Origin: Microvirga terrae
GTDB lineage: Bacteria > Pseudomonadota > Alphaproteobacteria > Rhizobiales > Beijerinckiaceae
Assembly (NCBI RefSeq): GCF_013307435.2
Contig: NZ_CP102846.1
Location: forward strand, 62,001 to 126,000
Direction of reading: 5' to 3'
Length of the DNA: 64,000 bases
A program made the translations under genes and the position numbers. Position 1 is the stretch's first letter. Each line of letters begins with the position of its first letter. Below the pieces are notes generated by a model, which was not told the origin of the DNA, searched no databases, and saw only the letters and a list, made by a program, of their open reading frames with translations. Of this stretch, positions 1 to 64,000 are shown one piece after another.

Positions 1-182
1 CCGCGCTTGGCCTCGCCTGACTTGACCTTCTCGGTCAGCGCGCGGGCGATATCCGGGAAATCGACAGGCTTGTCATCGAAGGAGCCTACATCGATGACCT
101 CATGCCCGAGCGAGCGCACGTGCTCGACCACCGCATTCTTGAGGGGCCATCCGGCATGATCCGACCCGATTACGACGCGCAT
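1..182 (-). CDS. RpiB/LacAB-family sugar-phosphate isomerase (partial, 3' end outside window)
   Basis: The first 60 residues are visible and begin with the family hallmark GSDHAG at residues 6-11, followed by the GH-V-D-G and DFPDIA blocks of ribose-5-phosphate isomerase B. The family interconverts aldose and ketose phosphates, either ribose-5-P or four-carbon sugar phosphates in EryI/DerI-type members. It is the last visible gene of a minus-strand operon, 65 bp after the ABC binding-protein gene. Its neighbours (a hydroxyacid dehydrogenase and an importer) suggest a catabolic isomerase rather than the housekeeping pentose-phosphate enzyme. The substrate cannot be fixed from 60 residues. Confidence 0.85.
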   Translation of the reverse strand, partial: MRVVIGSDHAGWPLKNAVVEHVRSLGHEVIDVGSFDDKPVDFPDIARALTEKVKSGEAKR

Positions 183-247
183 TGGATAACCTTTCCTTCG
201 TGGTTGCAGGCCGGGTGGCGCCGGGCGCCACCCGATGTTCCCCTGGC

Positions 248-1042
248 TCAGCTCCGCATCTCCTGGGGAAGCTCGCTGCCATGGAATTTCTTGTAGATCT
301 CGTTCAGCTTGCCGTTCTTGAGATTGGTCGAGATCCACTCGTTGAGCTTCTCGACCAGTCGCGGCTCGCCCTTGCGGACACCGATGGCAAGGTCGAAGGT
401 GCGGATGAGCACCTTGGGCTCGAACGTGCGGGCCGGGTTCTTGACGCCGATCTGGTTCACGATCGTTGCGGACGTCGCAACGCAATCGGCCTGCCCCGAG
501 ACGGCAGCCGTCACCATCGTGGCATCATCATCGAAGCGGGCAAGGGTGAGGTTGCGATCCTTCATGTTCGTCAGCTCGGTATCCTGCGTCGTGCCGCGGG
601 AGACGGCAATGGTCTTGCCCTTCAGGTCGTCCCAGCCCTTTGCCTCGACGGTCTTCAAGCAGCCGACAACGGACTGCAAGGCCGCATAGGCCTTGGTGAA
701 GTCGATCACCTTGGCGCGTTCGGGCGTGACGGAAAGGGTCGAGATGATGATGTCGGCCTTGTTGGTCTGAATGTTCGGAATCCGGGTCGCACCCGTGGTC
801 TGGACGAACTCGAGCTCAAGCCCAAGGTCCTTCGCGAGAAGCTGGGCAGTTTCCACGTCCGATCCCGTCGGCTTGAGGTTGGCGTCCATCATGCCGGAGG
901 GCGGGATCGCCAGGTCGGTCGCAATGCGGATCTTCTTCGCCTTCATGATGTCGTCGAGAAGGTCAGCATGCGCCGCGGTGGTGCCAAGCGCCACCATGCA
1001 GCTCATTGCGATTGCAGCAGCGGAAAGCGAGCGTTTCATCAT
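248..1042 (-). CDS. ABC transporter substrate-binding protein, family 3 (polar amino acid type)
   Basis: Periplasmic solute receptor of the SBP_bac_3 family. The start was placed at the ATGATG at 1042/1039 because GGGAGA lies about 6 nt upstream and a typical Sec signal peptide follows at once: a MKRSLS basic start, a hydrophobic core and an AHA cleavage site. The mature part opens with DLLDDIMKAKKIRIATD and carries the family features GSDVE, DIIISTLSVTPERAKVIDFT and GTTQDTEL. Length (about 265 aa) is normal. It is co-directional with its ATPase and two permeases. The ligand is unknown: family members bind polar amino acids, but the adjacent dehydrogenase and isomerase genes allow a hydroxy-acid or sugar-acid ligand. 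Confidence 0.9.
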   Translation of the reverse strand: MMKRSLSAAAIAMSCMVALGTTAAHADLLDDIMKAKKIRIATDLAIPPSGMMDANLKPTGSDVETAQLLAKDLGLELEFVQTTGATRIPNIQTNKADIIISTLSVTPERAKVIDFTKAYAALQSVVGCLKTVEAKGWDDLKGKTIAVSRGTTQDTELTNMKDRNLTLARFDDDATMVTAAVSGQADCVATSATIVNQIGVKNPARTFEPKVLIRTFDLAIGVRKGEPRLVEKLNEWISTNLKNGKLNEIYKKFHGSELPQEMRS

Positions 1043-1070
1043 CTGTATCTCCCTGGTTATTGATTGTGGT

Positions 1071-1826
1071 TCAAAGCCCTGTGCCAACGAACTGGGCGAG
1101 TTCCGGAGTAGCGGGCGATGTCAGGATCGCGGCGGGCCCGGTCTCGTGGACCTTGCCGCGATGCATGAACACCACCCGGTCGGCGATACCCTTGGCAAAT
1201 CCCATCTCGTGCGTAACCATCACCATGGTCATGCCGTCCGCAGCGAGCGCCTCAATCACCTTCAGGACCTCGCCGGTCAGTTCCGGGTCGAGGGCCGAGG
1301 TCACTTCGTCGAACAGCATCACCTTCGGCTGCATGGCAAGCGAGCGGGCAATCGCCGCACGCTGCTGCTGGCCGCCGGAGAGCTGTTCGGGATATTGGCG
1401 GAGCTTGTCCTCCAGACCGACCTGGGCGAGAACCTGTCGGGCCTGCTCCTTCGCCTGGGATTTCGAGATTCCCTTCACGGAGCAGGGGGCAAGCGTGATG
1501 TTCTCCTCGATCGTCAGATGAGGGAACAGGTTGTAGCTCTGGAAGACGATGCCCACATCCTGGCGCAGGGCCCGCAGATCGAGCTTCGGATCGCTGACGC
1601 GATGGCCGCACACAATGATCTCACCGCTGTCGATCGTCTCGAAGCGATCGATGCAGCGCAGGGCGGTGCTCTTGCCGGAACCGCTGCGGCCGATGAGTAC
1701 GAGAACCTCGCCGCGATTGACCTCGAAGCTCACCCCGTTGAGCACCTTGAGCGCGCCGAAGCTCTTGTGCACGTCCGAGAGGCCGACGACCGGCGGCGCG
1801 GTATCCGTTCTGGTGATGTTGTGCAT
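1071..1826 (-). CDS. Amino acid ABC transporter ATP-binding protein (GlnQ/HisP type)
   Basis: Cytoplasmic ATPase of the importer. Visible motifs in order are Walker A GRSGSGKST (about residues 47-55), Q-loop FQSYNLFPH, signature LSGGQQQR, Walker B VMLFDEVTSALD and H-loop VTHEMGFA. The usual Asp-Glu-Pro after Walker B is DEV here, which is unusual, but the catalytic Glu is kept. Length (251 aa) is typical. It starts 1 bp after the upstream permease gene stops, so translation is probably coupled. Confidence 0.95.
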   Translation of the reverse strand: MHNITRTDTAPPVVGLSDVHKSFGALKVLNGVSFEVNRGEVLVLIGRSGSGKSTALRCIDRFETIDSGEIIVCGHRVSDPKLDLRALRQDVGIVFQSYNLFPHLTIEENITLAPCSVKGISKSQAKEQARQVLAQVGLEDKLRQYPEQLSGGQQQRAAIARSLAMQPKVMLFDEVTSALDPELTGEVLKVIEALAADGMTMVMVTHEMGFAKGIADRVVFMHRGKVHETGPAAILTSPATPELAQFVGTGL

Positions 1827-1827
1827 G

Positions 1828-2496
1828 TCAGGCAGTCTCGAGTTCGATGCGAGCCGGGCCGCCTCGCGCTTCCAGGCGGTGACTGAAGCGCGAGAGCGGA
1901 TAGCAGAGGGCGAAGTAGATGACGGCGATGATGGTGTAGATGAGGAAGGGCTCGAACAGGGAGTTGTTGATGATCTGGCCCGACCGCGCGAGCTCCACGA
2001 AGCCGACCACCGAGGCCAGCGAGGTGTTCTTGATGATCTGCACCATGAAACCCACGGTGGGCGGTGTGGCGATCCGGACGGCCTGCGGCAGGATGACCTT
2101 CATCATCCGCTGGGATCGGCTGAGAGCGAGTCCTTCCGCGGCCTCCCATTGCGGCTTCGGAACGGACTCGAAGCAGCCGCGCCAGATCTCGCCGAGATAG
2201 GCGCTGACGAAGATCGTGAGCGATGCACCGGCGGCGGCCAGCGGGGAGACGGTCACGCCGAGCGCGGGCAGTCCAAAATATGTCAGGAACATGATGACGA
2301 GCAGCGGCGTGCCTTGGATGAGCTGGACATACCCGGCGCTCAGGAGCCGCACGATCCGGCTCGGCGAGATGCGGCAGAGGGCGACGATGAAGCCGGCGAT
2401 GCCGCCGCCGAGAAGACCGATGAGCGACAGGCCGATGGTCCACAGCGCGCCGTAACCAAGGAACATTAGGTGATTGGCATTGATGGAACCGCCCAT
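1828..2496 (-). CDS. Amino acid ABC transporter permease (HisM/GlnP type)
   Basis: Inner-membrane permease of 222 aa with several hydrophobic segments. It has the EAA-loop region of the polar amino acid family (YLGEIWRGCFESVPKPQWEAAEGLALSR spans this loop) and the C-terminal MVQIIKNTSLASVVGF block. GAGGAGAGG lies just upstream of the ATG at 2496. It pairs with the permease at 2507-3190, only 10 bp away, to form the heterodimeric pore. Confidence 0.93.
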   Translation of the reverse strand: MGGSINANHLMFLGYGALWTIGLSLIGLLGGGIAGFIVALCRISPSRIVRLLSAGYVQLIQGTPLLVIMFLTYFGLPALGVTVSPLAAAGASLTIFVSAYLGEIWRGCFESVPKPQWEAAEGLALSRSQRMMKVILPQAVRIATPPTVGFMVQIIKNTSLASVVGFVELARSGQIINNSLFEPFLIYTIIAVIYFALCYPLSRFSHRLEARGGPARIELETA

Positions 2497-2506
2497 CCTC
2501 TCCTCC

Positions 2507-3190
2507 TCACAAAGGGGTGCCGAGGCGTCGGCGACGCGGGAAAATCACGAGACCGAGAAGCCAGAACCCGGCCCGCATGACCAGCGACAGGACGACGTAG
2601 ACGATCGCGACCAGGATATAGGTCTCGAAGGCGCGATAGGTGTCGGACTGGATGTAGTTCGCGACTGCCGTCAACTCTTCCGCCGAGATCTGTGACGTCA
2701 CGGACGAGGCGAGCATCAGCAGCACGAACTGGCTTGTCAGGGACGGATAGACCCTCTCTATGGCCGGCCACATCACCACGTGCCAGTAGATCTGCGCCCG
2801 GGACAGCGCCAGCCCCTCGGCGGCCTCGATCTGTCCACGGGGAATGGCGTCGAAGCCCGCGCGTATGATCTCAGTCGTGTAGGCCCCGACATTGATGGTC
2901 AGCGCGGCTGCCGCAACCGTGAATGCGGAGAGCTTCAATCCGAGGCTGGCGAGTCCGAAATAGACGAGGAAGATCTGGACCAGCAGCGGGGTGTTGCGGA
3001 TCGCCTCGACATAGATGCCGCAGAGGCGCGAGACGACCGGGTGGCGGCTACGCCGCCCGATGGCCCCGAGCACGCCGATGACCGTGCCGAGCGCCGTCGC
3101 GATGAAGGCGAGCTGAAGGGTGAGCAGCGCCCCATCCAGGAAGGCCGGCCATCGCTCGAGGATCGCGGCGAAATCCAAGTTGAGGTTCAT
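2507..3190 (-). CDS. Amino acid ABC transporter permease (HisQ/GlnP type)
   Basis: Inner-membrane permease of 227 aa. The N-terminal half has RNTPLLVQIFLVYFGL, the middle has YTTEIIRAGFDAIPRGQ and the EAAEGLALSR loop typical of this family. It is the second pore subunit of the importer. It lies 16 bp after the dehydrogenase gene in the same operon. The ribosome-binding site before 3190 is weak, so translation may depend on coupling. Confidence 0.93.
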   Translation of the reverse strand: MNLNLDFAAILERWPAFLDGALLTLQLAFIATALGTVIGVLGAIGRRSRHPVVSRLCGIYVEAIRNTPLLVQIFLVYFGLASLGLKLSAFTVAAAALTINVGAYTTEIIRAGFDAIPRGQIEAAEGLALSRAQIYWHVVMWPAIERVYPSLTSQFVLLMLASSVTSQISAEELTAVANYIQSDTYRAFETYILVAIVYVVLSLVMRAGFWLLGLVIFPRRRRLGTPL

Positions 3191-3206
3191 GGCAGGCGAC
3201 CCCGGG

Positions 3207-4139
3207 CTAGGTGGCGGCCTGGTTCGTCATCCGGTCGTAGACGCGGAAGAGAGCCTGGTTACCGTTCGTGCCTTCACCGTGGGCGCGCGCCTCGACATAC
3301 TGGCTGGTCACCAGGGCGGTTCCCGGCAGCGGAACTGATAGCGAGAGAGCCTGCTCCTGCACGAGGCGCAGGTCTTTTAGCATCAGGTCGATGCGGAAAC
3401 CGGCGGATGCATCCCCGGCGATCATTGCTGGGCCCAGCTTGTCGAGCATCCAGGATGCGGCCGAGCCGCCCAGGAGCACGTTGCGGAGCTGGTCGAGGTC
3501 CACGCCGGACGCGCGGCCAAGCGCCAGCGCTTCGCAGATGGCTTGGAGGTTAATGCCGCAGACGAGCTGGTTGCAGAGTTTGACTGTCTGTCCGGCCCCG
3601 GCCTCGCCCACATGGGTGATCGTCGTGCCCATGGCCCGGAAATATGGCTCGGCGCGCAGGAAGGCGTTTCGGTCACCTCCGACCATGATCGAAAGCGAGG
3701 CATTCTTGGCGCCGACCGGGCCGCCCGACACGGGTGCATCGAGGAAGGCCACGCCGGCGGCCTTGAGATCGGCATGCATGCGTCGGACCGCGACGGGAGA
3801 GATCGTGCTCATGTCGACGAGGAGGCGGCCGCGTGGCGGCGACGCCAGAAGGCCGGATTCGCCATAGACGATCTCCTCGACCTGCGGCGTGTCGGGGAGC
3901 ATGGAAATGACGATGTCTGCGTCGCGGGCCGCGTCAGCCGGACTCTCAGCGCCGGTGGCACCTTGGGTAACAAGGTCGTCGGTGGCCTCCTTGCGCACGT
4001 CATAGGCGCAGACTGCATATCCGGCCTTGAGCAGGTTGAGCGCCATCTCGCGCCCCATCGTCCCGAGGCCGACAAAACCGACCGTCGCGTTCTGTTCGTT
4101 CCGTCGCATCGTGTCTTCCTGCTCTTGGTCAAGTGTCAT
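3207..4139 (-). CDS. NAD(P)-dependent 3-hydroxyisobutyrate/tartronate-semialdehyde-type dehydrogenase
   Basis: Beta-hydroxyacid dehydrogenase of 310 aa. It has the Rossmann motif GFVGLGTMGREMA near residues 21-33, the substrate loop DAPVSGGPVGA, the conserved K-LCNQ block (catalytic Lys in GAGQTVKLCNQL) and a C-terminal DLMLKDLRL region. Such enzymes oxidise 3-hydroxyisobutyrate, reduce tartronate semialdehyde or oxidise threonate. The start at 4139 overlaps the regulator stop by ATGA, implying coupling; a second ATG at 4109 is nearer the family start. With the importer and RpiB-like isomerase it suggests catabolism of a small hydroxy acid or four-carbon sugar acid. The substrate is not assigned. 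Confidence 0.88.
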   Translation of the reverse strand: MTLDQEQEDTMRRNEQNATVGFVGLGTMGREMALNLLKAGYAVCAYDVRKEATDDLVTQGATGAESPADAARDADIVISMLPDTPQVEEIVYGESGLLASPPRGRLLVDMSTISPVAVRRMHADLKAAGVAFLDAPVSGGPVGAKNASLSIMVGGDRNAFLRAEPYFRAMGTTITHVGEAGAGQTVKLCNQLVCGINLQAICEALALGRASGVDLDQLRNVLLGGSAASWMLDKLGPAMIAGDASAGFRIDLMLKDLRLVQEQALSLSVPLPGTALVTSQYVEARAHGEGTNGNQALFRVYDRMTNQAAT

Positions 4140-4888
4140 GAGTCGTTCCGGGCGTCGGACTCGCCGATCGCGGCGCGTCTACGGAAATTGTCGCCGATCG
4201 CGAAATGCTCCCGCAGGACCTTCTCGGCATGCTCCGGGTCCCGGCCGACGATGGCGTCGAAGATCCGGCGATGGTCTTCGATCAGGTAGGTTTTCATGGA
4301 GTCGAAAGCCTGAAGAAGCTCCCGGCGACCTCGATGGGAGCGCATCAGAATGCCGGACAGCGAGTTGTGCAGCACGATCAGCGTCTCGGACTTGCCAGCG
4401 TTGACGACGGCGCGGTGAAAGTCGAAATCGGCCGCGCTGCCGCCATCGGGGTCGTCGATGGTCTCGACGATGCGTGCGAGCGCCTGCTGCAATTTCTCGA
4501 AATCGGACACAGTGGCCCGCTCGGCGGCAAGCCGGACGGCCTGACACTCGATCGCGATGCGCGCCTGCATCACGTCGTCGACGACGTCAGACTGCTGCGC
4601 GAACGCAAAGGTGAAAAAGTCATTCAAGACGGAAGGGTCCGGGCGCCGGACAATGGTCCCGACCCGGTCGCGGATTTCAACGACGCCGAGAACCGTCAGG
4701 GCGCGCAGCGCCTCGCGCAGGATCGGTCGGCTGACACCGAGCTGCGCAGCGAGATCGCGTTCAGGGATGAGCCGGTCACCCGGTCGCAATGAGCCCGCAA
4801 GCAGACGCTCGCGCAAGAAGGCGAAGACCTTCTCGAACCCCTTGCCGCCACTCTCCCTAAGCCGCGTGATTTCAAGATCAGCGGTCAT
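4136..4888 (-). CDS. FadR-subfamily GntR transcriptional regulator
   Basis: The N-terminal winged helix (RPGDRLIPERDLAAQLGVSRPILREALRALTVLGVVE) is followed by an FCD ligand domain with its metal-binding positions (DFDFHRAVV, then H residues in DHRRIFDAI and EHFAIGD). The reading frame is open to an ATG at 4906. I prefer the ATG at 4888 because a FadR-type half-palindrome sits at 4900-4910 and would otherwise cover the start codon, and because AAGGTAAGAG precedes 4888. It is the first gene of the operon, so it probably autoregulates and is relieved by a pathway intermediate. Confidence 0.9.
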   Translation of the reverse strand: MTADLEITRLRESGGKGFEKVFAFLRERLLAGSLRPGDRLIPERDLAAQLGVSRPILREALRALTVLGVVEIRDRVGTIVRRPDPSVLNDFFTFAFAQQSDVVDDVMQARIAIECQAVRLAAERATVSDFEKLQQALARIVETIDDPDGGSAADFDFHRAVVNAGKSETLIVLHNSLSGILMRSHRGRRELLQAFDSMKTYLIEDHRRIFDAIVGRDPEHAEKVLREHFAIGDNFRRRAAIGESDARNDS

Positions 4889-4899
4889 ATCTCTTACCT

Positions 4900-4910
4900 T
4901 GGTCATACCA
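4900..4910 (-). promoter_or_regulatory. Candidate FadR/GntR operator TGGTCATACCA
   Basis: This 11-bp sequence fits the FadR-subfamily consensus TNGTNNNACNA with a perfect four-base arm on each side. It lies 12 bp upstream of the preferred regulator start. Binding here would block the operon promoter. No clear -35/-10 pair could be chosen around it. Confidence 0.55.
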
Positions 4911-5261
4911 GGATACAGACCACGGTCATTCAGTCAAGTGGATGTTGCTGGATATTGCTGTCTTGGCTCCGCAATGGCATTTGGAGAGTAGAGCCGACGC
5001 TCGCATGTCAATCACTACGAAGCTGCGGCGGCGCGGAACGATCGCTCTAAGGTATTGCTAATCTGGAGGAAGGTTGATCCGCATTGTTCAACCGCAGGAA
5101 CCTCGGCGGTTTCCCGGGCGGGGTGCGGGAGAGCGTGAAGCAACCCGGATGTAACGGGCTACCTCTCAGGTCCGTCCGCAAATGCCTTGCTCCCTGGACT
5201 GCTGTCCGACCAAGATCGGGTCCGCCGCGATTTCCAGAGAGATGCCAGGGAAACCCTTGCG
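4911..5261. other. Intergenic stretch without a recognised gene
   Basis: This 351-bp stretch lies between the divergent regulator and the amidase fragment. The open frames here have no family signature or good ribosome-binding site. It probably holds the operon promoter next to the operator at 4900-4910, and further decayed sequence downstream of the amidase fragment. Confidence 0.5.
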
Positions 5262-5438
5262 TCAGACATAGGTGCTTGAAGCCAGTGTCCATGCCGCCAT
5301 GCCGGCCAGCTTCGGCTCGACCTGCTCCAGCCGCGTGATCGCGACTTCCACGACCTCAGCGGGACTGACCTGCCGCTGCCGCACGAGATCGGCTAATGCC
5401 ATGGCATCACAGGCGATGTAGTCCTCGGCCAGTCCCAT
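5262..5438 (-). pseudogene. Amidase N-terminal remnant (58 codons)
   Basis: Reading from ATG 5438 gives a 58-residue frame. Its first 50 residues match the N-terminus of amidase-signature enzymes: a DAMALADLVRQRQVSPAEVV block, then AITRLEQVEPKLAGMAAW. Family members are about 450-500 aa and carry the Ser-Ser-Lys triad far downstream. Here the frame ends at TGA right after the first helical pair, and no later amidase sequence was found, so the gene has lost more than 85 % of its length. Confidence 0.7.
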
Positions 5439-5536
5439 TGATGCTCACCTGTCCTGTCGCTCTCGCCTGCAGCCCCTGCATTCGGGAGGGCTGGAGGCCT
5501 GCGGCTCAGAGGCCCCAGCCGGCCCGCGATGCCTCC

Positions 5537-6214
5537 TCAGATCACTGTCTCAAGGACGCCAAACCGCACAGGTATCACGGTTCGCATGCTGATCCGCCCA
5601 TCGTCGGCCTTGTCGATGACAGTGAGGTGTTGGATTTCCGCGGGACCGAGGGGCAGGACCATACGGCCGCCCGGGGCGAGTTGCTCCAGCAGCGCCGTCG
5701 GCGGCACCTCGGCGGCGGCTGTGACCAAGATCTTGTCAAAGGGGCCATGCTCAAGCCAGCCACGGGTGCCATCGCCCACCCGAATGGCAACATTCCCGTA
5801 GCCAAGCTGCGACAGGCGCGCCTCGGCATGGCTGGCGAACTCCTCAACCAACTCGACGGTCCAGACCTGGCGGGCGAGTTCGGCAACAACGGCAGCCTGA
5901 TAGCCCAAGCCGGTGCCGATCTCGAGCACAGCCTCATGGGGCTGTGGATCGAGCAGGTCTGTCATGAGGGCGCAGATGAAGGGCTGAGACACCGTCTTGT
6001 CGAAGCCGATCGGCAGAGGGGTGTCGTGGTAGGCAATGGCCGCCAGCTCCGGCGGCACGAAGAGGTGGCGCCGCACCCGCCGCATGGCATCGAGAACCCG
6101 CTCCCCCAGGGTGGCCTTGCCGATCTCCTCGCTCATGAGATCGGCGTGAAGTGCGACCACCTCCGTCATGTGCCGGCGCAGGATGGCGAGGTGAACTTCC
6201 GTCATCGGCTTCAT
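5537..6214 (-). CDS. pcm: Protein-L-isoaspartate O-methyltransferase
   Basis: SAM-dependent repair enzyme that methylates isoaspartyl residues in aged proteins. It has the PCMT substrate motif TVSQPFICALMTDLL and SAM motif I VLEIGTGLGYQAAV (about residues 96-109). These are followed by VELVEEF (motif post I), the GDGTRGWLEHGPFDKILVTAAA block and LAPGGRMVLPLG. Length (225 aa) is normal. It sits alone between the amidase remnant and the Ldh-type gene. Its short local frame shows no damage. Confidence 0.93.
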   Translation of the reverse strand: MKPMTEVHLAILRRHMTEVVALHADLMSEEIGKATLGERVLDAMRRVRRHLFVPPELAAIAYHDTPLPIGFDKTVSQPFICALMTDLLDPQPHEAVLEIGTGLGYQAAVVAELARQVWTVELVEEFASHAEARLSQLGYGNVAIRVGDGTRGWLEHGPFDKILVTAAAEVPPTALLEQLAPGGRMVLPLGPAEIQHLTVIDKADDGRISMRTVIPVRFGVLETVI

Positions 6215-6281
6215 GTCGGCAGATCCTCGATTGAGCTGATCCGAATGAGGCCTACGATCTTACGCTGATTGGGAGCAGGAG

Positions 6282-7316
6282 CTAAGTGTTCAGTCCCAAG
6301 AACTGCGCTGTGTCTCGGTCCACGGGGATGCCGGTGCGCTGCCGCTCGGCCTCGACGGCCCACTCGCGATCACCCGGCGCCATGACGTTTTTGCCCTCAC
6401 CGGCTCCGCTTGCCCGCAGTGCGGCGAGATAGCGTGTCATGGCCTCATCATAGAGGGCCCGCCCCGCGAACCGATCAGGGTCGACTGCAAGGCAGAAATG
6501 CCCGATCCGGCGGGGCGTTTCAAAATCATGCGTCTCGGCCATCCGGATCATTTCATGATCCAGGGTGCTGCCGGTCAAGACTGCCGAAAACAGGGTCACC
6601 ATTCCGGCCAAGGCCGCACCCTTGAATCCAAAGTCAGTCCCTCCCAGTGGGATCAGCATCTCCACGAGGGAAGGATCCAGCGTTGGTTGACCTGATGGAT
6701 CGGCTGCAACGCCCTCGGGGAGACCCCTGCCAAGGGTCTTATAGAGGAGCACACGGTTAAACGGGATCGACGAGGTCGCCATGTCGAGAAGCCAAGGCCT
6801 CTGGTCTGGAACGGGGGCTGCGACTGCAATGGGGTTCGTGCCATGGAACCGCTCCGCTCCTCCATGAAGCGCAACAATGGAGTCGGTGTTCGACATCGAG
6901 ATTGTGATGAGGCCAGCCTCGGCGCCCGCAAGCGCATAGGCTCCGGCTGCGCCAAAATGGGACGAGTTGACCACCCCGACTGCCGCAACACCCGACTCTC
7001 TGGCCATATTGCAGGCTAACTCCATTGCTGCGTAGGCGGCGGCATGACCAAGGCCATTGTCGGCATCCAGAACGGCAGATCCTGAGGCCGTGCGACGGGT
7101 CTCCATCTTCGGCGTAGGATTGACACGTCCGCTCTGCAGTACGTCAGCATAGTGTGACGCCAGCCGGACACCGTGACTGTCGATCCCGAGACGCGAGGCG
7201 TGCAGCATGGCACGGGTGGCTGCCCTGGCCGAAGCCTCATCAGCACCAGCGGCTTGCAGCGCAGCAAAGGTTCGAGTTTCAAGCTGGTCTCGTGGAGCAA
7301 CAAGAATGTCTGTCAC
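6282..7316 (-). CDS. Ldh-family (malate/lactate/ureidoglycolate-type) NAD(P) dehydrogenase
   Basis: Protein of 344 aa from the Ldh_2 family, which does not use a Rossmann fold. Motifs seen are SRLGIDSHGVRLASHYADVL (catalytic His region, residues 45-64), SSHFGAAGAYAL, and GTNPIAVAAPVP in the cofactor/substrate site. The C-terminal IPLGGTDFGFKGAALAGMV block is also typical. Members oxidise 2-hydroxy acids such as malate, sulfolactate, ureidoglycolate or dihydropyrrole-2-carboxylate. The start is GTG at 7316 with GAGG 5 nt upstream. It forms a minus-strand pair with the SDR at 7356-8171. Confidence 0.88.
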   Translation of the reverse strand: MTDILVAPRDQLETRTFAALQAAGADEASARAATRAMLHASRLGIDSHGVRLASHYADVLQSGRVNPTPKMETRRTASGSAVLDADNGLGHAAAYAAMELACNMARESGVAAVGVVNSSHFGAAGAYALAGAEAGLITISMSNTDSIVALHGGAERFHGTNPIAVAAPVPDQRPWLLDMATSSIPFNRVLLYKTLGRGLPEGVAADPSGQPTLDPSLVEMLIPLGGTDFGFKGAALAGMVTLFSAVLTGSTLDHEMIRMAETHDFETPRRIGHFCLAVDPDRFAGRALYDEAMTRYLAALRASGAGEGKNVMAPGDREWAVEAERQRTGIPVDRDTAQFLGLNT

Positions 7317-7355
7317 ATTAACCTCATCTGACCATGAATTTTGGTAGCCACTCGT

Positions 7356-8171
7356 CTATGATGCCCAGTTGACCTTAAAGTCAGCGTAAAGGCTGACTCC
7401 GCCGCAGGCATAGAGCGTTTGGCCTGTCACATACGAAGCATCGTTGGATGCCAGGAAAGCGAAGACGGCCGCGATCTCCTCAGGCTCTCCAGCCCGGCCC
7501 ATGGGTATATGACTCTCCACTTTGGCGCGAGCCGCCTGGTCGTCCTTCCAGGCGGCATTGATGTCAGTCAAAATGGCACCTGGTGCCACAGCATTCACCC
7601 GTATGCCTCTGTCTGCATACTCCAGTGCAAGTGTCCGGGTCAGATTACCAAGCCCACCCTTGCTGATTGAATAGGCGACAAAACCGGGCTTCGGTATGAT
7701 CTCATGGACGCTGGAGCAGTTGATGATCGCACCACCGCCTGGACGGCTTAGAAAATGCCGGATGGCTGCCTGGCTGCACACCAAAGCGCCCGTCAGATCG
7801 ACGCTGAGGATGCGATGGTACTCTGCAATCGAATAAAGATGGCTTTCTGCCTCAGACTGAATGCCCGCATTGTTGACGAGGATGTCGAGGCGCCCCCAAT
7901 CGTGGAGGATGTCATCGAACATCGCGAGGGCCGAGTGCTCGTCGCTAATATCCGCCTGGATGATCCGGTGCTGATCCGCGGTGCCTCCGATCCTCTGGGT
8001 CTCCTCTCTGACCGCGTCAAGGGCATCTTCGGCAGCCTGCCGCGATCCATTGTAGTTGATGGCGACTGTTGCTCCTTCCCGAGCGAACCGAACGGCAACT
8101 GCGCGACCGATCCCACGCGATGCGCCAGTCACCAAGGCGCGGCGTCCCTGGAGTCTTCTCTGTAATATCAT
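7356..8171 (-). CDS. Short-chain dehydrogenase/reductase (glucose 1-dehydrogenase-like)
   Basis: Classical SDR of 271 aa with cofactor motif TGASRGIG (residues 16-23), NNAG, and catalytic Ser in INCSSVH. The catalytic YxxxK is in AYSISKGGL and the C-terminal NAVAPGAI and TGQTLYACGG blocks are present. The residue after the first basic patch (NYNGSRQ) suggests NADP preference. It precedes the Ldh-type gene by 39 bp in the same direction, so the two probably form an operon for oxidising a hydroxy acid or polyol. Confidence 0.88.
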   Translation of the reverse strand: MILQRRLQGRRALVTGASRGIGRAVAVRFAREGATVAINYNGSRQAAEDALDAVREETQRIGGTADQHRIIQADISDEHSALAMFDDILHDWGRLDILVNNAGIQSEAESHLYSIAEYHRILSVDLTGALVCSQAAIRHFLSRPGGGAIINCSSVHEIIPKPGFVAYSISKGGLGNLTRTLALEYADRGIRVNAVAPGAILTDINAAWKDDQAARAKVESHIPMGRAGEPEEIAAVFAFLASNDASYVTGQTLYACGGVSLYADFKVNWAS

Positions 8172-8518
8172 GGCATTCTCCGCACCATCCTTGGATGTGA
8201 TTTAACATCAAATCGCAGCAAGTAGCTTAATCTATGTCTCTGATCGTAAGACACGCCACCTCCTGCTCTGTCCGACGGAGACGTCACACTCATCAAGTAT
8301 AGCCATGGAGCCGCTCAACGGGCTCAGACTGCGCACAGCCAAAACCAATGGCTTCCTCGGCGGAAGAGCTCTCCTTGACGAGGATCGGGCAGTACTTCGT
8401 GTGCAGAACCAACCGAATTGATGTTCCTATAGGGCTTTCCGCCCCAGCGTTAGGACAAGGTCACCTCGCCGGTTCCGAAATCTCTTGCAGCACACGGTCG
8501 GTTCATACATAGAAACTA
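8172..8518. other. Divergent intergenic region
   Basis: A 347-bp gap lies between the minus-strand SDR and the plus-strand FMN dehydrogenase. No gene-like frame was found. It must contain the promoters for both directions; no convincing promoter or operator could be picked by eye. Confidence 0.5.
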
Positions 8519-9691
8519 ATGGACGTTTTGAGACCAGACATGATCTTGCGCCTCTCCGACTGCCACAACTTCCACGATTTTCGCCGTCTGGCGAAGAGGC
8601 GCCTTCCTGGCCCGATCTTCAACTACATCGATGGCGCAGCCGACGATGAGACCACCTATCGTCGTAACACAGCATCCTTCGAGAGCTGCGATCTTCTTCC
8701 AAGCGTTCTCCGCGGTGTCGGTGATGTCGACATGTCAGTTGTCGTGATGGGACAGAAGTTGTCCATGCCCGTCTACTGCTCGCCAACAGCGCTACAGCGG
8801 CTGTTCCATCATGACGGAGAGCGCGCCGTGGCCGCCGCCGCCGATCGCTTCGGAACCATGTTCGGCGTCTCATCGCTCGGGACGATCAGTCTGGAGGAAG
8901 CGCGCAAGATCAGCACAGCCCCACAGGTCTACCAGTTCTACTTCCATAAAGATCGCGGTCTCAATCGGGAAATGATGGCCAGGGCCAAGCAGGCCGGGGT
9001 CGAGGTGATGATGCTCACGGTCGACAGCATTACCGGCGGAAATCGCGAACGGGACAAGCGCACCGGCTTCGCCATTCCATTTCGCTTGAACCTAGCAGGG
9101 ATGGCACAATTCGCAGTCAAACCAGCATGGGCGATCAACTATTTCACCCATGAGAAATTCCGGCTGCCGCAACTCGACACTCACGTCGACATGGGTAGCG
9201 GCACAATGTCGATCAGCCGTTACTTTACGGAGATGCTCGATCCCGCGATGAATTGGGATGATGTAGCCGAAATGGTCAAGATATGGGGCGGACACTTCTG
9301 TCTCAAAGGGATCATGACGGTCGAAGACGCGAAGAAGGCCATCGACATCGGATGTACAGGCATCGTTCTGTCCAACCATGGCGGGCGCCAACTCGACGGA
9401 TCCCGAAGCGGCTTTGATCAATTGGCAGAAATTGTTGCGGCGGTTGGGGACCAGATCGACGTCATGATGGATGGGGGTGTTCAGCGCGGAACTCATGTCC
9501 TCAAGGCGCTTTCACTCGGTGCAAAGGCGGTTGGTGTCGGCCGCTATTATCTGTTCCCGCTTGCTGCGGCCGGACAAGCTGGAGTGGAGCGCGCGTTACT
9601 GCAAATGCGGACCGAGATCGAACGAGGCATGAAGCTTATGGGTTGTGCGTCGGTCAGCGAACTCTCCATCAGCAATCTTCGCTTCCGCTAA
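8519..9691 (+). CDS. FMN-dependent alpha-hydroxy-acid dehydrogenase (L-lactate dehydrogenase LldD-like)
   Basis: Protein of 390 aa that oxidises L-2-hydroxy acids at FMN and passes electrons to quinone or cytochrome. Motifs present are FNYIDGAADDE near the N-terminus, SPTALQRLFHHDGE, MLTVDS, the active-site LSNHGGRQLDG (catalytic His) and the phosphate-binding DGGVQRGTHVLKALSLGA then VGRYYLFPL. The N-terminal DCHNFHDFRRLAKRRLPGP is typical. No strong ribosome-binding site precedes 8519, and an in-frame ATG at 8540 is an alternative start. It stands next to an insertion sequence. Confidence 0.88.
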   Translation: MDVLRPDMILRLSDCHNFHDFRRLAKRRLPGPIFNYIDGAADDETTYRRNTASFESCDLLPSVLRGVGDVDMSVVVMGQKLSMPVYCSPTALQRLFHHDGERAVAAAADRFGTMFGVSSLGTISLEEARKISTAPQVYQFYFHKDRGLNREMMARAKQAGVEVMMLTVDSITGGNRERDKRTGFAIPFRLNLAGMAQFAVKPAWAINYFTHEKFRLPQLDTHVDMGSGTMSISRYFTEMLDPAMNWDDVAEMVKIWGGHFCLKGIMTVEDAKKAIDIGCTGIVLSNHGGRQLDGSRSGFDQLAEIVAAVGDQIDVMMDGGVQRGTHVLKALSLGAKAVGVGRYYLFPLAAAGQAGVERALLQMRTEIERGMKLMGCASVSELSISNLRFR

Positions 9692-9770
9692 GGCACGGGT
9701 GTTGAGACGCAACATAGCTGCACAATCCTTATATAGCAGGCTGCTGACAGAGACATTCTTGCGCAGAGGG

Positions 9771-10886
9771 GCGTTGGTGCAGGGATCGTGAATTTTGCGG
9801 ATTATGGTCTTTGATGGCGTGTCCTATGTAGCAGCTACCTTGGAGCGGGCAGACTTCGGGCGTGCGCATGTCAGCATACGATTGAGGACGGCGCAGCCAA
9901 TGGCGACCTCTGTCTGCTGGGCGTCGAACGACCGCGCCCTTAGCCGTCTCCCGATAACGGCCTTGTATCGGCCGATCGCGGTCTCAACCAGAGACCGCTT
10001 GCCGTAACCGGTGACGGCTTGCCATGTCATCCGGCCATCCGTGTTGATTGCCGCAATATGGCGGTCCCGCTGGCTGGGCGGTTCGATATCCGACCGCTTG
10101 ACAGCGTTGACCCGCGGCGGAATGACGATCGCCGCATCGGCGCTGTGGCTGGTGACAGCGTCGTAGGTCGGTTTGCCATCATAGGCGCCATCAGCGGTGA
10201 ATTGGCGGATCGGGATGCCGATCTGGTCGAGCAATGGCTCCACCTGCGTGGCGTCGCCAGTGTCCTGATCGGTCATGACGTGGGCGATGATCTCGCCACT
10301 GTCGGCATCCAGCGCCAGATGCAGCTTTCGCCAGCTCCGCCGCGACCTGGTGCCGTGCTTCTCTTCTAGCCACTGGCCGGCGCCGCAAATCTCAAGTCCA
10401 GTGCTGTCGATGAGGACGTGAACGGGCCCTTCGCCTGACAACCGGCCACCTTGCCGCTCGCCAGACGATCGCCAGGTCCGTGCTCGCCGGCTGAGGGTGG
10501 TGTGATCAGGCACAGCGAGATCCAATCCCATCAGTTTCAGCACCGATGTGAGCAAGCCCTCCGTCTGGCGCAGCCGCAGGCCGAATACCATACCCAGCAT
10601 CAAAGTGGTCTCGATCGCCAGATCGGAATACCGCTGTTGGCCGCCGCGCGTCATGCGCTTCGGCGCTTGCCACAGCGACAGCGCTTCGGGCGCGATCCAC
10701 ACCGTCAGGCTGCCTCGCTGGCGAAGGCCAGCCTTATACTCCGGCCAGTTCGTCACCTTGAACTTCATCTTGCCGATACGATGACGGCGGGCAGCATTGT
10801 GTTTGAAAGGCATGACTGGGACAGAGCGACTATTTAGATCGACGGCCGACTACATCCTGACCGCTAAACGATCCGTGCACCAACGC
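9771..10886 (-). mobile_element. IS5-family insertion sequence (1116 bp)
   Basis: The element is bounded by 19-bp terminal inverted repeats at 9771-9789 (GCGTTGGTGCAGGGATCGT) and 10868-10886, which match at 18 of 19 positions. It encloses one transposase gene on the minus strand. Flanking bases do not show an obvious target-site duplication, so the insertion may be old or the flank rearranged. It sits between the hydroxy-acid dehydrogenase and the aminotransferase gene and does not visibly interrupt a gene. Confidence 0.88.
9824..10813 (-). CDS. IS5-family transposase
   Basis: DDE transposase of 329 aa, apparently complete. An N-terminal IS5-type region (NWPEYKAGLRQRGSLTVWI) is followed by the helix-turn-helix area. 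Acidic residues appear in VLIDSTGLE, in TADGAYDGK and in RSLVETAIGRYKAVIG with its Y-(2)-R-(3)-E-(6)-K-like signature. No internal stop or frameshift was seen, so the element could still move. Confidence 0.92.
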   Translation of the reverse strand: MPFKHNAARRHRIGKMKFKVTNWPEYKAGLRQRGSLTVWIAPEALSLWQAPKRMTRGGQQRYSDLAIETTLMLGMVFGLRLRQTEGLLTSVLKLMGLDLAVPDHTTLSRRARTWRSSGERQGGRLSGEGPVHVLIDSTGLEICGAGQWLEEKHGTRSRRSWRKLHLALDADSGEIIAHVMTDQDTGDATQVEPLLDQIGIPIRQFTADGAYDGKPTYDAVTSHSADAAIVIPPRVNAVKRSDIEPPSQRDRHIAAINTDGRMTWQAVTGYGKRSLVETAIGRYKAVIGRRLRARSFDAQQTEVAIGCAVLNRMLTCARPKSARSKVAAT

Positions 10887-10927
10887 TGTCACGGTGCAGA
10901 TCCGCCGGCCGTGCCCATCCCGGAGAT

Positions 10928-11057
10928 GTCACATTAACAGGGAATACTGGTCTGTACTCGTCAAGGAAAAATCTCGCGCCATGGGAAATCAACGACTTGG
11001 ACGGTGCAAAACCAAACCTTGTTGAGCGGCCCCGCAGCTCTACTCAGTTAATGTGAC
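10928..11057. repeat. 11-bp inverted repeat GTCACATTAAC / GTTAATGTGAC
   Basis: The arms at 10928-10938 and 11047-11057 are perfect reverse complements 108 bp apart, in the gap between the insertion sequence and the aminotransferase gene. The same 11-mer occurs a third time at 7312-7322, where it spans the GTG start of the Ldh-type gene. No frame in between looks coding. Confidence 0.5.
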
Positions 11058-11137
11058 GGTGCCTCGTGAAACAAGACGTGCCGAGTCTTCTCATTGCAAC
11101 AAAGCTGATTCGATTTCGATCTGGATGGGCGCTCAAT

Positions 11138-12343
11138 CTAGCGTAACCCTGCGCAGAAGCTCGAAATGCGCCGGCACCCTTCCTTCAGCGTTTCGGCATC
11201 AGTGGCGTAAGAAATCCTGACGTAGGGGCTCATCCCATAGGCGCTACCCTGCACCGTGGCGACATGCTGCTCCTCCAGGAGTGCAGACACAAAGTCGGTA
11301 TCAGACTCAATACGCCGCCCCCGTTCCGTCGTCTTGCCAATACATCCGGCAATGTTTGGAAAGACGTAGAATGCACCCTCGGGCGTATGACAGGTGATGC
11401 CAGGAATCGCGTTGAGGAACCTAACAACCAAGTCACGCCTTTCACGATAGACGTCCGCGCGCTCCTTCAGAAGATCCTGGGAGCCGTCAAGGACGGCTAC
11501 CGCTGCGGCTTGGCTCAAGGTGCAGATTCCACCCGTCGCTTGCCCATGTACATTGTTCATCGCTGCGATCAGTTGCTTTGGCCCACCGCAGTAACCGACG
11601 CGCCAGCCGGTCATGGCATAGGCCTTTGAGGCTCCATTCACCGTCAGCACGCGATCCTTCAGCTTAGGTTCGACCTCGGCAATCGTACAGAACTCGAAGC
11701 CGTCATAGGTGAGATGCTCGTAAATGTCGTCGGTCAGAATCCAGACATGAGGATGCTTCAGCATGACATCCGCAATCGCTTGCATCTCGGAGCGAGTGCA
11801 TGCCGCGCCAGTGGGATTGTTCGGGAAGTTCAGAATGAGCCACTTGGTCTTCGGTGTAATCGCGGCATCGAGATCATCAGCACGAAGTTTGAAATGATTG
11901 TTCTCAGGGCAGGGCACGGGAACGGGTGTTGCCTCGGCAAGGAGAGCTATATCAGCATAGGTGATCCAACCGGGGGCGGGGATGACAACTTCGTCGCCTG
12001 GGTTGCACGTCGCCAGAAGGGCGTTGAAAATGATCTGCTTTCCGCCGTTGGCAATCAGGATCTCGTCAAGGGCGTAGTCCAGGTTGTTTTCCCGCTTGAA
12101 CTTGCGTTGAACCGCAGCCCTCAATGCCGCAGTACCCGGTTGAGCAGGATACTTGGTGTCTCCGGCAAGCGCCGCTTGGTGGGCCGCCTCGATCGCATGC
12201 GGCGGCGTCGGAAAATCAGGTTCACCCGATGAAAGGCTGATGATCTGAACACCTTGAGCGCGAAGCTCACGTGCTTTGTCCGTCATGGCTGCGGACGCGG
12301 AAACCTTCACATTGTCGAGACGGCTTGCGAGTTGAGGCATCAT
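11138..12343 (-). CDS. Class I/II aminotransferase (aspartate aminotransferase-like, AatA)
   Basis: PLP enzyme of fold type I. Visible blocks are SSGEPDFPTPPHAIEAA, NGGKQIIFNALLATCNPGDEV, FPNNPTGA, TDDIYEHLTYDG and the PLP lysine in NGASKAYAMTGWRVGYCGG. A C-terminal substrate arginine lies in YVRISYA. The start was moved to 12343/12340 because AGGGA lies 6 nt upstream and MPQLASRL matches the usual family N-terminus; the longer frame to 12409 is unlikely. It could transaminate glutamate or another amino acid made by the neighbouring operon. It is co-directional with the RraA-like gene. Confidence 0.9.
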   Translation of the reverse strand: MMPQLASRLDNVKVSASAAMTDKARELRAQGVQIISLSSGEPDFPTPPHAIEAAHQAALAGDTKYPAQPGTAALRAAVQRKFKRENNLDYALDEILIANGGKQIIFNALLATCNPGDEVVIPAPGWITYADIALLAEATPVPVPCPENNHFKLRADDLDAAITPKTKWLILNFPNNPTGAACTRSEMQAIADVMLKHPHVWILTDDIYEHLTYDGFEFCTIAEVEPKLKDRVLTVNGASKAYAMTGWRVGYCGGPKQLIAAMNNVHGQATGGICTLSQAAAVAVLDGSQDLLKERADVYRERRDLVVRFLNAIPGITCHTPEGAFYVFPNIAGCIGKTTERGRRIESDTDFVSALLEEQHVATVQGSAYGMSPYVRISYATDAETLKEGCRRISSFCAGLR

Positions 12344-12461
12344 GGTAGTCCCTGAATTGAAATCTCGCTTGCCGGCAAAAGCTGCTGCAACGGTCACGCG
12401 GACGTTCATCGTCAGCCTTTTGCCGGATCTGCCTTCGGTCTTCCCACTCCGGGATGGGAGG

Positions 12462-13127
12462 TCACACGTTGATGCTTCGCGCTTCCAGCGTATCGACGAA
12501 TGAGCGGTCCCATCTGCCCTCTCTGATCGCGTGCATGGTCTCTTCCTCTTTCTGCTGCTGGAGAAGTGCCTTTTGAATCACGGTCGGCGCCTCCTCGCGC
12601 GACAGCACGACAAGCCCGTCCTGATCGCCGACGACGATGTCGCCCGGGCATACCGCCATTCCGCCGACGGAAACCGGAACGTTGATCGCACCAGGGCCAT
12701 CCTTGTAGGGCCCGCGATGATTGACGCCCCGGGCATAGACCGGGAAAGGACGCTCGCGGATCTCGGCAACGTCGCGGATGGCGCCGTCAAGAACCATTCC
12801 GGCGACGCCCACGCTTGCGGCATAGAAGGTCATGATCCCGCCGACGAGCGCATTGGCGATGTCACCATCGGCGTCGATCACAAGCACATCACCGGGCCTG
12901 CAGATGTCGAAAGCGCGAAGGATGGCCAGATTATCGCCGGCGCGTGTCCGTACCGTCACGGCGGTGCCTGCGAGCGGGGCAGGGTGATGGTAGGGCTGGA
13001 GTCCGGTGCTGCCCCGGTTGCGCTGCAACTGGTCACTAAGCAGAGCGACCGGAATCTGTTTCAGAGTTGCAATAAGTTCAGGATCGGCCGATGGAGCCGA
13101 GGGGTGTTTCCTAATGCTGTTTGTCAT
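12462..13127 (-). CDS. RraA-like protein (4-hydroxy-4-methyl-2-oxoglutarate aldolase fold)
   Basis: Protein of 221 aa with the RraA/HMG-aldolase signature: GDVLVIDADGD, then GGIMTFYAASVGVAGMVLDGAIRDVAEI, in which the D-G-xx-R-D motif supplies the metal and substrate contacts. It ends with PGDIVVGDQDGLVVL. Members are class II pyruvate aldolases/decarboxylases or RNase E inhibitors. An aldolase role fits a catabolic locus. The gene is divergent from the LysR gene and upstream of the aminotransferase. Confidence 0.85.
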   Translation of the reverse strand: MTNSIRKHPSAPSADPELIATLKQIPVALLSDQLQRNRGSTGLQPYHHPAPLAGTAVTVRTRAGDNLAILRAFDICRPGDVLVIDADGDIANALVGGIMTFYAASVGVAGMVLDGAIRDVAEIRERPFPVYARGVNHRGPYKDGPGAINVPVSVGGMAVCPGDIVVGDQDGLVVLSREEAPTVIQKALLQQQKEEETMHAIREGRWDRSFVDTLEARSINV

Positions 13128-13210
13128 TGTTCAGCTCACGGATCTCTGATCGATCCCTGAGTGCTAACGGGGTGCCTGGAGACTAGCCAAGACAAGTTCG
13201 GTCTGCCAAC

Positions 13211-13225
13211 ATAGGAAAATCTTAT
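13211..13225 (+). promoter_or_regulatory. Candidate LysR-type operator (ATAGGA-AAA-TCTTAT)
   Basis: A near-perfect inverted repeat with one mismatch between arms lies in the 155-bp divergent region between the RraA-like gene (start 13127) and the LysR gene (start 13283). LysR-type regulators bind interrupted T-N11-A palindromes in such positions, and this one fits that spacing. No footprint-level support is possible by eye. Confidence 0.4.
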
Positions 13226-13282
13226 GGCTCGCGTGTAGGAGGCGCCCTGATCATGTCCGGTGGCGGGAGCAGTGATCGGATA

Positions 13283-14224
13283 ATGAACCTCAAACGCCTT
13301 CAGTACTTCGTGAAGATTGTCGATATCGGCAATCTGACACAGGCGGCAGATATCCTTCACGTGGCTCAGCCGGCCCTGAGTCAGCAATTGGCGACGCTGG
13401 AATCGGAGGTCCGCCAACAACTCCTCGTTCGCACGCCCCGGGGCGTGACGCCGACGGAAGCCGGTATGGTTCTGTATCGCCATGCTCAGCTCATTCTTCG
13501 GCAATGTGACCAGGCACGCGTTGATATGAGAGCCGCCGGACAGGGCATTTCCGGTGCTGTCTCAGTTGGCCTAGCGCCTGGCACCGCCGCCGCTGGCCTC
13601 GCCATGCCTCTGCTGGTGGCCACCAGGAGCCGCCATCCGGGGGTCGTGCTCTACCTCAACGAGACCTATGGAACCACGCTTTCGGAACTCGTCATGAACG
13701 GCAGAATGGATCTTGCCGTGCTGTATGGCGGGGGACAATCCGTGCACGGGCTCACGTTCCAGCCTCTCCTGCGCGAAAGCCTCTATCTGGTGGGCCCCAG
13801 CAGCATCCCGGCTCTGTCGGATCCCGTGCCTCTCGAACGCATTGGCGAAATGGATCTGTTCCTGCCTCGGCCGTACAATGTAGTCCGCAAAGTCGTGGAC
13901 GCCGCGTGCGCCGGCATCGGGCTTGTCCCTCGCGTCGTCGCCGAGATTGAGTCGGCAAGCACGTTGGCCTCCGTGATCGCAGCCGGCATGGGAGTGACGA
14001 TCCTACCTGGCTCAATGGCGAAGCAGGTCGTGGAGTCGACGTCGGCGTGGCACGCCCGGATTGTCGATCCCGCGATTGAGGTGCCCCTGGCGCTATGCCA
14101 ATCGGACCACCTTCCGCTTTCCGAGCCGGCTGCGGCGATCCGGCAGATTCTGCTTGAACTTGTTCGGGAGCTGCCCGGCAATCTGCTGTCATCTAAAGAT
14201 GATGGCATCCTGAAGAGAGCATAA
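13283..14224 (+). CDS. LysR-family transcriptional regulator
   Basis: Typical LTTR of 313 aa. The winged helix spans residues 1-60 (MNLKRLQYFVKIVDIGNLT, then AADILHVAQPALSQQLATLE) and a type 2 periplasmic-binding-like effector domain follows. The start was placed at the ATG at 13283 because this matches the family N-terminus; an upstream ATG at 13253 adds ten residues. Divergence from the RraA-like gene and position upstream of the accB-pxpA operon suggest it controls one or both. Confidence 0.92.
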   Translation: MNLKRLQYFVKIVDIGNLTQAADILHVAQPALSQQLATLESEVRQQLLVRTPRGVTPTEAGMVLYRHAQLILRQCDQARVDMRAAGQGISGAVSVGLAPGTAAAGLAMPLLVATRSRHPGVVLYLNETYGTTLSELVMNGRMDLAVLYGGGQSVHGLTFQPLLRESLYLVGPSSIPALSDPVPLERIGEMDLFLPRPYNVVRKVVDAACAGIGLVPRVVAEIESASTLASVIAAGMGVTILPGSMAKQVVESTSAWHARIVDPAIEVPLALCQSDHLPLSEPAAAIRQILLELVRELPGNLLSSKDDGILKRA

Positions 14225-14226
14225 GC

Positions 14227-14276
14227 TGCCCTTATGGGCACAGAGACAATCTGTCTTGGCCACCCTTTTGGGTGGC
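14227..14276 (+). promoter_or_regulatory. Two tandem stem-loops before accB
   Basis: TGCCC-TTAT-GGGCA (14227-14240) and GCCACCC-TTTT-GGGTGGC (14259-14276) are perfect hairpins in the 100-bp gap between the LysR gene and accB. Neither is followed by a clear U-tract. They could be a weak terminator for the regulator, an mRNA-stabilising structure or an attenuator. Confidence 0.45.
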
Positions 14277-14325
14277 TGCTAGCGTCATGACATAGGCCCG
14301 TCGCGGTGACGGACCGGTGATCCTC

Positions 14326-14784
14326 ATGACACTTGACGAGATCAAAGCGTTAATCGATGCGATGAGCACCTCCGACCTTGTTGAAGTGGAGATCAACAAG
14401 GATGGCTGGACCCTGCGCCTCACGCGCGATGCGGGGAATTCGGCGTTCACGCCTTCGACTGGTGAGGCAAGGGCGAGGCCGCCGGCGGCGCCCGCTCGCC
14501 CAGAATCCTCCCCTCGTGAGTCCGCGTCTTCCGTCGAATCCACAGGATCCACGACCGATGTCAGCGCCCCCTTGTCTGGGGTGGTCTATCTTGGCCCCTC
14601 GCCAGACGCGCCCCCCTTTGTAGCCGTAGGTCAGAAGGTCACGAGCGGAACGACCCTCTGCACGGTTGAAGCGATGAAAATGTTCAATCCTGTCACAGCC
14701 GAACGGGATGGCGTGGTCGAGGCCGTGTTCGTCTCGACGGGTGATGAAGTCGCAGCCGGCCAACCTCTTTTGCGGATTGTCTGA
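14326..14784 (+). CDS. accB: Biotin carboxyl carrier protein (AccB-like)
   Basis: Protein of 152 aa. The N-terminal helical part ([20 protein letters not shown]) is followed by an Ala/Pro/Ser linker (about residues 42-78). The biotinyl domain has the EAMKM motif at 115-119, with Lys118 as the biotinylation site. The ATG at 14326 was chosen over GTG 14317. It is the first gene of a tightly packed operon with accC, pxpB, pxpC, a degenerate carrier and pxpA. It probably serves this operon's carboxylase rather than fatty-acid synthesis, since no accA/accD is near. Confidence 0.9.
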
Positions 14785-14788
14785 ACCC

Positions 14789-16141
14789 ATGTTCGACACT
14801 GTCCTCATAGCCAATCGCGGCGAAATTGCTCTTCGGATCCAGCGGGCGTGCCGAACGCTCGGGCTGCGGACGGTCGCCGTCTATTCCCAGGCCGATCAAG
14901 ATGCGCCTCACGTGAAATACGCGGATACCGCGGTGTGCATCGGCCCAGCTCCAGCAGGAAAGAGCTATCTCGATGGCGCTGCCATTCTGCTGGCTGCAGA
15001 AGCGACAGGCGCCGAGGCCATTCATCCCGGATATGGATTCCTGTCCGAGAATGCGGGCTTTGCTGAGAGTGTCGCTCGATCGGGCTTGACCTTTATCGGG
15101 CCGAGCCCGGAGTGCATCCGCACGATGGGCGACAAGGTCGCCGCCAAGCGAGCCATGCGCGAGGCAAATGTGCCGTGCGTTCCAGGCTCGGAGGGAGCCC
15201 TGCCCGACGATCCGGAAGCCCTACAGGCTACTGTCGCCGAGATTGGTTTTCCGTTGATCCTCAAGGCGGCCGGCGGCGGAGGCGGTCGCGGTATGCGGGT
15301 CGTCAGGGCACATTCGGAACTTGCCGATGCATTTGCGCTCGTCCGCGAGGAAGCGCGCCGCGCCTTCGGCAACCCGGAGATCTATGCTGAAAAGTTCCTC
15401 GAGCGCCCGCGCCATGTAGAGATCCAGGTGTTGGCCGATGCCTATGGTACGGCCCTTTGGCTCGGCAGCCGCGATTGCTCGCTCCAGCGCCGTCATCAGA
15501 AGGTTTTGGAGGAAGCGCCAGCGCCGGGTCTGCCCGCCGATCTCATCGCGAGGATTGGTGAACGCTGCGTCGAGGCCTGCCGACGGATCGGCTACCAGGG
15601 CGTGGGTACCTTCGAGTTTCTGGTCGAGGACGAGCAATTTTTCTTCATCGAGATGAATACGCGAGTGCAGGTCGAGCATCCTGTCACCGAGGTGACCACC
15701 GGAATCGACATCGTGGCCGAAGGTATTCGGGTTGCGCGCGGTGAAGCTCTCACACTGTCCCAGGCTGACATAGGCTGCCACGGTCACGCTTTCGAATGTC
15801 GGATCAATGCAGAAGATCCCGACAGCTTCGCACCCTCACCAGGGCTGATCACGGGGTTCGAGGTGCCCGGCGGCCCAGGCGTCAGAGTCGACAGTCATAT
15901 CGCCGCCGGAGCGACCGTGTCGCCCTATTACGACTCGATGATTGCCAAGCTCATTGTCCATGGACAGACCCGGCAGGAGGCAATGGCGCGGTTGAAGGTG
16001 GCGCTGTCTGAGATGAGGGTCGAGGGTGTTGCCACGAATCTTGCTTTGCACCGGCGGATCGTGGACGAGCCCGGCTTCATCGAAGGCGGGTTCGATATCC
16101 ATTATCTCGAGCAATTGCTGAAAGTCGGGGCCTCTGCATGA
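14789..16141 (+). CDS. accC: Biotin carboxylase subunit (AccC-like)
   Basis: ATP-grasp enzyme of 450 aa that carboxylates carrier-bound biotin with bicarbonate and ATP. Features are the N-terminal [12 protein letters not shown], the mobile glycine loop [14 protein letters not shown], and the active-site [14 protein letters not shown] with the catalytic Arg and Glu. The [12 protein letters not shown] block is also present. The start ATG 14789 lies 4 bp after accB stops, and its end overlaps pxpB by ATGA. No carboxyltransferase of the AccA/AccD type accompanies it; the pxpB/pxpC products may take that role. Confidence 0.93.
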
Positions 16142-16797
16142 TCATCAAGGAGCCTCGGATTAGTCTGCTGGGCACCAGAGCGCTTCTCTTCGAGGCGCCC
16201 GGCGAGACCAGCCTGACGACGCAGCGGCGGATTTGGTCGCTCGCCCGTGAGGTGGGGACATGGCCGGAGGTGAGCGAAGCCGTACCGGGCGTCAACAATC
16301 TCCTCGTGAGTTTTTCGGTGCCGCCGCGGACGCTTGCGCCTATTGAGTCCCGTCTGCAATCCGCCTGGGACGCCGCGACGCCGATGATCCTGCAGGGCCG
16401 CACCATCGAACTGCCGGTCGTGTATGGCGGGGAAGGGGGGCCGCATATGGCGGATGTTGTCGCCCATACCGGCTTGTGTCCGGAGGAAATTGCCGAGATT
16501 CATGCCCGTCCGCTTTACCCGGTCTATGCGATTGGAAGCCATCCAGGCTATTGCTATCTTGGCGGGATGGATGCACGCATCGCAACGCCGCGCAGAAAAG
16601 TGCCGGTGCTGAAGCTTCCGGGCGGCGCGGTATCGATTGGAGGGTCGCAGACCGGCGTGTCAGCCTCGGCCGGTCCCAGCGGCTGGAACACGATCGGCAC
16701 GACTTCGACGACGTTCTTTGACGCGACCCGCGATCCCCCGGTCCTGCTGCAGCCAGGCGACAGCATCCGCTTCCGCATCGTCGAGGTGGTCCGATGA
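16138..16797 (+). CDS. pxpB: 5-oxoprolinase subunit B / KipI-like protein
   Basis: Protein of 219 aa of the carboxyltransferase subdomain C/D family (KipI, allophanate hydrolase subunit 1). It shows the conserved [37 protein letters not shown], and [25 protein letters not shown] blocks. It overlaps accC and pxpC by 4 bp each. With PxpC it forms the unit that either works with PxpA as ATP-dependent 5-oxoprolinase or, as the homologous domain does in urea carboxylase, transfers carboxyl groups from biotin. Confidence 0.92.
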
Positions 16798-17786
16798 TGG
16801 AGATTCTATCAAAGAGCGCTCTTACGACCATCCAGGATCGGGGACGCTTCGGCGCTTTGAAATGGGGGGTCGGCACAGCCGGTGCGATGGACAGTCTCGC
16901 GCTTGCCTGCGGCAACCTTTTGCTCGGCAACAGTGAAGATGCTGCCGCAATCGAGATCCAGGTCTTTCCGTTCGAAGCCCGGTTTGACAGTGATGCGGCT
17001 ATCGCATTAACCGGCGCGACCTGCGAGGCGGCCGTCGATGGGCGGGTCGTTCTTCCTTGGTCGAGCGTCCGAGTGACCGCCGGCTCGGTGCTGCGCCTCG
17101 GGTTGACGCGATCCGCCCGTTGGCGGGGAGCACGGGCGTATGTCTGCGTAGCAGGCGGGATCGATATTCCCATCGTCCTGGGTTCTCGGTCCACGCAATT
17201 GCGGGGAGCCATCGGCGGGCTTGAAGGTCGAGCGCTGCGGCAGGGAGACAAGCTTCGGTTCGGTCGGCCGAATGACGCGCGCTGCGCTCCAGATGGAACC
17301 AGCATTGTACCGCCAGCATTCGCTTTGCCGCTGATGTCGGACGGACTGCCCGCGGTCCGGGTTCTGCCGGCTGCCGAATACGGATGCTTCAAGCCCGAGT
17401 CCCAAAGCGATCTGTGGCTGAAGCCGTGGAAGGTAACGCCTCAGAGCGACCGCTATGGGTACCGCCTGTCCGGCCCGGTGCTGGAGCCCGTTGCTCCCAT
17501 GGAGTTGCGCTCACACGGCATCGTACCTGGCGTCATTCAGGTGCCGCACGGTGGTCAGCCGATCGTGCAGATGTGCGATGCTCAGCCCTCCGGCGGATAC
17601 CCGAAGATCGGAACCGTCATCGAGGCGGATCTCTGGCGGCTCGGGCAAGCGCCAATCGGAAGTTCCATTCGCTTCATCGAAACTGACTGGGATGGGGCAC
17701 TGCACGCCAGCGATGAAGTCTCCCGATGGCTGTCCGATGTAGCACGTTGTCTTGATCTGGCGGGAGCCCGGAGAGTGCGCTCATGA
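16794..17786 (+). CDS. pxpC: 5-oxoprolinase subunit C / biotin-dependent carboxyltransferase-like KipA protein
   Basis: Protein of 330 aa of the carboxyltransferase subdomain A/B family. It begins with LSKSALTTIQDRGRFGALKWGV, continues with GAMDSLALACGNLLLGN, and has SQSDLWLKPWKVTPQSDRYGYRL. It then shows the conserved HGIVPGVIQVPHGGQPIVQMCDAQPSGGYPKIG region. These blocks match KipA and the corresponding domain of urea carboxylase. It overlaps its neighbours by ATGA on both sides, so the stoichiometry with PxpB and the carrier-like protein is probably fixed by coupling. Confidence 0.92.
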   Translation: MMEILSKSALTTIQDRGRFGALKWGVGTAGAMDSLALACGNLLLGNSEDAAAIEIQVFPFEARFDSDAAIALTGATCEAAVDGRVVLPWSSVRVTAGSVLRLGLTRSARWRGARAYVCVAGGIDIPIVLGSRSTQLRGAIGGLEGRALRQGDKLRFGRPNDARCAPDGTSIVPPAFALPLMSDGLPAVRVLPAAEYGCFKPESQSDLWLKPWKVTPQSDRYGYRLSGPVLEPVAPMELRSHGIVPGVIQVPHGGQPIVQMCDAQPSGGYPKIGTVIEADLWRLGQAPIGSSIRFIETDWDGALHASDEVSRWLSDVARCLDLAGARRVRS

Positions 17787-18199
17787 AGATCTCGGACATT
17801 CCACAAGTTGCGTCCTGGCTGTCCGAAGCGGGGATCGCGACCTACGAGCTGACAGGACCGGACTATCGCATCTGCCTGCGGCGCAGTGTTAAGGCTCGAT
17901 CCAGGCGTGGTCTCTCGGCAGGTCCGAGACAGGATTCAGCCGGTCCAGTACGAGGCCAATCCGACGCGGTCGTGGCGTCGCCGGGTGTGGGGGTTTTTCT
18001 CCGTGCCCACCCTGTCCAGGAAGCCGCGTTGGTGGAGCCGAACGATCCTGTCGCGGCCGGTCAGCCGCTGGGGCTTCTGCAGGTCGGCCCCATTCTCCTT
18101 CCTGTCCTTTCTCCCCGCGACGGAACTGTTGCCTCGATCATTGCGCCCGACCGCTCGCTTGTCGGCTATGGCGATCCGCTCGTCGCGCTGATGTCGTAA
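17783..18199 (+). CDS. Degenerate biotinyl-domain protein lacking the biotin lysine
   Basis: Protein of 138 aa with AccB-like layout: an N-terminal helical part (ISDIPQVASWLSEAG), a basic linker and a C-terminal biotinyl/lipoyl-like fold (VVASPGVGVFLRAHP through GYGDPLVALMS). Where true carriers have EAMKM this one has QVGPI at residues 100-104, so no lysine is available for biotin. The frame is intact, and it overlaps pxpC by 4 bp and precedes pxpA by 12 bp. It is more likely a structural or regulatory subunit than a carrier. It could instead be a duplicated accB that has decayed. Confidence 0.8.
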   Translation: MKISDIPQVASWLSEAGIATYELTGPDYRICLRRSVKARSRRGLSAGPRQDSAGPVRGQSDAVVASPGVGVFLRAHPVQEAALVEPNDPVAAGQPLGLLQVGPILLPVLSPRDGTVASIIAPDRSLVGYGDPLVALMS

Positions 18200-18211
18200 A
18201 GGAGCCAACCT

Positions 18212-18976
18212 GTGCATATCGATCTCAATGCAGACCTTGCCGAGGGCTATGGCCAGTGGCGTATCGGTGATGACGATGCCCTGTTGGATGTGTTGTCCTC
18301 TGCGAATCTCGCTTGCGGCTTTCACGCGGGCGATCCCCTGATCATGGAGAGGACCGTCAAGGCAGCCCTGGGACGCGGCGTCGATATCGGGGCGCATGTC
18401 GGTTTCCCCGATAAGCAGGGGTTCGGACGGAGGCCGATGCAGATCGACGCCGATGAGCTGGCTGCCATGGTGATCTATCAGCTCGGAGCGCTGGAGGGGA
18501 TCGCACGCGTGGTAGGGCACAGGATGACCCACATGAGCTTTCATGGGGCCCTCGGGAACATGGCGGCCGCAGATTCCTCTGTCGCCGCACCCCTCGTTGC
18601 TGCGGTCGCGCGCTTCAACCCTGAGTTGATCATCGTCTCCTCAACGAGCCGGGCCATTGAAGATGCGGCGTCATCCTGCGGCCTTCGCGTCGCGACCACC
18701 TTTCTCGCGGACCGCGCCTACGACAAGGCAGGCCTCCTTGTCCCGCGCCGTCTGCCGGACTCTGTCATCCACGATGAGGCCAAGGTACTGGAGCGGGTGC
18801 GACAAATCCTTCGGCAGGGAACCGTTACAACGTACGAGGGAGAGGATCTTCCGATGCGCCCTCACAGCATTCTGCTGCATGGAGATACGCCTGGAGCCTT
18901 ATCGCTCGCTCGCAAGATCCGTTCGGAAATCGAGCAGGCTGGTGGGAAGATCGTGCCCGTGTCCCAGATGGCGTAG
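18212..18976 (+). CDS. pxpA: 5-oxoprolinase subunit A (LamB/YcsF family)
   Basis: Protein of 254 aa with the family start IDLNADLAEGYG, then SSANLACGFHAGDP (metal-binding His), GAHVGFPDKQGFGRR and the C-terminal SILLHGDTPGAL block. PxpA works with PxpBC to open 5-oxoproline to glutamate with ATP. The start is GTG 18212, supported by AAAGGAG 7 nt upstream. It closes the accB-accC-pxpB-pxpC-carrier operon. The downstream importer could supply the lactam. Confidence 0.93.
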   Translation: MHIDLNADLAEGYGQWRIGDDDALLDVLSSANLACGFHAGDPLIMERTVKAALGRGVDIGAHVGFPDKQGFGRRPMQIDADELAAMVIYQLGALEGIARVVGHRMTHMSFHGALGNMAAADSSVAAPLVAAVARFNPELIIVSSTSRAIEDAASSCGLRVATTFLADRAYDKAGLLVPRRLPDSVIHDEAKVLERVRQILRQGTVTTYEGEDLPMRPHSILLHGDTPGALSLARKIRSEIEQAGGKIVPVSQMA

Positions 18977-19084
18977 TCCAGTTCCTACGCCGCAAGATAA
19001 GAACAGCTTATCGCCACAAACACAAATGGTCTTGGCGTCTGCTGGCTAACTTCTCCTAAGTTATATCAACCAGCGAGGACACTC

Positions 19085-19855
19085 ATGCCCTTCTCTGATT
19101 ACAAGACAGCTCTCGTGACTGGCGCTTCTTCGGGAATTGGTGCCGCCGTGGTCGAGCGGTTCCGCCGCGAAGGCTTGGAGGTTCACGCGATTGCCCGCAG
19201 TCGAGAGCCGCTGGAACGCCTTGCCGATAGGACCGGATGCATAGCGCATGTCATCGATGTGGCGGACCGCGAACAGCTCGCAAGTCTCGCAGAGACAGTC
19301 CAGTTCGACATCCTGGTCAACAATGCGGGCGTCGACCGCCCCAAGAAGTTCCTTGAGGCTGATCCGGAGGACATCGACCTGCTCGTCGATGTGAACACAC
19401 GGGCCGTGCTCCATCTTTGCCGCCTCATCGTTCCCGGCATGGTGGCGCGGGACCGCGGTCACGTCATCAACATCTCGTCAATCGCCGGTGTCTACAACTT
19501 CGGTGGGAACTCGACCTATCACGCGACTAAAGCGGCGGTCAGCATGCTGTCCCGCCAGCTGCGCCTCGACGCTTTCGGGCACCGGGTCCGCGTTACCGAG
19601 ATCTGTCCCGGGCGCGTTGCGACCGATATCTTTGCGCATGTCCATGGCGACACACCTGAGATCCGGGAGCGCTTCATCGAAGGCTTCGAACTGCCAGAGG
19701 CCGCCGACATCGCTGAGGCCATCGCCTTCGCCGTTGCAGCACCTGTATCCATGAATGTGGGTCACATGGAGATCACACCAACCCTTCAGGTTCTGGGTGG
19801 CCTCCAAACCGCTCGTCCGGCTGCCAGAGATGGCCAGCCCTCCAAGGCGAGTTAA
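19085..19855 (+). CDS. SDR oxidoreductase (YdfG/serine 3-dehydrogenase-like)
   Basis: Protein of 256 aa with TGASSGIG near residues 14-21, NNAG, catalytic Ser in INISSIAG and YxxxK in TYHATKAAV. PG-VATDIF follows the active site, as in the YdfG subgroup that oxidises 3-hydroxy acids such as serine or 3-hydroxypropionate with NADP. GAGGA lies before the ATG. It is 108 bp after pxpA and 6 bp before the first permease gene, so it appears to be co-transcribed with the importer. Confidence 0.88.
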   Translation: MPFSDYKTALVTGASSGIGAAVVERFRREGLEVHAIARSREPLERLADRTGCIAHVIDVADREQLASLAETVQFDILVNNAGVDRPKKFLEADPEDIDLLVDVNTRAVLHLCRLIVPGMVARDRGHVINISSIAGVYNFGGNSTYHATKAAVSMLSRQLRLDAFGHRVRVTEICPGRVATDIFAHVHGDTPEIRERFIEGFELPEAADIAEAIAFAVAAPVSMNVGHMEITPTLQVLGGLQTARPAARDGQPSKAS

Positions 19856-19861
19856 GCTGCT

Positions 19862-20563
19862 ATGGGCGGGTTCGATCTTGTCGCGATCTTAACGAACCCG
19901 AACTTCGGGCTCATGCTCCTCCATGGGCTGGAGATGACCTTTGTGATTGCCACCGGGTCATGGCTCCTCGCCATGACCCTAGCGATTCTGCTCCTGATCA
20001 TTCGGCTGTCCCCGAGCCGCCTCGCTGATCGCGCCGTTGCGGCCTACGTCTCTTACCACCGCAATGTTCCGACCCTGGTGCAGCTGATGCTGTGGTACTT
20101 CGGAATATCGAGCCTCCTGCCCGAAGGGTTGCAATACTGGCTCTCTGATCATAATGCGGAGGCCACTTTTGCCATCGTTGCCCTTGGGCTGTGTCAGGCG
20201 GCTTATTTCAGTGAGGATCTGCGCTCCGGTATCCGTTCTGTGCCGGCCGGCCAATCCGAGGCTGCCCGTGCCCTTGGACACAGCTTCTTCGGCACGATGC
20301 GCTATGTGCTCATGCCGCAAGCGTTTCGCAATGCTCTGCCCGCGCTCATCAACCACAGCGTATCCTTGTTCAAGAACAGCAGCCTTGCGATGGCGATCGG
20401 GGTCGCCGAGCTCACGCATGCTGTTAAGGAAATCGAAAGCCAGAGCTTCAGAACCTTCGAAGCCTACCTGATCGCAACCATCGCGTACCTGATCTGCTCT
20501 CTGCTGATCATGTCTGTCGGAGCTGCACTCGGCCGGAAGGCAGCCTTGAGCGGAGGACGCTGA
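19862..20563 (+). CDS. Amino acid ABC transporter permease
   Basis: Inner-membrane permease of 233 aa (HisQ/GltJ-like). Conserved parts are YHRNVPTLVQLMLWYFGI, the EAA loop [20 protein letters not shown] and VSLFKNSSLAMAIGV near the C-terminus. It is the first pore subunit of the second importer and follows the SDR by 6 bp, with a weak ribosome-binding site. Confidence 0.93.
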   Translation: MGGFDLVAILTNPNFGLMLLHGLEMTFVIATGSWLLAMTLAILLLIIRLSPSRLADRAVAAYVSYHRNVPTLVQLMLWYFGISSLLPEGLQYWLSDHNAEATFAIVALGLCQAAYFSEDLRSGIRSVPAGQSEAARALGHSFFGTMRYVLMPQAFRNALPALINHSVSLFKNSSLAMAIGVAELTHAVKEIESQSFRTFEAYLIATIAYLICSLLIMSVGAALGRKAALSGGR

Positions 20564-20566
20564 CCG

Positions 20567-21322
20567 ATGCTCTGGGATATCCTCTCCATCATTCAGGATA
20601 ACTGGCTTCTTCTGCTGATCGGCCAATACCCCAACGGGCCGCTTGGAGGATTAGCCGCGACTCTGATCCTCTCCGTACTGAGCATCGCTCTTGCATTCCC
20701 GCTCAGCGTGTTGCTCGCCCTCGCTAGGTTGTCGCGATCGCCGTTTCTGCTTTGGCCATCGACCGCACTCGTCTACATCGCGCGGGGCGTGCCGCTACTG
20801 ATGCTGATCCTGTGGGTCTACTTTATGGTCCCGTTGCTCCTTGGCGCGAATATTCCCGGGTTTGTGACCATGCTCGTAACGTTGGTTCTTTATGAGGCGG
20901 CATTTCTGAGCGAAGTCGTGCGAGCCGGGATTGTCGCCGTTGGCCGCGGCCAGATGGATGCGGCGCGTGCCCTGGGCCACAGCTATCTTGGTGCCATGTG
21001 GTACGTCATCCTGCCACAGGCTCTCTATAACATGCTGCCCAGCATCCTCAGCCAGTTCGTCTCGACAATCAAGGAGACGACTCTGGGATATGTCATCAAC
21101 GTTCCGGAGCTTACGTTTGCGGCTAATCAGATCAACAATCGCCTCCTTTCGAAACCATTCGAGGTCTTCTTCATTCTGGCAATCATATACTATCTCGTCT
21201 GCTGGACGCTAACCCACGCGGCGACCGTTCTGGAACGACGCATCGCTCGCAAGCGAGCCGGGACGACTACCGGTCCATTGCCCGTCACAATGCAACCTCA
21301 AACACTTACGGCTGAGCCATGA
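20567..21322 (+). CDS. Amino acid ABC transporter permease
   Basis: Inner-membrane permease of 251 aa (HisM/GltK-like) with [17 protein letters not shown], the EAA loop [19 protein letters not shown] and [19 protein letters not shown] precedes its ATG, which lies 3 bp after the stop of the first permease gene. It ends in a basic hydrophilic tail and overlaps the ATPase gene by 4 bp. Confidence 0.93.
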
Positions 21323-22086
21323 GCACTGTGCGTCCGTCCGCGGGAGGCCCACCAATGATCCGCTTTTCAAATGTCCGCAAGAACTACGGATCATTTCAGG
21401 CACTTGACAACATCAACGCTGAGGTGGCTCGAAGCGAGGTCGTGGTGGTGTGCGGGCCATCAGGCTCAGGAAAGTCGACGTTGATCAGAACGGTCAACCG
21501 GCTTGAAGAGATTCAGTCCGGCTCAATCATCTTCGACGGTCAGGACGTGCATGCCAAAATGCGTAGCAAGGAGCTCAATCATCTTCGAAGCCGCATTGGA
21601 TTTGTGTTCCAGAGCTTCAATCTATTTCCGCATCTCTCGGCGCTCGAGAATGTCACTCTGTCGCCCGTCACGGTCAATGGCGTCAAGCGGGAGGTAGCTC
21701 GCGAAAAGGCAATGCAGCTTCTTGACCGCGTGGGCCTCGCGGCAAAGGCCGGCTCCTATCCAGGCCAGCTGTCCGGTGGTCAGCAGCAGCGCGTTGCGAT
21801 TGCCCGGGCGCTCGCCATGGAGCCGCCAGCGATGCTGTTCGATGAGCCCACCAGCGCCCTTGATCCTGAGATGGTCGGCGAGGTGCTTGCCGTGATGAAG
21901 GCACTGGCCGCGGATGGCATGACCATGATGTGCGTGACTCACGAAATGGGGTTCGCACGGGAAGTTGCGGATCGCGTCTGGTTCATGGACGGAGGTCGCA
22001 TCCTTGAGGAGGCCGATCCCGAGAGCTTTTTCTCGCGGCCTCAGCACCCTCGCGCGCAGCGCTTCCTTTCGGATCTGCGCCATTGA
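21319..22086 (+). CDS. Amino acid ABC transporter ATP-binding protein
   Basis: Cytoplasmic ATPase of 255 aa with Walker [11 protein letters not shown]-loop FQSFNLFPH, signature LSGGQQQR, Walker [13 protein letters not shown] and H-loop VTHEMGF. The start at 21319 gives an ATGA overlap with the permease; an internal ATG at 21355 is closer to the usual family N-terminus ([12 protein letters not shown]). Energises the importer encoded by this cluster. Confidence 0.95.
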
Positions 22087-22121
22087 ACGATCAGCATAAA
22101 ATAAAACCAGAGGAGAAGGAC

Positions 22122-22964
22122 ATGTCACTGAAGTCGCTTAAACTCGGCCTTGCGGCCGCCGCTCTCGGTCTCACCGCGATCGCCCCCGCGAGTGCCGATC
22201 AACTTGCTGATATCATGGCTCGCAAGGAGCTTCGCTGCGGCGTCTACGCTGACGTGCCGCCGTTCTCGGCGCCGGATCCAAAAACACGCGAGTTGGTCGG
22301 TTTCGATGTCGATCTGTGCAAAGGGATCGCCAAGCGATGGGGCGTCGAGGCAAAGCTTACGCCGCTGTCCGTCGAGGCCCGTGTGCCTGAGGTCAAGCTC
22401 GGTCGCGTCGATCTGACAATTGCGAACCTCGCCTATACCCTAAGCCGCGCTGAGCAGATCCAGTATAGTGACCCTTACTATATGGCGAAGGAAATGCTGG
22501 CTGTGAAGGCGAGTGATCCGGCAACGTCCAAGGCCGATTTCAAGGGCAAGCGGCTCGCCTCGACCAAGGGATCGACCTCCGAGCTCGCCATCAAGATGAA
22601 TGGATCAGAACCGCTGACCTTCCAAGACACGGGCTCGGCGTTCATGGCGGTTCAACAGAACAAGGCGCTCGGCATGGTCGCTAATACCATGACGATCACG
22701 AAACTCGTCAACGAGTCAAAGACGAGAGGCGTCGAGCTGAAGATGATCCCTGAGCCCATGGTATTGCAACCAACGGGCATCGGCATGAAGAAGGACGAGC
22801 CTGCATTGTTGGCGAAGGTCAACGAAACCCTCAAGGAGATGGATGCGGCCGGTGAAATCAATGCAGCCTGGGATAAGTGGCTCGGGCCCAACACCGAGTT
22901 CAAGATGACGCGGACCGATAAAGTCACGCCTCTAACCGAACTGAAGTTCGAGCCAATTCCCTAA
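22122..22964 (+). CDS. ABC transporter substrate-binding protein, family 3
   Basis: Periplasmic receptor of about 280 aa. The ATG at 22122 was chosen because GAGGAGAAGG lies upstream and a clear signal peptide follows: MSLKSLK, a long Ala/Leu core and an ASA cleavage site. The frame before it opens only with TTG. Family blocks include GFDVDLCKGIAKRWG, DLTIANLAYTLSRAEQIQYSDPYY and STKGSTSELAI. The closest functional class is glutamate/aspartate/glutamine-type receptors, which fits a 5-oxoproline/glutamate-linked operon, but the ligand is not proven. Confidence 0.92.
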   Translation: MSLKSLKLGLAAAALGLTAIAPASADQLADIMARKELRCGVYADVPPFSAPDPKTRELVGFDVDLCKGIAKRWGVEAKLTPLSVEARVPEVKLGRVDLTIANLAYTLSRAEQIQYSDPYYMAKEMLAVKASDPATSKADFKGKRLASTKGSTSELAIKMNGSEPLTFQDTGSAFMAVQQNKALGMVANTMTITKLVNESKTRGVELKMIPEPMVLQPTGIGMKKDEPALLAKVNETLKEMDAAGEINAAWDKWLGPNTEFKMTRTDKVTPLTELKFEPIP

Positions 22965-23000
22965 GATCTGGCACTTCCGTTCATTCCTAGCGGACATTCC

Positions 23001-23027
23001 CGCCGGCTTGCGTCAAGCGAGCCGGCG
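23001..23027 (+). terminator. Hairpin after the second ABC cluster
   Basis: CGCCGGCT (23001-23008) and AGCCGGCG (23020-23027) form a perfect 8-bp stem 37 bp after the binding-protein stop. The 3' flank is only moderately T-rich, so this is a terminator-like hairpin rather than a textbook one. Confidence 0.55.
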
Positions 23028-23276
23028 TCTCCATTTGCGAAACCGCCGCCGACTCTGAGACTCCATTCGATCCTTGGTATAGGCACAGGCGCTGCTTGCG
23101 GCATCTTGCGAACACATCGCCATAAGCAAAAGCTATGGCTACAGATTGTAGTTGTCTTTGTCGAGCTGGTTTCCTGAGCCTAGATTTCAAAGGCATTCGG
23201 CCATGAGGAAATGGTCGAAATGAACGACAAACTACATCTAAAAGTCCCATCGCGCACGATGGTTGAGAAGGATTCA

Positions 23277-24041
23277 ATGGTGTCTTCATTGTTTTCGCTT
23301 GCAGGTCGACGTGCTCTCGTGACGGGCTCGTCACAAGGTATCGGTTTCGCTCTGGCCAGAGGTTTGGCGGAACACGGTGCTGCGGTCGTTCTCAATGGAC
23401 GTGACCCGGGCAAGATCGAAGTTGCTGCCGCCCAACTGTCGGCGGCAGGACACAGAGTCGCGACTGCAATCTTTGACGTGACCTCGGCGGACGCTGTCCG
23501 GAATGGGATTGAGGCCATTGAAGGCGAGGGCCCGATCGACATCCTGATTAACAATGCGGGAATGCAGTTCCGCACCCCGCTCGAGGACTTCCCCGCTGAC
23601 CGGTGGGAGCAGCTGCTGACCACCAATGTCTCCAGCGTGTTCTATGTCGGGCAAGCGGTCGCCCGGCACATGATCCCGCGCGGGCGCGGCAAAATCATCA
23701 ACATCGCCTCGGTCCAGAGCGAGCTCGCCCGGCCTGGGATCGCTCCTTACACGGCCACCAAGGGAGCAGTGAAGAACCTGACCCGGGGCATGTGCGCGGA
23801 CTGGGCCAAGCACGGCCTGCAGGTCAACGCCATTGCGCCCGGCTACTTCAAGACGCCGCTCAACCAGGCCCTCGTCGACAATCCAGACTTCTCAGGCTGG
23901 CTGGAGAAGCGCACGCCGGCGGCCCGCTGGGGCAACGTCGAGGAGCTGATTGGTGCGGCGGTGTTCCTCTCGAGCGAGGCCTCCTCGTTCGTCAACGGGC
24001 ACACGCTCTACGTTGATGGCGGCATCACCACCTGCCTCTGA
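23277..24041 (+). CDS. SDR oxidoreductase, gluconate 5-dehydrogenase-like (IdnO type)
   Basis: Protein of 254 aa from the ATG at 23277, supported by GAAGGA 5 nt upstream; an earlier ATG at 23211 would add a 22-residue tail without family match. It shows FSLAGRRALVTGSSQGIG, NNAG, INIASVQSE, YTATKGAVKNLT and the IdnO-like IAPGYFKTPLN-LV-N-FSGWL-KRTPAARWG region. IdnO reduces 5-ketogluconate to D-gluconate. The next genes encode a 2-hydroxyacid dehydrogenase and IdnD, which supports an idonate/ketogluconate role. Confidence 0.87.
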   Translation: MVSSLFSLAGRRALVTGSSQGIGFALARGLAEHGAAVVLNGRDPGKIEVAAAQLSAAGHRVATAIFDVTSADAVRNGIEAIEGEGPIDILINNAGMQFRTPLEDFPADRWEQLLTTNVSSVFYVGQAVARHMIPRGRGKIINIASVQSELARPGIAPYTATKGAVKNLTRGMCADWAKHGLQVNAIAPGYFKTPLNQALVDNPDFSGWLEKRTPAARWGNVEELIGAAVFLSSEASSFVNGHTLYVDGGITTCL

Positions 24042-24101
24042 CGCAAGCATCAGCCGCGTCAGACAGCCGCCAGCAAATGCCGACATGGGAGAACGCTCGC
24101 A

Positions 24102-25043
24102 ATGACAAAGCCTGAGATCCTGATGATGGGTCCCTATCCGACTTGGGACCTTGAGGACCTGGAGAGCAACTACACGGTTCACAAGCTTTGGGAAGCGCCC
24201 GACCGGGCAGCCTTTCTGCGCCAAGTGGGTGACAACGTTCGCGCCATCGCGACCCGCGGCGAGATTGGCGCGTCGGCTGAGCTCATGACGGCTTTGCCAA
24301 GGCTTGAGATCGTCTCCTGCTATGGCGTCGGAACCGATGCCATCGACCTCTCACATGCGAAGGCCAATGGGATCCGGGTGACCAACACGCCCAACGTCCT
24401 CACCGCTGACGTGGCCGACATCGGCGTCGGGCTGCTCCTGGCAGTGGCCCGTCAGATCCCGCAGGCTGACAAATATGTCCGGGACGGACGCTGGCGCAAC
24501 GCCAACATGCGTCTCGTCACCCGCGTCCACGGCAAGAAGGTCGGCATCGTCGGTATGGGACGCATCGGCGTCGAGGTGGCCAAGCGCCTGGCGGCGTTCG
24601 ACTGCCCGATTGCCCATTTCGACATCGCCCAGTGGGATGATCTGCCGTACACCTTCGTGCCTGATCTGATGGCCCTGGCCGAGCAGTCCGAGTTCCTCAT
24701 CGTCACTCTGGCGGGCGGCGCTAGCACCCAAAAAATCATCAACGCCGATGTCCTGCAGGCGCTCGGACGCGACGGCATCCTGATCAACATCTCGCGGGGA
24801 TCGACCGTTGATGAGGCAGCCCTGCTCGATGCACTCGAGCACAACATCATCAAGGGCGCCGGCCTTGATGTATTCTGGAACGAGCCGAACATCGACGAGC
24901 GCTTCCTGACGCTCGAGAACGTCATCCTACAGCCGCATCACGCATCCGGGACTGTGGAAACCCGGCAGGCGATGGGGAAACTGGTGCGCGACAACCTAGC
25001 GGCGCATTTTGCCCAGCAGCCCCTTCTCACGCCCGTCATCTGA
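24102..25043 (+). CDS. D-2-hydroxyacid dehydrogenase (glyoxylate/hydroxypyruvate or 2-ketogluconate reductase type)
   Basis: Protein of 313 aa with NAD(P) motif VGIVGMGRIGVEVAKRL (about residues 146-162). The catalytic Arg is in LINISRGSTVDEAAL, and the Glu and His lie in the C-terminal ERFLTLENVILQPHHASGT block. The N-terminal SCYGVGTDAIDLSHAKANGIRVTNTPNVLT is typical. GGGAG lies before the ATG. In an idonate context a 2-ketogluconate reductase activity is plausible; glyoxylate reductase cannot be excluded. Confidence 0.9.
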   Translation: MTKPEILMMGPYPTWDLEDLESNYTVHKLWEAPDRAAFLRQVGDNVRAIATRGEIGASAELMTALPRLEIVSCYGVGTDAIDLSHAKANGIRVTNTPNVLTADVADIGVGLLLAVARQIPQADKYVRDGRWRNANMRLVTRVHGKKVGIVGMGRIGVEVAKRLAAFDCPIAHFDIAQWDDLPYTFVPDLMALAEQSEFLIVTLAGGASTQKIINADVLQALGRDGILINISRGSTVDEAALLDALEHNIIKGAGLDVFWNEPNIDERFLTLENVILQPHHASGTVETRQAMGKLVRDNLAAHFAQQPLLTPVI

Positions 25044-25053
25044 GGATTGCCCC

Positions 25054-26088
25054 ATGAAAGCCGTTGTCATTCATGCCGCCAAGGACCTGCGCATCGAGGA
25101 GCGTGAGCCGGAGACTCCCGGGCCGGAACAGGTCGAGGTCGCCATCGAGGCCGGCGGCATCTGCGGCTCCGATCTGCACTACTACAACCATGGCGGCTTC
25201 GGCACGGTTCGGGTGCGCGAGCCGATGATCCTCGGCCATGAGGTAGCCGGTACCGTCCGCTCGCTCGGCGAGGGCGTCTCGGGTCTGGCCATCGGAGACC
25301 GGGTGGCTGTCTCGCCGAGCCGGCCCTGCCAGCACTGCGAGTACTGCCTGAAGGGCCAGCAGAACCAGTGCCTGAACATGCGCTTCTATGGCAGCGCCAT
25401 GCCGATGCCGCACATCCAGGGCGCGTTCCGGCAGAGCCTGGTGGCCGAGCAATGGCAATGCCACAAGGTAGCGGAGGATGTTTCAATCAACGAGGCGGCG
25501 TTCGCCGAGCCGCTGGCGGTGACGCTGCATGCGGTCAACCGGGCCGGATCGCTTCTGGGCAAGCGGGTTCTGGTGACCGGCTGCGGCCCGATCGGGGCTC
25601 TCGCGATCATCGCCGCGCGGGCGCACGGGGCACGGGAGATCGTCGCCACGGATGTCATGGATGCGGTGCTGGAGAAGGCACGGGCTGTCGGCGCCGATCG
25701 GACGATCAATGTGGCGAGCGAGCCGGAGGCGCTGTCGCCCTTTGCCACCAACAAGGGCACCTTCGATGTTCAGTTCGAGGCTTCAGGCAATGGGAGCGCC
25801 GTACGCTCCGGCCTGGAGGTGCTGAAGCCGCGATCCGTGCTGGTGCAGCTCGGGCTCGGCGGCGACGTGTCGATCCCGCAGAACCTGGTGGTGGCGAAAG
25901 AGATCGAGATGAAAGGGACGTTCCGCTTCCACGAGGAGTTCGCCCTCGCGGTCGACCTCATCAACGCGCGCCGGGTGGATCTCAAGCCTCTGATGAGCGG
26001 GACCTATCCCATCACTGACGCGGTGGCGGCCTTCGAGGCGGCCGGCGATCGTAGCCGGTCGATGAAGATCCATCTGAGCTTCACCTGA
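25054..26088 (+). CDS. idnD: L-idonate 5-dehydrogenase (zinc alcohol dehydrogenase family)
   Basis: Protein of 344 aa from the ATG at 25054, preceded by GAGG. It has the catalytic zinc site [14 protein letters not shown] and ILGHEVAGT. The structural zinc cysteines are in [15 protein letters not shown], and the Rossmann motif is [12 protein letters not shown]. The HYYNHGGFG segment and the overall layout are characteristic of L-idonate 5-dehydrogenase, which oxidises L-idonate to 5-ketogluconate. It lies 10 bp after the 2-hydroxyacid dehydrogenase gene and 28 bp before pntA. Confidence 0.87.
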
Positions 26089-26116
26089 CACACCGCCAGA
26101 GCAAGGACCATTGGCC

Positions 26117-27688
26117 ATGAGGATTGGAACTCCGAGGGAAGTCTTCCCAGGTGAGGCGCGGGTGGCGATGACGCCTGAGTCAGCCCTCCAGCTGCAGAAG
26201 CTCGGGCATGCCTGCGTGATCGAGGCCGGGGCAGGGGAGAAGGCGGGCTTCTCGGATGCGGCCTTTGCTGCGGCCGGGGTGAGCATCGTGCCGGATGCGG
26301 CAGCCCTCTACGCCGCCTCCGACGTGCTCACCAAGGTGCGGCCGCCGACGCAGGCTGAGGTCCACCAGCTCCGCCAAGGCCAGACCCTGATCTCGTTCTT
26401 CTGGCCGGCCCAGAACTCCGATCTTATGGAGCAGGCAAGGGAACGGGAGGCCACCGTCATTGCCATGGACATGGTGCCGCGCATCTCCCGCGCCCAGAAG
26501 ATGGACGCGCTCTCCTCCATGGCCAACATCGCCGGCTACCGCGCCGTGATCGAGGCCGGCAACCACTTCGGCCGCTTCTTCACCGGCCAGGTCACCGCCG
26601 CCGGCAAAGTCCCGCCCGCCAAGGTGCTGGTGGTCGGTGCCGGCGTGGCAGGCCTCGCCGCGATCGGCACCGCGACCAGCCTGGGCGCCATCACCTATGC
26701 CTTCGATGTGCGGCCCGAGGTGGCCGAGCAGATCGAGTCCATGGGCGCGCAATTCGTCTTTCTGGAGTTCGAGGCGGCACAGGACGGCGCTGCCACCGGC
26801 GGCTATGCCGCGCCCTCCAGCCCCGAGTTCCGCGAGAAGCAGCTCGCCAAGTTCCGCGAACTCGCACCGGAGATCGACATCGTCATCACCACCGCCCTGA
26901 TCCCCGGCCGGCCAGCGCCGAAGCTGTGGACGGCCGACATGGTTCAAGCAATGAAGCCCGGTTCGGTGATCGTGGATCTGGCAGCGGAACGGGGCGGCAA
27001 CTGCGACCTGACCGTGCCGGACGAGAAGGTGGTGACGGACAACGGCGTCACCATCATCGGCTACACCGACTTCCCGAGCCGCATGGCCGCCCAGGCCTCG
27101 ACACTGTATGCCAACAATATCCGCCACTTCCTGACCGACCTGACCCCGAACAAGGACGGTGTCATCCACCACAACATGGACGATGATGTGATCCGCGGCG
27201 CCACGGTCACGCACCAGGGCACGATCACCTACCCGCCTCCGCCGCCCAAAGTGCAGGCGATCGCGGCCGCCAAGCCTAAGGAGAAGGCGAGGGAGCTCAC
27301 CCCGGAGGAGAAGCGGGCGCAGGAAGCCGCTGCCTTCCGGAGCCAGACCAGGACCCAGGTGGGGCTGCTCGTGGCCGGTGGCCTGCTGATCGCGCTGGTC
27401 GGTGCCTATGCGCCGGCAAGCTTCATGGCTCACTTCATCGTCTTTGCCCTGGCCTGCTTTGTCGGCTTCCAGGTGATCTGGAGCGTCAGCCACTCGCTGC
27501 ATACGCCGCTGATGGCGGTGACCAACGCCATCTCGGGCATCGTGGTGCTCGGCGCCCTGCTCCAGGTGGGCTCCAGCCACTGGCTGGTGGTCAGCCTGGC
27601 CTCGCTCTCCTTCCTGATTGCCACCATCAACATCGTCGGCGGCTTCCTGGTCACGCGCCGGATGCTGGCCATGTTCCAGAAGTCGTGA
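26117..27688 (+). CDS. pntA: NAD(P) transhydrogenase subunit alpha
   Basis: Protein of 523 aa of the fused PntA type: an NAD-binding N-terminal part ([43 protein letters not shown] and [13 protein letters not shown]), then a proline/lysine linker. The C-terminal four-helix membrane part contains [22 protein letters not shown] 26117 has AAGGA 9 nt upstream; TTG 26111 is less likely. With PntB it couples proton flow to hydride transfer from NADH to NADP. Placement after idnD/idnO-like genes links NADH made in polyol oxidation with NADPH needed for reduction. Confidence 0.95.
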
Positions 27689-27698
27689 GGATCGTCCG

Positions 27699-29129
27699 AT
27701 GAGCTTTGGTCTTGTCTCCGCCGCCTATGTGGCGGCCGCCATCCTGTTCATCCTGTCGCTGGGCGGCCTGTCGGGCCAAGAGGGCGCCAAGCGGGCCGTC
27801 TGGTACGGCATTGCCGGCATGGCGCTCGCCGTGGGTGCTACGGTGTTCGGGCCGGGTGTGGGCAACTACGCCATCATTGCCGCCACGCTGGTGATCGGCT
27901 CAGCGATTGGCTGGTATGTGGCCAAGAAGGTCGAGATGACCGAGATGCCGCAGCTGGTGGCAGCCCTGCACTCCTTTGTCGGTCTCGCGGCCGTGTTCAT
28001 CGGCTTTAATGCCGATCTCGAGCTCACCCGCGTGCTCGCCCTCGACGAAGCCTCACGGCAGGCGCTGACCGGCTTTGCCGGGGTGCTGGCGCACAAGACC
28101 GGGGTGGAGATCGCGATCCTGAAGGTCGAGGTCTTCCTTGGCGTATTTATCGGTGCCGTGACGTTTACCGGCTCGGTGATCGCGTTTGGCAAGCTCGCCG
28201 GCAAGGTCGACGGCAAGGCCAGGAAGCTGCCCGGCGGCCATGGGCTCAATGCCGGGGCGGCGCTGCTCTCGCTCGTGTTGCTGGTGCTGTATGTGCAGGG
28301 TACAGGCATCTGGGCGCTGGTAGCGATGACCCTACTGGCGTTCTTCATCGGCTACCATCTGATCATGGGCATCGGCGGGGCCGACATGCCGGTGGTGGTC
28401 TCGATGCTCAACTCCTACTCGGGCTGGGCGGCGGCTGCGATCGGCTTCACGCTGGGCAACGACCTGCTGATCGTCACCGGTGCCCTGGTCGGGTCGTCGG
28501 GTGCGATCCTGAGCTATATCATGTGCAAGGCCATGAACCGGAGCTTCATCAGCGTGATCCTCGGCGGGTTTGGCGCCACCACGGGTCCAGTGATGGCGAT
28601 TGCCGGCGAGCAGATCGCGATCGACGCCGACGGAGTGGCGACCGCCCTGGAGGAGGCCGACAGCATCGTGATTGTGCCCGGTTACGGCATGGCGGTGGCG
28701 CAGGCGCAGCAATCGGTGTCGGAGCTGACCCGCCGGCTGCGGGCCAAGGGCAAGGACGTGCGCTTTGCCATCCATCCGGTGGCAGGCCGCCTGCCCGGGC
28801 ACATGAACGTGCTGCTGGCGGAAGCCAAGGTGCCGTATGACATCGTGCTGGAGATGGACGAGATCAACGAGGACTTTTCAGAGACGGATGTAGTGATCGT
28901 CATCGGCTCGAACGACATCGTCAATCCGGCCGCCCAGGAGGATCCGAACAGTCCGATCGCCGGCATGCCGGTGCTGGAGGTGTGGAAGGCCAAGCAGGTG
29001 TTCGTCTCGAAGCGCGGGCAGGGGACCGGCTACTCCGGCATCGAGAACCCGCTGTTCTACAAGGACAACACCCGCATGTTCTACGGCGATGCCAAAGCCA
29101 GCATCGATCTGCTCGTCCAGTCTCTCTGA
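27699..29129 (+). CDS. pntB: NAD(P) transhydrogenase subunit beta
   Basis: Protein of 476 aa. The membrane part has about nine helices, including [18 protein letters not shown] and [15 protein letters not shown]. It is followed by the NADP-binding domain III ([44 protein letters not shown]-like [10 protein letters not shown] and FYGDAK). GAGGA lies before the ATG, 10 bp after pntA. Completes the membrane transhydrogenase. Confidence 0.96.
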
Positions 29130-29902
29130 GGCTCTTGTGTGGGAAGTTGACCGACATGCATTGATGCTGTGCCGGCAGAAACCAACGAAGTATAATCGTC
29201 TACTTTCGGACTGCGAGAGCGGTGGCATGCGGTCAACGCAGTCCCTTCATGAGGCATGCTGCATTGCAGAGAGGCGCGATGCCGCCGATATCAGCAGTGG
29301 CTGATTTCAACGCGGCATCGCCTTTTTCCTCCCGGCTCTGCTGTGTCAGTCGTTCCCTCTGGAAGGTTTTGATGGATTTGTCGGACCTGAACTTCGCCGG
29401 ACGTTGGCCCGGCTTTTTCTTGTCTGCCGGTCCAGCTCCTTGATGGGTCTAGCGAAAAGCTGGCCATAGCGCATCTGACTTTGGTCATAGACCGAGCGGG
29501 TGGGCGAACCAGCTTGGCACAGTCGCTTTTCCCACGAGAGATAAGCCCCAATGCGCCACAACTATAAGCTGTGGTCAGGCGCGCCTGTCTCGCAAAATGT
29601 CGCCTCTATACCGATCTTACGTTGAGTTGGCACCCAGTCACAGGGCAGTCGCCAGCGATATTCCAGGTGCCAAGGTTGCTGCGGAGCGGCTTGCATCGGC
29701 CATCGTCGCAAGCCTGTTACACGAGGACCTGGCCATTCATCAGCTCCTTGGTTTTACACTGTCTTAACCAAGACAACGAAAACACCCGTATCGTGGCAGC
29801 CGGCAGCCTGAGCTGGTCCGTTACAGCCTCTTTGTCGCCCCAACCGTGGGTCCGAATGAGGGGCGCTGAATTTCGGTCATCTTGCGTACGCGGGAGGCGC
29901 CC
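29130..29902. other. Long intergenic region after pntB
   Basis: A 773-bp stretch with no supported gene: the frames found here lack ribosome-binding sites and family features. It holds a terminator-like hairpin at 29396-29418 and marks the change from the catabolic region to the small-gene region. Confidence 0.55.
29396..29418 (+). terminator. Candidate rho-independent terminator downstream of pntB
   Basis: GCCGG (29396-29400) pairs with CCGGC (29409-29413) across an 8-nt loop and is followed by TTTTTC. The stem is short and lies 270 bp from pntB, so it might end that transcript or an unseen one. Confidence 0.45.
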
Positions 29903-30505
29903 ATGTTCCAGGAGTCTGCGCCACGTCTATTGAACGCACATCGCGGCTTAATCCTTGCGCTCAGTCTGTCCGCGGCCGCAGGATGGAGTTCATTCGCTAT
30001 CGTGAGGCACACGTCGGCTACGGTCGGACGCCAGCTTCAGGATCAGGTCGCAAGCTTGCAGGTCACGCAAACCCAGCTCGTTGCCGAGCAGACCAAAACT
30101 CAAATCTCGCTCTCCGAGATGGCCCAGCTCCGTGCAGAGCTTGCCACGGCACATCGCGAGATCAATCGGCTGTCCCAGTCTCGCGAGCAGGCTCGGGTCG
30201 AGTATCCTCCCGTCAGGCCTGATGCCAAAGGTGCAAACCGCCAACCCAATGACGTCACCCGTGATGTGTCCCGGACAGATTCCATTGGGGAGAAAACCGG
30301 CGCGATCCAAAAAGACAAAGCAGCCTCAGCAAAGCTGCTCGAGAAGCAGGCTCGCAATCTGCAGGTTGCCGCCGTTGGTATGTCATCACCCAGTATCCAA
30401 AAGGCAGCTGTAAAGCCCCGCGGCAAAGAACGGGTTGACGTCAGTGAACCAGATACAGCAGCCTTGCGCCAACTCGTGAGGTCGACGGAGACGCCAGGGC
30501 GGTAG
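29903..30505 (+). CDS. Hypothetical single-pass membrane protein with coiled coil
   Basis: Protein of 200 aa starting at the ATG at 29903, with GGGAGG upstream. One hydrophobic helix near residues 15-37 (GLILALSLSAAAGWSSFAIV) is followed by a coiled-coil stretch (GRQLQDQVASLQVTQTQLVAEQ and on to MAQLRAELATAHREINRLSQ). A basic, low-complexity C-terminus follows. The layout resembles the products at 48017-48490 and 51597-52211. Probably anchored in the inner membrane with the coil outside; no function assigned. Confidence 0.7.
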   Translation: MFQESAPRLLNAHRGLILALSLSAAAGWSSFAIVRHTSATVGRQLQDQVASLQVTQTQLVAEQTKTQISLSEMAQLRAELATAHREINRLSQSREQARVEYPPVRPDAKGANRQPNDVTRDVSRTDSIGEKTGAIQKDKAASAKLLEKQARNLQVAAVGMSSPSIQKAAVKPRGKERVDVSEPDTAALRQLVRSTETPGR

Positions 30506-30685
30506 ATAACATCCCTACGGTAGGTGCCGGTTCTACGCCCAATGGCAGGGAGAAGGCGCGAAACCGATTGGCTGCTTAGGAGGTCGAGCACGACCGATCA
30601 ATCAGCCTTGCACGAACAAGATCCTGCTGAATGAGGAATCGGTACGGCAGCATGAAGTTTGCGCCTCCAGCAAAAGGCATCGCGC

Positions 30686-30868
30686 ATGAGCAAGACGAAG
30701 ACCGACACCAAACAACCCCTGCACCCTGCATTAGAAGAACTGTGGCAAATCCTTGCCAGAGAGCAGACGCTGGAGGAGTGTCGGAAACGCTCTGGATACG
30801 ATCCTTCCGCCTCTTCCCGACGGGTCACGGCACGAGAGGTGAGGAAGGCAGCTGAGAAGCGGCGCTAA
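30686..30868 (+). CDS. Small hypothetical protein (60 aa)
   Basis: Charged protein beginning MSKTKTDTKQPLHPALEELW and ending in a basic AAEKRR tail. The middle (ECRKRSGYDPSASSRRVTAREVRKA) looks helical. A purine-rich AAAAGG lies upstream but rather far. Codon use fits neighbours. It is unrecognised and may be a small basic accessory protein. Confidence 0.45.
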   Translation: MSKTKTDTKQPLHPALEELWQILAREQTLEECRKRSGYDPSASSRRVTAREVRKAAEKRR

Positions 30869-30943
30869 CCTACTAACAGCTACAGTTTCCGCCGACCCGC
30901 CGTTCGGGTATCTGCCCTAGATCGACCAAGTGGAGCAGACGGC

Positions 30944-31291
30944 ATGACACCGGAGCGCTTCGCCCTGATGCAGCAACTGCTGAACAATGCGAAATTCGAC
31001 TGGACCTATGGCGACACGGAGTATCTGCGTGAGCCGGTCGACTTTATTCCGCGCTATCCCAAGAACAGCGTCGTGGCGGATCTGCCGCGGCTCAGAAAGA
31101 TCGCTTTCACCCTGCATAAGGACCGTGTGGCAATGGTCGACCGCTCCGGTTCCCCACTGACACCCTCGTTCATGATTGCCTGGGTGGAAGCGGAAGGCTA
31201 CGTGATCCAAGCTTTCGCCTTCGATGACGATGGTGGTGGCATGGCACAAGATATGATCGGTTCCCTATGCCCAAAGTGCCGGAAGTTATGA
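30944..31291 (+). CDS. Hypothetical protein (115 aa)
   Basis: Soluble protein with a good ribosome-binding site (GGAG) before the ATG. It starts MTPERFALMQQLLNNAKFDW and ends with a CPKC motif near the C-terminus, which could be half of a metal site. No family recognised. It lies 119 bp upstream of the ctrA-like gene in the same direction. Confidence 0.6.
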   Translation: MTPERFALMQQLLNNAKFDWTYGDTEYLREPVDFIPRYPKNSVVADLPRLRKIAFTLHKDRVAMVDRSGSPLTPSFMIAWVEAEGYVIQAFAFDDDGGGMAQDMIGSLCPKCRKL

Positions 31292-31351
31292 TCCAATATC
31301 GCCTTGGGATTATTAGGTCAGCGCCGTGAAAGCGTCAACGTGCCTCCGGCG

Positions 31352-31366
31352 TTAACTCCTCGTTGA
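31352..31366 (+). promoter_or_regulatory. CtrA-like box TTAA-N7-TTGA
   Basis: The CtrA consensus is TTAA-N7-TTAA. Here TTAA (31352-31355) and TTGA (31363-31366) have the exact 7-nt spacing with one mismatch, 45 bp upstream of the ctrA-like start. This would permit autoregulation or control by the chromosomal CtrA. Confidence 0.5.
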
Positions 31367-31410
31367 GCATACTTCCCTCATATTAGCTGAGGTCTCTGGG
31401 AGGTGGTGAG

Positions 31411-32106
31411 ATGCGCGTGCTGCTGATCGAGGATGACATCTCTGTCGCTCGAAGCATTGAGCTCATGCTCCAGCGCCTCAATGTCCAGATCTCCGTCGCC
31501 GATCTGGGCGAGCACGGCATCGATCTCGGCCGGCTCCCCGATTACGACATCATCCTGCTCGATCTCAATCTCCCGGACATGTCAGGCTATGATGTCCTGC
31601 AACAGCTGCGGCTTGCCAAGGTGAGCACGCCTGTCCTGATCCTCTCAGGCCTGGACGGCATCCAGAACAAGGTCAGAGGCCTCGGCTACGGCGCCGATGA
31701 TTACCTCACAAAGCCATTTCATAAGGATGAACTCATCGCCCGCATGCAGGCCATCATCCGCCGCTCGTCTGATCAGACCGAGGCCGTCCTTCAATGCGGC
31801 GATCTGACGATCAACCCCCGAGTTCAACAGGCTGAGATCGCAGGCCGCCGGGTGAACCTGACGGGCACGGAGTACAAGATCCTGGCGTTTCTGGCTCAGC
31901 GCCAGGGGAACACGCTGACCAAAGAGATGCTCCTCAATCATCTGTATAGCGGCATGGACGAACCTGCGATCAAGATCATCGACGTATTCATCTGCAAGCT
32001 GCGCAGGAAGCTCGCGGAGGCTTCAGGTGGCAGGGACTACATCGAGACGGTCTGGGGCCGCGGCTACATGCTGCGGGAGCCACAACTCGTCAAATTGGCA
32101 AGCTAA
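31411..32106 (+). CDS. CtrA-family response regulator (secondary paralogue)
   Basis: OmpR/CtrA-type regulator of 231 aa. The receiver domain has acidic pocket EDD (residues 7-9), phospho-acceptor Asp51 in [14 protein letters not shown] and Lys in [12 protein letters not shown]. The winged helix holds the CtrA hallmark blocks [26 protein letters not shown] and [15 protein letters not shown], then [11 protein letters not shown]. These blocks are nearly those of Caulobacter CtrA, while the receiver differs more ([11 protein letters not shown]). It has a GGGAGG upstream. As the window looks like a secondary replicon, this is probably an extra copy beside a chromosomal ctrA. Confidence 0.88.
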
Positions 32107-32570
32107 GTCTCAGGTTCACGACCCCCGTCTCACATCCGCTGCCCTGCGTTCTGTCAGCGGATTGCAGGTTTTCTGGATTCTCATGCCCCTGTAGAGCCCG
32201 TTTCCTCACACAATCTATGGCAACATCGCGACTTGTCGGACTGAGAACGCCCCAACTGAAGCCTCTTCCAAACTTCAGTCGGGGCGCATGCGATGCCGGT
32301 TGCAACACCACATAGAAGCACCCTGGCTGAAGGCCGAGCACCAGACCTCTCACCAGGGCGCATACGATAGGTCTCGACACTGACCGAGGAAGATGATTGC
32401 AGACCGTGTTCAGGCAAGTGTGCCTGAGCACATAGCGATGGATTGGCACCAAGCCTTTATCGCGTCGTTCTTCTCACCCGTTTGAAACCGCTGGTTAACC
32501 ATGAAGGCGCATGCTTTTCCATGTGCTTCAAGGGCTGGGCGGGCTTCCTCGTACCTGGAGACGGTTGCTC
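32107..32570. other. Intergenic region without recognised gene
   Basis: This 464-bp stretch follows the ctrA-like gene. The frames present lack ribosome-binding sites and recognisable sequence. No clear terminator was found. Confidence 0.5.
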
Positions 32571-32942
32571 ATGGCGGAGAACCAATTCACCAACACGATC
32601 GAAGAGAAGTTGGCCCTGATCTCGCCAACTGTGAAGGCCATTGAGTTCGGAGGAGAGCTACCCTACCTCCGCGAATTGCAGACGCTCCTCAGACAGCACC
32701 TGGCGAGCCTTGTGGCCTTGTTCGAGCGAGATCCCGGCCTGGATGCCGCAACAGCCGACCTGTACGCGGCAGCGGCGGCTGTTGTGAACGACACCGCCAG
32801 AGCCTCTCAACCCCTCGCCCGAAAACGCCGTCTGCTCAAGGAAGCGCAGGTCCGCTTCCAGGAGCGCATCGCGACCGCACGCCCGAATGGACGACGAGCC
32901 TGCGCCGCTTGGCGACAGAAGGAGCTCTTTCTTGCCGCCTGA
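32571..32942 (+). CDS. Hypothetical helical protein, paralogue of 50770-51186
   Basis: Protein of 123 aa from the ATG at 32571 (GGAG upstream). The core EEKLALISPTVKAIEFGGEL, then LRELQTLLRQHLASLVALFERDPGLDAATADLYAAAAAVV and RKRRLLKEAQVRFQERI, matches the product at 50770-51186 block by block. It is likely an all-alpha bundle. It is unrecognised but clearly a family, so both copies are probably real genes. The last 20 residues differ and may reflect a local frameshift. Confidence 0.65.
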   Translation: MAENQFTNTIEEKLALISPTVKAIEFGGELPYLRELQTLLRQHLASLVALFERDPGLDAATADLYAAAAAVVNDTARASQPLARKRRLLKEAQVRFQERIATARPNGRRACAAWRQKELFLAA

Positions 32943-33093
32943 TCCAGGCCCGGGTTCCGCCTCAGCCCTCAATGGGCCGGAACCCAGTCGCCTGCGTTTC
33001 CGGCTACAGGAGTTGCTTGTCCAATTGCACAATCACTCACAGGATCCTGTGCTGCCCCAAGATCCTGTGAATCCGTTCCGTCCCGGTTATTGA
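32887..33093 (+). CDS. Possible small protein overlapping the previous gene
   Basis: A 68-codon frame begins inside the end of the preceding gene in another phase and ends with a proline-rich C-terminus (LQELLVQLHNHSQDP then VNPFRPGY). Overlap of 56 bp and lack of a clear ribosome-binding site make it doubtful. It could also be the original C-terminus of the preceding gene after a frameshift. Confidence 0.25.
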   Translation: MDDEPAPLGDRRSSFLPPDPGPGSASALNGPEPSRLRFRLQELLVQLHNHSQDPVLPQDPVNPFRPGY

Positions 33094-33187
33094 GGCCGGA
33101 GCCCTCTGGTGGTTTCAATCTTGGGTGGCAAACCCTTTGCCCATCGACTGACTACTAGATTGTCAGCGCATCAGGAGGATCTCACCC

Positions 33188-33649
33188 ATGGCGAAAGCTG
33201 CAACCAAGACGACAGCCAAGAAGGCGCCGGCCCGCAAAGCGGCCGCATCGAAAGCAGAACCGACTAAGACGGCCGACGCCGTTGCCAAGAGGTCTACGAA
33301 GGCCGCAGCACCGAAGGCGTCAGTCAAGGCAGCCCCCAAGGGTGCAAAGAAATCCACTGGCACCTCGGCTGGCGCGATCCTCACCCTGCGCCACATTGCC
33401 GAACAGTTGTCGGAAGTGCACGAGCTTCCCAAGCGCCAGGCTAACGAGATGCTGACGCAAGTCGTTGAGATGATCGCCAAGAGCTTGAAGAAGGGTGACA
33501 AGATCCGCCTGAGCGGTCTCGGCATCCTGCAGGTGCGCAAGCGCGCCGCGCGTACCGGGCGCAACCCGCAGACTGGCGAGCCGATCAACATCAAAGCCTC
33601 CAAGAAGATCGCCTTCCGGCCTGCGAAGGAGCTCAAGGAGGCGGTCTAG
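33188..33649 (+). CDS. HU-family DNA-binding protein with histone H1-like tail
   Basis: Protein of 153 aa. Residues 1-57 are a Lys/Ala/Pro-rich tail (KTTAKKAPARKAAASK and similar), followed by a full HU domain. The domain shows AEQLSEVHELPKRQANEMLTQ, KGDKIRLSGLGILQVRKRAAR, GRNPQTGEPINIKAS and KIAFRPAKELKEAV. The RNPQTGEPI arm that bends DNA is intact. AGGAGG precedes the ATG. The tail doubles the usual 90-aa HU length and should increase non-specific DNA binding. Confidence 0.92.
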   Translation: MAKAATKTTAKKAPARKAAASKAEPTKTADAVAKRSTKAAAPKASVKAAPKGAKKSTGTSAGAILTLRHIAEQLSEVHELPKRQANEMLTQVVEMIAKSLKKGDKIRLSGLGILQVRKRAARTGRNPQTGEPINIKASKKIAFRPAKELKEAV

Positions 33650-33681
33650 CCGGGAGCCGCAACCGGATGGCTGAAGCGACA

Positions 33682-33711
33682 CCCACCCCACCGGCACGCT
33701 GGCGGGGTGGG
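33682..33711 (+). terminator. Strong hairpin after the HU gene
   Basis: CCCACCCC (33682-33689) pairs perfectly with GGGGTGGG (33704-33711), 33 bp after the HU stop. The following bases are only partly T-rich. Confidence 0.6.
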
Positions 33712-33728
33712 CCTGTTGTTGCGTCCGC

Positions 33729-33890
33729 TCAGGAGAGATGCTGGGCAAAGTGCTTGTTCATCTCGAACATGCTGACCTTGCTCTTGCCGCCGAATACAGC
33801 CTGAAGCTTCTCATCCGCGAGGATTTCCCGCTTGTTTTCGGGGTTCTGCAGATTGTTGGACTTGATGTAATCCCACACTATTGCCACCGC
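33729..33890 (-). pseudogene. SWIB/MDM2-domain protein, C-terminal fragment
   Basis: Reading from about 33890 to the TGA at 33729 gives VWDYIKSNNLQNPENKREIL followed by ADEKLQAVFGGKSKVSMFEM and a short NKHFAQHLS end. This is the second half of a bacterial SWIB/BAF60b domain. The first half (the region before VWDYIK) is missing, and the upstream sequence belongs to a recombinase fragment. The copy therefore cannot make a whole domain. Confidence 0.75.
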
Positions 33891-33979
33891 TGTGTTCCCA
33901 AGCAGAGGTGGGGCGCGTCCTGCGCCTTATTGAGCGGTTGGAGGTCGCCGATCATGTGGTGAAGGCGGGAGGTATCAAC
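33878..33979 (-). pseudogene. Tyrosine recombinase 3'-end fragment
   Basis: The minus frame reads VDTSRLHHMIGDLQPLNKAQ and runs to TAG at 33878-33880. It matches the C-terminus of the intact integrase at 42212-43168 (LDTSRLHHMVRDLHPLNEEE), and the DNA is alike over about 50 bp (33931-33980 against 42240-42290). Everything upstream, including the catalytic residues, is absent. It directly abuts the SWIB fragment. Confidence 0.7.
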
Positions 33980-34188
33980 TCGTTGGCTCAAGCGCAGATG
34001 CGGTTGCCTTATCTAGTCTCCGACGGATAGGAGATCCCTTCATCCACCTCTTCGGCGCCTTTGCGTTGGGCGTTCAGCCCGGCACTTCCGACAACCCGGC
34101 ATCGATCAGGTTTGCCCTTCTGCGCTACATGCGGGGCGAGAACAGGCGCCTGTTCATCACTCCTGAGTGCACATCCTTCAAGGAAGAC

Positions 34189-34258
34189 TTGGTAGACGCA
34201 AGGGATCCAAAATCCCTTGGGCTTGTCCGTGCAGGTTCGAGTCCTTCCGTCAGCACCA
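34189..34258 (+). pseudogene. tRNA-Leu(CAA)-like 3' portion ending in CCA
   Basis: A D-loop GGTAGACGC is followed by an anticodon stem AGGGA/TCCCT (34201-34205 and 34213-34217) around loop TCCAAAA, giving anticodon CAA. A class II variable arm comes next (GGGC-TT-GTCC), then a T-loop GTTCGAGTCC and an encoded CCA at 34256-34258. The 5' acceptor strand that should pair with CGTCAGC is not found upstream. It is therefore a truncated or degenerate tRNA-Leu, as left at an integration site. No complete tRNA is claimed. Confidence 0.6.
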
Positions 34259-34315
34259 TCAACAAATCCCTTCACTAAACCCCGCTATTTGCTGATGCAG
34301 GCGTAGATGAGGTGA

Positions 34316-34510
34316 CTATTGGATCACAGAGGGCCAAGCAGCAAAAAGGCAGGGCCGCTTCCAGACAATAAAATGATCCCGTGTAGCAAGGCCGAGGTCT
34401 GGATCTCTTTCCAGTCGAGCGATCTGTGCGTCAACCGCCCTGAGTTTCTGCTCAAGCCGCGCTATCTCACGTCGCGCAAAGGAAACACCTTTCTGCTTTT
34501 TCGCTGGCAT
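34316..34510 (-). CDS. Small hypothetical protein with coiled coil (64 aa)
   Basis: Starting at the ATG at 34510 the frame reads MPAKKQKGVSFARREIARLE and continues as a charged helix (QKLRAVDAQIARLERDPD). The frame is open further upstream to 34696 but that part does not look coding. No family or strong ribosome-binding site; listed with low confidence. Confidence 0.35.
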   Translation of the reverse strand: MPAKKQKGVSFARREIARLEQKLRAVDAQIARLERDPDLGLATRDHFIVWKRPCLFAAWPSVIQ

Positions 34511-34759
34511 GTCGCACCCCAATCCTTGTGGTAAGGGCTCATTAACCAGTTTCGTTGAAGGCTGCTGTGCCCTGACGCACGCCAGTGCACGTCCAATGGG
34601 GAGATCCGAGGGTAGAGGAACGCCCTCCGGAATAAGTTGGACGAGATCCGCGAACGGGTCCTCCAAGCATTCCAAGTAGCCTGACGCCTCTGGCATCAGC
34701 CACCGGAAGTAACCATCCGAGCCAGAACCATAATCTTAAGGGATTGTTGATCTATCCCT

Positions 34760-35002
34760 TTGAGTTTATTGCGAAACAGAGATGGACATTTACGCTTGAA
34801 GGTGGTCTCCAATGGAACCGCAAGCGTGGAACGGGTGGTGGTAACGCGTACAAGGAATGATGTCTGGTCGGTCTCGCACGACGGGCGAAGCATCTCAGTT
34901 CACTCCACAGAGGAGCAGGCACTCTCCGCGGCGTTTGCCTTAGCCTCAAGGCGCAAACGGCAGGGGTTTGACGCCGTTGTCGTGATTGCGCGAGAGAGAT
35001 GA
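34760..35002 (+). CDS. Small hypothetical protein (DUF2188-like pattern)
   Basis: The frame opens at TTG 34760, with GTG 34802 as an alternative start. The middle has VVVTRTRNDVWSVSHDGRSI then STEEQALSAAFALASRRKRQ, ending with VVVIARER. A beta-hairpin followed by a helix and a final strand recalls DUF2188-type proteins, but the match is by pattern only. There is no ATG start. Confidence 0.4.
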   Translation: MSLLRNRDGHLRLKVVSNGTASVERVVVTRTRNDVWSVSHDGRSISVHSTEEQALSAAFALASRRKRQGFDAVVVIARER

Positions 35003-35062
35003 AGATGATGACGCGCTCATGCCAATGGTACTGTCTGTCGCCTATTGTAGGATTTCCTCAAC

Positions 35063-35203
35063 ATGGTTGACGATGATGACAAGCTCCTGATGGCTCGTCC
35101 GTAGTCGCCCGCCAATGATAGGCTGTCGCGTGTCCTCGAATGGTTCGGTTTGCTGGCTGCCCTAGGTATTATCGGCTGGGCCATCGTCTACACGCTCGGT
35201 TAG
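35063..35203 (+). pseudogene. Small membrane protein frame with in-frame TAG
   Basis: From ATG 35063 the frame codes an acidic start (MVDDDDKLLMARP), meets TAG at 35102-35104, then continues in the same phase with SPANDRLSRVLEWFGLLAAL and a second hydrophobic stretch to a TAG at 35201. The second half is a clear transmembrane helix. Either an amber mutation has broken a 46-codon gene, or only the shorter hydrophobic part is relevant. Confidence 0.4.
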
Positions 35204-35369
35204 TCGCCGAGAGGCAGATGCGCCTTGGCCCGGGCTCCGGGAGGCATTCGCAGCAGATGCTGCGTGATCCGACGCGCTGCGCCGAGATCCCGGCAAAATA
35301 GGTGAGGCACTGGCGCCCCTCGTAGCCGCAGTTGCCCCGCACGATGCGACAGGTATCCTCGTCCGTCAT
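35169..35369 (-). CDS. Small cysteine-rich hypothetical protein
   Basis: From the ATG at 35369 (GAGGA 8 nt upstream) the frame gives 66 residues starting MTDEDTCRIVRGNCGYEGRQ. It has six cysteines, including a CCEC cluster. Metal binding is conceivable. The end overlaps the 3' end of the opposite-strand membrane frame. Not recognised. Confidence 0.4.
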   Translation of the reverse strand: MTDEDTCRIVRGNCGYEGRQCLTYFAGISAQRVGSRSICCECLPEPGPRRICLSATNRACRRWPSR

Positions 35370-35465
35370 CTTTTCGTTCCTCAATCCTCAAGACGGGCTT
35401 CGCGCTGGAGAGCGAATACCCATAGCGACGCCATCCGACCGGCTCCGCCCAGACATGCGATGGTG

Positions 35466-35732
35466 CTATCCTGAGGCTTCAATCTTGCTTTCTTGCAGAG
35501 CGAAGTCGGCTGCGAGCGCCTGCTGCAGGATCCTGTCACGGATCACCCGCTTCATGCTCCCGACCCTGCGAGCCATGGCATAGACCCGATCTTGCAGGGC
35601 TGTCGCATCTGACATGACCTGAAACGGCGGCTCAGGTGGGAACGGCCGCGCGAGTTGCGTCTCCAGCTCAGCCAGCAGGTTCGCAAGATCTGTATGGTCG
35701 TCGCGTAGCCGCTGCAACTCTGCCTCGAGCAT
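35466..35732 (-). CDS. Hypothetical coiled-coil protein (88 aa)
   Basis: A strong AGGAGG lies 8 nt before the ATG at 35732, which supports a real gene. The product starts MLEAELQRLRDDHTDLANLL and carries heptad-like patterns up to residue 28, a proline break (FPPEPPF) and a second helical part. No family recognised. Confidence 0.6.
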   Translation of the reverse strand: MLEAELQRLRDDHTDLANLLAELETQLARPFPPEPPFQVMSDATALQDRVYAMARRVGSMKRVIRDRILQQALAADFALQESKIEASG

Positions 35733-35800
35733 GTCTGATGCCTCCTGAGCCTCTCCGGGGATCGCCAGCTTCTAGATTTTGGGGCCTCTGCTTCAGGAGG

Positions 35801-36295
35801 CTACTGAGGCATGACCACGGTCAGGTAAGGGGATGAGGGCTTCTCGTTGGCGCCGACCGGACCGGGTACCTGGTTCCTGACCGGCTTCAGACTCTTCAGA
35901 TAGCCAGCCAGAGCTTTGGCATCGGCATCCGTGAGCTTGCCATAGGAGTGGTACGGCATGATCGGCACAAGCTGGCGACCGTCTGGCCTGACGCCGGTTC
36001 GCACCGCTTTGATGATGTCGGCCTCGCTCCACTTGCCCAGTCCCGTCTCGCGATCAGGGGTGAGGTTGGGTGGATAGAAGATACCGAGCCCGGGGATCTG
36101 GAATCCGACCTCTGAACCAGCCAGAGGTCGCTGCAGGTCGGGCTTGCCAAGAAAGGTGCCGGGCGTATGGCAGCCGGTGCAATCCATGATGGTCGCCAGG
36201 TACTCGCCGCGCTGCGTTTGGCTCTGCGCCAAAGCCGCCGGAATGAACAGGAGGAGGCTCCCGGCTGCCAAAGCGGAGCAGATGAGTGGTTTCAT
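35801..36295 (-). CDS. Periplasmic c-type cytochrome (mono-haem)
   Basis: The ATG at 36295 begins a Sec signal peptide (MKPLICSALAAGSLLLFIPA, cleavage after ALA). The mature part carries one haem motif CTGCH, a WSEADIIKAVRTGVRPDGRQ block and an axial-Met region PIMPYHSYGKLTDADAKALA. These are typical of diheme-cytochrome-like or gluconate/alcohol dehydrogenase cytochrome domains. Length is 164 aa. It may carry electrons from a periplasmic dehydrogenase, though none is next to it. Confidence 0.85.
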   Translation of the reverse strand: MKPLICSALAAGSLLLFIPAALAQSQTQRGEYLATIMDCTGCHTPGTFLGKPDLQRPLAGSEVGFQIPGLGIFYPPNLTPDRETGLGKWSEADIIKAVRTGVRPDGRQLVPIMPYHSYGKLTDADAKALAGYLKSLKPVRNQVPGPVGANEKPSSPYLTVVMPQ

Positions 36296-36595
36296 GAAGC
36301 TTCTCTGACTGAGGTTGAACCCAGCCAAGGTGCCAGATGTCCTACAGGAGTGAAGTGCGCAGAAGGTGTAGATGAGTCTATGCCGCTCCCAAGGCACTTC
36401 TTATCCAGCCTCTCGCCACAGTGCGTCCCACGCCTATGTGAGAGTGAACCCTTGGTAGGTTTGCAGTGCCGACAAGCTCCATAATGTTTGGCAACAGAAC
36501 TGCGTGAAGGCGGGAGGTGTGTGGCAACCAAGTTGAAATGTCGCTGCTTGCGCGAAGATATCCCCCTCGCGATCGACACCTCATCGCGAGGCCTC
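36296..36595. other. Intergenic region between cytochrome and groEL
   Basis: About 300 bp with no supported gene. It contains the cytochrome promoter on the minus strand and ends at the groEL terminator. Confidence 0.5.
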
Positions 36596-36603
36596 AAAGA
36601 AAA

Positions 36604-36625
36604 AGCCCCGGATCACTCCGGGGCT
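36604..36625 (-). terminator. Rho-independent terminator of groESL
   Basis: On the minus strand AGCCCCGGA pairs perfectly with TCCGGGGCT around a 4-nt loop. It is followed by a T-run (TTTTTC), 28 bp after the groEL stop codon. This is a textbook intrinsic terminator. Confidence 0.9.
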
Positions 36626-36653
36626 CTTCCTGTGGTCTGCTGGAGGCAGAGGC

Positions 36654-38324
<1,671 letters not shown>

Positions 38325-38342
38325 TTATCTGGTCGGGGCGGG

Positions 38343-38657
38343 TTAGGCGGCCTGCTGCGCTTCGGCAGACTGCTCGATCACACCCATGATGTCGGATTCC
38401 TTCATGATCAGGAGGTCCTGACCGTCGATCCGCACCTCGGTGCCGGACCACTTGCCGAACAGAACGCGGTCGCCGGCCTTCACGTCGAGGGCAGCAACCT
38501 TGCCGCTCTCGTCACGGGCGCCGGGGCCGACGGCGACGACTTCGCCCTCTTGCGGCTTTTCCTTAGCGGTATCGGGAATAATAATGCCGCCCTTGGTCTT
38601 CTCTTCGGCTTCGATGCGGCGAATGACCACGCGGTCGTGCAATGGGCGAAAGGTCAT
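38343..38657 (-). CDS. groES: Co-chaperonin GroES
   Basis: Protein of 104 aa starting [20 protein letters not shown], with the mobile loop [20 protein letters not shown] and the C-terminal [11 protein letters not shown]. The ATG at 38657 was chosen because AGGAGGT lies 6 nt upstream and it matches the family N-terminus. A seven-residue tail after the usual end (QSAEAQQAA region) is slightly longer than normal. Confidence 0.97.
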
Positions 38658-38713
38658 GGGGGTACCTCCTCGTTCTTCGAATTGGAGGCACTCGTCTGCG
38701 CCGAGCGGCACGA

Positions 38714-38740
38714 TTAGCACTCGACGCATGAGAGTGCTAA
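38714..38740 (-). promoter_or_regulatory. CIRCE element (HrcA operator)
   Basis: TTAGCACTC-N9-GAGTGCTAA is present without any mismatch to the CIRCE consensus, 56 bp upstream of groES. The repressor HrcA binds this element and is released on heat stress. Confidence 0.95.
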
Positions 38741-38747
38741 CGCGAAG

Positions 38748-38776
38748 TGATAGTCCAATGCTGCAGGTGAGGCAAG
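38748..38776 (-). promoter_or_regulatory. Candidate heat-shock sigma (RpoH) promoter of groESL
   Basis: On the minus strand CTTGCC (38771-38776) and CTATCA (38748-38753) are separated by 17 bp. This is close to the alphaproteobacterial RpoH consensus CTTGAC-N17-CYTATNT, and it sits directly upstream of CIRCE. Dual HrcA and RpoH control is therefore plausible. Confidence 0.55.
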
Positions 38777-39073
38777 GCCACTCAAAGGCCAAGCTTAAGG
38801 TGCGTTGGGCTCTCGTGACTCCTGTCGGAGCCGGTAGCCCTGGTGGTCCTCTGTCACCGGCGGCTGACGCCCCAAAGGGCAACAAAATAGCCCACCAGCT
38901 TAGGGCCAGCGGGGCGGATGAAAGGCTTTGGCGATACTAAGTGACAGATCTTACGAAGGGAGCACCTTTGCTAGCAAACTTTGGCGGGGCTGTGACGACG
39001 CGCATTGGCGGTGCCATCTTGATCGTCCTGGGCGCTCATTGACCCGTCCCATCATCTGTCCATACTGGCTTTC

Positions 39074-39340
39074 ATGAAGCGCCTGATCGGATCCATCCGA
39101 GCCCTGCTGTCTCGTCGTCCACAGTCCAGGACTCAAGCGGGTCTCACCGCCGTCGAGTACGAGGCGATATGCCTGATTACAGATGAGGGAAGAGCTGCCT
39201 ACGCCCGAGCGCGGCAGCAGGCGTATTACTGCCGCGCAAGAGGCAGCGAGCAAGGATTTCGGTTCTGGTCGGCTGTGGCGACTGAAGTTGACCGGCGAGC
39301 GGGTGCCAGCGCAAAAAGCGCCAATCAGCCGACCCGCTAA
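39074..39340 (+). CDS. Small hypothetical protein (88 aa)
   Basis: The product contains AYARARQQAYYCRARGSEQG then FRFWSAVATEVDRRAG, a pattern I associate with uncharacterised small alphaproteobacterial proteins. It begins with a basic MKRLIGSIRALLSRR. No good ribosome-binding site is visible. Function unknown. Confidence 0.5.
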   Translation: MKRLIGSIRALLSRRPQSRTQAGLTAVEYEAICLITDEGRAAYARARQQAYYCRARGSEQGFRFWSAVATEVDRRAGASAKSANQPTR

Positions 39341-39503
39341 GACCCGCCATCGTCTCGGGCGGAGACCTGAGAAACGCGGATCGTGCAAGCATCGCGCTTG
39401 AGCGCTCCTCACATCCAACCGTATCGATGCCACAAACGCCGGATCGGCACTGTCGATGGCCGGTATGTCCCCAAACGATGGGAGAAGGCCCGTCAGAGGC
39501 CGC

Positions 39504-40535
39504 TCAATCCAAGGCCGTCCGCAGCCTCACACCCCGCTTCTGAGCGTCCTTCAAGTAATCGACCACGACGGACGGCAGCTCACGCCGCTGGCCAGAGGCG
39601 CGGCGTTGGAATGCATCAAACTCGCCCTTGCGGATCATGGCTGCTTCAAAGCTCAGTCCAAAACGCTCCACGATCTCCTCAACCGTATCAGTCGCACTGA
39701 GGAGATAGTTAGGAGCCAGGAACATCGCAGCAAACCGTCTTGCCTCGCTCTCCTCCTTCTTGGCCTCCAACACGAGCCTTCCGGCGCTCGTGTGAGTGAC
39801 ACTCCTGCTGTGAGCGCCCGAGTGCCGCATTGCGAAGTGCCCAATCTCATTAGCGATGGCCATTCGGGCTCTTGGCTCACCCCTCTGCATGGCACCGACG
39901 ACACTCTCACGCATCCGCAGGAGACCCTTGCGGGCGTCCCATTGCGCCTCGGCATCGGGCATCTCGGCGTCTGGTACCCGCTGATGGGCAAAGTGCCGAA
40001 AGCTGGTCGTAAGCTTGTGGATCACAGCCATCATGTCAGGGCGGCTCTGGTTCTGCAGACCGAGCTCCCTTCGGAGAACCTTCACGCGTTGCTCAATCTC
40101 TTCATCCGTGACATGCCGCAACATATCGGACCTCGAAACTATAGCGGCTACTAGATATAGATTAAATTGCGCTTTCTGGGTTTGCAATCCCTCGTATGGG
40201 ATCAAGGTCGAAAGCGCAGTTCTCATGTCTCGAAAGCAGTTCTGGTGCTCAAGCTGGGTGGGCGTGTGGTCCGAATTGAGAAACTGCCCCCCCCCGACGA
40301 AACAAAGACCTGACCCCTCCTTGGCAAAGGAGGAATAGATGTCGATTGGGGATTCAGCATGCAGCCTCTCATAGCCCGGACGCGTCTCAAGGCCATCGGC
40401 AACCCAAACGCTGGACCAGTCCTGATTGGCAAGATGGAGGATGCTCTGGTGATCTGCCTCGCGAAACCATGGCGTCGCGTCGAACTCAAGCGAAAGAGCG
40501 TTATCGGCGGTGTGACACGAGGCCCGGATCATCAC
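39504..40535 (-). CDS. ImmA/IrrE-like protein with altered metal motif
   Basis: Protein of 343 aa; GGGAGG before the ATG at 40535 supports this start. The C-terminal half resembles ImmA/IrrE metallopeptidases. ANEIGHFAMRH (residues 228-238) corresponds to HExxH followed by a helix, but the first His is Asn, and EARRFAAMFLAP (264-275) is the second family block. The N-terminal 140 residues are unrecognised. A run of nine G codes GGG at residues 81-83 and could slip. A sensor or inactive protease role is possible. Confidence 0.65.
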   Translation of the reverse strand: MMIRASCHTADNALSLEFDATPWFREADHQSILHLANQDWSSVWVADGLETRPGYERLHAESPIDIYSSFAKEGSGLCFVGGGQFLNSDHTPTQLEHQNCFRDMRTALSTLIPYEGLQTQKAQFNLYLVAAIVSRSDMLRHVTDEEIEQRVKVLRRELGLQNQSRPDMMAVIHKLTTSFRHFAHQRVPDAEMPDAEAQWDARKGLLRMRESVVGAMQRGEPRARMAIANEIGHFAMRHSGAHSRSVTHTSAGRLVLEAKKEESEARRFAAMFLAPNYLLSATDTVEEIVERFGLSFEAAMIRKGEFDAFQRRASGQRRELPSVVVDYLKDAQKRGVRLRTALD

Positions 40536-40617
40536 GCACCTCCCGGAATGGCTGTCCCAGAGGCCACTTTAACACACCCTACTGTGGCAGCTGGCGAGCG
40601 CCGTCCAAGAACAGCGT

Positions 40618-42057
40618 CTACCGCCTGAGCTTTTCCAGGCCCAGATCCCGCCAGAGCCAGGTGAAGTCATAGCTGGCCATCGGATCGTCCGATGGTACCC
40701 CACTCTTCGTCTGGTTCTCGATGTGTTTCAGCCAGTCCGCGACCTTGCGCCGGCCTGCAGCTGTTTTAGCCGCGGCCCGTGGGCTCAGATCCCCGAGCGC
40801 CGGGATCGGCTCGTCGAGAGTCTTGAGGTAATGATCGGTCAGCGCGCCATGGACAAGTTCGGCCTGCAGTTCGGCGGGAAGGTCGCCGACCTGATCCAGA
40901 TGGTCGTCCCCGTCTCGCCCAGCCATCGCCTGTTCGAGCGTTTCAATCTCGGTCAGAGCCGGCCCGACCAGCACCCCGGCCAGCTGAGCCAGGATGGCCC
41001 TCCCGCGCTCAGCCCGCTCGCGGGAGTTCGCCTCCAGCAGCAATGCCTTGTCGGTCAGTTCGATGTTGCCCAGAACCGTGTCGCCCGTGTCGAGCGTCAC
41101 CCGCACAGACGGGCCTTGCTCTGGGACAGACCTGTTCGCCGGCTTGCCTGAGGATTTCCGTTTGGCAGGCTGTTGCGGCTCGATCCAATTCCAGAAGCCT
41201 TCGTTCTCCTCTTGAAACACCGGAGCAGTGCGCAGGCGCTCCCGGATCTCTGCGGCGGCGTCCTTCGAACGCAATGGGAAGCGGACCCGGCAGAAGACCA
41301 CCTCGTCGCCATCGCTGTTGAGAACGGTCGGCAGGCTCTGATCGAGGGCTGAGGCCAGAGCATCGTCCAGCCAGATGTTGCTGAAGATCGGTGCGGCTGT
41401 CGCCATAAACAGGAGGTCGGCAATCTGGCCATCCTCCCGGGTGGACTTAGGCAGCTGAGCCTCCTTGGTCAGCTTCCGGAATTCGCGTCGGGCCTGCTGC
41501 CTGGCCGCCTTGAGCTCCTCTATGAGCAGAGTGGCGGCGCTCGGGCGGAAGGGCAGGAGGCCTCCGGCCAGGATGTTCTTGCCCGAGACCTCAACGATGC
41601 GGGCACCGATCTTGTCCCAGACCTTGAGGCTTTTGGTGGCGGAGTGCTCGCTGACCCGGATCGGCTCCCCGTCGCGCAGAAGATCCCGCGCCAGGAAGGA
41701 CTGGCCCGGCACGATCTCGCTCACCTCGTACAGGCTCATGCAGGAGTCCCGCAGCGCCTCCATGTAGCGCCGGTTGCCTGCGCTTTTCTTCCAGCCACGG
41801 CGCTTGAGGTAGTCCTCGACGATGTTGCGCCCGTCCGGCTCGACGGCTTGGGTGAGGAAGTCCTCGAAGGCGCAGCCCCACAGGGTCATGGCTGCGTGAT
41901 CGCCGATCACCTCGGCGATTTCTTCGAAGTCCATCTCATAGTCTTCACACGCCGGACCGAGGTGCAGGCCGAGAACGTCCGCAAACGGCTCACGCCATTC
42001 CTCGTGCGCAAGCCACTTCATCAATCCGGAAAGGGAATGGTTGCCGAGCATGGTCAT
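40618..42057 (-). CDS. Hypothetical protein (479 aa)
   Basis: Soluble protein with AGGA before the ATG. The N-terminus (MKWLAHEEWREPFADVLGLH) is acidic and helical, and a Lys/Arg-rich linker lies near residue 300 (QQPAKRKSSGKPANRS). The C-terminus has IPALGDLSPRAAAKTAAGRR, then VADWLKHIEN and a YDFTWLWRDLGL end. I have seen this C-terminal pattern in uncharacterised bacterial proteins but cannot name the domain. It lies 80 bp from the ImmA-like gene in the same direction. Confidence 0.65.
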   Translation of the reverse strand: MTMLGNHSLSGLMKWLAHEEWREPFADVLGLHLGPACEDYEMDFEEIAEVIGDHAAMTLWGCAFEDFLTQAVEPDGRNIVEDYLKRRGWKKSAGNRRYMEALRDSCMSLYEVSEIVPGQSFLARDLLRDGEPIRVSEHSATKSLKVWDKIGARIVEVSGKNILAGGLLPFRPSAATLLIEELKAARQQARREFRKLTKEAQLPKSTREDGQIADLLFMATAAPIFSNIWLDDALASALDQSLPTVLNSDGDEVVFCRVRFPLRSKDAAAEIRERLRTAPVFQEENEGFWNWIEPQQPAKRKSSGKPANRSVPEQGPSVRVTLDTGDTVLGNIELTDKALLLEANSRERAERGRAILAQLAGVLVGPALTEIETLEQAMAGRDGDDHLDQVGDLPAELQAELVHGALTDHYLKTLDEPIPALGDLSPRAAAKTAAGRRKVADWLKHIENQTKSGVPSDDPMASYDFTWLWRDLGLEKLRR

Positions 42058-42211
42058 TCGATCCTGGTTGAGCTGCAGGAGAAGCGCGGGCGATCTGGTC
42101 TACTGAAAGTGCACCTCTGTAAGGGATGGAGTGCTTTAGGCTCAGTGTATCGCCGCGGCAGTGCCGATCAAGCGCGGCTGGCACGACTACATGCACGCAT
42201 TGGTCCAGCGT

Positions 42212-43168
42212 TCAGGCGGCTGTCGTGCGCTCCTCCTCGTTCAGCGGGTGGAGGTCACGGACCATATGGTGGAGACGGGAGGTGTCGAGATGGGTGTAGA
42301 TCTGGGTGGTCTCGATGCCGGCGTGTCCCAGCAGCTCCTGCAGCACGCGCAGGTCCGTGCCACCGGCATGCATGTGGGTGGCAAAGGCATGGCGCAGCAC
42401 GTGCGGGGAGACCCGCTCGGGGCTGGACAGCCCTGCCGCCAGCGCCGCCTCCTTGATCTCCAGCAGGGCCGCCTGGCGCGTGAGCGCCTTGGCCCCGTGG
42501 CGCACCGGGTGGAACAGCCAGGGGGAGGGCGCTCCGCCGGAATAGGCCGCAGCCAGCCGCTGCCAGAGGGCGATGGCCTTGATCGCCCGCCCATGCAGCG
42601 GCACGAGGCGCTGCTTGTCACCCTTGCCGCGCACCAGCAGCATCCGGGTGCCGGCAGGCGCGGCATCGGCGGGCAGGGACAGGGCTTCGCTGATGCGCAT
42701 GCCCGAGGCATACAGCGTCTCGAACAGGGCCGCCCGTCGGGCATAGCCGGCCTGCCGGTAGAGCCCCACCGAGGGATCCGCCGCAAGGGCATGGGCGGTC
42801 TCGAGCAGGGCCTCCGTCTCGGCGATCGACAGGACGAACGGCAGCTTGCGCGACCGCTTCATGGCCGCCAGATGGGCGGTGGGATCGCGCGAGCCGAGTT
42901 CCTCGGCGATCAGGAACCTGTGCAGGCCGCGCGCCACGGTGATCCGGCGGGCGATGGTCGAGCCGGCGTAGCCGCGCCCATCGAGACCGGCGATGTAGTC
43001 CCGGATCTGCTCCAGGCCGACCGCGTCCAGGCCGAGGCTGTTCTCGTCGAGCCAGGTGAGATAACAGGTCAGATCATCGCTGTAGGTGGCAAGGGTGCCC
43101 GCCGAGGCCCCGAGTTCGGTGGCCAGGGCGTCGAGCCAGAGCTGGGCCAGCCGCTGGTTGGTGCGCAT
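42212..43168 (-). CDS. Tyrosine recombinase (XerC/XerD-like integrase)
   Basis: Protein of 318 aa from the ATG at 43168, with AGGAGG 5 nt upstream. The N-terminal SAM-like domain (LATYSDDLTCYLTWLDEN) is followed by the catalytic domain. Its residues are Arg in ASGMRISEAL, Lys in GKGDKQR, HxxR in HVLRHAFATHM, His in LLGHAGI and Tyr in TQIYTHLD. All are present, so the enzyme should be active. A fragment of a close relative lies at 33878-33979. A 15-bp motif found three times in the window lies 43 bp upstream. Confidence 0.9.
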   Translation of the reverse strand: MRTNQRLAQLWLDALATELGASAGTLATYSDDLTCYLTWLDENSLGLDAVGLEQIRDYIAGLDGRGYAGSTIARRITVARGLHRFLIAEELGSRDPTAHLAAMKRSRKLPFVLSIAETEALLETAHALAADPSVGLYRQAGYARRAALFETLYASGMRISEALSLPADAAPAGTRMLLVRGKGDKQRLVPLHGRAIKAIALWQRLAAAYSGGAPSPWLFHPVRHGAKALTRQAALLEIKEAALAAGLSSPERVSPHVLRHAFATHMHAGGTDLRVLQELLGHAGIETTQIYTHLDTSRLHHMVRDLHPLNEEERTTAA

Positions 43169-43210
43169 GAGATCCTCCTGTGGGAGCACCCTGCCACGGC
43201 AGCGGTTACC

Positions 43211-43225
43211 GACTTCTTGTCAAAA
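43211..43225 (+). repeat. 15-bp motif GACTTCTTGTCAAAA, copy A
   Basis: First of three identical copies (others at 48685-48699, same orientation, and 61830-61844, reverse). This copy lies between the integrase and the large transposase gene. Upstream context GCAGCGG is also partly shared with the copy at 61830. Confidence 0.7.
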
Positions 43226-43306
43226 TAGCGCTTCAACGAAATTATCGACCTGAGGGTGAGCACCCGCTAAGATATACGACAGCACCCCATTGAGCTTATA
43301 TGTATT

Positions 43307-44953
43307 TTATCTGTAATAATACGGATCTTTGCAATTGTTAGCCTCCGAGAATACAGCGTGCTCCCGCTCGCGCCCCCAAATTTTATGTCCTGCTCGCTTG
43401 GGATACCTCCGAAATTGAGTGTTCCGCTCCACGAAATAGCGGTCGATTGCGGCCTTCGCCTCGTCCAAGCTCGCATAGTTGCTGTTGTGTATAATAGCGC
43501 GAGCCATGCCGCTAAACACAGACTCAATCACGTTTAGAAATTGGGCGCCGGATGGGAGGGGAGCGGTATTGACAAGTGGACCTCCTACGCGTTGGGCGGT
43601 GGCATTATACTTCTCAATCCGGTCATAGAGTTGCCTGGAGATGTGCCACGACGCAGCATCCCATGAGAGATAAAGCCTTTGATGGTTCGGGTATCTTTCA
43701 ATCAGGCATTCCATCATGCGGATCATCTCGGCTGTATTCTTTTTCTCGCTGTAAAAGTGGGTGACCTGGTTCCGAGAGAGTTCCAGAGCTGCAGTGATGA
43801 TCAAAGTACCGCGCGAGTTTTGCCATTGCGGCAGGGTGCGAAGCTCGCCCGGAGGTGTAAGCGCGCGACCGCCCTGCATTTTAACAGCGAACGGACCAAA
43901 CTCGTCGATTGAGAAGAACGCCTCATCAGGCTGAAGACCCGAAAGGATGGAGCGCACGCGCCTAAGTTTTTCGGAATACGCTGGATCGGAAGATGTCAGC
44001 ACCACACGAGCTTTGCGCCACCGCCAGCCTGCCGCTCGGGTGATCTTGCGGATCACATCAGGACAGACGGATTGCCCCTTCTCGGTCAGCACACGGCGCA
44101 GGGTCATCATCGTCCAGGTTGTTCGGTTGATTCCATAGTTCGGTGGAGGCTCATGAAGGACACCGAAGATCAGCGTCTTCAAAGCCTCATCATCCTGTTT
44201 ACGGACTGCTCTGACTTGACGTGCGAATAACGCTGCGGCCCCACCTTGCTCGAAGTTCCGCACATACTTGCGGAGAGTCTTCTTATCGATACCCAGGAAA
44301 GCGCAGATCGCGCTGGTGCGCCAGCCACGGATGCTCGCGAGGACCGATAACGATCGGTTTCGATCGGACAGGGAGCCTTCATACAATCTCTTTAACAATG
44401 AGCCGAAATCAGGAACTTTACCAAGCTCCAGCCACAATGACGCGCTGCTGACTTCCTTCTGGAGAACCCGACGCATCCACTCGAAAGCTTCTCTGTCGGT
44501 ACGCTCCTTGGTGGTCAAAGCCGGGGCTGCACCAGATAACTGCCTCAAGAATTTGATAGCGGCCTGTCGATCCAGTGAAAGGATACGGTCATAGGCAGCC
44601 TCCCAAACGCGGGTATTGCTGTGCCTCATCCTGTTCAGGTAGCGCTGAACCGTTCTGCAATTGCCGTTGAAGCCCAGTTTGCGAATGCTTTCGAATATTG
44701 CGGACGCAGTAAGATGCTGTGGTCCAGTTGAGGCCTCTCTTTCCTGAAGCATCTTGTGGATTGCACTGATATAAGGGCCAAGCTTCGGATGCCTAACACA
44801 TCTTGGACCATACGGCAGCGGTCGTGGATGGGCGAGCATCTTTCGCACAGTTTTGACGTCTATCCCGGCTTCACGAGCCACCTGCTTTCGCGGAATGCCC
44901 TCTACCAAGACCTGGTGTCGGATCTTCAGCCATTGATCATTGTCGCGGTACAT
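43307..44953 (-). CDS. Large IS630-type transposase with extra N-terminal HTH
   Basis: Protein of 548 aa. The N-terminal part (LKIRHQVLVEGIPRKQVARE then GIDVKTVRKMLAHPRPLPYG) resembles an IS21-type helix-turn-helix. The middle has a second HTH (TSAICAFLGIDKKTLRKYV). The C-terminal DDE domain of IS630 type has Asp in FFSIDEFGPFAV, Asp in LYLSWDAASWH and Glu in LNVIESVFSGMARAI. Usual IS630 transposases are about 340 aa. The frame is intact. Element ends are not resolved: GAGCAC--GCT motifs occur at 43258 and, inverted, near 45073-45088, but the match is weak. Confidence 0.85.
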   Translation of the reverse strand: MYRDNDQWLKIRHQVLVEGIPRKQVAREAGIDVKTVRKMLAHPRPLPYGPRCVRHPKLGPYISAIHKMLQEREASTGPQHLTASAIFESIRKLGFNGNCRTVQRYLNRMRHSNTRVWEAAYDRILSLDRQAAIKFLRQLSGAAPALTTKERTDREAFEWMRRVLQKEVSSASLWLELGKVPDFGSLLKRLYEGSLSDRNRSLSVLASIRGWRTSAICAFLGIDKKTLRKYVRNFEQGGAAALFARQVRAVRKQDDEALKTLIFGVLHEPPPNYGINRTTWTMMTLRRVLTEKGQSVCPDVIRKITRAAGWRWRKARVVLTSSDPAYSEKLRRVRSILSGLQPDEAFFSIDEFGPFAVKMQGGRALTPPGELRTLPQWQNSRGTLIITAALELSRNQVTHFYSEKKNTAEMIRMMECLIERYPNHQRLYLSWDAASWHISRQLYDRIEKYNATAQRVGGPLVNTAPLPSGAQFLNVIESVFSGMARAIIHNSNYASLDEAKAAIDRYFVERNTQFRRYPKRAGHKIWGREREHAVFSEANNCKDPYYYR

Positions 44954-45280
44954 CGAGCTTACCTCATCGTCGGATGATCAAGTTTCAATGCACTAAATGG
45001 CGCAGCGTGCTCCCGAGGTACGAGAGCGAGTAACGATCACAGGAGACAGCATTTACTTCCTGGAAGAGCGGCTCAGAAGCTTGTGCTCCCGTAAGAGCAG
45101 CTAACGCCCTGTCACTGCAGATGAGCTCAGGAAGATAAATGTCTAACCTTATGCCTGGCTTGACATCAATGTGAGCAGCTCATGGGTGCCTCTATTTTCT
45201 GCACATCGATGACTTCAATGATTGAACGTACCCAGCAACCTTCTTAGACGAATACTCCGTGACTAGTTTCATGAGAAACC
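44954..45280. other. Intergenic region upstream of the transposase
   Basis: These 327 bp hold no supported gene. They should include the right end of the transposable element. CAGCGTGCTCCCG at 45003-45015 is repeated exactly inside the transposase gene at 43354-43366. Confidence 0.45.
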
Positions 45281-47566
45281 TCAGCCACCCAGGTGAGTTG
45301 CGTCCTCGATATCTTTCCTGCGCTGCTTCGCCCGACGGTCATAGCTCGCCTGGTTTTTGGTGCACACCAGCGTGTAGGGTCGGCCGCGACGATCGGTGGT
45401 AACGTCCACATCGCAGTGAGCCCGTTGGATCGTCTGCTCAACGTGGGAACGGTCTGCTTCGACGGCTTTGAAGGCCCATGTCTTGCGCTCAGGATCCGCC
45501 AAGAAGCGGCTCAATTCGGCGCAATGCTGGCATTGACAGGAGAGCACGCTTGCTCGGCTCCAGTTATGAGGTGGCGCGAGCGGCTCGGTAATCCGGGCGC
45601 GCAGGTGCTCAAGACAGGCGTCCCGCAGCCGCTGGACCGCGGGCTCTTGCGCAATCTTGGATCGAACCAGGTCCCGCATCGCCGGGATCAGAACGGTGTC
45701 CAGGTCATAAGTCTGGGGCCACGTCAGCATGTGACCTGCCGCTTCCTCAGCCAGTCGCCTGTCAATCCGACACAGAGCCTCGAGGAGATCAATGACGAGA
45801 TGAGGTTTCACGCTCCGATCCTGCCACCAAAACCATGCACTCGGTGCGTGCTGCGGATCGCTTGGCAAGGCGTCGACCAAGGCCGTCGCGGCCCCGCTGA
45901 GGTCGGCTTGCCGGCCGTTCCCCCCTGCAGCCGCCAGCCGGGCGAGCAGATTCCCGCAGGCGGTCAACGAGGTCGACGCATTCCCGGCGATGATTTGCCG
46001 GGTCAAGGCTGCGGCTCGCTGAGGCGACAAGACACCGAGCGCCTGAACGATAGCCTCATTGTCGCCCTCGGTGTAGACGCCACTGCCCGCCGCAATGGTC
46101 GCCAGAAATGCCTCAAGGCGGGTCCTGTCCCTGAGCTGGATCAGGAGGAGGAGCATCTGGGTGGCGTGGGTTGGAGCCTTCTCCCGCGAAGGGTATCTCT
46201 CCTGGCCGTGCCAGGAGGAGATCATGTGGCCGGAGAGTTCATGCGCCTCACGCCACAGGGATGACGTGTGATCCTCGCCGCTGCTCAGCCAACGCTCGGT
46301 CAGGTCGGCCAGATAGGGGAGGGTGACAGCCACGCCGGCCTGACACAGAACGGCGAGAAAGCGCTCGCGCGGCCAGAGCACGAGAGCCGCCCGACGGTAG
46401 GTTCGCTCAAACGAGGCGCCCTCGTTGCCGGTCGCCTCATGAAAGTGCTCCTCGTCAGGCTCCAAGTCGTCGAGAGCATCAGGCGGGCAGAGTTCATCGT
46501 CTCCGACCGGAATCTCACCCAGCACCGAGGGCTGATCATCGGGCCGCCGCCATGTCGATAGGGCAATCGAGCGGTCGAGGACCTCAACCTCCTCAAATTC
46601 GTCCTCGTCAGGTTCCGACCACCGGCGGTACGAGGAACTGTAACCCGTGTAGTCTGCACTGCCGCTCTCTTCGACCACGATCAGGGCCAGGTGGAGATCG
46701 CAGTCGGCCACCTGGGCGGCGGCCCTGAGAACCGCCGCCGCGGCTGCATCGGCGCCTTTCAATGCTCCAAACCCGAGTTCAGCTGGAGTATAGGCATGCT
46801 CAAGAGGAACGATGAGCTTTTCTGGTGCGTCCGAGGTCGCACGGCTCAGATCAGCGCCCCAGGCCTGCAGGAGGGCCGCGATCCTGGTTTTTTGATTGGA
46901 ATAGCTGGGTGGCTCGGGCAGCCGCCCGGGCCCAAGACGCATCAGGTTGTAGATCAAGGCCAGCCGAATGCCCGACGTGACAGGCAGGACTTCGTGAACG
47001 CAATCGGCATAGAAGGCTGCAAACGCCACCTCCGAGGGGTCAGAGGAGTGAAGGTCAAGCCGAACCTCGCGGTCCCTATGACGGACCAGAAGCTCACCCC
47101 CGGTCGATGTCGAGGGCAGCACCACCACCAGCGTGGCGAACATCCCGGGCGCTTTCTCGGTGTCGCGATGGCTCGCAAAGAAGCTGCCTTCATCATAGAG
47201 CAGCAGCTTGTAGAACTCGGCTTGCACGGGCTCAGTGACTCCAAGGCCGTCACAGGCGCGAGTCAGGATGGTATTCAGCGTCCGTACCCAACCCCGGCCC
47301 TGGATCCGAACCTGGTCCGGGCCGATCTGCCACGTCCGACGAACCGCCGTGTCGACCAGGGTCTGCTCTCCTCGCCCATAGGGAGCCCGCTCGGCCGCTG
47401 CAATGAGCTGCTTGGCTTGAAGCTGAAGAAGCGGCAGCGCGATTGGACCGACGCCGTCCACCTCCAGCTGTGGCGCAAGGAATTCGATCGTGCCGGAGGC
47501 GAAGAAGTCGCCTGGGCGACGCACTGTGGTCAGGACTGCAGCCAGTTCGCTCGTGAGGGAGGACAT
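45281..47566 (-). CDS. 2OG-Fe(II) oxygenase-like protein (761 aa)
   Basis: The N-terminal 210 residues form a prolyl-4-hydroxylase-type fold: LLLYDEGSFFASHRDTEKAP with iron ligands His133 and Asp135, TGGELLVRHRD, FYADCVHEVLPVTSGIRLAL with His191, and Arg201 for 2-oxoglutarate. The remaining 550 residues are unrecognised, rich in helices and acidic stretches (YTGYSSSYRRWSEPDEDEFE), and end in a Lys/Arg-rich tail. A CQCQHC cluster near the C-terminus could bind metal. It lies between a transposase and a membrane protein gene, in an accessory region. The substrate is unknown. Confidence 0.75.
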   Translation of the reverse strand: MSSLTSELAAVLTTVRRPGDFFASGTIEFLAPQLEVDGVGPIALPLLQLQAKQLIAAAERAPYGRGEQTLVDTAVRRTWQIGPDQVRIQGRGWVRTLNTILTRACDGLGVTEPVQAEFYKLLLYDEGSFFASHRDTEKAPGMFATLVVVLPSTSTGGELLVRHRDREVRLDLHSSDPSEVAFAAFYADCVHEVLPVTSGIRLALIYNLMRLGPGRLPEPPSYSNQKTRIAALLQAWGADLSRATSDAPEKLIVPLEHAYTPAELGFGALKGADAAAAAVLRAAAQVADCDLHLALIVVEESGSADYTGYSSSYRRWSEPDEDEFEEVEVLDRSIALSTWRRPDDQPSVLGEIPVGDDELCPPDALDDLEPDEEHFHEATGNEGASFERTYRRAALVLWPRERFLAVLCQAGVAVTLPYLADLTERWLSSGEDHTSSLWREAHELSGHMISSWHGQERYPSREKAPTHATQMLLLLIQLRDRTRLEAFLATIAAGSGVYTEGDNEAIVQALGVLSPQRAAALTRQIIAGNASTSLTACGNLLARLAAAGGNGRQADLSGAATALVDALPSDPQHAPSAWFWWQDRSVKPHLVIDLLEALCRIDRRLAEEAAGHMLTWPQTYDLDTVLIPAMRDLVRSKIAQEPAVQRLRDACLEHLRARITEPLAPPHNWSRASVLSCQCQHCAELSRFLADPERKTWAFKAVEADRSHVEQTIQRAHCDVDVTTDRRGRPYTLVCTKNQASYDRRAKQRRKDIEDATHLGG

Positions 47567-48016
47567 TGAGGCGGCTCACTTCGCGGGAAGCGCAATGAAG
47601 TGGAGCATACAATATGACACGCTCCGCCGCCACGGCTACGACTGCGGAAGCCTCATCAAAATGTTTGCATCAGCCGCTCTGCCTTGTACTGCGTTCTTGG
47701 CCCTCAAACGACGATCAATTATCGGGAGGGCGGCCTCTGATGTGACGGATGTGACGCTGGAGTAATTTACATGGTCCGAACTGCTGAAGGCTGCATCGAT
47801 TGAGAGAGGCAGGCTAAGGCGGAATGTAAACGAACAGTAGCAGCCGAAGCCCCGCCCGTCAGCGTCATGAGGCCGCCACCAAGGTGCTTTAGGTCAGACC
47901 CGTGGCCGCTTGGCCCGAGAGACAAGGACGCGCACGGATGCACTGGCGTCCTTCGCCTCACCCAGTTCATCAGTAGCCGCGGAAGGATCGGAAGCGGTTA
48001 TCTCGTTTTTCCAGGT
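47567..48016. other. Intergenic region without recognised gene
   Basis: About 450 bp between two minus-strand genes. Frames present are short and lack signals. No repeat or terminator was recognised. Confidence 0.5.
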
Positions 48017-48490
48017 TCAGCGCTTGCGCTCAAGGGGTGCAACCTCCGCCTGTGCCGTGCGGACGCCGCGGGCTGGTGGCTGTGGGGGAGTTGGCGCTTT
48101 ACGCACAGTCAACCCAGCCTGGGGAACACCCGCCTGCGGCTGACGACCTGTCGATGAGACGGCTTGAAGCGGAGGGCGAGCCATGGCTGGCTTTGGCTGA
48201 ACCGGGACCTTCTCTTGGGACAGGCGAGCGATCTCGTTCTGAGCGAAACCTTTCGACATGCTGGGCTCTAGGACCTCAGGTGCTGGGCTCTGGGCTTGGG
48301 TCCGTCCGGGCAACGTCGGGCTCTGACCTGCTTGCAATTCGGCAGCTGGCGCCGAGACCTGCCGCTCAGGTTCTGCGGTCAACCCACGCGATCCAGAAAG
48401 CAGGCTCCATCCCGCGACGGCGCTTAGCCCCAGGACGACAGCAGCGGCTTGGTAGCGGCGCGGGAGAATGCGCGTAAAGGCCTGAAACAT
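48017..48490 (-). CDS. Hypothetical single-pass membrane protein (157 aa)
   Basis: AGGAG precedes the ATG at 48490. A basic start (MFQAFTRILPRRYQ) leads into one helix (AAAVVLGLSAVAGWSLL), then a Pro/Gln/Ala-rich, probably extended C-terminus (SPTLPGRTQAQSPAPEVLEP and on). The MFQ start and the AAxGWS end of the helix are shared with the product at 29903-30505, suggesting a common origin. Function unknown. Confidence 0.6.
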   Translation of the reverse strand: MFQAFTRILPRRYQAAAVVLGLSAVAGWSLLSGSRGLTAEPERQVSAPAAELQAGQSPTLPGRTQAQSPAPEVLEPSMSKGFAQNEIARLSQEKVPVQPKPAMARPPLQAVSSTGRQPQAGVPQAGLTVRKAPTPPQPPARGVRTAQAEVAPLERKR

Positions 48491-48900
48491 CGAAGCTCCT
48501 GGAGCAGGAAGACCTAGCGGGATGACAACCGTCTGGATCGGAACAGCCGGCTGGCGGCGCTCGCGGGACGAGAGCCCGTGTGCCTCAGGATAGATCGATC
48601 AGGGTAGCTGAACCGTTAAGGAACGATGGAACGAGAGGTTGGCTGATCGTCAAGCTCAACATCCGCTTGGCCGCCGCTACCGAAGACTTCTTGTCAAAAG
48701 CATTATTATGCGAAATGTTATCTCGTTGATGGGTACGCTCGAACTTACCCCTGCTCCAGTAACGAAGCGCCCTCGGTCTCTGCTATATCGATGCCACCAG
48801 GGGAACTCTCTGCTGGAGGCAGGTTGTTTCCCAAATTGCCTTAGTTGTCCAAGTTGGCAATCTACAGTACAAGGCTTATCTTAGCTCCAAGGAGTAGCAG
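48491..48900. other. Intergenic region holding the second 15-bp motif
   Basis: About 410 bp without a supported gene. It contains GACTTCTTGTCAAAA at 48685-48699 and, right after it, a GCAT-TATT-ATGC palindrome at 48700-48711. Confidence 0.55.
48685..48699 (+). repeat. 15-bp motif GACTTCTTGTCAAAA, copy B
   Basis: Identical to the motif beside the integrase at 43211-43225 and in the same orientation. The two copies bracket the transposase, oxygenase and membrane protein genes (5.5 kb). Both are followed within 30 bp by a CGAAAT--TTATC stretch. Confidence 0.7.
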
Positions 48901-49626
48901 ATGGCTCGCATCAAAGACCCTCAAGCGAAAAAGCGGTCGCCTGCTCGGCGGTACTCCAGGGCGAAGTCATCCGTGCCCCCGTCTGTTCACTCATACAAAG
49001 TGGTCGGAGATCCCGCACAGGTGCTTCGGGAGATACCCGACGGAGTGCTGGTCGCATTAGTTCCTCCTGACGCAACGACAGAGAAGAAGCTGTTGCGTGT
49101 AGGGTCTGGGCGGATCCAACGGCTTCGAGGGCTCTTGGCAGTGTCGCAGGGCCGTCTCTTTACCAGGGTCGGGTCAGGCGCAACCAAGAAGAGACCCGTT
49201 CTTGATGCTTCTGCATTTGAGCCCAACTCGCGGGCCAAGGCACTCCTCAAAGGTATTCAGATCGCCCAGAACGATCTGAAGGAATCGGGTGGAACCTACG
49301 ACTTGGATCAAGTTCGTGTCCTGATGAACGGCATCTCACGGCAGATGGTGGATCGAAAAGTCCGAGAAGGCAGCCTGCTGGCTGTTCCGGGTCCGAGCAA
49401 CCGGCGAGCCTACCCTACCATACAATTCACCCGCGATGGCACAGTCGTCCCTGGTCTGAAGGCTGTGCAGGAGGCTCTCCCAACAGAGAACCCCTGGGCT
49501 GTGCTGAACTTTCTTGTTCGTCCCGATCCGCGCCTGAACGGACGCAAGCCGATTGATCTCCTCAAAGCTGGCGAGATCGAGTTGGTTGTCGAGGCTGCCC
49601 AGCGCATGGGTCAGCAAGGATCGTGA
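48901..49626 (+). CDS. Xre/MbcA/ParS-type antitoxin with long N-terminus
   Basis: Protein of 241 aa with AAGGAG before the ATG. The C-terminus (NPWAVLNFLVRPDPRLNGRK, then PIDLLKAGEIELVVEAAQ) matches the toxin-binding domain of ParS/MbcA antitoxins. The first 100 residues are basic and unrecognised, and 105-170 contain a helical DNA-binding-like segment. Typical members are about 130-160 aa. It overlaps the RES toxin gene by GTGA, so the pair is co-translated. Antitoxins of this class repress their own promoter. Confidence 0.82.
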   Translation: MARIKDPQAKKRSPARRYSRAKSSVPPSVHSYKVVGDPAQVLREIPDGVLVALVPPDATTEKKLLRVGSGRIQRLRGLLAVSQGRLFTRVGSGATKKRPVLDASAFEPNSRAKALLKGIQIAQNDLKESGGTYDLDQVRVLMNGISRQMVDRKVREGSLLAVPGPSNRRAYPTIQFTRDGTVVPGLKAVQEALPTENPWAVLNFLVRPDPRLNGRKPIDLLKAGEIELVVEAAQRMGQQGS

Positions 49627-50210
49627 CGGCACCATTGCCGCCATCGGATCTTGCTATGCGGGATCCGGTCCTCATCACCCTTGAGGCTGGCGAGATCCTC
49701 CACCGGTTCTTCACGGCAGCATACGATCCAATCCATTTCGATCGCAGCCGCGATGGCCGCCTCAATGCGCCTGATGCGTCGTACGGCGTCCTCTACACGG
49801 CCAAGGACGCGCGTGGCGCTTTTGCTGAGACCTTTCTCCGAGAACCAGGGCGCACTCTCGTTCCGTCCGATCTGCTTGCAAGGAAGGCTTATGTGCGACT
49901 GCGCGTGACTCGTCCACTCGTGCTGATCAAGCTCGGGGGACCTGGTCTGGCCCGATTGGGAGCGACAGCGGAGATTGTGCATGGTGGTCTTCCGTATGAC
50001 GTTCCGCAAGCCTGGTCAGCGGCTCTTCGCAATCATCCCATCCGAGCGAGCGGAGTCGCCTACTACGCCCGTCATGACGACGAGGCCCTTTGCTATGCAA
50101 TCTATGATCATGAACCGTTGGCTATAGAAGAAGAGCGTCGAGATACCAGTTTGGATGAGAACTGGTTCTGGGACCTTGCTGAGCCCTACGGAGTCGGTCT
50201 GTCTCCTTAG
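49623..50210 (+). CDS. RES-domain toxin (NAD+-degrading)
   Basis: Protein of 195 aa from GTG 49623; ATG 49656 is a possible start. It has LHRFFTAAYDPIHFDRSRDG, YGVLYTAKDARGAFAETFLR (catalytic Arg/Tyr/Glu region) and the ASGVAYYARHDDEALCYAIY block. RES toxins break down cellular NAD+ and stop growth. It is paired with the upstream ParS-type antitoxin by a 4-bp overlap. The module is typical of plasmid or genomic-island maintenance. Confidence 0.88.
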   Translation: MTAPLPPSDLAMRDPVLITLEAGEILHRFFTAAYDPIHFDRSRDGRLNAPDASYGVLYTAKDARGAFAETFLREPGRTLVPSDLLARKAYVRLRVTRPLVLIKLGGPGLARLGATAEIVHGGLPYDVPQAWSAALRNHPIRASGVAYYARHDDEALCYAIYDHEPLAIEEERRDTSLDENWFWDLAEPYGVGLSP

Positions 50211-50468
50211 GGATTAACTGCCACCCGCTTCAGGCAAGAAGCCGCCATAACAAGGTGGCGGTGACAGAAACGAGATCTTTACCCAACACGGCCAGGATAG
50301 CCCAGCGGTGTTGCAACCGGCACTGCGCACGCCTTCGCTGAAAACCCCGCCCGGTTCCTTCAGCCGAGGCGTTTCCGGGCCTCCCAATGCCGGCTCTTCA
50401 TGACGACTGGAGCCCTGGGAACCGAACCGGCGTGCCAGTGACGGGCTGTGCACGAAAGGGGGACACTG

Positions 50469-50702
50469 ATGCCTGATCCCAAGATGCTCTCCGGCGAACT
50501 GAGCCTGTGGTCTGCGGTGTTGCTGGGCCAGGGCGAGAAGGGTTCGGCTGAGCTGCTCGATCAAGCGGCGGCCAAGCTCGCCCGAGGCGAGCAGGATGAA
50601 GCAACAGCCGCCAGCCTCCGACTATACGCTGCTGTGATTGGGCAGAAGAACCAGCCTTCGTTTCAGGCTCTGCTTGAAAAAGCGGCCGATTCCCTGGTCT
50701 GA
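50469..50702 (+). CDS. Small hypothetical protein (77 aa)
   Basis: AAAGGGG 7 nt before the ATG at 50469 supports this start over GTG 50448. The product is all-helical in appearance (LSLWSAVLLGQGEKGSAELL, then AAKLARGEQDEATAASLRLY). No family recognised. Confidence 0.55.
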   Translation: MPDPKMLSGELSLWSAVLLGQGEKGSAELLDQAAAKLARGEQDEATAASLRLYAAVIGQKNQPSFQALLEKAADSLV

Positions 50703-50769
50703 TCTTCGCAACCCTCTGCGCAGTGGATGCGCCTGGAGAAGGCAATTTCGAGTGGCAGAGTCTGTCTCA

Positions 50770-51186
50770 TTATGCCGCTTGGCGGACGGAGTAGTCCGGG
50801 ACCACCAGGTACTCGTACGGTCCGATGCGATCGGCAGCCGCTTCGAGCCGGCTGCAAAAGCGCACATGGGCCTCCTTGAGGAGGCGCCGCCCTCTTGCCG
50901 CAGGAGACGAAGGCTTCTTGTTCTCCCCTACCAGCGCCGCCGCGGCCGTATACAGGTCGTCGGCCGCAGCCTCGATGCCGGGATTGCGCTCGAACAGGCG
51001 TAGAGCACGGACGAGGTGTGAGGCGAGATCGCGCAGGTCAGCATTCTGACCACCCTGCTCTATTTGCCTTACGACAGGTGCAATTAACGCGAGCTTCTCA
51101 TCGACTGCATCCGTGAGGATCCTGAACATCATCTGTTTGCCTTGTGAGAAAAGCTCTGCATCTTCCTTGGGGTACGATGGAAGCAT
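50770..51186 (-). CDS. Hypothetical helical protein, paralogue of 32571-32942
   Basis: Protein of 138 aa. VDEKLALIAPVVRQIEQGGQ, LRALRLFERNPGIEAAADDL and RGRRLLKEAHVRFCSRLEAA align with the product at 32571-32942. The C-terminus YEYLVVPDYSVRQAA is specific to this copy. The start could be 51186 or the ATGATG near 51132 (MMFRILTD). Two diverged copies in one window indicate a conserved, uncharacterised family of this replicon. Confidence 0.65.
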   Translation of the reverse strand: MLPSYPKEDAELFSQGKQMMFRILTDAVDEKLALIAPVVRQIEQGGQNADLRDLASHLVRALRLFERNPGIEAAADDLYTAAAALVGENKKPSSPAARGRRLLKEAHVRFCSRLEAAADRIGPYEYLVVPDYSVRQAA

Positions 51187-51596
51187 GTGTGAGTATGGTT
51201 AACGAGCTGTTACCCGCCCAGAGCATAGTGCCCAGAAACTTCTATGATCGGACGTAGCCGAACGATCGACCTTAAGTCGGAGGGTAGCCTGCTGGTCAAC
51301 AGCAGGTCAGGTGACAGGGTTCAACCTCCCAAACATCGCTGCTGACAGGTGCAGCTGAGTTGCCTGATCGGGCGCAGTCAACTTGAGGGCGCGTCTGACT
51401 GCCACACAGGCGTCTCCACATGTGCTGAGGTCAGCCGTTTGGGTCGCCCCTCAGCTGCGGAAGAACACATTTGGTTAACCATGTGTCGCCAAACGCTTCC
51501 CACAGTCCTAATTGCGTCACAAGCTCGACCCAATGCGGAGCTGATGTGAGCACGCAACGCTCTCAGACATTCAGCTAACGATCCGCGAGTAAGCTC
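51187..51596. other. Divergent intergenic region
   Basis: About 410 bp between the minus-strand helical protein and the plus-strand peptidoglycan-binding protein. No gene-like frame was found; promoters for both directions are expected here. Confidence 0.45.
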
Positions 51597-52211
51597 ATGA
51601 GCTATGTGAAACCCCAAGTAAGGCTGCAGCTCGGTGCAACAAACAAAGGCCTCCTGGCGGCGACGGCGATCGGCTGGGGCCTGTTCGTATACTCCGTCCT
51701 GTCTACAGGATTTGAGGAGCACACGCTCCAGAGTGAGAGTCGGCAGCTTCGGCAGCAGATTGAGACGGTCACCGCAGAGCGCGACCAGTTGGCGAAAGCC
51801 AATGAACGAAGAATTCTGGCAGGCCAAGATCTGAACACGATGCTGGCGCGGATCGAAGCAGCAACCGAAGAGCTCCAGCAGCTGGATTCTCTGCGGGCGA
51901 ACGTTAGTCAGGCGATTGAGCAAACCCGCCTTCAGCTCACCGGACCGTCAGATCAGCCTGCAGCTATGACGGAAAGTCCTACAGTCAGCACGACGTCAGC
52001 GGTGCGCCTTTCCAAGCAGGAGATCCGTACGGCGCAGGAAGCGCTTGTCGACTTCGGATATGGAAAGCTCAAAGCTGATGGGGCATTAGGCCCCTCTACC
52101 CGCAAGGCCGTTGAAGCCTTTGAACGATCCAAAGGTCTTCCCGTTACGGGCAAACTTGGAAATGCGACCCTTCAGGCGTTGAGAACTCACACAGCCTCAG
52201 TGACGCAATAG
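51597..52211 (+). CDS. Membrane-anchored peptidoglycan-binding protein
   Basis: Protein of 204 aa. One N-terminal helix (GLLAATAIGWGLFVYSVLS) is followed by a coiled coil (residues 42-120, ESRQLRQQIETVTAERDQLA and on). A PG_binding_1 domain closes the protein (SKQEIRTAQEALVDFGYGKL, then DGALGPSTRKAVEAFERSKG with LPVTGKLGNATLQAL). It probably spans the periplasm from inner membrane to cell wall. The anchor-plus-coil layout resembles the product at 29903-30505, which lacks the wall domain. Confidence 0.8.
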   Translation: MSYVKPQVRLQLGATNKGLLAATAIGWGLFVYSVLSTGFEEHTLQSESRQLRQQIETVTAERDQLAKANERRILAGQDLNTMLARIEAATEELQQLDSLRANVSQAIEQTRLQLTGPSDQPAAMTESPTVSTTSAVRLSKQEIRTAQEALVDFGYGKLKADGALGPSTRKAVEAFERSKGLPVTGKLGNATLQALRTHTASVTQ

Positions 52212-52466
52212 CCTTCGCAGGATCAGGGTCGAAGCCCGTGGCGCCACGCGGACCGTTCCAGGAACCCTCTCCGCCGGTATTCTGAACTTCGAGCGTTTCT
52301 ACGACGGAGAGCCTAGGCCACGAGCTGGGCCTTTTTCTTGCGTTGCACCGAAACTGTCATCGCGTCTGAGCATTACTCGAGCGGAAGCTGGCACGCCAAT
52401 CCTGGCTTTCCGGAACGGGAGGCCTCCTCACCAATCTGGCAACGGCGAGTGAGGAGGCCTCTCCTT

Positions 52467-52832
52467 TCAGTGGAACAGGTTACGCCTCGGCAGTTGAGGG
52501 GCCGCGTCGACCGACTCATCATTATCGAGCGGCTTCATCTCGGGTTCCGGCGACAGATGCACGATGGCTGCCAGGACGGCGGCTGGCCGGATTTTCAGCT
52601 CCTCATCGACTGCCTTCAGAAGTTCATCGTCCTTCGCCACATACTCGAGCACGCCCAGCAGGAAATGCGATGATGTTGCTGACGCGCGGATCGTCTCGGG
52701 CTGGAGGCCGGTGACGTTCAGAAACTGAATGATCCGATCAACATCTGAGACAATGAAGTTCAGGACTTGAATGGCGACACTCTCGGCGTCGCCCCGGCCG
52801 GCGATGGCTCGCCTTTCGAATATCTCGGTCAT
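52467..52832 (-). CDS. DUF3572 family protein
   Basis: Protein of 121 aa from the ATG at 52832, which has GGAGG upstream. The core GDAESVAIQVLNFIVSDVDR then IIQFLNVTGLQPETIRASAT and FLLGVLEYVAKDDELLKAV matches the alphaproteobacterial DUF3572 pattern. A C-terminal extension of about 35 residues (SPEPEMKPLDNDESVDAA) is extra. Function unknown. Confidence 0.75.
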   Translation of the reverse strand: MTEIFERRAIAGRGDAESVAIQVLNFIVSDVDRIIQFLNVTGLQPETIRASATSSHFLLGVLEYVAKDDELLKAVDEELKIRPAAVLAAIVHLSPEPEMKPLDNDESVDAAPQLPRRNLFH

Positions 52833-53097
52833 CTCAGCCTCCGCCGCTTCCCGTATCTGCTGACACCTGGATATAGGAGAGCCCATCCCGTGATGATAGC
52901 GGCTTCAGGTATGCTTGAAAGCGTGCCTGTTCTGTTTCCCTTCCCGAAGGATGAAACAGACCCGCACCGACGGGTTGGAATTTGGCGAGACCGGTGTTAA
53001 TCCCCTGCCCATCCCTACACCTCTTTTCCGGGCCGAGCGATCAGGACACTGCATCGTCCTTAGCCTGAAAACCTTTTCAGCGATCAGGATTAGCCAG

Positions 53098-54306
53098 ATG
53101 CCCGGCATCGCACGTCAGTTCGAGCCGCAGATCACCCGGACCGGTGGCGCTCCCTCCAGGTACCGCTTCACCGCCCGCTGTTCGGGATGCCACAAGACGG
53201 ACACCTACGAGTCGAGCACGTCTGTCGGTGACGATGTCGTCAAGGGCTACTTCAAGGACCGCGGCTGGCTTCTCGCCCGCGATCGCGCCCATGATCTGTG
53301 TTCGGCTTGTCTGGCTAAACCCCACGGGGCTCAGCCGCCGCGCCAGCGCACCGACGGTCGGCACCACCAGTCGCCAGAGGGCACGAACCATCCCGATCGC
53401 CTGACTCCGGCTGCGGACAAGCGGTCCCGGGACACCGCCGATATCCTGGCGCGCCACCTGGGCAAGCCTGACGCGCTTGCCCAGGAGGTCTTTCGCCCCA
53501 AGCCGGTGCTGGCCCCCCGCCCGTCGGCTGCGGACGCACCTCAGCTGACCGCACCAGTCCCTGCCCCGCCACCCGAGGTGCAACAAGCCCTCGTGGCAAT
53601 GGCCGAGGAGCTGAAAGGCCTTCGCGCTACGATGGACCTCATGGCGGAGCAGGTGGGCCAGCTGGTTTCTCTGGGCACTCAGCAGATCGAGGCCATGGCG
53701 CGCCTGACGCCTCTGGTGGTGCAGTCGGCCGAGGGGATCTCCGGAAGCCTGCGGGCGGTTGCTAACGCGGTGCAACTGATCCCGACCGTTTCTACCCCTG
53801 CCGGGGAGGCCACGAAGCCATCCACCGTAACGGCGGGGGTTGAGGAACCGCCGGCCCTACAGCTCAATCTTCTGCAAGATGTGGACCAGGCGGTTGATCC
53901 GGAAGCAGAGCCTGCACTAATCGCTGCAGAGACAAAGAAGCCATCCAATCAGAGCCGACGCCCCAAGACGACCGCGGCACCAGCGCCTCAGGCGGGCTCT
54001 GGGCCTGTCGTGGTCAAGTCGATCCCCGATGCCAAGCGCTCGGATCGGTTCTACACGAGCATCCGACTGCCACGAGACTTGTGGAACCAAGCTGGCTTCG
54101 GTCCGGAAGATCGTCTCCTGCTCGACTGGAGCGGGAGGGCTCTGACGATCGAACGTGCGACCGAAGGCGGGGTAAAGCCAAAAGCAATCGGGGAGACCTC
54201 GGTGGTGCTGCAGTCGTGGAAGCTGGGCAACCTGAACTTTGATCAGACGAAAGCGACAGAAACTGACGGGGGCCTACGCCTGACAGGAAGACGTCAGCCA
54301 GCCTAA
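53098..54306 (+). CDS. Zinc-ribbon protein with coiled coil and AbrB-like C-terminus
   Basis: Protein of 402 aa from the ATG at 53098 (AGGAT upstream). Residues 20-70 carry two Cys pairs (CSGCHK and CSACLA) typical of a zinc ribbon. The middle has a helical stretch (EVQQALVAMAEELKGLRATM and on to IEAMARLTPL). Near the C-terminus SDRFYTSIRLPRDLWNQAGF then GPEDRLLLDWSGRALTIER looks like an AbrB-type beta-hairpin DNA-binding unit. It lies just before the iteron-like array, so a role in that region is possible but unproven. Confidence 0.6.
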   Translation: MPGIARQFEPQITRTGGAPSRYRFTARCSGCHKTDTYESSTSVGDDVVKGYFKDRGWLLARDRAHDLCSACLAKPHGAQPPRQRTDGRHHQSPEGTNHPDRLTPAADKRSRDTADILARHLGKPDALAQEVFRPKPVLAPRPSAADAPQLTAPVPAPPPEVQQALVAMAEELKGLRATMDLMAEQVGQLVSLGTQQIEAMARLTPLVVQSAEGISGSLRAVANAVQLIPTVSTPAGEATKPSTVTAGVEEPPALQLNLLQDVDQAVDPEAEPALIAAETKKPSNQSRRPKTTAAPAPQAGSGPVVVKSIPDAKRSDRFYTSIRLPRDLWNQAGFGPEDRLLLDWSGRALTIERATEGGVKPKAIGETSVVLQSWKLGNLNFDQTKATETDGGLRLTGRRQPA

Positions 54307-55046
54307 GGCTGCGTCACAGCGTGGCGAGCGCCGTGCAAAGTTATATCGCTGCGCAACAGATCATGGGTAACGTGCGACGGCCGGTCCGCTGCACGGCATT
54401 GCATGACGAGTTTGGATGAAGCCATCCGAGATCTCCCTCACCTGCTCTGCCTCACGTGAACTGACACAACCAGAGCGCCTGCCAGACGCATCTCGCAGGC
54501 CGGTGTTTGCCTGTTTGTAGCATCGACATTCGAGGTTCGTCACGTTCTCGTCCAAGGGCGGTGGCTGCTTGAGGAACAGTCGTTGATCACCAGCCAGCCA
54601 AGCGCCAAGCGCCAGCTTCACGTTGGCTCCGACCCAAGGTGGGCTTGAGGAGCCATGGCAATGGCAGTGAAAATTCTAGTGCAAATATTGATCCGGATCA
54701 CCACTCCTGTTCACCTCTGTGAGGCCAGTCAACGACCACGTTGCAACAGGATCAACCCGGCCTCGAGCGGGAGCGTCCAACCCCGTAGGTGAGGCCCGAA
54801 AAATACGGGACGAGAGGGTCACAGAAGAGGTCGAGATTTGCTTGTTACTATCTGGCAGGCAGCGAACGCAGGGAGCTGCGTTGCGCCGATTTTTTGCGCC
54901 TCATTGTCCGTCCGTCGCTACGGATTGGATCCGATCAGGCGATCGGTGGGGAGCCTTTAATCGCTCCGGTAAGACAAGCTCTCGCCGTGATGGGCAAAGT
55001 CCCAAAGTGCGTCAAATTCGGAGTGCATCCAGCGCTCTGATCGCTG
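54307..55046. other. Non-coding stretch before the iteron array
   Basis: This 740-bp stretch has no supported gene; the frames present are short and lack signals. No repeat was recognised. Confidence 0.5.
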
Positions 55047-55456
55047 CTGCACAAAAACGGAGGTATTGAGCCCCGGGATGGACCTATAGGTGAGAGGATA
55101 AAATTCCTGCATAAAGTTTACAGTATTGAGCCTGGGCTATCCGTGCACAAAAACTGTGGTATTGAGCCCTGATTGCCCTGACATAACGTTGCTGCGTCAA
55201 GGCTACGGCATTGAGCCCGAACACGGTGCACAAAAACTACGGTATTGAGCTATAACTGAAAGGAGATTACGTTGCTGCGTCACATCTACAGTATTGAGCC
55301 CTTAACCCCACTGCACAAACTTTGAGGTATTGAGCCTCCTGCGGCCCGTACGGCTTCCGGCTCCCGACCGCCGCCCCAGATGGGTCCAAAGCCGCTCCTT
55401 GGCCTCCGCATGGGCCTTGCCGAGCCGTTCTGCGGAGGGTTTGCGGTATTGAGCCT
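55047..55456 (+). repeat. Eight iteron-like direct repeats
   Basis: The core (G/A)GTATTGAG occurs at 55062, 55122, 55159, 55207 (as GGCATTGAG), 55241, 55290, 55326 and 55445, nearly always followed by C(C/T). The first part of the unit is GCACAAAAAC in copies 1, 3 and 5 (GCACAAAC in 7, GCATAAAG in 2). In copies 4 and 6 it is replaced by GCTGCGTCA, preceded by ACGTT. Copies lie 34-60 bp apart except the last (119 bp), all in one orientation. Such arrays bind replication initiators or partition proteins. Confidence 0.8.
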
Positions 55457-55660
55457 CGCTGGTTGGAAGCATCCAAGTGTCGCCCGGATGGTCTCCACTG
55501 ATGAAGTCTATCGCGAGTTCGGGCGAGAGAAGTCTCTCAGGGAACGCCCTCTGGCCGAGGTTACTGGCGCCGCAACAGCAATCGCCAGAACCTGAAATGC
55601 GAATATCCAGCGCACCATTTTTTCTGTGGCTCAGCGAGCGAATCCACAGTTTCCGAGTGA

Positions 55661-55681
55661 GAAAATTGTACGCCAATTTTC
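55661..55681. repeat. Perfect inverted repeat GAAAATTG-TACGC-CAATTTTC
   Basis: Two perfect 8-bp arms flank a 5-bp spacer, in a locally AT-rich part about 200 bp after the last iteron-like copy. It could be an operator or part of an origin. Confidence 0.65.
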
Positions 55682-56502
55682 TGCAGCATCTCGGCCCCTC
55701 AGGCGCTACGCTGCGCAGTACAGCTCCGGTGGCCCCACCCGCGTCACGATTATTAACCGGTCTGCGCGAGCCCGGCGCTTGTCGCCCGGACACCCCAGCG
55801 ATGCAGACCATCATGCACCAGGCTCCTCTTCATTGTCGTTCTTTTCCATAGCTTTCCGAGCTAGATCGCAAATACGTGCACCGCTGCTTTCTCATTGGTC
55901 AGCCACTGACGTTATCGCGATGTGAGAATATCTGGTTACCTATCGTTTCCAGTCCCCTCGACGCTCCTGTAAAGTCTAACCTAGGCCACCCACTGAGACG
56001 CAACCCGCGGATCAAGTGCGAACATACCTGAGCCCGCGAGTGACAGCAGTTCCCCGCAGGATCAGATCAAGACCGGCAAGCGCAGCTCAGCCAGTCTCAT
56101 TGGGGCCTCGGATTTCGGGCCCATAAATGTGAATCCATAGGGCCGAAAAATCCGCAGTTCAGCGGGGCCGTCGGTTGCGGCAGGGAGCGTCCTCAACCAT
56201 GTGCGAATTTCCGGGAGTGCCTTTTCTCACCAAGCCCTGGGACTGGGATTGGGGAACTGGCGAAAGCGGCAAAGCAATCGGATCAATGACCACGGAGCGA
56301 ATGAGAACACAGCGGCACCATTTTTAGCATAATCTACATTCATAGGACTTGGGCCCCATCGACCTTGTGCGAATTTTGGTTGCACTGTGTTCCCACATTC
56401 TGAGGCGCGGGAGGCGTCGGAAATCGGGCGCGAATAAACTCTGGCGTTTATTCTCACCCCTGATCTCGGCCGCTCGCGGTCTGCACAATCCACATGCAAA
56501 AA
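55682..56502. other. Non-coding stretch between repeat region and promoter
   Basis: About 820 bp without a supported gene. TGTGCGAATTT occurs twice, at 56200-56210 and 56367-56377, 167 bp apart. No other structure was recognised. Confidence 0.5.
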
Positions 56503-56532
56503 TTGACGCGGAATTTGCCGGTACGGTATAAT
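56503..56532 (+). promoter_or_regulatory. Sigma-70-type promoter
   Basis: TTGACG (56503-56508) and a perfect TATAAT (56527-56532) are separated by 18 bp. The predicted start is near 56539, 65 bp upstream of the ATG of the AT-hook-like gene. This is the clearest housekeeping-type promoter seen in the window. Confidence 0.75.
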
Positions 56533-56552
56533 ATGAGGGACTAAAATGTCAC

Positions 56553-56585
56553 GTGCCCACAGGGCACCTTTGCTCCGCAGGAGCA
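56553..56585 (+). promoter_or_regulatory. Two tandem triloop hairpins in the 5' leader
   Basis: GTGCCC-ACA-GGGCAC (56553-56567) and TGCTCC-GCA-GGAGCA (56571-56585) are perfect 6-bp stems with three-base loops, 3 bp apart, just before the ribosome-binding site. As DNA they could also be operator palindromes. They lie between the promoter and the start codon. Confidence 0.65.
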
Positions 56586-56603
56586 TAAATCGGGTGGGGG
56601 CTG

Positions 56604-57953
56604 ATGGTAAAGTATATATGGGGTAAGGAGCGTCCCACGGACCGACGGCATCGTTTTGAGACGACGGTTATCAAGAACTGCAAGGCCGCCATCGAGGAGA
56701 TCGAGCGCAGCTATCAGGCGGCAATCGACAAAGCGAAGGAAGAACTGCGGCGGGCCGAGTTGGAGATCAAGAGGATCGACTACCTGACCCCTCACGGCCG
56801 CTACATCCGCAGCCGTGAGGCGGATCTGGCTGCCATGGGCCTTGCCAACACATTCGAGGAAGCTCCCGTCAAACGTGGTCGGGGCCGGCCGCGCAAACAC
56901 CCCCCAGGCCAGCGCGCCCCCCGTCGGTCTCGGGCGAAGGTGAGGCTGGCAGCACAGGGGCAGCCACCCGCGCGCGCTTCTGGTGGGCGCAAGGCAAGCC
57001 GCGCCTCTTCGCGCAAGACGTCCGGCACGGTTTCTCCCGTGACGGCCGCGCCGGCGCGTGTGCCAACTCCGGCTCCTAAGGCTGCGCCGAAGGTTGCGGC
57101 CGCTTTGCTGGAGTCGACCCTGGCCGGTGGCCTTGGCCAGGACACCATTCAGATTGAGGCGCAGGAGACGGCGTTCGAAATCAAGCCGATCGAGACCCGG
57201 ACGGTGGAAATCACCGTGGTCGAGAACGATCCTGAGTATGAGGCGGAGTTGGCCGAGCAGGCTGCGCTCGTGAAGGCACGTTTAGACGCCGAGAACGAGC
57301 CGGGCGAGGAAGTTCCGCATCCGAGCGTCCGCCGGACGAAGTTCACCCGTCGCTATGACTTTTCAGATGCCCAGGACGCATCGAAGGTTGATCCTGCCGT
57401 CCTTACGCTTTTCCCGCATTTTGGTTTTCCCACCATTCATCGGGGTGGTCCGATGTCGGAGGACGACTTGAAGCGCTGGCTTTTCGCTACCCTGTATAAG
57501 GAGAAGCGAAATGATGCGATCAGGGAAGATCGCTTTCAGGATGATCTCCGGATCTACAGAGGCTTGGAAGGTTTCTACAACGCGGTTGAGGTCATCATCG
57601 AAGGCGATATCCAGCGCGAGCGCGATCGGATCGCGATCTGGCACGTGATCGATACCCGGGTCGCCAATGCGGAGCAATACAGCGAACGTGCGGCCAAGGG
57701 TGAGATCAGCGACGACTTGGCTCGGATGTGGGTGGCTCATCTCGACTATCTTGCCTTGGGTAACCTCGAAGACAGCGAGCATCTCGTTTGGCGTCAGATC
57801 GTCGATGCGATGGAATGGCCTGAGGGCTTCTCGCGGATTGATCTGGCCCGGTGGGCTGGTCAAGATCCCGACGTGGTTCCTAATGTCCGGTCTTGGGCCG
57901 GTCAGCCGAAACACTTCCCTGAGCATCTGAGGGATGTTCCGTTCCCTCCATAG
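56604..57953 (+). CDS. Hypothetical protein with AT-hook-like motif
   Basis: Protein of 449 aa. An N-terminal coiled coil (residues 20-58, IEEIERSYQAAIDKAKEELR) precedes GRGRPRKHPPGQ at about 92-103, an AT-hook-like minor-groove motif within a 70-residue basic, Ala/Pro-rich stretch. The C-terminal 200 residues are acidic and globular (FPHFGFPTIHRGGPMSEDDL, IWHVIDTRVANAEQYSERAA) but unrecognised. It is preceded by a strong promoter and two hairpins and followed by a strong terminator, so it is a single-gene unit. A DNA-binding role linked to the adjacent repeat region is an inference. Confidence 0.7.
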   Translation: MVKYIWGKERPTDRRHRFETTVIKNCKAAIEEIERSYQAAIDKAKEELRRAELEIKRIDYLTPHGRYIRSREADLAAMGLANTFEEAPVKRGRGRPRKHPPGQRAPRRSRAKVRLAAQGQPPARASGGRKASRASSRKTSGTVSPVTAAPARVPTPAPKAAPKVAAALLESTLAGGLGQDTIQIEAQETAFEIKPIETRTVEITVVENDPEYEAELAEQAALVKARLDAENEPGEEVPHPSVRRTKFTRRYDFSDAQDASKVDPAVLTLFPHFGFPTIHRGGPMSEDDLKRWLFATLYKEKRNDAIREDRFQDDLRIYRGLEGFYNAVEVIIEGDIQRERDRIAIWHVIDTRVANAEQYSERAAKGEISDDLARMWVAHLDYLALGNLEDSEHLVWRQIVDAMEWPEGFSRIDLARWAGQDPDVVPNVRSWAGQPKHFPEHLRDVPFPP

Positions 57954-57976
57954 GATTTGAGGGGATGCTCATAAAG

Positions 57977-58007
57977 AAAGGCGGCCGTCGCAAGACGTGC
58001 CGCCTTT
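57977..58007 (+). terminator. Strong intrinsic terminator after the AT-hook-like gene
   Basis: AAAGGCGGC and GCCGCCTTT (9 bp) enclose a second stem CGTC/GACG with a GCAA tetraloop. The hairpin ends in TTT, 24 bp after the stop codon. Confidence 0.88.
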
Positions 58008-58074
58008 CGGTGTTTCTGCTCGAATGAGTGCCTCGCCTATTCTGCGACCTTCCGGGAATGGAAGGGGCGGCTGT

Positions 58075-58977
58075 TTACGCGGCGGCCTTCAGCGCCTCCG
58101 GGTGGCTATGGAGGAGGCGGTAGGCGTACTGCCACATGTGAGCCGGCACATGTAGGAACGCGATGGCGACCTCAAGCGGCAGGGCATGGAGGCGGCGCTC
58201 GATCTGCCTGCTCTGATCGTAGTAGGCGCGGTTCCGCCGCTCGGCGTAGGCAAACGTCCAATCCATGGTCTCCATGAGATGGACGAGCTCGGCGTCCCAT
58301 TCGGCCGGGACGTACTGAGCGACTGCCTCATCGATGACGGCGCGGACGATGGCCTGCTGGCGATCGTCCTCCTGGTCGATCTCGGCATTGACGGTATCCA
58401 GTGCGAGGAGCGTCTCGATGGCCGGCACCTTGCCGAGCAGGATGTCGGTGGCGAATTCGGCCTGACGCCGGAAGGCGGCGTGCTGCAGGGCCGGGCCGGT
58501 CAGCGGGAGAACCCACTTGTCGAAGGTTCGGCTGCTGCGCGGGGTCGGCGAGCCGAACACGAAGCCGTGGTAGGCCGCGTCCTTCAGGGGCGAGGTATAC
58601 GAGTACTCCGGCTTCCAGCGGTCATAGGCGGTGGTGGCGATCTCGTTCATCTCGCCCAGGACTTCGGCCGTATCGAGGTCGATGGCATAAGGCTCATCGT
58701 CGATAGAGGTGAAGCCGACACGGGTCAGGGAAACCCGGCCACGCTGGGAAGAGCCATCACGGCCCGAGCAGAGGTTGATCACGAGGTAGGTTGCCTCGGG
58801 ATGGACCAGGAATTTCGTGGTCAGGCCCATGACGCCCCAGGGGGTGTTCTTGTATTGGGCCGCTAGCACTTCATTGGCATCGCGGACGGCCTGCCAGCGG
58901 GCCCGGCCGATCGTATCCTGGCGGGACTCGAGAGAGCGGAGGATCGCGATAGCGGTGTCGATGCGAGCGTCGATCAT
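58075..58977 (-). CDS. Hypothetical protein (300 aa), full-length copy of a duplicated family
   Basis: Starts MIDARIDTAIAILRSLESRQ; the central part has CSGRDGSSQRGRVSLTRVGF and the C-terminal half carries VAQYVPAEWDAELVHLMETM, DWTFAYAERRNRAYYDQSRQ and LPLEVAIAFLHVPAHMWQYAY. The same C-terminal half recurs in the truncated gene at 59099-59566. No known family recognised. Intact, and probably expressed from its own promoter between the two copies. Confidence 0.65.
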   Translation of the reverse strand: MIDARIDTAIAILRSLESRQDTIGRARWQAVRDANEVLAAQYKNTPWGVMGLTTKFLVHPEATYLVINLCSGRDGSSQRGRVSLTRVGFTSIDDEPYAIDLDTAEVLGEMNEIATTAYDRWKPEYSYTSPLKDAAYHGFVFGSPTPRSSRTFDKWVLPLTGPALQHAAFRRQAEFATDILLGKVPAIETLLALDTVNAEIDQEDDRQQAIVRAVIDEAVAQYVPAEWDAELVHLMETMDWTFAYAERRNRAYYDQSRQIERRLHALPLEVAIAFLHVPAHMWQYAYRLLHSHPEALKAAA

Positions 58978-59073
58978 GTTGTCGTCTCCTTATTGGGATT
59001 TTGAACCCGCCAGGGGTCAATCCTAATTTTTGAGGAGATCTCTTTTCGGGTTTAGGCGAGTGAGCATGAAAAA

Positions 59074-59091
59074 ACCCGCCGGAGGGCGGGT
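59074..59091 (-). terminator. Intrinsic terminator of the truncated paralogue
   Basis: On the minus strand ACCCGCC and GGCGGGT pair around a 4-base loop, followed by a run of T (TTTTTT), 8 bp after the stop of the gene at 59099. Confidence 0.8.
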
Positions 59092-59098
59092 TTGAGTT

Positions 59099-59566
59099 TT
59101 AGGCCGCGGCCTTCACCGAATCCGGATGGTTCCGGAGCAGGTGATAGGCGTAGCTCCAGCTGCGGCCGGCCACATGGAGGAAGGCGATCGCGACTTCCAG
59201 CGGCAGGGCATGGAGGCGACGGGTGATTTCCCGGCGCTGGTCGTAGGACTCGCTCTTCGGCCGATCGGCTTCGTCGAAGGTCCAATCCATCGTCTCCATA
59301 AGGCGGACCAGATCGGCGTCCCACTCACGGGGCTGATACTGGGCCACGGCCTCCTTGATGCCGCCGTTGCGGATCACGTCGGCAAGGTGCGCCAGGCGCT
59401 TGAACGCCGGGTGCTGCAGGGCTGGGCCGGACATGGGCAGTACCCAGGAGTAACGGGTCAGGGACTCGCCCTTATAGGGAGAGGCGAAGACGAGGCCGGT
59501 ATAGGCAGCGTCACGCTCTGGATTCGGAGAGTACCAGCCGTCGTTATGCTGAAGGCCAGATCCCAC
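59099..59566 (-). pseudogene. N-terminally truncated paralogue of 58075-58977
   Basis: The frame (GTG at 59566, 155 codons) starts to match the full copy only at GWYSPNPERDAAYTGLVFAS, so about 118 residues are missing. It also lacks a 40-residue middle segment and keeps EWDADLVRLMETMDWTFDEA, LPLEVAIAFLHVAGRSWSY and the KAAA end. In the same phase, the stop codon of the upstream gene lies 39 bp before the GTG. A short functional protein cannot be excluded. Confidence 0.6.
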
Positions 59567-59605
59567 CCCACTGGAACCATCCGCAAGTCTGCAACCGATT
59601 ATAGA

Positions 59606-60118
59606 TCAGCCGTCCCTTGTGCGTCCGACCTCCGGCGTCTTCCAGGGCACGTAGGAAATGTATGCCAGGCGGATGACCAACAAGGTCAGCGTGCGCTGAA
59701 CCGAGATCTCCATGGCTCGTGGCTCGCCGGTCTCAGTATCGTAGACGAGCTGACAGCTCTGCCCGGATAAGTCTTCCCGCGTCGCAATCCACATCAAATC
59801 GATGAGGATCTGCCCAGGCGTATGCGTAACCACGTACCCCCCGATCCTGTAAGACATCGGGGTGTTCCAGGATACCCGCCTTTCCTTGCTTTCTCCATCG
59901 AGTTCGACATCGCCGACCCCGGCAGCCCGCCCGCGAAAGCCAGGCCCGCGACCCTGGAACAGACCGGTGAAGGAGAACCGCCGCCGGGGCGTGACCGGGA
60001 TCAGGGCGATCAGCCGCCTTGCATCCTCACGGGAAAAAGTCGCTCCATCTATCGTCAGACGGTCGAGCAGCGCATGGGCCTCGAGCCGCGCTGAGGTCTC
60101 GAGATCCTGGCTACTCAT
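59606..60118 (-). CDS. Hypothetical protein (170 aa), coupled to the AAA-like gene
   Basis: The ATG at 60118 overlaps the end of the AAA-like gene by 8 bp, so the two are probably co-translated. The sequence has TPRRRFSFTGLFQGRGPGFR in the middle and a hydrophobic segment near the C-terminus (TLTLLVIRLAYISYVPW). It may be a partner of the AAA-like protein. No family recognised. Confidence 0.55.
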   Translation of the reverse strand: MSSQDLETSARLEAHALLDRLTIDGATFSREDARRLIALIPVTPRRRFSFTGLFQGRGPGFRGRAAGVGDVELDGESKERRVSWNTPMSYRIGGYVVTHTPGQILIDLMWIATREDLSGQSCQLVYDTETGEPRAMEISVQRTLTLLVIRLAYISYVPWKTPEVGRTRDG

Positions 60119-61079
60119 TGCCCCGGACCTCCTGATCGTCGGTACCCGACGGCGGGGCTGCGTCCTCCTCAAGCGCACGATCGACTGGGAGAACCAGAAT
60201 ACTCTCCTCTCCAAGAACAAGCCGAACCTTCCCAGCGCCCTTTGCCTTCGCAAGGGCAAGGTCCACGTCGAGGCGATCGAGCAAGGCCTGAACGCCGTTT
60301 GCATAGGCACCGAGCACGGGATGCAGGCCGTAGGTCACAAGGCGTGCATCCAGGCCGCCCTCCTCGAGCACCAGACCATGCGCGTGGACTTGGTCCTCAA
60401 GTCCCTGGCAGTGACGCCGCGTCAGCTCGCCCGTCGTCAGCCTCTTCAGGCAGATCACGGCGTCGACGCTTCTGAGTACAGGGATCGGAAACCCGGCATC
60501 GGCCAGCAGCTTGACGGCTGACACATGGAGTCGGTCGGGATCGCTCTCCTGGCGGGCAAGTTCACCAATCTCGCCCTGTGCCAGCTCGGTCTTGAGGATG
60601 AAGACAGCCTCGCGCGTCGAGACCTCCCTCCCTGAGGGGTCCTGCAGGACATTGTTGGTCCAGGCTGACATGAGGCGACTGACGATGGTCGGATGCGCCC
60701 GTTCAATGGCATTGAGAACGATCACCGATTTCGGGTTGCCCCGCAGGAACTGCGGCAATGACATACTCTGAGGAAAGCCCCGATTCAGCCCGAGGATTAT
60801 GGCGTCCTCGCCGCCCCACGGCGGAGACAAATCGTAGAAGTGTCCTGCAGCCCCCAAGGCCGCTGTAAAGGGATGGAAGATGCCGGCTTTGGTGTCATTG
60901 GCATCAGGGCCAGCCAGCACGAAGACGCCCAGAGGACGATCGTCGGAGTGGGTTTCAAAGCGGTGGGCGAGTTCGGCTGCGAGGGCATCGATGGCAGCAT
61001 CCTGCCCGAAGATGTCGTCTTTCGCCGCGGTCCTGAACTTCTCGAGGATCGCTTGGGTGGTATTCACATCGGTCGTCAT
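60111..61079 (-). CDS. ClpB/ClpA-like AAA+ protein lacking Walker motifs
   Basis: Protein of 322 aa. IFGQDAAIDALAAELAHRFE then RPLGVFVLAGP follows the layout of the second AAA+ module of ClpA/ClpB. SVIVLNAIERAHPTIVSRLM and LQDPSGREVSTREAVFILKT match the Walker B-sensor 1 region. The Walker A position reads GPDANDTKA (residues 57-65) in place of GPTGVGKTE, and Walker B reads LNAIE in place of LDEIE. ATP binding and hydrolysis should therefore be lost. The start was set at ATG 61079; 61088 is an alternative. It is likely a scaffold or pseudoenzyme with the downstream protein. Confidence 0.6.
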   Translation of the reverse strand: MTTDVNTTQAILEKFRTAAKDDIFGQDAAIDALAAELAHRFETHSDDRPLGVFVLAGPDANDTKAGIFHPFTAALGAAGHFYDLSPPWGGEDAIILGLNRGFPQSMSLPQFLRGNPKSVIVLNAIERAHPTIVSRLMSAWTNNVLQDPSGREVSTREAVFILKTELAQGEIGELARQESDPDRLHVSAVKLLADAGFPIPVLRSVDAVICLKRLTTGELTRRHCQGLEDQVHAHGLVLEEGGLDARLVTYGLHPVLGAYANGVQALLDRLDVDLALAKAKGAGKVRLVLGEESILVLPVDRALEEDAAPPSGTDDQEVRGNE

Positions 61080-62016
61080 AGGTCTCATTTCGTAGATGGG
61101 TTGATGGAGATGAGCCCGTGCTCTTTCAGCTGCGAACACCCGGGCTCATGCAATGAGGTCGGACGGTCGCGTGCTGCGCCGGTTCACGGCACAGCAGCCT
61201 GGAATGTCCTCCTTGGGATTTTCTTGGTCCCACCCTCACCCATCTGACGTCTCAAATGTCTCTTGCTGGGAACGGCAAGGAAGGGTTCAGCAAAGCGCAC
61301 ACTGTCCACTTTCGGGAATTTTGAGCCTTGGCCCTCACCCATCCGGACATCGTCCCGTTCGTCAGCTCTTGGAACTAGGGCCTCCTGGGTCGCCGCTCCC
61401 CTCCTCCCATAGGAACCATCCGCGCCAGTGTTGATGCTCCGTTTGGCTGGAACAGTTCGGACGGTTCCTGATTGCTGACCTTGCCCGCTCGTCATCCTAC
61501 TATCGGGCGAGTGGCGTATCAGCCCATGTTGTGAATGTAATGTTGCAACCGGCATCTGAGGCTCCCCGTCTGAGACGTCTCTTGGTCGGGGCATGCCAGT
61601 CCATCGATGATAAGATGATCGCCCTCGCCTCGCCGATCACAGAACATAAGCTAGCGAATGGCTCACGTTTGATGTGTTCCGCTCTTAGGAACCACGACAC
61701 TATTGGTGGTGAAGTAAGCTTGCCAGGGCCTCGATTGCCTTGCCCGCTAAGAGTTGGATTTCAATGATCTGCAGGTCCTGATGACCGCCTACATCGCCCT
61801 GCTAAAAACAGGGAATCTGATAACGCCCCTTTTGACAAGAAGTCCGCTGCTCCGGGAACAGTTCACCGATGTCCCTTCATCATCCGTGAGATCGGCGAGG
61901 CTCGCTGCCCTGAGGTGCTCCTCGACAGATTCTGATCCGGCCCGTTTGACGGATCTATGAACGCCGCAGGGCCCTCAGGGCTACCAACACGGCCTCAGTC
62001 GAATCCTCCCGTGCGG
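61080..62016. other. Long intergenic region with third 15-bp motif
   Basis: About 940 bp without a supported gene. It contains TTTTGACAAGAAGTC at 61830-61844, the reverse complement of the motif beside the integrase. A GAGACGTCTC palindrome lies at 61571-61580. Confidence 0.5.
61830..61844 (-). repeat. 15-bp motif GACTTCTTGTCAAAA, copy C (reverse)
   Basis: Third identical copy, in opposite orientation to the two at 43211 and 48685. On its own strand GCAGCG lies directly upstream, as in copy A with a 5-bp insertion, and GCGTTATC follows within 15 bp. Confidence 0.7.
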
Positions 62017-62631
62017 TCACACGCATACTCCATACTTGATCTGGTCGAGGAGCGTCAGGACTTGGTCCGACCTACCTTGAGACACCAGGTCTAGAGGAGT
62101 GGCCTGCAGCGCTTGATTATGCTCGACTAACCATAACACGCCCTGATCGCCAAAGACCTCGTGTGTCCTCGCAACGACTGTAGCGATCTCTGGCCCAGAG
62201 CCCTTGAGAGACCTGAGTTGCGCAATCTGTCCTTCAAGATGAGTGATCGCTTGATCCAGCAAGGGGTCAACGTTCATCGTGGTGTAATCCTTGTCGATAG
62301 GCTCATTGTCGTTTGGTCCCTTGCCTTGCCTCTGCGCAAGCAGACCCTCTTCGAAGGGAAGGTCCTCGACACGCCCATCGTGTTCATCAATAAACCGAAT
62401 GTCGGCGTCTGTATAAGGCTTGAAATCCCGATCAATTTCGTTGGGCGGCATATAGACGCCCTGCGCTGCAGCGCGGAGGAATCTCAGGAGTTCGAGCTGC
62501 CCTTCCTCGGTTGCCATGAGCTCACCCGGAGGGCGGCTGCCGAATATGCCGTGAGGTCCCCGTAGAAAGTCCTCAGGGTCATCGTAGAGGGCCTCAATGA
62601 GTGTGCGGATCTCGTCGACGATCTGGGTCAT
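62017..62631 (-). CDS. Hypothetical protein with ParS/MbcA-like C-terminal domain
   Basis: Protein of 204 aa. The last 50 residues (EVFGDQGVLWLVEHNQALQA, TPLDLVSQGRSDQVLTLLDQ) match the toxin-binding domain of ParS/MbcA antitoxins in which Pro-Leu-Asp-Leu is typical. The N-terminal 150 residues are acidic and unrecognised. No RES gene is adjacent, so it is an orphan antitoxin-like protein or a regulator that reuses the domain. Confidence 0.6.
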   Translation of the reverse strand: MTQIVDEIRTLIEALYDDPEDFLRGPHGIFGSRPPGELMATEEGQLELLRFLRAAAQGVYMPPNEIDRDFKPYTDADIRFIDEHDGRVEDLPFEEGLLAQRQGKGPNDNEPIDKDYTTMNVDPLLDQAITHLEGQIAQLRSLKGSGPEIATVVARTHEVFGDQGVLWLVEHNQALQATPLDLVSQGRSDQVLTLLDQIKYGVCV

Positions 62632-62803
62632 GCCTGAGACTCTAACATCAGGAGGGATAAACGCCAGTTCTCGGGGAGGTCATGGTTGCAATCGCGCTCA
62701 CGTGAAAGATAATTCCGGTGAGGACGGCTCTCCCTACCGACTGACACCGTTGACTTCAGCGTATGAGATCGCGCCCGCTCTCTCATCTGTCACGGCAACC
62801 CTC

Positions 62804-63055
62804 CTACCCGTCCCTGAGCGCGTAGCCACGTCGGCGCTTCCGCTGGAGCCAAGTCTCAAGAGCTTCCACGGCCATCGATTGGGTTTCGTAAAGCTCAATC
62901 CGCGTCTGACCAGGCCGACCGATACGGCCCCATTCCCGGATCAACGAGGCATCACCGAACAGGCTGGTCTCGATCGACAGGACATAGTAGCGAGCCATGT
63001 TGCAGCTTGGGTCGCACCGGTGCAGGACCAGGCAGTGGATCGTATCGTGAGCCAT
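62804..63055 (-). CDS. WGR-domain protein
   Basis: From the ATG at 63055 the product has 83 residues: DPSCNMARYYVLSIETSLFG, then LIREWGRIGRPGQTRIELYE with the W-G-R triad, and a basic KRRRGYALR end. WGR domains bind DNA or RNA and occur in PARPs and in small alphaproteobacterial plasmid proteins. The frame opens upstream only with TTG (63091). Confidence 0.85.
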   Translation of the reverse strand: MAHDTIHCLVLHRCDPSCNMARYYVLSIETSLFGDASLIREWGRIGRPGQTRIELYETQSMAVEALETWLQRKRRRGYALRDG

Positions 63056-63211
63056 TCGCCACTGTCGCGCGGGCCCCTGGACGCGGTCCAATCAAAGTCC
63101 TGAATCCTTTGCGCACCAACGATTCACATCCGTGATGCACCCTACCGCCGCTGCTCTCTAAGTCTACGCACGCTGGCCAATCCTTCATCTCGACGCGCAC
63201 GAACTCTCTTC

Positions 63212-64000
63212 CTATGCCATTCGTCGCCTCCTCATGGCGAGGATCTCGACGGCGAGGTCGATCTTGCCGGTTTTCACCATGCGGGCGAGCGCGCGGAAGT
63301 AGCCGCCCGGGTTCTTGATCCGGCTCTCGCCGCCGTTTTTGGCCACATCGTCCTCGTAGAGCTGCAGGGTGTAGATCACGGAGATCGCCGACCTGACGGT
63401 GCCGATCTCCTCCACGGCCTCGGCCCAGGCGCTCTCATGTGCCCCGAGGGAAGCCCGCAGGTAGCGGCCAGCCGAGACGATGTCGGCCAGATCCCGCACC
63501 GGCTGGCCGTAGTCGCTTAAGGTCGGGCAGGCCTCAAGGATCAATTCCGGTGATAGGTGCTCTGACGGTTGTTCGGTTGAACGAACCGCTTCAGCTTTCT
63601 TCGGAAAGCCTTTGTTACAAGCTTTGCTAGGAGATCCGTTGTTGTTATTAGAGTGACGGACTCCGAGTCCGGCATTGCCCGCTTCATAGAAGGCATCCTC
63701 AACCTGGGTTCTCAACAGCTGCCAGGCCTCCATTAGATCGGCCGGCAACGTCACCTTCGATCGGGCTGGCGTGCGGGCCTGCAGGGCCTTCAGCTCCCCT
63801 TCGAACGCGCTGCGGTCGAGCTCGGGGAAGTGCTCGGCCAAGGCCGCCAAGGCTTCTTCCGCTGCCCGCCGGCAGATCGTGACCTCATCGAACGCCCGCT
63901 TCTGCACCACTCTGAGCTGCTTCTGCTCGATGAGCATCGCCGCCCAGTCGCCTCTTCTGGCGTAGACCGGGGTGAGATCGAACCCAAAGGCATCGACCAC
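63212..64000 (-). CDS. repC: Replication initiator RepC (partial, N-terminus outside window)
   Basis: The last 262 residues are visible. WAAMLIEQKQLRVVQKRAFD, ICRRAAEEALAALAEHFPEL, EACPTLSDYGQPVRDLADIV and the C-terminal NPGGYFRALARMVKTGKIDLA are characteristic of repABC RepC. In repABC plasmids RepC is essential for replication and the origin lies inside its gene; an AT-rich run coding HSNNNNG (about 63635-63658) may mark it. repA and repB should follow beyond the right edge. The visible part has no stop or frameshift. Confidence 0.9.
   Translation of the reverse strand: MVDAFGFDLTPVYARRGDWAAMLIEQKQLRVVQKRAFDEVTICRRAAEEALAALAEHFPELDRSAFEGELKALQARTPARSKVTLPADLMEAWQLLRTQVEDAFYEAGNAGLGVRHSNNNNGSPSKACNKGFPKKAEAVRSTEQPSEHLSPELILEACPTLSDYGQPVRDLADIVSAGRYLRASLGAHESAWAEAVEEIGTVRSAISVIYTLQLYEDDVAKNGGESRIKNPGGYFRALARMVKTGKIDLAVEILAMRRRRMA

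Follow-up and report, generated by a model that had tools for sequence, protein, structure and literature searches.

An array of eight putative oriT-derived half-sites on a repC-bearing replicon of Microvirga terrae

Background

Iterons of theta plasmids are short direct repeats, co-oriented and set at short intervals. In conjugation, the usual order of transfer is one in which the relaxase and type IV secretion system (T4SS) genes enter the recipient last. The RSF1010 origin of transfer (oriT) has its substrate printed as CAGTTTCTCGAAGAGAAACCGGTAAGTGCG/CCCTCCC in the accessible sections of PMC4814116, which also describe a model in which the relaxase MobA makes contact only with bases at the hairpin foot. 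In the staphylococcal pWBG749 system, relaxase-less plasmids carry variants of the oriT of conjugative plasmids, and these mimics, several per plasmid and often with different inverted-repeat arms, are mobilised in trans (accessible parts of PMC4652767 and PMC8136818). According to the available portion of O'Brien 2015 (PMC4652767), no same-strand pairs occur on two-oriT plasmids, relaxase-dependent deletion between same-strand oriT sites has been shown, and relaxases can join oriT copies.

The locus described here is an array of eight co-oriented 26-bp units (55047-55455) on a 556-kb repC-bearing replicon of Microvirga terrae. The window, that is, the whole stretch of 64,000 nucleotides analysed, corresponds to G000:C2:62001-126000, G000 being the organism's own genome. 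As with the staphylococcal mimics, several arm variants are present on a replicon for which no MobA/MobL relaxase was found, the match here being to the half-site only; however, the mimics are whole oriTs of proven mobilisation, numbering two or three on plasmids that have several, whereas the window contains compact co-oriented half-sites, in the Alphaproteobacteria, known from sequence alone. Unlike the iterons of theta plasmids, the array has no adjacent Rep gene that could be found, and single copies of its unit are present as hairpins at relaxase loci. Nothing on tandem oriT arrays was found in the accessible part of PMC7755788, which deals with multiple oriTs, and a literature search, with most subscription journals outside its reach, returned no description of such half-site arrays.

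Structure of the array and of its unit

The features of the locus are as follows (geneA and geneB are the genes on either side of the array; units are numbered along the consensus strand):

52915..54306, + strand: geneA, 463 aa, no Pfam or NCBIfam match
55047..55455, - strand (consensus strand; the predicted transferred strand is +): whole array, eight co-oriented 26-bp units
55430..55455, - strand: unit 1, arm AACCCTCCG
55311..55336, - strand: unit 2, arm AAGTTTGTG
55275..55300, - strand: unit 3, arm GATGTGACG, one mismatch from the relaxase-linked arm of G014:C22
55226..55251, - strand: unit 4, arm GTTTTTGTG, the same as at relaxase-linked hairpins in G022, G007 and G036
55192..55217, - strand: unit 5, arm GCCTTGACG
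55143..55168, - strand: unit 6, arm GTTTTTGTG
55107..55132, - strand: unit 7, arm AACTTTATG, two mismatches from the relaxase-linked arm of G030:C13
55047..55072, - strand: unit 8, arm GTTTTTGTG
56604..57953, + strand: geneB, 449 aa, with an N-terminal YxWGxERP and an RGRPRK motif (AT-hook-like, below the Pfam cut-off)
63842..64000, - strand: part of a RepC (PF03428) match that runs past the window (G000:C2:125842-126342)

The eight co-oriented units reported by the first-pass annotation were confirmed. Indeed, the core GGTATTGAGCC, or one change from it, is present in all eight (+ strand, 55062-55455), and the 11-mer core with at most one mismatch has nine matches in the 64-kb window, eight of them inside the array, against 0.64 expected; the largest count among 100 shuffles was 3. 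Successive units start 119, 36, 49, 34, 49, 36 and 60 bp apart. On the - strand the unit reads GGCTCAATAC(C/T), about 12 less conserved bases, then GCA. In matrix form it consists of GGCTCAATACC, G/T/A, C/T, A, variable positions and GCA, with ACT in two window units. The true unit, at 26 bp, is thus longer than the core first described, which is itself present. Of the two alternating 5' halves described at the same time, the alternation holds for the middle units; the first, second and eighth units (+ strand) do not fit it, and one window unit has GGCATTGAGCC.

Nine loci, the window among them, supplied the 49 pattern matches on which the unit matrix is based; all 49 have CC at positions 10-11, so that the window units with ACT were omitted from it, and one of the 49 scored 1.0 and is not a unit. 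Scanning with this matrix revealed no further unit elsewhere in the window. The eight window units score at least 28.5, whereas the two other exact RGTATTGAGCC 11-mers of the own genome score at most 16 and are therefore not units; a scattered mobile repeat was rejected as an explanation on this account. Unit 1 is the start of a block that is 82-89% conserved in G047, G027 and G011, and a local stem, CCTCCGCA/TGCGGAGG, is predicted by folding in its region.

The non-coding region of about 2.3 kb noted earlier corresponds to the geneA-geneB gap of 2,297 bp (54307-56603), which is without a convincing gene. A coding explanation was rejected: the 170-aa ORF that overlaps the array (55302-55814, - strand) looks spurious by eye, since the conserved block has a stop or indels in relatives. 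An array of structured RNA was likewise rejected, as the Rfam scan found no family at the gathering threshold in the window; one match (E 0.13), far under the gathering score, is sited outside the array.

Relatives of the array and neighbouring genes

DNA of the array region matched 8 of 101 genomes, own genome included, and relatives were gathered through their protein neighbours (40 stretches, then 15 more). A pattern of the unit in which position 4 may be C or T was matched 56 times, in 15 of the 48 Microvirga genomes scanned, against no match for the reversed control. Fifteen array loci with 109 listed units were examined, namely the window and fourteen others of 3-13 units, and scans of both strands placed the units of each array on one strand. 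The interval varies by lineage: 48 bp in L083 and L180, 57-58 bp in L088 and L182, and 66 bp in L179. Cores are conserved above spacers in six of seven array pairs, the exception being L088/L182 (core 0.81 against spacer 0.89). In L088 and L182 a palindrome, CGTGACTCACG, lies between many units, and GTTACTAAC was observed at a similar place in L083 and L179; these sequences could possibly be the site of a second, dimeric protein. Two replicons of M. ossetica carry 6 and 5 dispersed sites, one on each with 9 of 11 positions paired; no PF03389 match was found in that genome.

GeneA has matches in 31 of the 150 genomes searched, all in Microvirga and several copies in many, and in several replicons it is linked to repC and points toward it. 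RepC matches occur on many geneA contigs, often 10-30 kb from geneA and much farther in G036 and G047:C5. In the window, the RepC match lies about 8.4 kb from the array, in agreement with the first-pass annotation (about 8 kb), and its statement that no Rep gene adjoins the array also stood, since no Rep domain came up when geneA, geneB and a number of further ORFs around the array were scanned against Pfam. GeneB, with matches in 14 of 101 genomes, was rightly taken for a novel protein: its family has no Pfam or NCBIfam match and recurs beside such arrays. Indeed, geneB homologues adjoin eight arrays, window included, and are also found near the relaxase-linked hairpins of G022 and G036. The order geneA-array-geneB, in the same orientation, is found in eight loci (window, L076, L022, L081, L085, L086, L090 and L091). 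A ParA query from M. ossetica matched near the arrays of L022, L083, L085 and L086 only. Another protein family (L088_370), with no assigned function, was observed inside or beside several arrays (L088:11333-12445, L178:1909-2820 and L180:4660-5499; matches of 27-32%), and a similar-looking ORF is present at L083:982-1791. Furthermore, a RES-domain gene lies behind a 241-aa ORF (window 48901-50210), likely forming a toxin-antitoxin pair, and RES/Xre-like matches are present near geneA in several relatives.

Outside the genus, a scan of one genome per species returned 50 stretches, 21 of them titled Microvirga, and single matches in distant phyla are estimated to be about as many as chance would give. 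One Bosea MAG has two contigs with three units each at about 34-38 bp. By eye, a single hairpin-like site was seen in Boseaceae BT-24-1 and in Camelimonas fluminis, and two in tandem with different arms in C. lactis; the loci noted are L256 and L270 for Bosea and L243 and L264 for Camelimonas. The units neighbour Toprim/DnaB-type and winged-helix genes in Bosea and resolvase-like genes in Camelimonas; a geneB-like fragment lies near the Boseaceae site. Relaxase queries found no match in these Bosea/Camelimonas stretches of 4.6-8 kb.

The first-pass view that the eight units are bound by a protein, as an array on a replicon of repABC type, is reasonable. One form of it would be an iteron or partition array, bound by geneA, geneB or another replicon protein for replication, copy control, incompatibility or segregation, from which relaxase modules later borrowed the unit. 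The intervals recurrent per lineage (34-36 and 48-49, 48, 57-58 and 66 bp), the place between geneA and geneB conserved in eight loci, window included, the sharing of a replicon by geneA and repC in several genomes, and the Toprim/DnaB genes that adjoin the Bosea units all agree with such a role; however, the replicon already has repC, and geneA and geneB are without a Rep or ParB-like match in Pfam or NCBIfam. We regard this explanation as unlikely, also in view of the hairpins described below.

Another form would be an operator array, through which an accessory DNA-binding protein, for example of the geneB family, regulates nearby genes with no role in transfer. It could account for the geneB homologues at eight arrays and near the G022 and G036 hairpins, for the AT-hook-like motif of geneB, and for the YxWGxERP start shared by proteins at C-type hairpins; this last resemblance was seen by eye, and BLAST did not join these proteins to geneB. 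But the arrays of L083, L178 and L180 have a different protein family at that place, and the array lies about 1.1 kb from the start of geneB, so that a purely regulatory role appears quite improbable. The geneB product is a candidate for an accessory factor of the relaxosome.

Hairpin form of the unit and covariation

In many loci the unit is followed by the reverse complement of its variable part, so forming a hairpin; on the opposite strand these sites read arm, loop, arm, then (A/C/G)GGTATTG(A/G)GCC in most cases. In 19 hairpins of relatives (13 relaxase-linked, five single ones with no relaxase in the stretch read, and one array leader), 9-11 of 11 positions are paired; pairing between the two arms of one hairpin averages 10.37 of 11 positions, but falls to 7.20 when arms are exchanged among loci. 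The observed sum was not reached in any of 10,000 permutations, nor was it with only the 13 distinct arms. The arms thus covary, and the variable part is therefore the stem of a structure and not a free spacer. This set left out L079 and L111 (weak matches), L179 (an array unit) and L088 (a near-copy of L182), while three entries, L203, L204 and L200 (L200 being site L077), were added or renamed; 21 sites had been folded earlier. Covariation was counted by script because MAFFT alignment A2 misplaces the second arm of the T-type rows.

The window units pair at 6-8 of 11 positions, with a mean of 7.1 against 6.3 for swapped arms (145 of 10,000 permutations), and therefore have at most a weak partner arm; none reaches nine of 11 paired positions, the lowest value among the 19 hairpins, and the inverted repeat expected of a MOBQ-type oriT was not found in them. 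Such pairing is rare in compact arrays generally, with no unit at 9/11 or above in 11 of 13 loci and one and two units in L088 and L182, respectively. The nine M. ossetica sites tested pair at 8.1 positions against 6.9 swapped (24 of 10,000 permutations). The mean AT fraction 3' of the core is 0.64 at the 13 relaxase-linked sites and 0.75 at the 11 dispersed M. ossetica sites, against 0.43 for the window units (whole window 0.39) and 0.22-0.46 for the means of 13 compact array loci. For the window's own class this contrast is soft, since values of 0.47-0.73 were obtained for the six relaxase-linked sites of T type and values of 0.27-0.67 for individual window units.

These features might also be expected of decaying relics, left by past oriT insertions or relaxase-mediated recombination and with no present function: the half-sites have no full second arm, the compact arrays have no AT-rich flank, and relaxases are able to join oriT copies (available part of PMC4652767). 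Yet cores are conserved above spacers in six of seven pairs, the spacing recurs, and the units are co-oriented within each array, and we hold this explanation to be very unlikely. The hairpins also brought integron-like attC sites into consideration as a candidate.

Two hairpin classes, C and T, were distinguished. C-type sites share, at some distance along, a TATCCTGCCCC that is invariant (12 of 12 rows), whereas T-type sites are without it. TATCCTGCCCC resembles the RP4 nic, given as TATCCTG/CCCGG in the accessible sections of PMC4814116; if it is the nic, the array units contain none. About 300 bp beside the C-type hairpins (L126:2020-2330 and relatives) are highly conserved, hairpin-rich and apparently non-coding, and would form the leading side if the sites are oriTs. 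This region could be a single-strand promoter of the entry stage or a nic region; no structured RNA is claimed there, since both partners have changed in only 3 of the 79 predicted pairs.

Link with relaxase and type IV secretion genes

A MobA/MobL relaxase gene adjoins several of the hairpins. A profile of ten relaxases matched 17 of 48 genomes at E<=1e-10 (21 listed places, 16 of them at E<=1e-140), and it also matches solved MOBQ-type enzymes, namely 4ht4 (nicking enzyme, 8.3e-10) and 2ns6 (mobilization protein A, 1.1e-8). A hairpin lies upstream, on the same strand, of 13 of the 16 strong matches (E<=1e-140), at about 0.3-9.5 kb; four of these hairpins are 4-9.5 kb away (G020:C4, G011, G021 and G009) and one is degenerate (G036:C2). 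No hairpin was seen at the other three, two of which are near contig ends (G003:C264 and G032:C435) and one of which is divergent (G020:C3). Conversely, no relaxase was found in the stretch read around the five single hairpins (L114, L092, L187, L189 and L186). The C-type element (GGCCCAAT) has a strong match in 11 of 48 genomes; 13 matched, and G031 and G042 were discounted for their 28-36-bp matches outside the element. The hairpin class (GGGCC or GAGCC) tracks the relaxase tree, in which the seven C and six T rows are split with 100/100 support and the three relaxases for which no hairpin was seen are rows with neither label.

In Microvirga sp. VF16, the hairpin is followed by genes for the relaxase, a DnaB-like helicase, VirB2, VirB3, VirB8, VirB9, VirB10 and a T4SS-family ATPase. 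Its plasmid pMVF16-3 (L279, NZ_CP069357.1 652164-682593) has annotated MobA/MobL and T4SS genes and is typed as non-mobilizable in PLSDB, where relaxases of this group seem to be overlooked. In G011, G020 and G021, VirB4 is matched on the strand of the relaxase gene, about 4 kb past it. VirB4 (PF03135) was matched in 7 of 17 genomes searched and PF03389 in 8 of 12. In the own genome no match was found to PF03135, to PF03389 or to the relaxase profile, the relaxase search covering the MobA/MobL family only.

The single copies upstream of relaxases need no iteration, and covarying hairpin arms are unneeded for double-stranded iterons; both observations argue against the iteron or partition reading. 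The second origin proposed by the first-pass annotation is disfavoured in the same way: the units are shared with hairpins upstream of relaxases, where a single copy suffices, and the search beside the array turned up no Rep gene.

The comparison with RSF1010/R1162 (MOBQ oriT; relaxase MobA, PDB 2ns6) points to transfer instead. Indeed, (i) both have an inverted repeat directly 5' of a CGGTA...-type core, (ii) the order [inverted-repeat arm]-GGTATTGAGCC on the predicted transferred strand is RSF1010-like, and (iii) the relaxases of RSF1010/R1162 and NES (4ht4) are of the MobA/MobL family, as in the hairpin-linked relatives. The window differs in that it contains eight half-sites, with no full second arm, no relaxase and at most a putative nic, and in its core, which is GGTATTGAGCC here and GGTAAGTGCG/CCCT there.

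Four of the six relaxase-linked T-type sites keep the core of the window, and those of G030 and G036 have an altered one. The 13 relaxase-linked hairpins have nine distinct arms among them. Of the distinct array arms, 64 in all, 19 differ from one of these nine at no more than one position, where 9.1 would be expected on the assumption of independent columns; 2 of 5,000 simulations reached this number. The unit positions behind the arms were listed by hand. Among the eight window units there are six different arms: GTTTTTGTG, carried by three units, is also the arm at three relaxase-linked hairpins, a fourth unit is one mismatch from a relaxase-linked arm, and the other four are 2-3 mismatches from every relaxase-linked arm. 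An array and a MobA/MobL relaxase share a genome in six cases; array and relaxase are both of class C in G045 and G035, whereas in G009, G011, G028 and G021 the array is of class T and the relaxase of class C, and this mismatch in four of the six weakens the case for a resident relaxase as user of the array. The arrays of G000, G006, G008, G027 and G047 are in genomes without this relaxase family.

Proposed function

Because the unit takes a hairpin form upstream of relaxases and has an RSF1010-like order of parts, the array is best explained as oriT-derived recognition half-sites of a MOBQ-like relaxase system present in Microvirga and its relatives. That the units are relaxosome-recognition half-sites is probable, and that the array as a whole has such an origin together with a role in capture or titration we consider rather likely. 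Each unit, on the + strand, would comprise the core-proximal arm of the inverted repeat followed by the core GGTATTGAGCC. Relaxosome proteins of visiting or co-resident elements may bind the units, whether a relaxase or an accessory factor such as, perhaps, the product of geneB, and the several arm variants could widen the range of systems recognised. Binding would lead to capture, with mobilisation in trans, or else to the titration of a foreign relaxosome. If the sites act as oriT, geneB would be the first gene to enter the recipient, and the relaxase and T4SS genes would come at the end.

The capture reading finds support in the staphylococcal relaxase-less plasmids, which are mobilised in trans, but is put forward tentatively, its standing having been lowered after a recount of the relaxase classes that share genomes with arrays. 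Titration or exclusion is a somewhat doubtful proposal in its own right. The lack of same-strand pairs on two-oriT plasmids and the deletion between same-strand sites (accessible part of PMC4652767) argue for binding without nicking at compact co-oriented arrays, and a decoy would therefore be nearly as fitting as a dock. Working oriTs on one strand would be expected to delete one another, and the co-orientation of the units in every array thus counts against the oriT-derived reading. A more specific possibility, which we advance with reserve, is a polyvalent relaxosome-capture array, i.e. a tandem library of half-oriTs with different arms, kept by large relaxase-less replicons, at which proteins of several incompatible conjugative systems could dock, as a broad-spectrum port for mobilisation or as a decoy; if half-sites cannot complete transfer, the array would be a decoy that blocks resident or incoming relaxases.

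Significance

An array of this kind, without a transfer enzyme of its own, would mean that other plasmids may move the replicon or be interfered with by it. If the proposed explanation is true, the hairpins would provide a candidate transfer origin for a conjugation system missed by plasmid typing (VF16 pMVF16-3), half-site arrays of mixed specificity would be a new form of relaxase-in-trans biology, and a few strains and oligonucleotides would be enough for direct tests of plasmid transfer and interference in Microvirga.
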